The notes under the pieces: generated by a model
What the model saw: the letters and a program-made list of their open reading frames with translations, nothing else
Databases searched by the model: none
Told to the model about the DNA's origin: nothing
NCBI GenBank assembly: GCA_028707055.1
Contig: JAQTVA010000003.1
Coordinates: forward strand, 1-34,220
Origin: Candidatus Bipolaricaulis sp.
GTDB lineage: Bacteria > Bipolaricaulota > Bipolaricaulia > UBA7950 > UBA9294
Reading direction: 5' to 3'
Length of the DNA: 34,220 nt
Part shown: positions 1 through 34,220 of the stretch, piece after piece
Position numbering within the stretch: position 1 is the stretch's first letter
Layout of the letters: each line of letters opens with the position of its first letter
Program-made: the position numbers and the translations under genes

Positions 1-181
1 CTCGCACGAACAGCTCGAGGTGCTTGTCGACGAGCGATTCAAAGGCGAGGCGCGTGCCGTCCGGCGACAGCGCCGGCTCCCAGTTCGTGAGTGCCGGCTC
101 TCGGCTCCCGAAGTAGGAGCACCCCCCCACGGCGACGAGCGCCGCCAGACCCAGGACTACGATCCCGACTCCCCTCCGCAT
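1..181 (-). CDS. Lipoprotein with TolB/PD40-like beta-propeller start (partial, runs off window)
   Basis: Reverse-strand reading from ATG at 181: MRRGVGIVVLGLAALVAVGGCSYFGSREPALTNWEPALSPDGTRLAFESLVDKHLELFVR; signal peptide with lipobox-like VGGC, then PALSPDGTRLAF typical of PD40/TolB repeats. Open to the window edge. Confidence 0.7.
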   Translation of the reverse strand, partial: MRRGVGIVVLGLAALVAVGGCSYFGSREPALTNWEPALSPDGTRLAFESLVDKHLELFVR

Positions 182-195
182 GGTTCCCGGTCCTC

Positions 196-1254
196 CTATC
201 GCTCCCACCGCACGGCCTCGTTCGCCGGTTCGACGAACAACATGCGGCCGGCCTCGGTCTGCAGCGTGCTCTTCACCGTCGCTTTGATCGTGCGCCCGAT
301 GTGACGGCGCCCGTTCTCCACGACGATCATCGTTCCATCGTCCAGATATCCGACACCCTGGTTGATCTCCGCGCCACGGTCGATGACCTCGACGTCGATC
401 GGCTCTCCCGGAACGAAGCGCGGCTTCACCGCATTCGCCAGCTCGTTGACGTTGAGGATCGAGATTCCTTCGACCTGCGCTACTCGGTTCAGGTTGTAGT
501 CGGTCGTGACGAGCACAGCGTCTTCCTCGCGCGCCAGGCGGATCAGCTTCCGATCGACCTCCTGGACGCCGGGGTAGTCTCGACGCACGACGCGGATGTC
601 GATCGAGCTGTTCTCCATCAAGCTGCGCAGGATTTCCAGGCCCCTGCGCCCCTTGCGGCGCCGGATCGCATCCGAGGAGTCGGCGATGTTCTGCAGCTCC
701 GCGAGGACGAACTCCGGGATGAGGATCTGCCCCTCAAGAAACCCCGTCGAGGCGAGGTCGCCGATGCGTCCGTCGATGATGACGCTGGTGTCGATCACCT
801 TGCTGCGGCCCTCGTGGGTGCCTGGAGAGCCGGACGCGTTCGGGTCGTCCGCCTCCGCGAGCCGCCAGAGGGCGCCCGGGAGCGACAGGCCGACCCCGAT
901 CCCCACCAAAGCGCCGACGGCAAGAAGAAGGCCCTGTGCGACGCGAACGCCAATGGACGACGGAAACAGGAATCCCAGCGCAGCACAGAAGACAGCTCCG
1001 AGGAGCGCGCCTCCGAGGCCGACGACGAGGGCATTCAGGATTCGTACGCCGCGCCCCGCGTGCAACGCCGGGCGACCGATCCGCCTCCAGGCCACGGAGG
1101 CCAGCGCAGCCAGAGCCGCTCCCGCGATCGCTCCGAAGACGGCGCTCGATGCGGAAGACGACCACGCACCGATGGGAGGGAAGATCCGGTAGGAATAGGA
1201 AACCGCTCCTCCGAGGACGAGGAAGACGACGACGAAGACTCCAGAAATGAGCAT
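196..1254 (-). CDS. Membrane-anchored PIN-TRAM domain protein (YacL-like)
   Basis: N-terminal TM helices, PIN motif VIDTSVIIDGRIGDLASTGFLEG...LVTTDYNLNRVAQ, C-terminal TRAM-like GVGYLDDGTMIVVENGRRHIG. Start set at internal ATG 1254 because the ORF-track start (1299) overlaps the inferred -10 box. Confidence 0.85.
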   Translation of the reverse strand: MLISGVFVVVFLVLGGAVSYSYRIFPPIGAWSSSASSAVFGAIAGAALAALASVAWRRIGRPALHAGRGVRILNALVVGLGGALLGAVFCAALGFLFPSSIGVRVAQGLLLAVGALVGIGVGLSLPGALWRLAEADDPNASGSPGTHEGRSKVIDTSVIIDGRIGDLASTGFLEGQILIPEFVLAELQNIADSSDAIRRRKGRRGLEILRSLMENSSIDIRVVRRDYPGVQEVDRKLIRLAREEDAVLVTTDYNLNRVAQVEGISILNVNELANAVKPRFVPGEPIDVEVIDRGAEINQGVGYLDDGTMIVVENGRRHIGRTIKATVKSTLQTEAGRMLFVEPANEAVRWER

Positions 1255-1297
1255 CACGTCACCTCGGGCGGGGTTTCCGAGCCGCCGAACCCGGCCC

Positions 1298-1326
1298 ATT
1301 ATAGTCGTTACTTGAATTCCCTACAA
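1298..1326 (-). promoter_or_regulatory. Promoter for the PIN-TRAM gene
   Basis: Minus strand TTGTAG (1321-1326) - 17 bp - TATAAT (1298-1303). Confidence 0.6.
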
Positions 1327-1340
1327 GGTTTTGCTATGGT
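1312..1340 (+). promoter_or_regulatory. Promoter for prmC-ftsE-ftsX operon
   Basis: TTGAAT (1312-1317) - 17 bp - TATGGT (1335-1340), with extended -10 TGC. Confidence 0.55.
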
Positions 1341-1412
1341 ATCGAGCGGGAGCAGGCGTACAGCACGCAAGGTGGGGGGATCAGACTGGCCGCCGAATGG
1401 ACGATCCGCGAG

Positions 1413-2243
1413 GTGTTGAGTTGGACCCGCGGTTACTTCGAGGGAGCCGGGATCGTCCAGCCGCGCCTCGAAGCGGAGATCCTCCTGGCCCACGCTCTCG
1501 ACGTCGATCGTCTTCACTTGTACCTCTCGCCGGACAAGCCGCTGAGCGTCGAGGAGCGATCGCGATTCCGCACGTTTGTCCAGAGACGCCGAGCGGGAGA
1601 ACCGCTCCAGCACCTCATCGGCGAGGTGACGTTCTTCGGGCTGCGGTTCCGCGTCAGCCGTGACGCCCTGATCCCGCGGCCGGAGACCGAAGAGCTCTTG
1701 GACCGGACGCTGCGACTCGCGGCACGGGATCGAGAGCTCCACTGCCTGGATCTCGGGACCGGGTCGGGGGTCATCGCTGTCTGTCTGGCGCGCTACCTCC
1801 CGCGGGCGGCCGTAACCGCCGTCGATGTCTCCACGGCGGCGCTTGAGCTGGCGCGGGCGAACGCGACGCTCAACGATGTCGCCGACCGGATCGAGTTCAT
1901 CGAGAGCGACTGGTTCGGGAGCGTGCCCGGCCAATTCGACCTCGTGGTGTCGAACCCGCCGTACGTCGCCTCGAGCGCGGTGGACGATCTTGCCGCCGAC
2001 GTGCGCGACTACGAGCCGCGGGTGGCGCTCGACGGGGGAGAGGGCGGAACGCAAGCGATGGGTGCGATTCTGTCGAGCCTTGCGGGCCACCTCTCGCCGG
2101 GCGGGTGCGTGCTCTTCGAGATCGGCGACGGCCAGGGCGACGACGTGTCGCGCCGGATGCACGACGCCGGACTCTGCGAGGTGCGTATCGATCGGGACCT
2201 CTCCGGCAGAGAGCGGTTCGCCTGCGCGCGAGGTCCGTCATGA
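1413..2243 (+). CDS. prmC: Release factor glutamine methyltransferase; true start probably upstream (see findings)
   Basis: LDLGTGSGVIAVCLA SAM motif and SNPPYV catalytic NPPY; RLEAEILLAHAL N-terminal signature. Confidence 0.9.
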   Translation: MLSWTRGYFEGAGIVQPRLEAEILLAHALDVDRLHLYLSPDKPLSVEERSRFRTFVQRRRAGEPLQHLIGEVTFFGLRFRVSRDALIPRPETEELLDRTLRLAARDRELHCLDLGTGSGVIAVCLARYLPRAAVTAVDVSTAALELARANATLNDVADRIEFIESDWFGSVPGQFDLVVSNPPYVASSAVDDLAADVRDYEPRVALDGGEGGTQAMGAILSSLAGHLSPGGCVLFEIGDGQGDDVSRRMHDAGLCEVRIDRDLSGRERFACARGPS

Positions 2244-2893
2244 TCCAGGTTTCGGAACTCCACTACTCTAACGAAGATGGGATCAAGGTGCTAGAGGATG
2301 TCCACCTCCACGTCGACCGTGGGGAGTGGGTGGCTCTCGTGGGTCCGCCGTCCTCGGGCAAGTCGCTCCTCCTTGCGCTCCTGGCGGCCCTCGTTCCGCC
2401 TCAGCGCGGGCAGATCCTCGTTCACGGGCGGAACGTGGCGCGGCTCAGCCGGCAGAAGATCCTTGACCTGCAGCGCAGGATCGGCTTCTACCCTCAGGGG
2501 TTCGCCCCGCTTCCGCGGACCGTGCTCGAAAACCTGCTGTTCAAGCTGAGCCTTCTCGGAAACGATCGCGAGCGGACCCGGGAGAAGGCGTACGTCGCCC
2601 TCGAAGCGGTGGGGATGATCCGCGAGCAGGCGACCGATGCCGACGAATTGTCCCCGGGCGAACGCGTCAAGCTCGGTCTCGCCCTGGCGGTGTGCGGCTC
2701 CCCGCTTCTGCTCCTCCTGGATGACCCGTTCGCGGGGCTCGACTCCGCCGAGCAAGACGAGATCGCCTCCCTCATCGGCCGGTTCCACGACGGGCGAGCG
2801 ACGGTGGTCTTGGCGACGCGAGATCCTCTCCCCCGCGCCGCGGCAGGGATCCGCGCGCTGTACCTGGCGGATGGGACGGTGGTCGCGCGATGA
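2240..2893 (+). CDS. FtsE-like ABC transporter ATPase with altered catalytic motifs
   Basis: MIQVSELHYSN start overlaps the prmC stop (ATGA). Walker A GPPSSGKS, signature LSPGE, Walker B LLLLLDD; followed by an FtsX-like permease. Confidence 0.8.
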   Translation: MIQVSELHYSNEDGIKVLEDVHLHVDRGEWVALVGPPSSGKSLLLALLAALVPPQRGQILVHGRNVARLSRQKILDLQRRIGFYPQGFAPLPRTVLENLLFKLSLLGNDRERTREKAYVALEAVGMIREQATDADELSPGERVKLGLALAVCGSPLLLLLDDPFAGLDSAEQDEIASLIGRFHDGRATVVLATRDPLPRAAAGIRALYLADGTVVAR

Positions 2894-3717
2894 ATCAGTT
2901 CCTGTTTCTCGAGCGCGAGCTGCTCGGCGCCATCCGTGCGCGAAGCGGGGTCCTGTTCTCGCTCGCTCTGCTCTTCCTCCTCCTGTTCCTCGCGACGTTC
3001 GCTTCGTTCTATCTCTTCCCAACGGCCGGGGACGGGCCGGGCGGACTCCTGACGGCGGATCGAGTGATCGCGCGCCTGTCGCCGCGCCTGTCCACGGCGG
3101 CCATCGATGACCTGTTCGCAACCATCCAGGATCGCTCCGATGTGCGGGAGGTCCGCTTCGAGTTCGGTACGGAGAGCGCCCCGCGGGCGTCGGGCGGACG
3201 GTTCCTCATCCGTGCGACATCGGCTGTTGCCGCGCGCGGTCTCGTCGATGGGCTCCGGTCGATGGATGGGGTCGAGGACGTCGAGGTTGGGACGGCGCCG
3301 GTCGGAGCGTCGCACCTCGTCCTGTCGGGGTACGCACGGATCGGCCTGCTGTGCGGATTGGTCGTCAGCGCGTGCGCCTTCCTGCTCCTGGCGTGGCGGG
3401 GATTCCGCGCGCTGCTTCACACGTTCCGTGGCGAGATCCGTCTGATGCGTTTGTCGGGTATCTCCGAGAAGACCCTGTACCCGCCGCTTGTCGTACTCGG
3501 CGTCCTCCTGGGCGCGCTGGCGAGCCTTCTCCTCATCGCCGGGTTGTACCTGTTCCAGGTGATGACGGGTGGGGCGAACCCCGCGCTGCCGCTCGATGCA
3601 ACCCGCTTGCTCGGCGTCGCGTTGCTCTCGTTCCTCCTCGGGTTGCTCATGGGAGGTCTCGCCGGCCTGTTCGGCGCGAGCCACCTCACCGCGCGTCAGT
3701 TCGATCCTCTGCCGTAG
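2890..3717 (+). CDS. FtsX-like permease
   Basis: N-terminal TM, extracytoplasmic domain, then three TM segments; ATGA overlap with the ftsE-like gene. Confidence 0.7.
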   Translation: MNQFLFLERELLGAIRARSGVLFSLALLFLLLFLATFASFYLFPTAGDGPGGLLTADRVIARLSPRLSTAAIDDLFATIQDRSDVREVRFEFGTESAPRASGGRFLIRATSAVAARGLVDGLRSMDGVEDVEVGTAPVGASHLVLSGYARIGLLCGLVVSACAFLLLAWRGFRALLHTFRGEIRLMRLSGISEKTLYPPLVVLGVLLGALASLLLIAGLYLFQVMTGGANPALPLDATRLLGVALLSFLLGLLMGGLAGLFGASHLTARQFDPLP

Positions 3718-3753
3718 TCGGGGAACGCCCGCCGCTCGATCTCCGTGCGGGCC

Positions 3754-4803
3754 CTATGGGGGCGGCGCTGGGGGCGATTCTCTCTTGCGTCCCAGGAAGC
3801 CGACCCCGCGCTGAAGCATGTACCCCACGCCGGCGGCCACGAGCAGCCACTCCGCGAACTTGAAGATGAGCGAGTAGGCGACCACGCCTTCGCTCGTCAC
3901 CTGCGGCGCCACGAGGTGGAAGATTCCGATCAGCCCCGCCTCGCTCGTTCCCAGTCCTCCCGGAGTGATCCAGAGGAAGAACGATAGGAGCACGTTGAGC
4001 GTGAACAGGAGCGAGATCTGCGAGAGCGTGAGCCCGTGTCCCGCCGAGAAGTGGAAGAACACCTGGGGGCGGAGAAACGCGCACACCGTCGCTACGCCCT
4101 GAATCGCCAGGGCAAGCAACGTCGCACGCCAGTGCTTGGTGAATGCCGTGCCCACTTCGTCTTCGGTCTCGGAGACCTTGTTGGCGGCGCGGCCGAGGGG
4201 GTCCTGCCAACGCGGGATCCGACGCCCGAGGAAACGGATGATCCGGCTGATCCACTTGAGGTTGCCGGCGAAGTTGACGAAACCGACCACGATCCAGAAC
4301 GTCACGAAGGCGAGGCTCGCGATGAGAAGACGCTTCTCTTCCATCGGGAGGGCCGGGGACACGATGGCGTAGAAGCTGCCGATCAGGATGAACCCGACCA
4401 TGCTCAATCCTCCGAGGAACCGCTCGACGATGATCGTGGCGAAAACGCGCGTCATCGGGGCGCGCTCCTTGTCGGCGACCAGAAAGGCGCGCACGGGCTC
4501 CCCTCCGAAGTACATCGTCGGCGTGAGGTACGTCATCGAGTACCCGGAGAGCTGAGCGCCGACTCGCCGGAACAAGGGGATGCGGATTCCGTGCGCATGC
4601 AGGATCACGCTCCAGCAGAGGATCCAAGCCAGCATCGGAAGGACGACCATCCCAAGGACGGAGAGCACCCCCATGACGCCGAGCGCTCTCATCTGCTCGA
4701 GGGTCCCCCGCCAGCCCACGAAGTAGAGAACGGCCGAGACGCCACCCAGCCCGACGACGACCGAGCCGGCGAACTGGAGCGTGCTGCGGAGAGGCCGTTT
4801 CAT
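3754..4803 (-). CDS. UPF0104 / lysylphosphatidylglycerol synthase TM-region family membrane protein
   Basis: 349 aa polytopic protein with SYSMTYLTPTMYFGGEPVRAFLV and WITPGGLGTSEAGLIG motifs typical of the family. Confidence 0.8.
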   Translation of the reverse strand: MKRPLRSTLQFAGSVVVGLGGVSAVLYFVGWRGTLEQMRALGVMGVLSVLGMVVLPMLAWILCWSVILHAHGIRIPLFRRVGAQLSGYSMTYLTPTMYFGGEPVRAFLVADKERAPMTRVFATIIVERFLGGLSMVGFILIGSFYAIVSPALPMEEKRLLIASLAFVTFWIVVGFVNFAGNLKWISRIIRFLGRRIPRWQDPLGRAANKVSETEDEVGTAFTKHWRATLLALAIQGVATVCAFLRPQVFFHFSAGHGLTLSQISLLFTLNVLLSFFLWITPGGLGTSEAGLIGIFHLVAPQVTSEGVVAYSLIFKFAEWLLVAAGVGYMLQRGVGFLGRKRESPPAPPP

Positions 4804-4835
4804 GGGCGGAGTCTAGCCTGGATAGCGAGAGGGGA

Positions 4836-5336
4836 TCAAGGCGCCGTCTGCGGCGCCTCGGTCGAACCACGGACGGCGGCAAGGGCTAGACGCAGCGCGG
4901 CCAGAGCGGCTTCGCGTCTCACCACGGCCCGAGTCCCTGAGATCCGTCGCTCCTCGGACACTACCCCGTGGCGAGTGGCCGCCGCCACATAGACGAGCCC
5001 CACCGGCTTGTCGGGCGTTCCTCCACCGGGGCCGGCGATCCCGGTGATCGACACCGCGACGTCGGCGCCCAGCCGGGTGAGGCAGCCGATCGCCATCGCC
5101 TCCGCCGTCGGCCGGCTCACGGCCCCGGCTTCGGCGAAGACCGCCTCCGGGACGCCGAGCAGCTCTCTCTTGACTCGGTTGTGGTAAGCGATGATCCCGC
5201 CGAGGAAGTACGCCGAGCTTCCGGGAGTCGCGGTGATTCTGGCTCCCAGACCCCCTCCCGTGCACGACTCAGCGACCGCGAGCTTCCAGCTTCGCGCGAG
5301 GAGTTCTTTCGCGAGCTCTTCCGCGGGATTTCGCAT
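4836..5336 (-). CDS. CinA C-terminal domain protein (NMN amidohydrolase-like)
   Basis: AVAESCTGGGLGARITATPGSSAYFLGGIIAYHNRVKRELLGV; VSITGIAGPGGGTPDKPVGLVYV. Confidence 0.9.
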   Translation of the reverse strand: MRNPAEELAKELLARSWKLAVAESCTGGGLGARITATPGSSAYFLGGIIAYHNRVKRELLGVPEAVFAEAGAVSRPTAEAMAIGCLTRLGADVAVSITGIAGPGGGTPDKPVGLVYVAAATRHGVVSEERRISGTRAVVRREAALAALRLALAAVRGSTEAPQTAP

Positions 5337-6027
5337 GCTCTTCCTCCCTGGATGAAAGGGATGATACCCGAGGCGATGCGGGGGCGCCGTAGGCACAGCG
5401 GATCTGGAGTGGGCAGGCAGCACAGTCGGGGCGTCGCGGCCGACACATGGTTCGTCCCAAGCGGATCAAGAGGAGGTGGAGGTCCTTCATCAGCGCGGGA
5501 TCCTGCGGGATCCGGTCTTGGGCCTTTCGATGGGGGTTGCCGCCCGCGGTGATCCAGCCGACCCGAGTCAAGACGCGCCGAATGTGCGTGTCCACGGGGA
5601 AGACGGGTCGCCCGAAGGCGAAGAGGAGCACGATGCTCGCGGTCTTCTCCCCCACGCCCGGGGATGCGAGCAGCCAAGCGAACGCGGCGTCGGTGGGCAT
5701 GCGCTCAAGGAACGACAGGTCGAGACGCCCTTCCTGGGCCCGAATCCTCTGCAGCGCAGCGCGGATCGACGCCGCCTTCTGGCACTGGAGCCCGGCGGTG
5801 GAGATCGCGGCCGAGAGGACGTCGATGTCGGCGTCCGCGACCTCGTCGAACGACCGGAAGCGGGCCGTCAGGGACGCGTACGCCCGGTCCCGGTTGATGT
5901 CGGTCGTGTTCTGGGAGAGGATCGTCAGAACGAGCGTGACCAGCGGATCGGCCGCCACGCTCGGCGGAGGACCGAGGGTCTCGCGCAGCCGGCGCAAAAC
6001 CCAGCGAGGGTCTGCATGTCGTACCAT
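5269..6027 (-). CDS. nth: Endonuclease III family DNA glycosylase
   Basis: ILSQNTTD, HhH LLASPGVGEKTASIVL, VDTHIRRV, and [4Fe-4S] C-x6-C-x2-C-x5-C (CRPRRPDCAACPLQIRC). Confidence 0.85.
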   Translation of the reverse strand: MVRHADPRWVLRRLRETLGPPPSVAADPLVTLVLTILSQNTTDINRDRAYASLTARFRSFDEVADADIDVLSAAISTAGLQCQKAASIRAALQRIRAQEGRLDLSFLERMPTDAAFAWLLASPGVGEKTASIVLLFAFGRPVFPVDTHIRRVLTRVGWITAGGNPHRKAQDRIPQDPALMKDLHLLLIRLGRTMCRPRRPDCAACPLQIRCAYGAPASPRVSSLSSREEEHAKSRGRARERTPRAKLEARGR

Positions 6028-6096
6028 GTGGAAGAGGATAGGAAACGCCTTCGTGCTGCACAACCGGGCTCGGCCCGCGGCCGGGAAAGGAGAGCG

Positions 6097-6513
6097 ATGC
6101 TCCAAGCGAGAGAAGGCGAAGACCTCGTCGTTCGGCTCGTCGACGGCGAAGACCTGCTGGCGTGTCTCGGGAACCTGGCGCTCGACTCGGCGGTGATTCT
6201 CGGGGGGATCGGGATGGTGCGCGGGGTGCGCCTGGGATACTGGAACGGCGAGACGTACGAGGAGCACCGCGTCGAGGAGCCGGCGGAGCTCCTCTCGATG
6301 CAGGGGAACTTCGCGACGTCGGCCGAAGGGCGAGTCCTTCACAGCCACCTCTCGATCGCGAAGCGAGACGGGTCCGTCTGTGGCGGCCACGTGCTAGCGG
6401 CAACCGTGTCGAACACCGCCGAGATCGTGATCCGCGAGTACCGTCGGATTCGGCTGGAGCGCCGGCCTCAGCCGTCGGGCGGTATGGGCCTCTACCCGAC
6501 GAGCGCCGGCTAG
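6097..6513 (+). CDS. PPC/DUF296 domain protein
   Basis: MLQAREGEDLVVRLVDGEDLLACL...LHSHLSIAKRDGSVCGGHVL; SD AAAGGAGA upstream. Confidence 0.8.
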   Translation: MLQAREGEDLVVRLVDGEDLLACLGNLALDSAVILGGIGMVRGVRLGYWNGETYEEHRVEEPAELLSMQGNFATSAEGRVLHSHLSIAKRDGSVCGGHVLAATVSNTAEIVIREYRRIRLERRPQPSGGMGLYPTSAG

Positions 6514-6551
6514 GTCGGCGCCGGTCTGCCCGCGGGCGCGACCTCGAGCGG

Positions 6552-7475
6552 CTACTCGAAGCGCAACCCGGGATGCAGCCCGTTCAGGAACTCACGCCCC
6601 GTCGTCCGCGGGCGGCCTTCTCGTTGCACCTCGGCGACCTCGAGGAGTTCGTCGGCGCAGCCGACCAGGAGCTGCCGGGACTCGCGCGGTCCCACCGCAC
6701 CCGGCTCGATCGGACCCACGCTGACCCCGGTTCGCGCCGTCCGCAGGAGCTTGATCCGCTCTCCGCACAGGAGGGTCCACGCGCCCGGCCACGGAGAGGT
6801 TCCGCGAACGAGGTTGTGAACCTCCGCGGCGGTCTGGGTCCAGCCCACGCGGCCGTCGTCCCGAGTCAGCCGGGGGGCGAGCGTCGCGCCTCGCTCGGGC
6901 TGGGGGCGGGGCACGATCGTCCCTCGGTCGAGCCCGTCGAGTGTCTCGAGGATCATCTCCCCCCCCAGGTCGGCCATCCGACACTCGAGTTCCCCGGCGG
7001 TCTCGTCCGCTCCGATGTCGAGCGGACGCTGAAGGAGAATCGGTCCGGTATCCATTCCACGATCGAGCACGAACGTGGTGACGCCGCTTCGCCGCTCGCC
7101 GCGGATGACGGCCCATTGGATCGGCGCGGCGCCGCGGTACGCGGGGAGAAGCGACGCGTGGATATTCACCGCACCGCGCCGGGCCGCACAGAGGACCTCC
7201 GGCTTGAGGAGCTGCCCGTACGCGGCCACGACGAGGACGTCGGCGTCCTCGGCGCGCAGCCTGGACACGATCTCCTCGGTGTTGATCCTCTCCGGCTGGA
7301 GCCAGGGAAGGGAGAGCCGCCGCGCCTCTTCCTTGATCGGTGGGCAGCAGGGCTCGGCATGACGCCCCGCAGGACGGTCCGGCTGGGTGACGACGAGAAC
7401 GACCCGGTGTCGTTCCGCCAGCCGAGACAGCGCCGGGCGTGCGAATTCGCCGGTTCCGAGGAAGATGACGCGCAC
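6552..7475 (-). CDS. fmt: Methionyl-tRNA formyltransferase (GTG start)
   Basis: VRVIFLGTGEFARPAL, NIHASLLPAYRGAAPIQWAVI, MDTGPILLQ. Confidence 0.92.
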   Translation of the reverse strand: MRVIFLGTGEFARPALSRLAERHRVVLVVTQPDRPAGRHAEPCCPPIKEEARRLSLPWLQPERINTEEIVSRLRAEDADVLVVAAYGQLLKPEVLCAARRGAVNIHASLLPAYRGAAPIQWAVIRGERRSGVTTFVLDRGMDTGPILLQRPLDIGADETAGELECRMADLGGEMILETLDGLDRGTIVPRPQPERGATLAPRLTRDDGRVGWTQTAAEVHNLVRGTSPWPGAWTLLCGERIKLLRTARTGVSVGPIEPGAVGPRESRQLLVGCADELLEVAEVQREGRPRTTGREFLNGLHPGLRFE

Positions 7476-7476
7476 G

Positions 7477-7983
7477 TTACTCCTCTTCGTCGTCCTTGTG
7501 GCGTCGATACTGCTGCAGGAGGCTACGTCGGCGGGCGGGGCTGAGATGGTCGAGGAACAGGTTCCCGGCCAGGTGGTCCATCTCGTGCTGGATCGCGCGC
7601 GCGAGCAACCCCTCGCCGCGGATCTCGATTCGCTCTCCATCGAGCGTCGTGCCGGCGACGGTGGCGCATGTCTTCCGCGCCACGGGGGCACTGACTCCCG
7701 GAACGCTCAGGCACCCCTCCGTCGTCTCCTCCGTCTCGCCCTCGCTCGCAAGGAGTTCGGGGTTGATGAGAATGTGGAAGTGCCCGTCGACGTCGAGGGC
7801 GATAATCCGCTTGGAGATTCCAATCTGTGGCGCCGCGATCCCTGCGCCGCCCGCTCGGAGCATCGCCTCGACCAGGGCACGGCAGATCTGGCGGATGTCC
7901 TCGTCGATCGTTTCGACGACCTCCGCCGGCCGCCGCAGGGCGGGATCACCAAGGGTGCGAATGGGGCTCTTCTTTCCTTGCAT
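7477..7983 (-). CDS. def: Peptide deformylase
   Basis: GIAAPQIG, EGCLS and QHEMDHLAG motifs. Alternative ATG at 7998 overlaps the inferred -10 box. Confidence 0.92.
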   Translation of the reverse strand: MQGKKSPIRTLGDPALRRPAEVVETIDEDIRQICRALVEAMLRAGGAGIAAPQIGISKRIIALDVDGHFHILINPELLASEGETEETTEGCLSVPGVSAPVARKTCATVAGTTLDGERIEIRGEGLLARAIQHEMDHLAGNLFLDHLSPARRRSLLQQYRRHKDDEEE

Positions 7984-7996
7984 GGCCGTCACGCGC

Positions 7997-8025
7997 ATTA
8001 TAAAGTAGCGTCCGATATGCCACAA
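7997..8025 (-). promoter_or_regulatory. Promoter for def
   Basis: Minus strand TTGTGG (8020-8025) - 17 bp - TATAAT (7997-8002). Confidence 0.55.
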
Positions 8026-10269
8026 GAGAACGGCAATCCGCGAATCACGGTCGAGAAAATCCTCAAGCTCGAGCGGTCCACCGGGTTCCGCGATGCGGCC
8101 GTGACCTGCGGGATCGAGGCGTTCATCGAGCGCCAGCTGCCCTCCGCTTGCTCGCTCGTCGCCGGATACGCCGAGGCGTCGCACTTCGACAGGCAGCGGA
8201 TGATCGCGCGGCTGGTCGATCACCTGGAAGGTCCGCCGTCGGCTCCCAGTGAGGCGGAGATCACGGCCCCCGTGGCGGGCCTCCGCGGAGTCGGCGCGAA
8301 GCGCGGGGCCCTCCTCGAGAAACTTGGCGTCACCACGGTCGAGGATCTGCTCTACTACCTCCCGCGGCGCCTCGAAGACCGAACGCGTTTCGCCTCGATC
8401 GGAACCCTGAAACCTGAAGACGAGGCGGTGGTCCGCGGCAAGATCCTCGCGGTCGATCAGCACCGCGCCGGCCGCGGAATGACCGTGGTGAAGGCGGCGA
8501 TCGGCGACGGAACGGGATTCCTCTACGCCGTCTGGTTCAACCAGCCTTGGATCGCGCAGCAGCTGCGTCGCGGGGAAGAGGTCGACGTGTTCGGGAGGGC
8601 GGAGTGGAAGTTCCGCGAGTGGCAGATGGCATCTCCAACGTGGGAGCCCGCCGGAGCAGGCCGAGAGATCGGGCGGCTCGTGCCGATCTACCCGGCCACG
8701 GAGGGCCTCACGGATCGTTTCGTCCGTGCGCTCGTCGAGCGGAACCTGGACGCGTATCTGCCCGCGGTTCGTGATGTCGTTCCCGGGGACGTACGCGCCG
8801 CTCAGGACCTGCCCGGCCCGCGCGAAGCGATCGCCTCGATCCACCGGCCTGCGGGACGGGAGGCGTTCGAGCGGGCGCGCCGCGCCCTCGCGTTTGAAGA
8901 GCTGTTCCTGCTTCAAGTTGGACTGCTGTCCACGACGCGGGACCGCGCCGGGGTGGCGCACGCCGGATCCGGTCAGCTCGTGAACTCGCTCCTCGCCAGC
9001 CTTCCGTTTCCCCTCACCGTCGCCCAGCAGCGAGCCCTACGCGAGATCCGCCACGATCTCTCCGAGCCGGTGCGTATGATGCGGCTCCTCCAAGGCGACG
9101 TCGGCTCGGGAAAGACGCTGGTCGCCGTGGCCGCCGCGCTGTGTGCCGTCGAAGCGGGCTACCAGGTTGCCCTGATGGCGCCGACCGAAATCCTGGCGGA
9201 GCAGCACGCGGCGAACCTCGACAGACTTCTGGCCGGGCTCCCTGTTCGCGTCGGCCTCCTCACGGGGACGACGTCCGGGGATGTCGACCTTCGCCGCTCG
9301 GTGGAAGAGGAGTTGGATCTGGTCGTGGGAACCCACGCCCTCATCCAGGAGTCGGTGACGTTCAGAAGGCTCGGCCTGGTGGTCATCGACGAGCAGCACC
9401 GGTTCGGTGTGGTCCAGCGCTCGCTCATCGAAGAGAAGGGCGAGCGCGTGGATCTTCTCGTGATGAGCGCGACGCCCATCCCGCGGACGATCGCGCTGAC
9501 CCTGTTCGGCGAGTTCGACATCTCCATCCTCGACGAGCTGCCGATGGGTGAGAAGCAGACGAGGACCCACTGGGTCGCCGAGGCGCGCCGCGAGGCCGTC
9601 TACGAAGAGGTCGGGAAGGCGCTCGAGGATGGGCGACGCGGGTACGTCATTCTGCCCCTCGTCGAGGAGTCAGAGAAGATCGACGCCAAGGCCGCAGTGA
9701 AGGTCTACGAGGAGTTGTCCGAGCGGTTCTCCCGCGCGCGCGTCGGCCTTCTCCACGGGCGTCTTCCCGCAGGCGAAAAGGCCGAGGTCATGACCCGCTT
9801 TCGTGGGGGCGACGTGCACCTCCTCGTGTCGACGACGGTCGTCGAGGTCGGCGTCGACATCCTCGACGCCGACTTCATGGTCATCGAGCATGCGGATCGG
9901 TTCGGACTTTCTCAGCTCCACCAGCTCCGAGGACGGATTGGCCGCTCCGGCCAGCCGTCGATCTGCTTCGCGATCGCCGATGCGCGGACGGACGAGGCCC
10001 GCCGGCGGTTGGAGGCGTTCCGCGACGTCGCCGACGGATTCGCCATCGCGGAGGAGGACCTGCGCATTCGGGGACCGGGCGACCTTCTCGGGACGCACCA
10101 GCACGGCTTTCTCACGCGATTTCGCGCTGTGGACCTGGTCGCCGACGTCAGCCTCATGGAGGCGGCTCAGGCGGCGGCGCGCGTTGTGCATCGCCGCGGG
10201 GTCGAGCCGGACACCGCCGCGGCCGCCGAGCGGCGCTTCGGCGAGGTCATTCGCTGGCTCCGTGTCTGA
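8017..10269 (+). CDS. recG: ATP-dependent DNA helicase RecG
   Basis: RLLQGDVGSGKT, VVIDEQHRFGVVQR, MSATPIPRT, GRIGRSGQPS; RecG wedge domain (RLEDRTRFASIG). Confidence 0.95.
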   Translation: MPQENGNPRITVEKILKLERSTGFRDAAVTCGIEAFIERQLPSACSLVAGYAEASHFDRQRMIARLVDHLEGPPSAPSEAEITAPVAGLRGVGAKRGALLEKLGVTTVEDLLYYLPRRLEDRTRFASIGTLKPEDEAVVRGKILAVDQHRAGRGMTVVKAAIGDGTGFLYAVWFNQPWIAQQLRRGEEVDVFGRAEWKFREWQMASPTWEPAGAGREIGRLVPIYPATEGLTDRFVRALVERNLDAYLPAVRDVVPGDVRAAQDLPGPREAIASIHRPAGREAFERARRALAFEELFLLQVGLLSTTRDRAGVAHAGSGQLVNSLLASLPFPLTVAQQRALREIRHDLSEPVRMMRLLQGDVGSGKTLVAVAAALCAVEAGYQVALMAPTEILAEQHAANLDRLLAGLPVRVGLLTGTTSGDVDLRRSVEEELDLVVGTHALIQESVTFRRLGLVVIDEQHRFGVVQRSLIEEKGERVDLLVMSATPIPRTIALTLFGEFDISILDELPMGEKQTRTHWVAEARREAVYEEVGKALEDGRRGYVILPLVEESEKIDAKAAVKVYEELSERFSRARVGLLHGRLPAGEKAEVMTRFRGGDVHLLVSTTVVEVGVDILDADFMVIEHADRFGLSQLHQLRGRIGRSGQPSICFAIADARTDEARRRLEAFRDVADGFAIAEEDLRIRGPGDLLGTHQHGFLTRFRAVDLVADVSLMEAAQAAARVVHRRGVEPDTAAAAERRFGEVIRWLRV

Positions 10270-10283
10270 CAACGCGGAAAGCG

Positions 10284-10293
10284 CAACGCAGAG
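10284..10293. repeat. Left copy of 10-bp inverted repeat CAACGCAGAG flanking the transporter island
   Basis: CAACGCAGAG at 10284-10293; reverse complement CTCTGCGTTG at 13586-13595. Confidence 0.35.
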
Positions 10294-10579
10294 CGCGCGG
10301 AGGGAACGGAGAAACCGCAGTGAGAACAGAGAGCCTGGGAGTGGAGGACGATCTTAGAACCCTGACGCCTCGGTTGATGGAGGAGCCTGCTTCGCTCTGA
10401 GTGTGTCGAAACAGAGACCTGTAGGGAACTACGTCCATAGCCCTCCTCTTCGGCTCAGGGAGTGGCTACAGAACTTCCAACCCAGTCGCGAATCGCGGCG
10501 ATCGCCCTGATGACTAGCCAGAGAATCAACCACCATGGGTGCATAGGGTCGAGCGTCATCTGACCTGGTCTCAGGGCGG

Positions 10580-11233
10580 CTACATCGGCACACGTATCCA
10601 GCGTTCGATGCCCCGCAGAAACGATGCTGCGATCGACACGAGCGCAAGGTAGATCAAGCCGACGATAAGGAATGTCTCGAAGAAGCGGAACGACTCGTAC
10701 GCAATCAACCTCCCTTCACCTGTCAGATCAACTAGCGTCACGAGGTAGGCAAGAGAGGAATACTTAATCAGATAGACGATCTCGTTGCTGCACCCGGGGA
10801 GCGCCTTCCGGAACACCTGCGGGAGGATGATGTGGATCACTGTCTGTCCAAGGCTCATTCCTAGCGCCCGTCCCGCGTCCATCTGCCCGTCGGGCACGGA
10901 GAGCACAGCGCTCCGTACGTATTCTGAGTGGTAGGCGCCACTGCAGAGGGTGAAGGCGAGGCTCGCGGCGACGAACGGTGTCATCGTGATTCCAACCCGC
11001 GGAAGCCCGTAGTAGAGAATGAACAGCTGAACGATCAGTGGAACACCACGGAACGTCAGTTGGTAGGCGCCGGCGAGGCCGCGAGAGAACCGGCCGCTGT
11101 AGACCTGGAGAAGACCAACAACAAGCCCCAGCGCCAGCCCCGCAGGGGCCGAGACGGCGATGAGGCGCAGGGTGACGAGGAGCCCATCCAGCAGTCGAGG
11201 GATCGCTTCAGCCAGCGCGGCGAAGGAGCTCAT
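10580..11233 (-). CDS. Polar amino-acid ABC transporter permease (HisM/GlnP type)
   Basis: LTFRGVPLIVQLFILYYGLP and DAGRALGMSLGQTVIHIILPQ (EAA loop); ATGA overlap with the upstream permease. Confidence 0.9.
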   Translation of the reverse strand: MSSFAALAEAIPRLLDGLLVTLRLIAVSAPAGLALGLVVGLLQVYSGRFSRGLAGAYQLTFRGVPLIVQLFILYYGLPRVGITMTPFVAASLAFTLCSGAYHSEYVRSAVLSVPDGQMDAGRALGMSLGQTVIHIILPQVFRKALPGCSNEIVYLIKYSSLAYLVTLVDLTGEGRLIAYESFRFFETFLIVGLIYLALVSIAASFLRGIERWIRVPM

Positions 11234-11916
11234 GGAAGCAGTCTCCTTTGCCGTTGCCCCAGGCCGGGAATCGCGACGCGACGCTCAATGATGCGGAAGA
11301 CAGCAACCCCCGCGTGGGTGAGTACGCAATAGAACACGGCAACGAGAGCATAGACAATCAGCGTCTCCCGACTTCGCATCGCGAGGAACTTGGCGCGACT
11401 CATCAGATCGACGACACCGACGGTGAATGCAAGGGCAGTGTCCTTGAGGACAATGGAGTACTCGTTGGACAGGGAAGGCAGCGAGAAGCGGGCGGCCTGA
11501 GGGATGACCACGTGGCGGATCGTCCGGGGCATCGAGAGGCCGAGAGCCCGTGCTGCGTCGATCTGCCCTCGGTCGACCATCTCCAGCGCACCGCGATAGA
11601 TCTGCCCTTGGTAGGCGGCGCTGCGAAGCCCGAGCGCAATGACGACGGCGGCGAACGGCGGAATCGAGACTCCGGGCAGCCTCCCGAGCCCGAAGAAGAC
11701 CAAGAACAGGAGCACGATCTCAGGGAACCCACGAAAGATGCGGTCGAAGACCCACAGTGCGGCGCGCATCGGTCGGGGGGCGTAGACGTGGGCGATTCCG
11801 ATAGGAACTCCCATCAGCATCCCTGCGGCGACTGAGCTAGCGACCAAAGCGAGCGAGATCCCTGCTCCGCGGCACAAGGCGGGAAGTGCGTTCCAGATCA
11901 TTGGGTACGTTGACAT
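11230..11916 (-). CDS. Polar amino-acid ABC transporter permease (HisQ/GlnP type)
   Basis: FRGFPEIVLLFLVFFGLG, DAARALGLSMPRTIRHVVIPQAAR. Confidence 0.9.
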   Translation of the reverse strand: MSTYPMIWNALPALCRGAGISLALVASSVAAGMLMGVPIGIAHVYAPRPMRAALWVFDRIFRGFPEIVLLFLVFFGLGRLPGVSIPPFAAVVIALGLRSAAYQGQIYRGALEMVDRGQIDAARALGLSMPRTIRHVVIPQAARFSLPSLSNEYSIVLKDTALAFTVGVVDLMSRAKFLAMRSRETLIVYALVAVFYCVLTHAGVAVFRIIERRVAIPGLGQRQRRLLP

Positions 11917-11958
11917 AATAGAGTGCGGGGAGGGCCAGCCCTCCCCGCAGTGTCGAGC

Positions 11959-12729
11959 CTAGTTGCCGACAAGCCACGTATCGACCAGCCTGTCCCACGC
12001 GTCGCTTGCCTGAATCCGCCGTAGCCCCTCGTTGAGCAACGCGAGGAGCTCGGCGTCCTGCTTCCGGACGGCGTAGCCGTAGATTTCGCCGGTCTTGATC
12101 GTCCCGACGATGGTGAGCGGACGGTCGACGATCCCGGATCGTGCCGTCGGTTCGTCCATCACGGCGGCGTCAATGCGACCGATAAGCACATCCTCGAGTG
12201 CCAGGAGGAAGTTCTCGTAGAGGACGAGTTGGACATCAATCCCGGCGCCAATGACATTCTCCTCGAGCCAATCCTGAGAGGTCGTTCCTCTCTGCACGCC
12301 GATCTTGCGTCCGGTCTGGACGGCGGAGAAGAGTGTTAGTTCCGGCACCGGCTCGCCCTCGGCGTCCTTGGTCTCCCGTACGACGACAGCGAGATCGATT
12401 GTCCAGTAGGGACTGGTGAATGCGACCTGCTCCTGACGTGCTGCAGTGATCGTCATCCCCGAGGCGATGAGATTGATGTTCCCGGCGATCAACATCGGGA
12501 TGATCGCATCCCAGTCGATGGGAATGATCTTCACCTCGAAACCCATCTCGTCAGCGATCCAGCGAATCACGTCGACGTCGAATCCAGCCGGTTGGCCCTT
12601 CTCGTCGATGAACGAGAACGGCGGGAACGCTGCATCGATCCCGTCAACGTACACCACTTCTGCTGCCATGGCGCTTCCAGCACCAAGCGCGACACAAATA
12701 AACATACATATCATGATGTATTTATTCAT
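11959..12729 (-). CDS. Amino-acid ABC transporter substrate-binding protein (family 3, HisJ/GlnH-like)
   Basis: Signal peptide; FPPFSFIDEKGQPAGFDVDVIRWIADEMGFEVKIIPIDWDAIIPMLIAGNINLIASGMTIT; SD AAAGGAGATCAAG-ATG. Confidence 0.93.
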   Translation of the reverse strand: MNKYIMICMFICVALGAGSAMAAEVVYVDGIDAAFPPFSFIDEKGQPAGFDVDVIRWIADEMGFEVKIIPIDWDAIIPMLIAGNINLIASGMTITAARQEQVAFTSPYWTIDLAVVVRETKDAEGEPVPELTLFSAVQTGRKIGVQRGTTSQDWLEENVIGAGIDVQLVLYENFLLALEDVLIGRIDAAVMDEPTARSGIVDRPLTIVGTIKTGEIYGYAVRKQDAELLALLNEGLRRIQASDAWDRLVDTWLVGN

Positions 12730-12774
12730 CTTGATCTCCTTTAGCCACTCAGTCTGTTTCTCTTGGTTGCTCGT

Positions 12775-12879
12775 TCAGTCCGTCGCTCGGTCCGCTAGGT
12801 GTCTCTCAGTACGGTCCCAGACGGGACCGTGCGGCCAGAAGACAGAGCGCAACGGATACGGAATGAGACCGGTTCGCAC
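12775..12879 (-). CDS. Putative leader ORF 2 (34 aa) upstream of the amino-acid transporter
   Basis: GTG start with AAAGGAGGT SD at 5-nt spacing; MRTGLIPYPLRSVFWPHGPVWDRTERHLADRATD*. Below the ORF-track cutoff. Confidence 0.55.
   Translation of the reverse strand: MRTGLIPYPLRSVFWPHGPVWDRTERHLADRATD
12811..12830 (-). promoter_or_regulatory. Perfect 8-bp stem, 4-nt loop hairpin inside leader ORF 2
   Basis: Plus strand ACGGTCCC-AGAC-GGGACCGT. Confidence 0.6.
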
Positions 12880-12885
12880 GGGCGA

Positions 12886-12931
12886 CCTCCTTTCGAAATC
12901 GAAGCAGCGGAACGGGCTTCGTGCTAGGAGG
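12886..12931 (-). promoter_or_regulatory. Nested hairpin that could sequester the leader ORF 2 SD
   Basis: Minus strand CCTCCT(12931-12926)-agca-CGAAGC(12921-12916)-loop-GCTTCG(12905-12900)-atttcgaa-AGGAGG(12891-12886): two nested perfect 6-bp stems. Confidence 0.5.
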
Positions 12932-13046
12932 AAGGCCAGGCCGTCAGGTGGTTGTGCGGATGAGCAGTGATACTGCTGTGAGCGTGATGATGCGCGTGGA
13001 AGGTGGAACCTATCGACATTCGACCGCTTGTACGCGTCTTCAACAT
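12924..13046 (-). CDS. Putative His-rich leader peptide (leader ORF 1, 40 aa)
   Basis: MLKTRTSGRMSIGSTFHAHHHAHSSITAHPHNHLTAWPSS*; ATG preceded by GGAGGT at 7-nt spacing and a promoter-like element. The ORF track shows it only as the C-terminal part of a longer 79-aa frame. Confidence 0.65.
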   Translation of the reverse strand: MLKTRTSGRMSIGSTFHAHHHAHSSITAHPHNHLTAWPSS

Positions 13047-13074
13047 CGTAACCACCTCCACGCGAGATGAGCCT

Positions 13075-13103
13075 AGTCTACTGGAGAGCGTGGGCTCCGG
13101 CAA
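13075..13103 (-). promoter_or_regulatory. Putative promoter of the leader-transporter transcript
   Basis: Minus strand TTGCCG (13098-13103) - 17 bp - TAGACT (13075-13080), about 30 nt before leader ORF 1. Confidence 0.4.
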
Positions 13104-13414
13104 GCGATTGCCGACAGATGGATCCCTTGAGGGGCCGTCCGCGCGGCTGGCGACTGAGCTCAACCAGTTCGTCGACTGCCTGCGGGATACAGAAGTGCGC
13201 GAGAGCTTCGTCTGGTGGGCTGTCCCAAGAAGCGCCCTTCCGCCTGTATCAGCAGTCTCTAAACTGCATCTCGTGTTGCGGCAGAGTCACAGGTGTACGT
13301 GCTCCTGCATTACGCGCGGGCACTAGGTTAGAGCCTTGGCTAGATGGCGACTCACGACGTCTTCGATGTCTGGCAACTCCGGAACTTGCTGCGAGGTTGC
13401 ACGACTCGGAGAGT

Positions 13415-13497
13415 GGAGGATTCGAACCACGAAGCCCTATACAGAACAGAGAAACTGGCTCTTCGACCTGCTGGTTGGGAGAGGAGGATTCGAACCA
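13415..13497 (-). other. Two tRNA 3'-end-like fragments (T-loop plus acceptor-like), degenerate
   Basis: 15-nt direct repeat GGAGGATTCGAACCA at 13415-13429 and 13483-13497; on the minus strand GGTTCGAATCC T-loop followed by ACTCTCCG and TCTCCCAACCA. No matching 5' halves or T-stems. Confidence 0.4.
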
Positions 13498-13585
13498 GAG
13501 AACGGAAACGGCGACGCTCACTGAGATGAACGGAGAGCGGACAAGCACCAAGCACGCGAATCCCGAGCTGAGGACTCTCTGCGTC

Positions 13586-13595
13586 CTCTGCGTTG
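13586..13595. repeat. Right copy of 10-bp inverted repeat (CTCTGCGTTG)
   Basis: Reverse complement of 10284-10293; a second ACGCAGAG unit is adjacent. Confidence 0.35.
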
Positions 13596-13610
13596 AGGCT
13601 TCTCGGATTT

Positions 13611-14306
13611 CTAGCCGCCGATGCGCGTCCCGACGCGCTGGCCCTCCGCGAGGGCGCGGAGCGCGCCCGGCCGATCGAAGTCGAACACCTCGATCGGAAG
13701 GCGATGCTCGCGGCAGATCTCCACGGCCACCTGATCCATCACGCCGTACCGCGCCGCTAGGTACTCGTCGAACGTGATCTCGGAGAGCCGTTGTGCGGTG
13801 GGATGGCTTGCGGGATCGCGATCGAATACGCCGGAGACGTTGGACGCCTTCGCCAGGAGGTCGGCGCCGACCGACACGGCTCGCAAGGCGGCGGCGGTGT
13901 CCGTCGTGACGAGCGGGCTGCCGGTTCCGCCCGCGAAGACAACAATCGCTCCCCCGGCGAGCGCCCGCTGGGCATCTCGGGGAGAGATGGGATCGGTCAG
14001 CTCCGTGCCGATCGCCGACTGGATGAAGACGTCCCTCCCGGCGCGCTCGAGGTACGTCCGAAGCGCCAGGGCGTTTAGGATGGTCGCCAGCATCCCGAGG
14101 GTGTCCGCTTCGACGCGGTCGAAGCCATCGGTTCGGGCTCCGCGGAGGATGTTCCCTCCACCGACGACGATCGCGATCTCGGTGGAAGAGAGAGGCGCGA
14201 TCTCCCCCGCGATTCGCGTCAGCGAATCCGAAGAGAACGCGCCTTCCGGCCCTTTGAGTGCCTCGCCGCTCAGCTTGAGCAGGATCCGCGAGGGCGCCGG
14301 CTTCAT
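13611..14306 (-). CDS. pyrH: UMP kinase
   Basis: RILLKLSGEALKG, IAIVVGGGNILRG, DPISPRDAQRAL, downstream of tsf with ATGA overlap. Confidence 0.93.
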   Translation of the reverse strand: MKPAPSRILLKLSGEALKGPEGAFSSDSLTRIAGEIAPLSSTEIAIVVGGGNILRGARTDGFDRVEADTLGMLATILNALALRTYLERAGRDVFIQSAIGTELTDPISPRDAQRALAGGAIVVFAGGTGSPLVTTDTAAALRAVSVGADLLAKASNVSGVFDRDPASHPTAQRLSEITFDEYLAARYGVMDQVAVEICREHRLPIEVFDFDRPGALRALAEGQRVGTRIGG

Positions 14307-14905
14307 GCTCCGCCGGCCCCCACCTCGTAGCGGGCGAACCGCTTGATGAGGATGTTCTCCCCGGTCTTGGTTCGCAGGTCCGCCAACAGGTCTTCGACTC
14401 GGACCGTCGGGTCCTTGGCGAACGCCTGTTTGAGGAGGCACGTGTCCTCGTAGAACCGATTCAGCCGTCCCTCGACCGCCTTGTCGATGATGTGCGCCGG
14501 CTTTCCTTCCTTCTCCAGCTGTGCGCGATAGACCTCGCGCTCCTGATCCAGATCGGCGGGCGGGACGTTCTCCGGGGCGATGTACCGTGGGTTCGAGGCG
14601 GCGATGTGCAGCGCGAGATCTTTGGAGAACTGGACAAAGTCGACGCTCTTGGCCGCGAAGTCGGTGTTGCAGGCGATCTCGACGATCGCGCCGATTGTCG
14701 CGCTGTGGTGCACGTAGCACTCGACACGGCCTTCGCTGGCCTCGCGTCCCTGCTGGCCCATGAGTTCAAGGCCTTGCTCGCGCAGAATCTGCCGGGCTCG
14801 GGCAAAGTCGCCGTCGGCACTCTGGAGCGCCCTCTTGCAGTCCATCATCCCGACGCCCGTCTCGACGCGGAGCTTCTTGACGTCTTCGCTGCGAATCGTG
14901 GTCAT
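14303..14905 (-). CDS. tsf: Elongation factor Ts
   Basis: VKKLRVETGVGMMDCKRALQSADGD; VEIACNTDFAAKS. Confidence 0.95.
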   Translation of the reverse strand: MTTIRSEDVKKLRVETGVGMMDCKRALQSADGDFARARQILREQGLELMGQQGREASEGRVECYVHHSATIGAIVEIACNTDFAAKSVDFVQFSKDLALHIAASNPRYIAPENVPPADLDQEREVYRAQLEKEGKPAHIIDKAVEGRLNRFYEDTCLLKQAFAKDPTVRVEDLLADLRTKTGENILIKRFARYEVGAGGA

Positions 14906-14909
14906 GGTT

Positions 14910-15716
14910 CTATGCGCCTTCCTCCTCGACGTCGACCGCCGCCACGGACGCTGCGGGCTCCTCCACGGGAGCATCGGCCGGCGGGGTGGCGGGATCGGCA
15001 GCCGGCGCCGCGGCACCCTCCGGAGCGTCTTGCCGCCCCTCGCGTCCCTCGAGCACGGCGTCGGCGATCCGCGCCGTGATCAGCTTCGTCGCCTTGATCG
15101 CGTCGTCGTTGCCTGGAATCAGGAAGTCGATCGGATCCGGGTTGCAGTTCGTATCCACGATCGCGATGACGGGGATTCCGAGGATGTTCGCCTCGCGGAC
15201 GGCGTTCAACTCGACGTCGGGGTCGATGATGTAGAGCACGTCGGGCCTACGCTCCATGTGGCGCAGCCCGTCGAGGTTCCGCTGCAGCTTCGACAACTCG
15301 CGGCGCAGCCGGCTGGCCTCCTTGTTCGGCATGTGCTCGACGGTCCCGTCTTCGACCATCGTCTCGAGCTTCTTCATCCACTCGATGGAGAGCTTGATCG
15401 TCGGGAAGTTCGTCAGGGTGCCTCCGAGCCAGCGGCGGTTCACGTAATGGGCGCCGCACCGCAAGGCTTCCTCGGCAATCGTTCCCTGAACCTGCTTCTT
15501 CGTGCCCACGAACAAGACTTCGCCCCCTCCGGCGACGCGGTCGCGCACGAAGTAGTAGGCCTTGCGGAACATGTCCACGGTCTGCTCGAGGTCGATGATG
15601 TGGATTCCCTTTCGCTCGGTGAAGATGTACCGAGCCATCTTAGGATTCCACTTCCGCGTGCGATGTCCGAAATGGACGCCCGTCTCGAGCAGCTCCTTCA
15701 TCGTTAGAACTTCCAC
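14910..15716 (-). CDS. rpsB: 30S ribosomal protein S2 with Ala/Pro/Glu-rich C-terminal tail
   Basis: [41 protein letters not shown] start preceded by GGAGG. Confidence 0.95.
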
Positions 15717-15755
15717 ATCACCCTCCAAAGGTTCTGATCTCGTTCGTTTCGCGCG

Positions 15756-15784
15756 AGTATAGCCAACCCTCAATGACGCTTCAA
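15756..15784 (-). promoter_or_regulatory. Promoter for rpsB-tsf-pyrH
   Basis: Minus strand TTGAAG (15779-15784) - 17 bp - TATACT (15756-15761). Confidence 0.6.
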
Positions 15785-15834
15785 TCCACGCGTTGCCGGG
15801 AATGGGTCGACCAACGTCCCGCGTCGGTCCGCGG

Positions 15835-15864
15835 TTGGGTCGCGCCGGCGGGACGGTCTATAAT
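15835..15864 (+). promoter_or_regulatory. Promoter for dnaB
   Basis: TTGGGT (15835-15840) - 18 bp - TATAAT (15859-15864), only 15 nt before the dnaB ATG. Confidence 0.5.
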
Positions 15865-15879
15865 GCCCGTCGTCCCGCG

Positions 15880-17286
15880 ATGAAACAACCTGACGTTTCA
15901 GCGACCTCAAGCGAAGGCGTCCGCGAGCTTCCGAAGAATGTGGAGGCGGAGCAGCAGGTGCTGGGTGCAGCCCTCCTCGACCCGGATGGGAGCGTCCCGA
16001 TTCTGATTGAGCGGCTGACGCCCGAGCACTTCTACCTCCAGCGCCACCGCGTGCTGTTCCGGACGATCCGCGAGCTCTTCTCTCGCGGGGAGCCGGCGGA
16101 CATCATCGCCGTCGCGAACCGTCTCGACGAGCGCGGGGACATGGAGCGCGCCGGCGGCCGCGTGTACCTGAACGAGCTCCTGGACCGCGTCGCGACGACA
16201 GCGTCGCTCGAGTACCACACCGACATCGTGCGTCGGAAGGCGGTCCTCCGCTCCCTGATCGAGTCCGGGGGACAGATCACGGAGCTTGGTTACGATGAGG
16301 TCAGCGATCCAGACGAGATTCTCGACCGCGCCGAGTCGATGATCTTCGAGATCTCGGCAAGCAGTCTCGACCGCTCCTATTTCCTGGTCAACGACTTTCT
16401 GTACGAGCACATCGGCTCGCTCGAAGAGATCCACCGCGATCCGGAGCACCAGACCATCCGCGGCTTCTCGACGGGTTTCAAGGAGCTCGACGACCTCACG
16501 TCCGGGTTGCAGCGGTCGGACCTGATCATCGTGGCCGGCCGTCCCGGGACGGGGAAGACGAGCCTCGCGCTGAGTTTCGTCCGGCAGGCGGCCATCCGCG
16601 ACAAGGCGGCGATCGCCTGCTTCTCGCTCGAGATGACGAAGGAGCAGCTCCTCGAGCGTCTCTTGTGCGGCGAAGCCAAGGTCAGCCTGCATCGACTTCG
16701 CGGGGGGTACGTGCCGGCGCCCAAGTGGCGCGACATCGCGAACGCGGCAAGCAAGTTTCAGAAGTCGACGATCGTCATCGACGACACCCCCGGCGCCTCG
16801 GTCCTCGAGATCCGCGCCAAGGCCCGCCGGATCGCGAGTCAGTACGGGCTCGACATGATCGTCGTCGACTACCTCCAGTTGGTCGACGCCGGAGTTCGGA
16901 CGGACGTTCGCGAGCAGGAGATCGCGTACATCTCGCGTTCGATGAAGAAGCTGGCCCGCGAGCTGAACGTTCCCGTCGTCGCGGTGTCCCAGCTCTCCCG
17001 CGCGGTGGAACGTCGAGAGTCGAAGCGGCCCGTTCTGTCCGACCTCCGCGAGAGCGGTGCCCTGGAGCAGGACGCCGACGTCGTGATGTTCATCTACCGC
17101 GAGGACTACTACGCTCAACCGTCGGAGGCCGCCGAGACGTCGGGCCAAGGTGCCGGAGCGGAGGCGGAGATCCTCGTCGCCAAGCAGCGTCACGGTCCTC
17201 CGGGCACCGTCAAGGTCCACTTCAACAAGGCGTACGCGAGCTTCTATCCCATGACGTGGGACGAGGGCGGTTCCGCGCCGTTCTAG
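15880..17286 (+). CDS. dnaB: Replicative DNA helicase DnaB
   Basis: [69 protein letters not shown]; no intein. Confidence 0.96.
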
Positions 17287-17313
17287 GTGCTGGCCGCTGG
17301 ATGGGGCGCTCCG

Positions 17314-17319
17314 TATAAT
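17314..17319 (+). promoter_or_regulatory. -10 box for the gcv operon
   Basis: TATAAT at 17314-17319, 40 nt before gcvH with GGAGGAG SD; -35 weak. Confidence 0.4.
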
Positions 17320-17359
17320 CCCGATCGAACGGCGATTCGTGGACGGACGAGGAGGAGAA

Positions 17360-17737
17360 ATGTCGTATCCAACTGGATATCGCTACACGAAGGAGCACGA
17401 GTGGGTCAAGGTCGAAGGGAGTCGCGCCCGAGTCGGAATCACCGACCACGCCCAGGCGGAGCTCGGTGACGTCGTCTTCGTCGAGCTTCCCACCGTCGGC
17501 GCTGACGTTAAACAGGGCGGACTCCTTGGCACCGTCGAGTCTGTGAAGGCGGTGAGCGACATCAACGCGCCGGTGAGCGGGAAGGTCATCGAGGTCAACC
17601 GGGAGCTGGAATCCTCCCCCGAGACGGTGAACCAGGCGCCCCACGACGCGGGGTGGATCGCCGTGATCGAACTCGCGAACCCCTCCGAGACGGCAAGCCT
17701 CCTCGACGCCGCGGCGTACGAAGCGCTCCTCGCCTGA
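17360..17737 (+). CDS. gcvH: Glycine cleavage system H protein
   Basis: [12 protein letters not shown]; lipoyl-lysine motif [18 protein letters not shown]. Confidence 0.95.
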
Positions 17738-17750
17738 CGGGCGGCGACCC

Positions 17751-19076
17751 ATGCGCTACATCCCGAACGCGGATGCCGACCGGCAGGTCATGTTGCGGGA
17801 GATCGGGCGGCGCTCGATCGATGCGTTGTTCGCGGACGTGCCGCAGGCGGTGATCGACGCGCACCGACCGCTCGGGCTCCCCGCAAAGAGCGAGCTGGAG
17901 GTGTTGGCGACGCTGACGCGGCTCGCGGAGGTGAACACCGCCTCTCGGCGGATCCCCCTGCTCGGCGGGGGCATCTACGATCACTACGTTCCCCGGGTTG
18001 TGCATCACCTGGCGTCACGCTCCGAGTTTGTTACGGCCTACACGCCGTACCAGCCGGAGATCAGCCAGGGGACGCTCACGGTGATGTTCGAGTTCCAGAC
18101 GATGGTCTGCGAGCTTCTGGGGATGGAGATCGCGAATGCGTCCATGTATGACGGAGCGACCGCCCTGGCCGAAGCGGCCCTCATGGCCGAGCGAATCCGG
18201 AAACGCGGAAAGGTCGCGGTCGCCGCGAACCTGTTCTCGCACCAGCGACGGGTGCTGCAGACGTACGCCTGGGCGGCGGGCATCGAGCTCGTCGACGTCC
18301 CGTTCGTCCCGTCAGGGCGCTCCGATCTCTCCCGCCTTCCCGAAGGGATTTCGGCCCTCGTTCTGCAGTCCCCGAATGCTTTCGGGGTGCTCGAGGACCT
18401 GGACGGACTGAAGAGCCGGCTCGGAGAGGCTCTCCTCATCGTGTCCACGTATCCGCTCGCCATGGGTGCGCTCCAGCCGCCGGGGGCATTCGGCGCCGAC
18501 ATCGTGGTCGGCGAAGGGCAATGCCTGGGCCTTGCGATGGGGTATGGAGGCCCGCTGCTCGGCCTCTTCGCGACGCGGAAGGAGCACCTCCGTCAGCTTC
18601 CGGGCCGGGTGGCCGGCCGAACGGTGGATGTCGACGGCCGCGTCGGATACACGATGACGGCCCAGACGCGCGAACAGCACATCCGCCGAGAGAAAGCGAC
18701 GTCGAACATCTGCACCAACTCGGCGCACTGCGCGTTGACGGCGACCGTGTACCTCGCGAGCCTCGGGGCGGTCGGCCTTCGAGACGTCGCGCTTCTGAAC
18801 CTGGAGAAGGCTCATTACCTCGCCACGCGGATCGCGAAGCTCAAGGGCTACTCCCTCGTCTTCGACGCTCCGTTCTTCAACGAGTTCGTCGTGCGCCCGT
18901 CCGACGGCGACGCCGACGCCATGCATCAGCGGCTCGAGGCCGAGGGATTCCTGGTGGAGTCTCCGGGCGCGATGGCCGAGCTCGGAGTTCCAAACGCGCT
19001 TCGGATCGCGGTCACGGAGCGGCGGACCCGCGAGGAGCTCGATCGCATCGTCAAGATCCTTGGGGGTAAGCGATGA
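17751..19076 (+). CDS. gcvPA: Glycine dehydrogenase (decarboxylating) subunit 1
   Basis: MRYIPNADADRQVMLREIG; ASMYDGATALAEAALMA; KATSNICTNSA. Confidence 0.95.
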   Translation: MRYIPNADADRQVMLREIGRRSIDALFADVPQAVIDAHRPLGLPAKSELEVLATLTRLAEVNTASRRIPLLGGGIYDHYVPRVVHHLASRSEFVTAYTPYQPEISQGTLTVMFEFQTMVCELLGMEIANASMYDGATALAEAALMAERIRKRGKVAVAANLFSHQRRVLQTYAWAAGIELVDVPFVPSGRSDLSRLPEGISALVLQSPNAFGVLEDLDGLKSRLGEALLIVSTYPLAMGALQPPGAFGADIVVGEGQCLGLAMGYGGPLLGLFATRKEHLRQLPGRVAGRTVDVDGRVGYTMTAQTREQHIRREKATSNICTNSAHCALTATVYLASLGAVGLRDVALLNLEKAHYLATRIAKLKGYSLVFDAPFFNEFVVRPSDGDADAMHQRLEAEGFLVESPGAMAELGVPNALRIAVTERRTREELDRIVKILGGKR

Positions 19077-20536
19077 GAACGATTTTCGAACAAGGCCCCA
19101 GCGGGGCCGCCGAGGGCATCTTCCCGGCGTGCGATGTTCCGGCCCAAGGAGCGGCCGCCTGGCTCGGCCGAGACCTCGCCCGGTCGGAGGCTCCGCGCAT
19201 CCCAAACGTGAGCGAAACGACGGTGGCTCGGCACTACACGCGCCTCTCGAAGCTCAACTACGGCGTGGATGACGGCATCTACCCCCTCGGCAGCTGCACG
19301 ATGAAGTACAACCCGAAGCTGAACGAGGACGTGGCCGCCCTCCCGGGGTTCGCCGACGCGCACCCCGGCGCGGAGGAGGTTCACGTGCAGGGCTGCCTTG
19401 AGTTCCTCTACGAACTCACGCGCCTCCTGGAAGGGATCGCCGGGCTCCCGGGGGTCACGCTTCAGCCTGTCGCCGGCGCACACGGCGAACTCACGGGGAT
19501 GTTCCTGTTTCGCAAGCACTTCGAGCTTCGCGGCGATACGGGGCGGCAGCGCATCCTGCTCCCGGACTCCGCGCACGGAACGAACCCCGCATCGGCGGCG
19601 GTGGCCGGGTTCTCCGTCACGCAGATCCCATCGAACGCTTGTGGCACGGTAGACCTCGAGGCCCTCCGAGCCGAACTCGATGACACCGTGGCGGGGATCA
19701 TGCTCACCGTCCCGAATACGCTCGGGATCTTCGAGACAGACATCCTCGAGATCACGCGAGCGGTTCACGATGCCGGGGGGCTGTGCTATTTCGACGGCGC
19801 AAACCTGAATTCCTTCCTCGGCAGGGCGCGTCCCGGCGACATGGGCGCTGATGCCTTTCACTTCAACCTTCACAAGACCCTATCGACGCCGCACGGCGGA
19901 GGGGGACCGGGAGCCGGCGCCGTGGCGGTCTCAGAACGTCTCGTCGACCTGCTTCCGGTCCCACGCGTTGTGAAGCGCGGGGATCGCTACGCCCTCGACT
20001 GGGATCGTCCGAAGTCGATCGGAAGTGTCCACTCTTTCTACGGAAACGTCCTTGTCGCCCTCAAGGCGTACGCGTACATTCTGCAGCTCGGCGACGAGGG
20101 GTTGCGCGCGGTCAGCGACAACGCCGTCTTGAACGCGAACTACCTTCAGGAGAGGCTCAAGCGGACGTACGCCTTGCCGTACGACCGTCTGTGCAAACAC
20201 GAATTCGTACTGACGTCCGAGGGGCTCGCGGACGGCGTCACAACCCTCGATGTCGCCAAGCGGTTGATCGACTACGGCGTCCACCCGCCGACCGTCTACT
20301 TCCCGCTCATCGTCCATGAGGCGCTGATGATCGAGCCGACGGAGACGGAGTCGAAGGAAGAGCTCGATCGCTTCGCGGAGATCCTGGAGCGGATCGCCGC
20401 CGAGGCTCGCGAGCACCCCGATCGGCTCCACGAAGCCCCGACGCGGGCGCCGGTGCGACGACTCGATCAGACGGCGGCGGCGCGGAATCCCGTGTTCACG
20501 TTCCCCTTCGAGGAGAACGCCGCCTCCGCCCCCTAG
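19073..20536 (+). CDS. gcvPB: Glycine dehydrogenase (decarboxylating) subunit 2
   Basis: GIYPLGSCTMKYNPKLNE; PLP-lysine region FHFNLHKTLSTPHGGGGPGAG. Confidence 0.95.
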   Translation: MRTIFEQGPSGAAEGIFPACDVPAQGAAAWLGRDLARSEAPRIPNVSETTVARHYTRLSKLNYGVDDGIYPLGSCTMKYNPKLNEDVAALPGFADAHPGAEEVHVQGCLEFLYELTRLLEGIAGLPGVTLQPVAGAHGELTGMFLFRKHFELRGDTGRQRILLPDSAHGTNPASAAVAGFSVTQIPSNACGTVDLEALRAELDDTVAGIMLTVPNTLGIFETDILEITRAVHDAGGLCYFDGANLNSFLGRARPGDMGADAFHFNLHKTLSTPHGGGGPGAGAVAVSERLVDLLPVPRVVKRGDRYALDWDRPKSIGSVHSFYGNVLVALKAYAYILQLGDEGLRAVSDNAVLNANYLQERLKRTYALPYDRLCKHEFVLTSEGLADGVTTLDVAKRLIDYGVHPPTVYFPLIVHEALMIEPTETESKEELDRFAEILERIAAEAREHPDRLHEAPTRAPVRRLDQTAAARNPVFTFPFEENAASAP

Positions 20537-21876
20537 CGGCGCTCTCGAGCCAGGCCGATTTCCGACTGGAGTCCGGTGGCGAGTTCCTCGCACGTGCGGT
20601 CGCACAGGGCCCGATCCTCCGCCTCGACGAGGACCCGCAGAAGCGGCTGTGTTCCCGACGGGCGCACGACGACGCGCCCGCGCCCTCCGAGAGCGGACTC
20701 CGCTCGAGCGATGCGGTCGCGGACCGCGGGGCGTGCGAGGTCCTCCGGGTGGGAGCAAGGAAGGTTCCGCGAAGCCTGCGGATAGAGGGGGATCCGGCGC
20801 GCCAGCGACTCGAGATCGGTTTTCGCCTCGTGGGCGATCTCGAGAAGCTTGACCGCCGTAAGAATGCCGTCTCCGGTCGGCGCATGGTCGGCGAAGATGA
20901 TGTGGCCGGAGGGCTCTCCGCCGATCTTCGCGCCGCGCGCGATCATGGCCTGCGCGACGTTTCGGTCACCCACCGGCGTGCGAACCAGTTCCACTCCGCG
21001 CTCGGAGAGCACCCGTTCAAGGGCGTAGTTGGAGAGGACCGTCGTCACGACGACGCGAGGGGAGAGAAGGCCGCGTTCGAGCCAGTGCTCCGCGACGATT
21101 CCGATGACCTGGTCGCCGTCGATCGTGCGACCGCCCGCGGAGACGAGGAGGACGCGGTCTCCGTCACCGTCGAACGCCAAGCCGAGGTCGGCTCGGTGCT
21201 CCGCGACCGCGGCGCGCACGGTCTCGAGGTGGGTCGAGCCGCACCCCACGTTGATTCGATCGCCGTCGGGCGTCGTGTTCAGCTCGACGACCTGAGCGCC
21301 CAAATGACGCAGGACGGTGGGAGCGATCGGTCCTGTGGCTCCGTAGGCGCAGTCCATGACGATGGAGAGCCCGGAGAGGTCGATGTCCTCGCTCTCGATG
21401 GCGCCGGTGAGAAAGGCGGCGTACCGGGTCGCCGCCGCCTTGAGGCGGCGAATCCCCGCCGCCCGCCGGCTCGGGGCGGGTGACGTGCGCAGGACCGCCT
21501 CGATCTCCTCTTCCCGCTTCGCCGTGAGCTTGCACCCCGACCGGTCGAAGAACTTGATTCCGTTGTCTTCCGGCGGATTGTGCGATGCGGAGATCACCGC
21601 TCCGAGGCGGGCCCGCTCGTCCTTGATGAGGAACGAGATCGCCGGCGTCGGGATGATCCCGGCAAGTCCCACCTCGACGCCTGCGGAGGCGAATCCCGCC
21701 GCCAGGGCGGCCTCGAGCATCGGGCCGCTGGTCCGGGAGTCCCGTCCGATGATGACGCGCCCCCCGCTCGGCACCAGGCACGCCGCTGCCGCACGCGCGA
21801 GGGAGACCGCAAGCTCCGGGGTGAGGAGGCGGTTGGCCTCGCCCCGTACGCCATCGGTGCCGAACAGACCGGCCAT
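20533..21876 (-). CDS. glmM: Phosphoglucosamine mutase
   Basis: MAGLFGTDGVRG, GAVISASHNPPEDNGIKFF, DGDGDR, VVVRPSGTQPLLRV. Confidence 0.92.
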   Translation of the reverse strand: MAGLFGTDGVRGEANRLLTPELAVSLARAAAACLVPSGGRVIIGRDSRTSGPMLEAALAAGFASAGVEVGLAGIIPTPAISFLIKDERARLGAVISASHNPPEDNGIKFFDRSGCKLTAKREEEIEAVLRTSPAPSRRAAGIRRLKAAATRYAAFLTGAIESEDIDLSGLSIVMDCAYGATGPIAPTVLRHLGAQVVELNTTPDGDRINVGCGSTHLETVRAAVAEHRADLGLAFDGDGDRVLLVSAGGRTIDGDQVIGIVAEHWLERGLLSPRVVVTTVLSNYALERVLSERGVELVRTPVGDRNVAQAMIARGAKIGGEPSGHIIFADHAPTGDGILTAVKLLEIAHEAKTDLESLARRIPLYPQASRNLPCSHPEDLARPAVRDRIARAESALGGRGRVVVRPSGTQPLLRVLVEAEDRALCDRTCEELATGLQSEIGLARERR

Positions 21877-22346
21877 TACGGCGCCCACCGGCCGGCGAGC
21901 GTCAAGAGCGGGGTGGGGAAGGAAAGGGGGTACAGGAACTCCCCGGCGATCGAAACCATGGTGGAACCAAGGATTTGCGCGTCGTACGCCAACCCGGCCC
22001 CGACGAACGGGATGGGGTACGGCTGCGCGGCGTCGAAGTACGAGATCCCCGCTGTGAAGCGAAAGAAGGCCTCCGCGCCGCCGGGATCGTCGCTCAGGGG
22101 GATGTCTCCGGAGAGGCTGATGACGGTCCCTCCGCCTGAGGACAGAAAGAAGGTCGCCGAAGCCACGCCGAACGAGACGTCCGCGGCGGCTTCCACGCCG
22201 ATCATGAACGGGACGTTGCCCAGGGGAACGATGACTCGCAGCCCGACGGAGCGAAAGGACGACGCGTGGACGGGGAGAGCCGGTGCGATCGCGAGGATCG
22301 CCGCCGCGACGAAGACGCTGAACGACTTCCCACCCCGTGCACTCAT
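21876..22346 (-). CDS. Secreted hypothetical protein, possibly outer-membrane beta-barrel-like
   Basis: N-terminal signal peptide (ILAIAPALPVHA), alternating hydrophobic beta-type segments; TAATG junction with glmM. Confidence 0.55.
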   Translation of the reverse strand: MSARGGKSFSVFVAAAILAIAPALPVHASSFRSVGLRVIVPLGNVPFMIGVEAAADVSFGVASATFFLSSGGGTVISLSGDIPLSDDPGGAEAFFRFTAGISYFDAAQPYPIPFVGAGLAYDAQILGSTMVSIAGEFLYPLSFPTPLLTLAGRWAP

Positions 22347-22387
22347 GAGCAGAGGGAGTCTACCCAAAACCGTCGGCTTGGGGCGAG

Positions 22388-24037
22388 CTACGGGCTCAGC
22401 CACCGGGCGACGTCGCCGATGCTCGGCTGGAACTCCGAGAGGCAGACGCCGTAGGCGACACGCTCTCGGACCTCGACGATCTCCATCTCGCCCTTTGTAT
22501 CCACGGTGTCAAAGCTGAGAATCCCGAGACCTTGAGGGTCGAGGACGAGATTCGCGACGGAGAGGATCTCGAACCGGTCTCCGATCGCGACCCCGGATGA
22601 CGAACCGATGTTGATCGCCACGCGTCCGTCAGGAAGCGTCGCCGCCACCTGCGCGACCCGGACCCGCGTCGCGGGCTCCGACGGGAGGAGCGCCACGTCC
22701 TCCCCTGAGGGCGCCGCGCTCTCGCTCCGGATGTCGCTGGCGATCGCGGAGAGGACGGACGCCGTGAGTTGTTCGATGACCCGCCGCACTGCCGTGCCGG
22801 CGATCGTACGGTCGAAACTCTCGTCACCGACGGTGATCTCGCCGATCGGAGGCGCGGCGGCGCTCCGCCCGGGACGGACCTGGAACCCCGCGACCGCGGC
22901 GTAGGTCGCGCCGTCCCACAGCTTGGCGCGGTACAGCCCCGATCCGACCTGCGACCCGAGGACGTCTTGCTGATCCCAGAACCACGTCCCACACTGGTCC
23001 GCTCCAATGAACCGCCAGCCAAGCCAGCACAGGAATTGGTCCGAGGCGTCGTAGATCTCCACGCCGAACCATCCTTCTCCTCCCGGGTTGGCGTAGCCGA
23101 TTGGGACCGTCTCGCCGACGGAGTAGACGGCGTCGTCGCTGCGTAGGCCTCCACTGCAGACGTCGTACCCTTTGGCGAGTTCAAGGAATCCGTTCAATCC
23201 GACGGAGACGCCCGTTGCGCCCTGTTCTCGACCCTCTGCGGAGATGGAGGAGACCGCGCCCCCCGTGCGCACGTCGAGGAGCCTCGCGGAGGCGCGGACA
23301 TCCACGGTCGCGCTCGTGAATCGGACGATCCCCAGGGTGAGAGCGATCTCCCCTACGCTCACCGCGTCGACCGCTCCGGCGACGACGAGCTCAACCCCGA
23401 GCTCCCGCGCCGCGAGGACAAGGTTCTCCTCGCGGAATGGGTCGAGATTCCTTTCCTGGAGTAGGGCCTCCAGCTCACCGCGCTCGACGACGACCACGCC
23501 CACCTCCGCCAGCCGGTCGGCGAGGCCGTCGGCAACCCCGGCGCCCATGTTCACGAACCCGGCGTCACTGCGGTCGGCGAACTCGGCGACGGCGACGCGC
23601 AGTCCGCCGAGGGCGTCGGACGAGGCGGCCGCCCACGGAATGAAGACCGTGATGGATGCGGTATTGTTGGTCTCCCGCGACTCACGCACGCGGTTCTGGG
23701 GCTGGTCGACGGCCACCGTCAGAATGTGAGGGCCCCCCACGGCGGTCCACGGAACGGAGACTTCGCGTTGCGCGTGAGCCTCCATCCCGCCCACGATCGT
23801 GGCGTTGCCGACTTCCACTTCGTCGACGGCGAAGAACACGAAGACGGAGGAACTCGAGCGGTCGTCGCCGACGTTCTCGACCACCGCGACCAAGGCGGCG
23901 ACGCTCCCGGGGAGCGGGACCGACGGCCGGATCTCGAAGCTTGCCACGACGAGGTCGGGCTTCGCCTCGGCCAAGACCGAGACGGAAACGGCCAGGGCGG
24001 CAACGACCAGCCAAGCCCGTAGAGTCCGCTTCATCAT
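22388..24037 (-). CDS. Secreted multidomain protein: CARDB-like, CsgG/FlgO-like, C-terminal FlgT-like region
   Basis: Signal peptide; PDLVVASFEIRPSVPLPGSVAALVAVVENVGD...RESRETNNTAS (CARDB); VAVAEFADRSDAGFVNMGAGVADGLADRL...VVERGELEALLQERNL...ARELGVELVVAGAV (CsgG-like). Confidence 0.6.
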   Translation of the reverse strand: MMKRTLRAWLVVAALAVSVSVLAEAKPDLVVASFEIRPSVPLPGSVAALVAVVENVGDDRSSSSVFVFFAVDEVEVGNATIVGGMEAHAQREVSVPWTAVGGPHILTVAVDQPQNRVRESRETNNTASITVFIPWAAASSDALGGLRVAVAEFADRSDAGFVNMGAGVADGLADRLAEVGVVVVERGELEALLQERNLDPFREENLVLAARELGVELVVAGAVDAVSVGEIALTLGIVRFTSATVDVRASARLLDVRTGGAVSSISAEGREQGATGVSVGLNGFLELAKGYDVCSGGLRSDDAVYSVGETVPIGYANPGGEGWFGVEIYDASDQFLCWLGWRFIGADQCGTWFWDQQDVLGSQVGSGLYRAKLWDGATYAAVAGFQVRPGRSAAAPPIGEITVGDESFDRTIAGTAVRRVIEQLTASVLSAIASDIRSESAAPSGEDVALLPSEPATRVRVAQVAATLPDGRVAINIGSSSGVAIGDRFEILSVANLVLDPQGLGILSFDTVDTKGEMEIVEVRERVAYGVCLSEFQPSIGDVARWLSP

Positions 24038-24175
24038 CGATCCCTCCGTCCGCCTCTTACCTACACCGTCGATCACGCGGAGTTTCGCGCCCTCCGCTCT
24101 TTCCCCGCGCCCCATTCGGCACCCGTCTCCGCGCCACCGAGCACCGCTCGGCCTTGCCCTCGCCCCGTGGGCCGA

Positions 24176-26926
24176 CTAGATCTCCCCCCAGTGCCGCCCG
24201 ACGGACACCTTGACCTCCAAAGGCACGCGCAGTGCGAGCACACTCTTCATGGCTTGCCCAATCTCCGTCGACAGCTCCGGGCAGGCCCCGGCCTCGACTT
24301 CGAAGACCAACTCATCATGGATTTGCAGGAGCATCCTTGCCGGCCAGCGCTCCTCCGCGATCCGCCGGTCGATGTCGATCATCGCGAGCTTGATCAAGTC
24401 CGCGGCACTGCCCTGGATGGGCGTGTTCACGGCGTTGCGGCGATCGAAGTTCCTCCGGGCCGCGTCCTTCGATGAGAGGTTCCGTAGCGGCCGACGTCGT
24501 CCGAGCAGCGTCTCGGCGTACCCGACTTCGGTCGCTCGCCGGATCAGGGCCTCGATGTACGCATGGGCCTTCGGATACGCGGTGAAGAACCGGTCGATGT
24601 ACGTCTTGGCCTCCGCCTGGGACGTCCCCAGTTCCTTGGCGAGGCCGAACGGGCTAATGCCGTAGAGAATCCCGAAATTGATCCGCTTCGCCGCGTCCCG
24701 CTGCAAGCTTGTCACCCGCTCCTCGGGGATGCCGAACACGCGGCTCGCCGTCACCCGATGCAGGTCGGCCGCGGCTTCAAACGCGGCTCGCAGGTGGTCG
24801 TCACCGGACAGGTGCCCGAGCAAGCGCAGCTCGATCTGCGAGTAGTCCGCCCCGACGAGGACCCACCCCTCAGGGGCGACGAACGCTTGCCGAATGCGTC
24901 CTCCGATCTCCGTTCGGGTCGGGATGTTCTGCAGGTTCGGGTCCGACGAGGACAGCCTCCCCGTGGCCGTGGAGGTCTGGTGAAAGCTTGTGTGGATGCG
25001 TCCCGTGCGGCGGTTCACGGCCTTCGGCAACTGGTCGATGTACGTGGACAGCAGCTTCGTCAACTCCCGGTGGACGAGCAGCTTACCGGGGAGTGGGTGC
25101 TGGATTGCGAGTTCGGCAAGCACCTCCGCGCTCGTGGAGGGACCGGTCTTGGTTCGCGCCAGGGGGGGGAGCCCCAGGCGGTCGAACAGGAGTTCGGCCA
25201 CCTGCTTCGGGGAGTTCGGGTTGAACGGCGCGCCGGCGATGTCGAACAGGTCGGACTCGACGATCGACAGCTCCTTGCGGATCTCGGCTCCCTGCGTGGC
25301 CAGCTCGCTGCAGTCCACGAGGATTCCGTTCCGCTCCATTCGCGAAAGCACCGAGACGAGCGGAACCTCGACCGTCTCGAACAGCCGAGTCGCCCCCACG
25401 TCCTCGAGTCCCCGCCGGAGGGGTCCAAACAACCGCTGAACGACCTCCGCGTCCTCCGCCGCGTACCGCGTAGCCGCATCCACCGACACCGCGGCGAAGG
25501 CACCGTCCTTGCCCGCCACCTGCTCATACGTCACGGTCTCGTAACCGAGAACGTTCCGCGCGATCTCGTCGAGATTGTGCCGACGCTCCTCGGGACGGAC
25601 GAGGTGGTCGGCGATCATGGCATCGAAGGAGATCCCGCGCGGGTGGAGGCCGTGCCGCTCGAGGATGGTGACGTCGTATTTCAGGTTCTGCCCGATGATC
25701 TCGGGGGTGTCCCCGTCGATCAGGGGGCGCAGGGCCTCGAGGACGTCGTCCACGGGGAGCTGAGGCGGTGCGCCGAGGGCGTTGTGCCCGACCGGGATGT
25801 AGTACCCGACGAAGGGAGCTGGAGAAACGGCGATCCCGACGATCTCCGCTTCCATCGGGTCGAGGCTGGTCGTCTCAAGGTCGAGGGCGAAGCGCTCCGT
25901 GGCGCGAAGAGCCGTGATCGCGGATGCCAACTCCTTTGCATCGAGGATGCAGCGGTAGTCGAGGGCCGGCTGCGCGGAGGTCGGCCGCGGCGCGGCCGGC
26001 CGGGAAGGCTGCACGGTCAGGCGAAGCTCGTCCAGGGCGCTGCGGAAGCCGATGTTGGCGAAGAACTTCGCGAGCCGGATCGCGTCCACTCCGCGGAGAC
26101 CGCAGGCCTCTCGCACATTCGGGAGGGGGAGGTCGGTTCGGAGGCGAACCAGCTGCTGGGCACGCCGAGCCCGATCGGTGTTCTCCCGGAGCTTCTCGCG
26201 GATACGCGCGTTGCGGAGCTCGTCGAGTGAGGCAAGGATGCCGTCGAGGGAGCCAAACTGATGCAGCAGGTCGACCGCCGTCTTCTCTCCGACGCCGGGA
26301 ACGCCGGGGACGTTGTCGGACGAGTCACCGACGAGCGCAAGCAGATCGACGATCTGGCTTGGCGAGACGCCGTACTTCAGGCGAACTCCATCCGGGTCGA
26401 GGAGCTGCGCGTCGACGTCGGCCGCCCGACCTGCCGGGCGAAGGAGGCTGACCTCAGGACTCACCACCTGCGCCATGTCCTTGTCACTAGTCGAGATCAA
26501 GCAGCGAAGTCCTTCACCGACAGCCGCCCGCGCGACCGAGGCGAGCACGTCGTCGGCCTCAACGCCCTGCTGACTCAAGACGGGAACGCCCAGGATCTCC
26601 AGGAGGTCGACGACGAGGGGCAGCTGCGACGCCAAGTCCGCGGGCATCGGTTTCCGCGTGGCCTTGTATTCGTCGTACAACGCGTGCCGGAATGTGGGGC
26701 CCTCGGCGTCGAACACGACGGCCACGTACATCGAAGGGTAGTCGCGGAAGGCACGGAGGAAGGCCTTCCAGAAGCCGAAGACTGCGTTGATGGGGCGGCC
26801 GTCGGGCGTCGAGAGGTCGCGGATGGCATAGTACGCACGATAGACGTGGGAGTGCCCGTCGAACACCAATACGCGGGACGCGTCGCGCGGGACGGGAAGC
26901 CGGAGGATCTCCTCATAGGTAGGCAT
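24176..26926 (-). CDS. polA: DNA polymerase I
   Basis: 5' nuclease domain (GDSSDNVPGVPGVGEKTA), 3'-5' exonuclease DLETTSLD, polymerase motifs VGADYSQIELRLLGHLSGD, RDAAKRINFGILYGIS, LLQIHDELVFEV. Confidence 0.96.
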   Translation of the reverse strand: MPTYEEILRLPVPRDASRVLVFDGHSHVYRAYYAIRDLSTPDGRPINAVFGFWKAFLRAFRDYPSMYVAVVFDAEGPTFRHALYDEYKATRKPMPADLASQLPLVVDLLEILGVPVLSQQGVEADDVLASVARAAVGEGLRCLISTSDKDMAQVVSPEVSLLRPAGRAADVDAQLLDPDGVRLKYGVSPSQIVDLLALVGDSSDNVPGVPGVGEKTAVDLLHQFGSLDGILASLDELRNARIREKLRENTDRARRAQQLVRLRTDLPLPNVREACGLRGVDAIRLAKFFANIGFRSALDELRLTVQPSRPAAPRPTSAQPALDYRCILDAKELASAITALRATERFALDLETTSLDPMEAEIVGIAVSPAPFVGYYIPVGHNALGAPPQLPVDDVLEALRPLIDGDTPEIIGQNLKYDVTILERHGLHPRGISFDAMIADHLVRPEERRHNLDEIARNVLGYETVTYEQVAGKDGAFAAVSVDAATRYAAEDAEVVQRLFGPLRRGLEDVGATRLFETVEVPLVSVLSRMERNGILVDCSELATQGAEIRKELSIVESDLFDIAGAPFNPNSPKQVAELLFDRLGLPPLARTKTGPSTSAEVLAELAIQHPLPGKLLVHRELTKLLSTYIDQLPKAVNRRTGRIHTSFHQTSTATGRLSSSDPNLQNIPTRTEIGGRIRQAFVAPEGWVLVGADYSQIELRLLGHLSGDDHLRAAFEAAADLHRVTASRVFGIPEERVTSLQRDAAKRINFGILYGISPFGLAKELGTSQAEAKTYIDRFFTAYPKAHAYIEALIRRATEVGYAETLLGRRRPLRNLSSKDAARRNFDRRNAVNTPIQGSAADLIKLAMIDIDRRIAEERWPARMLLQIHDELVFEVEAGACPELSTEIGQAMKSVLALRVPLEVKVSVGRHWGEI

Positions 26927-27413
26927 CGTCGGTCCTTCCCGGGGCTCGAAGATCGAGGTGGCAACACAGCGCGAGGGCGAGAGCGTCCGCCATGTCATCC
27001 GGCTTGGGGGTCTCCGACAGCGAGAGCAGACGCTTGACCATGGCCTGCACCTGGGCCTTGTTGGCCCGGCCGTACCCCGTGATTCGCTTCTTCACCTGGA
27101 GCGGGGTGTACCCGCGCACGGCAAAGCCGGCCGCAGCGACGAGAATGGCGCCACGCGCTTCCGCCGTTCTCATGGCGGATTTCGCGTTCGTTGCCAGGTA
27201 CACCTCTTCGACGCCGATGACGCAGGGCCGGTAGGTCTCGACGAGGTCCCTTGCTTCAGCGGAAAGGGTCCGGAGCCGGTCCGATCGTGGGTGGTTCGCC
27301 GGCGTCTCGATGATCCCTCCAGCGAGAACGCGCCACCCGCTCGGCGTGGACTGGACGACGCCGTAGCCGGTCGTCGCCAGGCCGGGGTCGAAGCCGAGCG
27401 TTACGTCGTTCAT
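26913..27413 (-). CDS. ruvC: Crossover junction endodeoxyribonuclease RuvC
   Basis: LGFDPGLATTGYGVV, IGVEEVYLATNAKSAMRTAEARGAIL, KPDDMADALALAL. Confidence 0.94.
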   Translation of the reverse strand: MNDVTLGFDPGLATTGYGVVQSTPSGWRVLAGGIIETPANHPRSDRLRTLSAEARDLVETYRPCVIGVEEVYLATNAKSAMRTAEARGAILVAAAGFAVRGYTPLQVKKRITGYGRANKAQVQAMVKRLLSLSETPKPDDMADALALALCCHLDLRAPGRTDDAYL

Positions 27414-27868
27414 GAGCCGAGGAAGTCCCCGAGTCGACGCCGGTCGCGATCCTCGGGTGCGTGCCGGTGCTGCGGATCGAGGTTCAGGTCCCGCCCACAA
27501 ATCGGGCAAAGCCCGCGGCAGTCCGGGCGACAGAGGACGTTCGGATCGTGCGCCGAGAGTGCGAGTTGGACGACGAGGGGCCTCACGTCGACGCTCGCGG
27601 CCTGAGGCGGAATCGGAAGCGTGAACGACTCGCGCAGGCGGAACAGGCTCTCGACCGTCGTCAAGCACCGCCCACAGGGCTGGACGATGCGGGCCTCGAT
27701 CTCCACATCCACGTACAGCGTGGAGAGCTGGACGAAGGCCTCCCCCTCCAGCAAGACGTCCTCGACGGTTCGAACGCCGCCCTCTTCGGCGTCGAAGCCG
27801 TGGAGCACGGCGTGCAAGGGGAAGCGACGTCCGGGCTGGTCGAGGTACTCGAGAACGTCAAGCGGCAT
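27410..27868 (-). CDS. DUF177 / YceD-family protein
   Basis: VQPCGRCL...CRPDCRGLCPICGRDLNLDP cysteine signature. Confidence 0.85.
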   Translation of the reverse strand: MPLDVLEYLDQPGRRFPLHAVLHGFDAEEGGVRTVEDVLLEGEAFVQLSTLYVDVEIEARIVQPCGRCLTTVESLFRLRESFTLPIPPQAASVDVRPLVVQLALSAHDPNVLCRPDCRGLCPICGRDLNLDPQHRHAPEDRDRRRLGDFLGS

Positions 27869-28691
27869 GTCGTCTCAGGCGGCGGGCCGCATCGGCCGCG
27901 CGCCGCCCCTCCTTGATGTCATGAACTCGAATCAGATCGGCACCCCGCGCCACGGCCACGGCATGAACGGCCAGGGTTCCCTCCAGTCGCTCTTCGACCG
28001 GGAGGCCGAGGATCTCCCCCAGGAATGACTTCCGCGACGCTCCAACCAGGACCGGGGGCCCGAGGTCGGTGAACCGCTCGATGTTGCGTAGCAGTTCCAG
28101 GTTATGGGCCAGGCGCTTTCCGAACCCGATGCCGGGATCGATCACGATCCGATCCCTTCGAACCCCCGCAGACGTTGCCGCGACGATCCGCTTGCCGAGG
28201 AACGTGTGGACCTCGGACACGACGTCTTCGTAGACAGGATCCGCCTGCATCGTGCCCGGGGTCCCCTGCATGTGCATCAGGACGACGAATGCCTCCCGAT
28301 CCGCCACGACGGCGGCCATCTCCGGGTCGAAACGCAGAGCGCTGATATCGTTCACCATCGAGGCTCCCGCCCTCAGCGCCTCCGCAGCCACGGCGGCCTT
28401 GGTCGTGTCGACGGACAAGAGGACGTCGGTCCGCCTCCGGATTCCCTCGAGGATCGGGATCACGCGCGCCGTCTCTTCCTCCTCCGGCACCGGAGCGGAA
28501 CCCGGCCGACTGGACTCGCCTCCGACGTCGATGATGTCGGCGCCGTCTTCCACCATACGCAGCGCCCGCTCGACGGCCGCGGAGGGAGACGGGGCTCGGC
28601 TCCTCTCGAAGAAGGAGTCCGGCGTGGCATTCAGGATCCCCACGACGAGCACGCGATCACGCCGCACGATCCACTGCTCCAGATCCAGCAT
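27858..28691 (-). CDS. folP: Dihydropteroate synthase
   Basis: VVGILNATPDSF, GADIIDVGGESSRPG, DPGIGFGK, GASRKSFLG. Confidence 0.95.
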   Translation of the reverse strand: MLDLEQWIVRRDRVLVVGILNATPDSFFERSRAPSPSAAVERALRMVEDGADIIDVGGESSRPGSAPVPEEEETARVIPILEGIRRRTDVLLSVDTTKAAVAAEALRAGASMVNDISALRFDPEMAAVVADREAFVVLMHMQGTPGTMQADPVYEDVVSEVHTFLGKRIVAATSAGVRRDRIVIDPGIGFGKRLAHNLELLRNIERFTDLGPPVLVGASRKSFLGEILGLPVEERLEGTLAVHAVAVARGADLIRVHDIKEGRRAADAARRLRRHAA

Positions 28692-28737
28692 CGCCGAGGA
28701 GTATACCCGCGCTGGGCCAGGGGGTCCGAAGCGCGAT

Positions 28738-28766
28738 TTGACGGAGTGTTCCACCCCTTCTACAAT
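28738..28766 (+). promoter_or_regulatory. Promoter for rplI
   Basis: TTGACG (28738-28743) - 17 bp - TACAAT (28761-28766). Confidence 0.6.
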
Positions 28767-28792
28767 CTCGCGACGATCGAACGATTGGGGTG

Positions 28793-29263
28793 ATGATCAT
28801 CGCTAAGGTGCTATTGACGACGACGATGGACAAGGTTGGCCACGCTGGCGAGGTAGTCAACGTGGCCAGCGGGTTTGCGCGCAACTACCTCTTCCCTCGC
28901 GGTCTCGCCATCGAGCCGACGGAGCACAACATGAGTCGCTTCGCCAAGGAGCGGGCCGCGCATGAGGCGGAGCTTGTCCAGCGCGCCGAGAAGGCGCGCC
29001 AGCTGAAGGCCCGATTGGCGGATCAGCTTCTCGTCTTCACACGGAAGGCTCACGGGGACGGCCACCTGTACGGGTCGGTGCGGGCGGAAGACATCGCGGC
29101 GCAGATTGAGCAAACGATCGGCGAGCCCATCGAGACCTCGAGGATCCGCATGGAGGGGACGATCGAGGCACTCGGCCCGCATGTCGTGACGATCAGCCTG
29201 TACAAGGAGATCAGCGTCGACGTCCGTGTCCGCGTCGATGAGGAGGGCAAGAAGGAGGAGTAG
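28793..29263 (+). CDS. rplI: 50S ribosomal protein L9
   Basis: VLLTTTMDKVGHAGEVVNVASGFARNYLFPRGLA. A GTG at 28790 is an alternative start. Confidence 0.95.
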   Translation: MIIAKVLLTTTMDKVGHAGEVVNVASGFARNYLFPRGLAIEPTEHNMSRFAKERAAHEAELVQRAEKARQLKARLADQLLVFTRKAHGDGHLYGSVRAEDIAAQIEQTIGEPIETSRIRMEGTIEALGPHVVTISLYKEISVDVRVRVDEEGKKEE

Positions 29264-29268
29264 CCCTC

Positions 29269-29376
29269 ATGAGCGACGGGTGGGGAGGGGAAACCGTCGC
29301 CGGGCGCCTTCGGCTCCTCGGGAGTTGCGAGGAAGGGCTGTCCGACAGCTGGCGGACGAGGCTCGTCGGGCCATGA
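29269..29376 (+). CDS. Putative 35-aa small ORF coupled to murJ
   Basis: ATG...TGA: MSDGWGGETVAGRLRLLGSCEEGLSDSWRTRLVGP*; its TGA overlaps the murJ ATG (ATGA); AGGAGG upstream at the rplI stop. Confidence 0.35.
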   Translation: MSDGWGGETVAGRLRLLGSCEEGLSDSWRTRLVGP

Positions 29377-30887
29377 GGAGCCTCGCCGGCGACGTCCTCC
29401 TGATCGCTGTCGCCACGGCGATCTCCCGTCTCCTGGGTCTGGTGAGGGATGCCTCGATTGCCGGCCGATTCGGAGCGTCCGCGGCGTACGACGCGTTCCT
29501 CGTCGCCTTCTTCGCAGCGAACCTGCTCCGACAACTTCTGGGAGAAGGAGCCCTGGCGACGGCGTTCGTGCCGATCTACACCGCGATCCAAACGACGGAC
29601 GAGGAATCCGACCGATTTGCCAGCAACCTTCTCTCGCTTCTGATCGTTCTCTTTCCGATCGTCTGCGCTGTCGGGATCGTGCTTGCTCCATGGTACGTGC
29701 CGTTCCTTGCTAGCGGATTCGCGCCGAGCAAGATGGCCCTTGCGGTTTCCCTGGCCCGCGTCATCTTTCCGTTCGTCGCCCTCGTCGGTTTCGGCGCTGT
29801 CTTCATGGGGATTCTGAATGCACACCATCGATTCTTCGCGCCGGCGTTCGCCCCGGTGTGGTTCAACGTGGGAATGATCGGGGGAGCCCTCGTCCTGGCT
29901 CCCCATTTCTCGACGCCGGTGTATGGACTCGCCGTGGGTGTCCTTGCGGGAGGCGCCGGACAGCTCCTGTCGCAACTTCCTGCTCTCCGCAGGGCCGGCT
30001 TTCGTTTCTCGTTCACGCTGTTCCCGGTCCACAGCGGGGTATGGTTGCTGCTGCGCAGGATGGCGCCGGCGCTGTTTGTTCTTGCCGTCTCGGAGGTCAA
30101 CCTGCTCGTCGACAACAAGCTTGCCTCCTACCTCGCGGATGGGAGCATCGCGGCGCTGCAGTACGGGATGAGGCTGTTCCAGCTTCCCTTAGGGGTTCTC
30201 GCGGTCAGCATTGCCACGGCCCTGCTGCCGCGGCTGTCCATGGCGGAGTCCGAACGTGACTCGGCGCGGTTCGCCGGGTACGTCGGCGACGGCCTGGCCG
30301 CCACGGCCCTCGTCCTCGTGCCGGCCGCCGCCGGACTGGCGCTGCTCGGAGGAGACGTGATCCGACTCCTGTTCGAGCATGGGAGCTTCGCCGCCGCCGA
30401 TACGCTTCGCACCGCGCGCGTTCTCTCGTTCTACCTTGTCGGGCTTCTGCCGTACGGCTGGGTGTACGTTCAGGTTCGTGCGTGCTATGCGCTCGGTCGG
30501 ACGATGGTTCCCCTGATGGCCACCCTCGCGTCGGTGGCGACCAACGTCGCTCTCGACCTGGCTCTCGTCGGTTCGATGCACGAGGGCGGTCTGGCGCTCG
30601 CCACCGGGATCGCCGGCGGTGTCAACGCGGCGGTGCTCCTGGTGTTCCTGCGGAGGGAAACGCCCTGGACTCCGCTGCTGAAGCGGTTGGCGCTCGTTGG
30701 AGTCGGTGCGGTCGCGATGTCGGGATTCGTGTTCGCGGCACAGTGGGCTGTTCGATCGATGTCGGTCGCCGTTCGGGTCTTCGCCCCACTGGTCCTCGGA
30801 CTTCTCGTCTACGGGCTGTTCGTCCGCCGCACGCGCCTGTGGGCGCTCATCCGGCGCACTCACGCCGCCCCGGCTCAGCTGTCGTAG
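29373..30887 (+). CDS. murJ: Lipid II flippase MurJ (MviN family)
   Basis: ISRLLGLVRDASIAGRFGASAAYDAFLVAFFAANLLRQLLGEGALATAFVPIY; polytopic. Confidence 0.93.
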   Translation: MRSLAGDVLLIAVATAISRLLGLVRDASIAGRFGASAAYDAFLVAFFAANLLRQLLGEGALATAFVPIYTAIQTTDEESDRFASNLLSLLIVLFPIVCAVGIVLAPWYVPFLASGFAPSKMALAVSLARVIFPFVALVGFGAVFMGILNAHHRFFAPAFAPVWFNVGMIGGALVLAPHFSTPVYGLAVGVLAGGAGQLLSQLPALRRAGFRFSFTLFPVHSGVWLLLRRMAPALFVLAVSEVNLLVDNKLASYLADGSIAALQYGMRLFQLPLGVLAVSIATALLPRLSMAESERDSARFAGYVGDGLAATALVLVPAAAGLALLGGDVIRLLFEHGSFAAADTLRTARVLSFYLVGLLPYGWVYVQVRACYALGRTMVPLMATLASVATNVALDLALVGSMHEGGLALATGIAGGVNAAVLLVFLRRETPWTPLLKRLALVGVGAVAMSGFVFAAQWAVRSMSVAVRVFAPLVLGLLVYGLFVRRTRLWALIRRTHAAPAQLS

Positions 30888-31174
30888 CCCAGGATTCGCT
30901 GTGCGTCTGCCGAGAGACGGTCCGCCGTCCACGGCGGATCCCACACGACGCGGACCGCGACATCCACGCCGGGTAGGGCCTGTCGAATCGCTTCCTCCGC
31001 GTCCGAGGCGATGAGTCGGCCCATCGGACAACCGGAACTCGTCAGCGTCATGTCGACATCGACTCGCCCGCCCCCGAGCCGCACGTCGTAGATCAGGCCG
31101 AGGTCGACGATGCTGATCCCCAGCTCCGGATCGGTCACGCCGCGGAGCGCCGCCATCACGTGTTCCTTCGTCAT
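30875..31174 (-). CDS. DUF59 / MIP18-family metal-sulfur cluster assembly protein (SufT-like)
   Basis: VTDPELGISIVDLGLIYDVRL...MTLTSSGCPMG...VRVVWDPPW. Confidence 0.9.
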   Translation of the reverse strand: MTKEHVMAALRGVTDPELGISIVDLGLIYDVRLGGGRVDVDMTLTSSGCPMGRLIASDAEEAIRQALPGVDVAVRVVWDPPWTADRLSADAQRILGYDS

Positions 31175-31209
31175 GTCACGAAACCTCCCAGGCGGGCTGC
31201 CGCGCCCTC

Positions 31210-32390
31210 TCAGGGCCACGAAAGCCCTTCCGACACCGTGCGGCCCCAGCAGTCGGCGGCGAGTATCTCCGCGAGACCGCTCCCGCGTTTCCCTCGGCCC
31301 TCCACCTCCGCCTGCCAGCGGTCGAAGACGGTCGCCAGCCCCGCAGCGATCCCGGGGAACGGGATCTCTCCGTGGAGGAAGCGCCGTACAAGGACTTCGT
31401 CAGCGCCGTTGAGGGCCGCCGGTGCGCTCCCGCCCTCTCGAGCCGCCGCGAGAACCGTCGCAAAGGCAGGATACCTTGCGGGATCGAGAGGACGAAACTC
31501 GAAGGCGAGCGGCGCCGAGAAGTCCAGCCGCGGCAGCTTCGTTGCGTGCCGGTCCGGGTACGTGAGCGCGTACTGGATCGGAATCCGCATGTCGTGACTC
31601 GCAAGCTGGGCGAGGACCGAGCCGTCGCGATACTCGACCAGCGAGTGGATGAGCGAGGCGGGATGAAGGACCACGCTGACCTCGTCGAGCGAGACATCGA
31701 AGAGGTAGTGGGCCTCAATGACTTCGAAGGCCTTGTTGACCATCGTGGCGGAGTCGATCGTGATTCTCGCCCCCATCGCCCAAGTGGGGTGGCAAAGCGC
31801 ATCCCGGGGCGTGACGCGCGCGAGCTCGCGCGGATCGGTGTCGCGAAAGGGTCCTCCGGACGCCGTGAGGATGACGCGACGAACGTCCCCGCGGCGACCC
31901 GCATCCAGGCATTGCAGCACGGCGCTGTGCTCGCTGTCGATCGGGAGGATGCGGCCGCGCCCCTCGTGGAGCGCGGCGCGGACCAGCGACCCGCCGATGA
32001 CAAGGCTCTCCTTGTTCGCCAGGGCGACGACGCACCCCCGCGACACCCCGGCGAGGGTGGGCAGGAGTCCTGCGGCGCCAACAAGGGCGTTGACCACGAC
32101 ATCCACGCCGCTCTCCGAAGCGAGGGTCCTCGGTCCGTCCCCGCCGCGGACGACGCGGAGGTGGGGAAAGCGCGCTTCGAGCCTCTGGGCGTGGGGCTCG
32201 GACAGGACCGAGACGATGTCCGGGCGGACGCGCTCAATCTGCTGCTCGAGGAGCTCGACGTTCGAGCCGGCGGCCAGACCGACGACCCGCAGCGGGATCC
32301 CCGCTGCCTGGAGGCGCTCTACAACATCAAGGGTTTGGGTTCCGATGGATCCAGTCGAGCCCAAGACCACGACGTTTCGCGTTTGGGGCG

Positions 32391-32394
<4 letters not shown>
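31210..32394 (-). CDS. dxr: 1-deoxy-D-xylulose 5-phosphate reductoisomerase
   Basis: VVLGSTGSIGTQTLDVV, ALANKESLVIGG, LPIDSEHSA, LTASGGPFR, HPTWAMGARITIDSATMVNK. Confidence 0.96.

Positions 32395-34220
<1,826 letters not shown>

Follow-up and report, generated by a model that had tools for sequence, protein, structure and literature searches.

A conserved histidine-codon leader upstream of an amino-acid ABC importer in Bipolaricaulota, a probable leader-peptide attenuator

Results

The importer locus and its upstream region

The window analysed here is a stretch of 34,220 nucleotides from a contig that forms part of a fragmented 1.64 Mb genome of a Candidatus Bipolaricaulis species, and all features described below lie on its minus strand. 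An SBP_bac_3 gene (11959–12729; Pfam PF00497, E = 7.5e-39) encodes the substrate-binding protein (SBP) of a polar amino-acid ABC transporter and is accompanied by two ABC permease genes of the PAAT type (11230–11916 and 10580–11233), both matching PF00528 and both above the cut-off of TIGR01726. The relatives of the SBP in PDB and NCBIfam are of the LAO/Arg/Gln/His type, including Gln/Arg, Lys/Arg/Orn and His binders, and since the resemblance stays below the specific cut-offs, the substrate cannot be fixed by sequence. Orthologs of the SBP (about 63–75% identity) were found in eight other genomes and in the record L032; the closest named records carrying the gene are Candidatus Acetothermia/Bipolaricaulota. 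An ABC ATPase gene does not directly follow the two permeases (10269–10580 in the window), where the neighbour on the other strand is RecG, and the importer therefore presumably uses an ATPase encoded elsewhere.

Two short open reading frames precede the SBP gene. Leader 1 (MLKTRTSGRMSIGSTFHAHHHAHSSITAHPHNHLTAWPSS; 12924–13046, ATG 13046 to TAG 12924) is a His-rich ORF of 40 aa, and leader 2 (MRTGLIPYPLRSVFWPHGPVWDRTERHLADRATD; 12775–12879, GTG 12879 to TGA 12775) has 34 aa, as the sequence-only reading had described it. A candidate sigma-70-type promoter, TTGCCG-17-TAGACT (13075–13103), was read by eye upstream of leader 1 and gets no score in a promoter scan, which does score the equivalent site in L004, L006 and L009. 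In those relatives whose contig reaches far enough, a promoter-like TTGACA/TTGCAN-17-TAnnnT is located just 5′ of the Shine-Dalgarno sequence of leader 1 (SD1).

A His-rich leader is conserved upstream of the SBP gene

A His leader with its own Shine-Dalgarno (SD) sequence was found 5′ of the orthologous SBP gene in all nine Bipolaricaulota genomes with complete upstream DNA, and a tenth record, L032, which is cut at its 5′-end, held a partial His leader (LHAHHPVHHGHLHI). The core of leader 1, H[FL]HAHH or HAHHHAH, was present at the same place in the nine genomes and in L032, while the N-terminal parts diverged among relatives. The cores read LHAHLHAHHGPSWDRSL in G020, HFHAHHAPVRGHLS in G008, HLHAHHVTLRAHTSARSGRI in G010, HFHAHQGHLV in G021, HFHAHHGPHQDHLA in G015, HFHAHHGPFQGHHA in G023, LHAHHHAHHGHQS in G005 and LHHHCIHR in G016. 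The general marks of a leader peptide, an SD and repeated sensed codons ahead of a supply gene, thus recur across genera in nine genomes and L032.

The pattern GTGGAGGTGGTNRYNATG occurred in five of 100 genomes of the phylum and only at the locus upstream of the SBP gene. When a covariance model of eight leader-1 members was run against the 100 genomes, it recovered these eight at E ≤ 1e-14, with the next match at 2e-4 and nothing comparable elsewhere. Rfam searches of the window and the related loci gave no match to a riboswitch, a T-box or any other curated family. More remote SBP paralogs, those of Atribacteria and methanogen records among them, had no His-rich leader upstream, and nothing convincing emerged when 1.6 Mb of G013 was surveyed for further leaders with single-residue runs. 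Leader 1 is probably a real, translated ORF.

The leader-1 codons for H-A-H-H (GCCCATCAC) are complementary over 9–11 nt to SBP signal-peptide codons (GTGATGGGC) in G008, G015 and G021 (loci L004, L006 and L008). As a functional element this complementarity was rejected as weak, shared ancestry or chance being the likely causes.

SD1 pairs with the His-codon segment, and a hairpin follows the His run

The extended SD1 (CGCGTGGAGGTGG, 13052–13064) forms the 5′ arm of a stem, here called stem A, whose 3′ arm (CCACCTTCCACGCG, 13006–12993) overlaps the first His codon (12998–12996). The 5′ arm is kept in 9/9 complete leaders. In each of the nine genomes the duplex between SD1 and the segment just before and overlapping the first His codons exceeded dinucleotide shuffles (p ≤ 0.04), and one pair of stem A occurs as G-C, G-U and A-U across the relatives. 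Compared with synonymous recodings that leave the peptide unchanged, stem A was still enriched, at a combined p of 0.0014 that is too strong because related genomes were counted as independent. The SD1 complementarity is therefore partly due to the H-F/L-H codons themselves, which account for much of it. The RNA fold of the whole leader in the window was no stronger than those of shuffles.

Directly after the HAHHHAH run of the window lies hairpin B, AGCAGT-ATC-ACTGCT (12963–12977; p = 0.010 in the window). Most of the genomes have a hairpin after the His run, built from different stems: AGCAGU/ACUGCU, GGUCCC/GGGACC, GGUCCU/AGGACC, GCCC/GGGC, GUCC/GGAC and others. Over ten sequences, in three of which the start of the segment was picked by eye, the Fisher combined p was 1e-7, inflated by relatedness in the same way as that of stem A; taken singly, the hairpin was not significant in G008, G010, G021 and G016.

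The output step

A run of His codons with a hairpin behind it is the arrangement of his operon attenuators, with candidate his attenuators reported in Firmicutes (PMC9413887), and transcription attenuation of the classical his type, which relies on an intrinsic terminator, was therefore weighed as a rival explanation. However, a scan of seven loci, the window and six relatives, detected no convincing hairpin plus T-run in the leader beyond chance; its two matches were one that falls within the G020 SBP gene and a weak 5-pair stem in G005. The sequence-only reading had likewise seen no GC hairpin followed by a T-run in the window, and a terminator conserved in homologs, which it had named as a sign of a different mechanism, was looked for in these loci without a convincing find. 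Mutually exclusive 1:2/2:3 helices around hairpin B are not indicated either, the 3′ arm pairing downstream no better than shuffles. Classical attenuation is thus largely refuted by the sequence already, and we regard it as very improbable.

A conserved leader mask on the importer SD was also rejected. Masking by the sensed-codon segment gave a Fisher p of 0.18 for the His leaders, and a search of the whole leader for a partner of the importer SD was not significant in most genomes and yielded no conserved partner. The rho gene is present in 9/9 leader genomes. With regard to rut-like composition, the segment after leader 1 is low in G (lowest 3%) in G021, G005 and G015, with an excess of C over G only in G021 and G005, and C-rich, G-poor composition is absent at this position in the window and in G016. 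Because there is neither an intrinsic terminator nor a conserved mask on the importer SD, we favour, with modest confidence, an output step in which Rho or RNA decay would act on ribosome-free RNA after leader 1.

Leader 2 is a lineage-specific addition

Leader 2 was found in three genomes, those of the window, G005 and G016, and the other genomes have one leader; it is a lineage-specific add-on of the window and its closest relatives. Its SD in the window (SD2, AAAGGAGGT, 12885–12893) is the sole exact copy there, with 0.13 expected by chance. A homolog occupies the same place in G005, with 17 of the 19 N-terminal residues identical. Among these first 19 codons, 12 were identical between G000 and G005, 5 differed synonymously and 2 changed the residue (P = 0.008 versus random change). 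G016 has a weaker counterpart (MFPRSRNLCCPPYRDWHGPSRDL), and when the rest of the phylum was searched, the best matches beyond G000 and G005 were either unrelated coding DNA or due to chance. Leader 2, like leader 1, is probably translated and a real ORF.

A hairpin within leader 2, ACGGTCCC-GTCT-GGGACCGT (12811–12830; p = 0.018 in the window), follows the codons for W-P-H. A CAC-GGTCC(C/T) hairpin of this kind is also found inside leader 1 of G020 and G015, and in the form CACGGTCCC-nnnn-GGGACCGT it is nearly identical to the leader-1 hairpin of G020, where it stands directly after HH. On the basis of this near match, leader 2 may have been derived by splitting or copying an older single leader. 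A search within leader 2 for a stem like that of SD1 was negative (p > 0.8 in all three genomes).

We also considered leader 2 as an arrest peptide (IPYPLRxVFWPHGP) that would stall ribosomes on another signal, for example Trp. Its residues are kept between G000 and G005 while the N-terminal part of leader 1 diverges, and the hairpin stands directly 3′ of W-P-H; however, there are only two clear members, and the last seven codons of the motif are identical in DNA, for which an RNA constraint would account as well. An arrest peptide is an improbable explanation.

The proposed masking of SD2 and a two-step relay

The sequence-only reading had proposed that the stop-codon region of leader 1 sequesters SD2 and that the two leaders form a relay, in which a ribosome terminating on leader 1 would open the mask and translation of leader 2 would in turn control the importer, either through coupling or by keeping Rho away. 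The elements are where that reading had put them: CCTCCT within the final codons of leader 1 (12931–12926), the nested CGAAGC/GCTTCG stem and AGGAGG (12891–12886). The window contains a single exact CCTCCT-N20..45-AGGAGG pair, against 0.12 expected. Both stems form in the predicted RNA fold, but 59 of 200 dinucleotide shuffles folded at least as well, as did 52 of 500 for a slightly different mask segment, and the duplex energy between the end of leader 1 and SD2 was matched by roughly 13–34% of the shuffles. The CCTCCT:AGGAGG stem is absent as sequence from the two other genomes with leader 2, G005 and G016; the proposed anti-SD is present in the window and is neither conserved as sequence nor above chance.

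What recurs is the position of the pairing. The predicted folds in all three two-leader genomes pair the start region of leader 2 with the end of leader 1 by unrelated sequences. In G016 an unrelated, stronger pairing of UGCAUUCACC with GGUGAAUGUA was mostly significant (p about 0.005–0.03, up to 0.1 with the widest window), whereas that of G005 was inconsistent and not clearly above chance, so the predicted masking of SD2 by the end of leader 1 is significant in G016 only. In G005 (L010), the stop codon TAA of leader 2 sits on the importer SD (TAAGGAG; CGATAAGGAGATTTACATG), and termination-reinitiation coupling is therefore possible there and not in the window; in the window the end of leader 2 and the importer are 45 nt apart. 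Two-leader attenuators are known in ErmB (PMC8274638). Against the relay, leader 2 is lacking at most orthologous loci, and because these have a single leader, the relay cannot be the general mechanism. Moreover, if translation of leader 2 promotes expression, the importer would be on when histidine is plentiful, the wrong sign for uptake. A relay of this kind is in our judgement unlikely, also for the window. The earlier reading is hence retained for the two ORFs, both of which look translated, for leader 1 as a His leader and for the missing terminator, but not for the mask in the form proposed. The RNA element that is conserved, stem A, was not among the features named in that reading.

Histidine supply in the phylum

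Histidinol dehydrogenase was absent from 91 of the 100 genomes of the phylum and from eight of the nine leader genomes, G023 being the only one that has it. Several of these genomes are 70–95% complete, so that single absences are weak; the pattern is broad nonetheless and suggests widespread histidine auxotrophy in the Bipolaricaulota. Where the enzyme is missing, histidine probably must be imported, and if import is essential, a leader with His codons would be a sensible control for an importer.

Asn-rich leaders upstream of asparagine synthetase

The next-best matches of the covariance model, weak as they were, pointed to an asparagine synthetase A-like gene that is preceded by an Asn-rich leader. 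This gene was found in 47 of the 100 genomes, G000 being without a match at the cut-off used. Asn-rich leaders (NNAPxGA, PLGPANNAPxGA before the stop) were present in most of the Bipolaricaulota loci inspected (L079, L080, L175–L192, L195–L219), such as MKKLQRPTTILLPELYLNNNHPLTCNNAPCGANN in G008. A more distant family, f4, displays ...PLGPAN(N/TN)APxGA in the 25 loci inspected, with the exceptions of G062, which has NPNAPARA (read by eye), and G068, in which the ORF stops after NNNAP. In their common layout the sensed codons are followed by [A/G]-P and, close to the stop, by a GC hairpin. Leaders with few Asn codons (SLANRTLFSLANQVARG) were seen at the synthetase loci of G001, G002 and G014 (L193, L191 and L189), which might reflect a decayed or altered sensing function.

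In f4, the Asn codons are immediately preceded by codons complementary to the SD of the synthetase, for example GATCTCCCTTGGGG with TCCCAAGGGAGGTC, at a combined p of 1.7e-9 in which relatedness is ignored. Pairing of the Asn leaders with their own SD, in the manner of stem A, was weaker (p = 0.0024 in f4 and 0.0055 in f1). Neither the His- nor the Asn-leader group is covered by any Rfam family, and a literature search found no paper on either group.

The Asn leaders also bear on a further rival, in which leader 1 would be a metal-sensing, His-rich nascent peptide and not a sensor of tRNA-His. The His-rich core has conserved intervening residues, and CruR, an upstream ORF that senses copper and works through Rho, provides a precedent. 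But the genes downstream are those of an amino-acid importer in apparent His auxotrophs, the conserved core has no Cys motif, and parallel Asn leaders stand before asparagine synthetase. Metal sensing therefore has, in our estimate, a very small chance of being correct.

Discussion

The upstream region of the SBP gene is probably, though by no means certainly, a histidine-responsive leader-peptide attenuator of an amino-acid, likely histidine, ABC importer. This reading is based on the His leader at 9/9 loci, the covariance model, stem A, the hairpin after the His run and the missing histidinol dehydrogenase, together with the polar amino-acid SBP as the product, Rho in 9/9 genomes, the lack of a convincing terminator and the parallel Asn leaders. 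The sample consists of metagenome-assembled genomes with few two-leader members, and the shuffle p-values ignore ancestry.

The working of such an attenuator may be depicted as follows: The promoter would set SD1 near the 5′-end of the RNA. In free RNA, SD1 would be masked in stem A. A ribosome translating leader 1 under a shortage of charged tRNA-His would stall on the HAHHHAH run and cover the segment at the first His codons, so that SD1 is left open and the leader stays loaded with ribosomes. In histidine plenty the ribosome would run off, stem A would close and leader 1 would fall silent. We infer that the importer is then most likely affected through the stretch after leader 1, which would be free of ribosomes and thereby open to Rho or decay; in the window and its closest relatives this stretch is occupied by the leader 2 ORF.

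If so, control of amino-acid supply by ribosome stalling would extend to a deep, uncultured phylum of apparent histidine auxotrophs, and the sensed target would be an importer, not a biosynthetic operon. The pairing of a leader's own SD with its sensed codons lends itself to direct tests, and the parallel Asn leaders point to a shared architecture outside the Rfam families. A tentative generalisation, which we hold to be possible and rather less probable than the attenuator itself, is that of phylum-wide leader-peptide switches in which the segment of sensed codons serves as an anti-SD, either for the leader itself (His) or for the regulated gene (the Asn leaders of f4), and in which a stalled ribosome would lift this mask directly; the tandem leaders of the window would be one version of it.

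Among known systems the locus is best filed within amino-acid leader-peptide attenuation, with sensing resembling that of hisL in the absence of the hisL terminator. With hisL of Proteobacteria and the Firmicutes candidates (PMC9413887) it shares a short translated His-run ORF before genes of histidine supply, followed by a hairpin. It differs from these in having no intrinsic terminator or antiterminator and an SD of its own that pairs with the His-codon segment, and its target is an importer in apparent His auxotrophs of another phylum. In the Actinobacteria LEU element the SD of the structural gene is paired with a codon run, and the mycobacterial cys leaders have no obvious terminator, Rho being suspected (PMC1262725); the sensed-codon segment as an anti-SD and leaders without terminator are thus common features, whereas in the His leader the pairing is with its own SD and not with that of the structural gene, so that the Asn leaders of f4 are closer to LEU. 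The translational attenuator of ErmB (PMC8274638) also has two tandem leader peptides before the regulated gene, but it senses an antibiotic, while here leader 2 is restricted to one lineage and the predicted masking of its SD is significant only in G016. The Rho-dependent upstream ORF regulators of the CruR type (PMC9426467), finally, are alike in the upstream ORF, the missing intrinsic terminator and the presence of Rho; unlike them, the His leader is without a RAPP or CXXC motif, rut features are not conserved, and the action of Rho at this locus is a presumed one.

Follow-up and report, generated by a model that had tools for sequence, protein, structure and literature searches.

The described systems closest to the locus considered here are the hisL leader of gammaproteobacteria (RF00514) and the histidine leader peptides of Firmicutes and bacilli, which are attached to his, hisZ and hisS genes. 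All 17 leader-peptide attenuators in Table 3 of PMC9413887 sit on his operons (Firmicutes), and a His leader peptide has been described on hisZ and on a hisS paralogue in bacilli (PMC2965389). The hisXYZ importers are listed in the first of these papers (PMC9413887) under T-box or HisR control. The phylum discussed here (Bipolaricaulota/Acetothermia) lies outside the coverage of both papers, and a search of open-access literature turned up no His-codon leader described for an importer or for this phylum, so that novelty is provisional.

The window, meaning the whole stretch of 34,220 nucleotides analysed from Candidatus Bipolaricaulis sp., contains on its minus strand a short His-rich ORF (ORF 1, 12924..13046) upstream of an ABC importer cassette. 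This leader resembles hisL and the Firmicutes/bacilli His leaders in its clustered His codons and its own Shine-Dalgarno sequence, and further in having a putative promoter just upstream, a hairpin after the codons and a putatively histidine-related gene downstream. Unlike those leaders, it stands before an ABC importer, and neither an intrinsic terminator nor an Rfam match was found for it. For these two reasons it is not a textbook hisL attenuator, and since no terminator was found, membership of the classical attenuator family is not claimed. As with the His-specific T-box on hisXYZ (PMC9413887), a case that includes auxotrophs, tRNA-His-based control of an importer is proposed. However, the T-box reads uncharged tRNA through RNA structure, and no T-box match was obtained in the window or in 12 loci. 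The best explanation of the whole, which is considered likely, is that the 40 codons of ORF 1 encode a leader peptide whose histidine codons place the SBP-permease-permease importer under the control of tRNA-His supply.

The individual elements of the leader had been listed in an earlier note made from the sequence alone (a 40-aa minus-strand ORF, GGAGGT 7 nt before its ATG, TTGCCG-N17-TAGACT upstream, eight His codons within 17 positions and an AGCAGT-ATC-ACTGCT hairpin among them), and all were recovered. ORF 1 begins with an ATG at 13046-13044 and ends with a TAG at 12924, giving the product MLKTRTSGRMSIGSTFHAHHHAHSSITAHPHNHLTAWPSS*. Its Shine-Dalgarno sequence, GGAGGT at 13059-13054, lies 7 nt 5' of the ATG; the extended form is CGTGGAGGTGG (13052..13062, minus strand), and GGAGGTGG at this site is conserved within clade 1 (vide infra). 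The -35-like hexamer TTGCCG (13098..13103) and the -10-like hexamer TAGACT (13075..13080), with a spacer of 17, are present at 13103-13075 on the same strand, though weak as a promoter, and promoter prediction on the window returned none above the threshold used. Among orthologs, TTGACA or TTGNNN aligns with the first hexamer and TAxxxT is kept at the second, with TTGACA-N17-TAxxxT in the equivalent position in relatives. With the transcript start taken from these promoter-like hexamers, ORF 1 would lie near the transcript's 5' end. The eight His codons occupy codons 17-33 (12948..12998, minus strand), a C-rich and G-poor stretch. Eight His in 39 residues against a 2.5% background gives p of about 5e-6, and the stronger evidence that ORF 1 is real is its conservation among orthologs. 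It is probably translated.

SBP orthologs at 62-76% identity are present in other genomes of the phylum, and all of those with enough upstream sequence have a short ORF with a GGAGGT-type Shine-Dalgarno sequence and a His cluster, the leader stop lying ~90-300 nt upstream of the SBP gene. Examples are MLTYQSSVRITLDLSLHAHHHAHHGHQS (L036), MQTISQIVRAEFTRITVTRHFHAHHGPHQDHLA (L034) and VQTVNRLGPISVNTIRLHAHLHAHHGPSWDRSL (L027); the L009 leader is truncated by a contig end, with the end of a His-rich ORF visible. Orthologs without the ORF, or with frameshifts in it, which the earlier note had named as grounds for abandoning its proposal, were looked for, and every testable ortholog has the leader ORF. 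Importers at about 39-44% identity have a second version of the leader, ending in HPHHxGHPAH or similar. In L091 and L092, inspection by eye indicates His-containing ORFs that lack a Shine-Dalgarno sequence, start nearly at the promoter and have their stop codon within the hairpin.

When 58 family-3 binding proteins are placed in a tree, leaders run through the whole of two clades and are found almost nowhere else: 22 of the 23 rows have a full or contig-cut leader, and one row is undecidable. Clade 1, which holds the window (11 rows, SH-aLRT 99), has a full leader in 10 rows and a contig-cut leader in one; clade 2 (12 rows, SH-aLRT 92) has it in 11, the remaining row being cut too short to judge. 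No leader was found in the remaining tree clades scanned, sister clades included. L099 is the one apparent exception on inspection, with a reduced leader (by eye, VRFVYAAYLSFHTHMAG) and a pocket resembling that of clade 2. None of the inspected matches of a motif search across 100 genomes represented a comparable transporter leader elsewhere. A His-rich ORF in G066 proved unrelated and was rejected as a leader, and inspected matches to the extended Shine-Dalgarno sequence or to the CACGGTCCC hairpin were ordinary genes or coding sequence. In G092, two contig ends (L086 and L087) share an identical 141 nt that includes the His leader MFIRIASLQLTGSSVCRLHHHHIHI and differ slightly on the upstream side beyond it; this may be an assembly break or two copies.

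A comparison of codons in seven pairs of related leaders showed that His codons were replaced at 4 of 41 aligned positions versus 71 of 175 for other codons (Fisher p 1e-4, a value that is only indicative because the pairs are partly related to each other). Of 11 His codons that changed, seven did so by exchanging CAC and CAT. Outside His the peptide sequence is poorly conserved, and the number and spacing of the His residues vary. This is the pattern that had been suggested as a check, with the His-codon cluster and the Shine-Dalgarno sequence kept while the rest drifts. As judged from such comparisons, a conserved His-codon leader tied to the importer is well supported.

The RNA elements of the leader region are less uniform. 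In the window, CCACCTTCCACG (12995..13006, minus strand), immediately 5' of the first His codon and overlapping it, is the complement of the leader Shine-Dalgarno sequence, and pairing with 13052..13062 is predicted and was examined in a duplex test. An equivalent is present in 11 of 11 clade 1 leaders tested, with a combined p below 1e-6 in two kinds of shuffle, the 11 related leaders being treated as independent. The pairing was rejected as a universal feature, being significant in clade 1 and absent in clade 2. Most leaders also have a GC-rich hairpin 3' of the His codons, whose two arms both differ in sequence between members (GGTCCC/GGGACC, GCCCCG/CGGGGC, GCGCCC/GGGCGC, AGCAGT/ACTGCT, GGGCC/GGCCC). 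When shuffle tests are combined, p is 2e-4 for clade 1 and 0.01 for clade 2, again with related sequences treated as independent. The hairpin of the window (AGCAGT-ATC-ACTGCT, 12963..12977, minus strand) follows the first five His codons and is unexceptional in energy (p=0.45); it is credible only through its equivalents, the differently sequenced hairpins found there in most orthologs. The ORF 1 hairpin is missing in L033 and L086. Pairing of the hairpin 3' arm with downstream sequence was seen by eye in single genomes only and, not being conserved, was discarded.

No convincing intrinsic terminator was found between leader and SBP gene in the window or in 18 leaders scanned, the few pattern matches in L033, L036 and L055 having stems that are weak or T runs that are broken. 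Consensus folding of three subgroups with RNAalifold produced local hairpins and no shared switch or alternative fold common to the leader and the SBP start, and the importer leader region has no Rfam match, RF00514 included. All 18 leaders scanned have, across their 3' half, a C-rich, G-poor stretch of 60 nt, a composition that fits Rho control and also follows automatically from CAY codons alone. A Rho gene is present in the window's genome. The spacers between leader stop and SBP gene in clade 2 (L040, L049, L097 and L089; L055, L094, L095, L096 and L101) contain several conserved-looking hairpins, for example CCGCCGNNAGGCGG and GTGTAAGC...GCTTACAC; those searched have no Rfam match, and they could be part of a switch.

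The histidine genes of the phylum provide a second line of evidence. HisB (PF00475) and HisD (PF00815) were each detected in the same 9 of 100 genomes and are missing from the other 91, in a search that gave a match in 13 of 14 control genomes. Neither was found in the window's draft genome (1.64 Mb, 85.7% complete), and both are missing from 23 of 24 leader carriers, gene absence in incomplete MAGs being statistical only; the exception, G090, keeps hisB and hisD. The 24 carriers include G092, with its leader at contig ends, and G026, with a reduced form. HutH is present in 74 of 100 genomes and absent from that of the window. The phylum thus appears to have mostly lost histidine synthesis. 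In G090, the His-rich leader MCNQKLSSATNLFLSGLSAHHHPHHWVH stands directly before hisG, in a genome that also has the importer leader, and His-rich leaders directly precede hisG in G050, G049, G060 and G067 as well, while in G044 one precedes a hisZ-like gene. HisG was confirmed by Pfam in five genomes, and the gene in the sixth matches tRNA-synt_His. The hisG-operon leaders contain HHH runs, and neither they nor the hisZ-like leader have an Rfam match. No leader was found before the G095 his genes, and the G046 contig ends too early to judge. Because of these leaders, the phylum can be said to use His-codon leaders for histidine genes generally, with the importer as one target, and the hisG-operon leaders are an internal positive control for the reading of the importer leader. 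Together, the conservation of the His codons, the loss of HisB and HisD in carriers and the His-rich leaders of the phylum's hisG operons strongly support histidine as the sensed signal.

The importer cassette of the window, all on the minus strand, consists of a family 3 substrate-binding protein (PF00497, 11959..12729) and two ABC permeases (PF00528, 11230..11916 and 10580..11233). No ATPase gene adjoins the cassette in the window or in most of nine relatives inspected; in L147, an ORF resembling an ABC ATPase lies upstream on the opposite strand. Among solved structures, the closest in sequence to the SBP are an ancestral design that binds Gln/Arg and further amino-acid binders, with HisJ a weaker match. 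In HisJ numbering, both leader clades have D11, F14 and W52, whereas W14 and F52 predominate in those clades of the phylum that lack the leader. The shared D11 F14 W52 signature suggests one specificity class and does not itself give its identity. By homology the two clades would otherwise be generic amino-acid importers; from the leader, we infer that their substrate is histidine, a sequence-based prediction for two transporter clades.

Regulatory uORFs of the mgtL/mgtA type set a stalled ribosome against Rho, and the target is a transporter. In E. coli, a ribosome stalled on the topAI uORF counters Rho-dependent termination (PMC12121999). The candidate logic would be shared with the present leader, in that the position of the leader ribosome would be set against Rho; the signal here would be another one, and there is no sequence relation. 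When charged tRNA-His is scarce, ribosomes would be delayed or arrested at the His codons, which would keep the downstream RNA in its expressing state, whereas plentiful histidine would let ribosomes run off the leader and expression would fall. With no intrinsic terminator found, the off state is proposed, with less confidence, to be Rho-dependent termination starting on the C-rich, G-poor His-codon stretch, which a stalled ribosome would cover, or alternatively the masking of a ribosome-binding site. For the downstream switch, our best guess is that this stretch is where Rho-dependent or ribosome-binding-site control would act. In clade 1, the stalled ribosome may also keep leader translation open, since the leader Shine-Dalgarno sequence has its complement just 5' of the His codons. 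On this view, the cell supplied by the importer would be a histidine auxotroph.

Translation, stalling and the direction of control are what we infer, and the analogy with described leaders makes a strong case that such a leader mechanism would operate. The earlier proposal that the leader controls the transporter stands in part: the ortholog comparison bears out that the importer goes with a His-codon leader that is conserved and probably translated, but a classical terminator/antiterminator switch was not found, there being no intrinsic terminator. A more elaborate version, which is offered tentatively and is rather doubtful in its full extent, would make the His-codon stretch both sensor and switch, where Rho would load and which, in clade 1, would also act as an anti-Shine-Dalgarno sequence. 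The stalled ribosome would cover both, replacing the terminator/antiterminator pair, with a relay through a second ORF in the window's lineage (its Shine-Dalgarno sequence maybe masked by the end of ORF 1), and importers would have acquired the device from hisG operons while the phylum was losing histidine synthesis. With control of the importer by a histidine-codon leader, the range of codon-sensing leader peptides would come to include a deep phylum whose members are mostly uncultured, and uptake in place of synthesis, in bacteria that apparently lack histidine synthesis and still read tRNA-His charging, apparently for importer control. Such a leader would also be a modest system for studying leader control in which no intrinsic terminator takes part.

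Other readings of the same features differ in what they take to be conserved. If the exact peptide or translation itself mattered, and not tRNA-His supply, ORF 1 would be a sequence-specific arrest peptide or a plain reinitiation uORF. The recurrence of HAHHGP in clade 1 and of the GHPAH ending in clade 2 favors this, as does the richness of the window's second ORF in Pro and aromatic residues. However, the peptide is poorly conserved outside His, the hairpin GGGCC-ATCC-GGCCC also explains GHPAH, and a reinitiation uORF does not need His codons, leaving this reading unlikely. Quite unlikely, too, is a peptide that serves as a transition-metal ligand or sensor (Zn, Ni, Cu), with an importer for the metal or a metal-histidine complex. 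Short His-rich peptides can chelate metals and the HxHxxHH spacing is chelator-like, but the number and spacing of His are variable, hisG operons of the same phylum have His-rich leaders and the loss of HisB and HisD fits a need for histidine. The SBP also retains Arg77, Asp161 and Thr121, which we take to be amino-acid-binding positions (HisJ numbering).

The conserved entity might also be an RNA element, either a C-rich Rho site or the anti-Shine-Dalgarno pairing, with the His codons a by-product of CAC/CAT-rich RNA. That CACCTCCAC is the exact complement of GTGGAGGTG, with pairing in every clade 1 leader tested, and that the C-rich, G-poor stretch is present in every leader scanned would be expected on this account, which is nevertheless very unlikely: His codons remain in frame and swap CAC for CAT while other codons are replaced, clade 2 keeps them without the pairing, and HHH runs also occur in the hisG-operon leaders. 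Short ORFs are common (80 ORFs >= 30 aa in the surrounding 8 kb), and a functionless chance ORF would need no further explanation, but conservation at 11 clade 1 importer loci (10 full, one contig-cut) and 11 clade 2 loci, with absence from sister clades, makes chance a negligible prospect, and it is rejected on the strength of that conservation.

Between the His leader and the SBP gene lies a second candidate leader ORF (ORF 2, 12775..12879, minus strand) of 34 aa with a GTG start, MRTGLIPYPLRSVFWPHGPVWDRTE..., whose product begins MRTGLIPYPLRSVFWPHGP...; its Shine-Dalgarno sequence GGAGGT is at 12885..12890 (minus strand), and AAAGGAGGT stands 5' of the GTG. It has a homologue in L036 (MRMGLIPYPLRPVFWPHGP...) and a looser counterpart in L033, and over the first 21 codons the window and L036 differ with dN 0.15 and dS 0.44. 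A hairpin, GGTCCC-GTCT-GGGACC (12813..12828, minus strand), directly follows the ORF 2 CAC codon, and the same hairpin is found 3' of CAC in L027, L033 and L036. CCTCCT at the end of ORF 1 (12926..12931, minus strand) is weakly predicted to pair with the ORF 2 Shine-Dalgarno sequence, in a whole-region fold no better than shuffles (z = 0.26), and that ORF 1 would relay to ORF 2 is a guess.

Further upstream, at 13411-13429 and 13479-13497, the window has two copies of the 19-nt GGTTCGAATCCTCC (minus strand), which resemble the 3' part of a tRNA; ARAGORN found no tRNA in the window. In L139 and L147, the cassette has near it a second binding-protein gene, of branched-chain type, with another candidate leader ORF upstream. 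This ORF ends in a large hairpin, followed by what appears to be a true intrinsic terminator (GACTACAGGCAATGCCTGTGGTCTTTATTTTT / GGACTGCAGGCTGTGCCTGTGGTCTTTTTTT), which suggests attenuators on other importers of the phylum.
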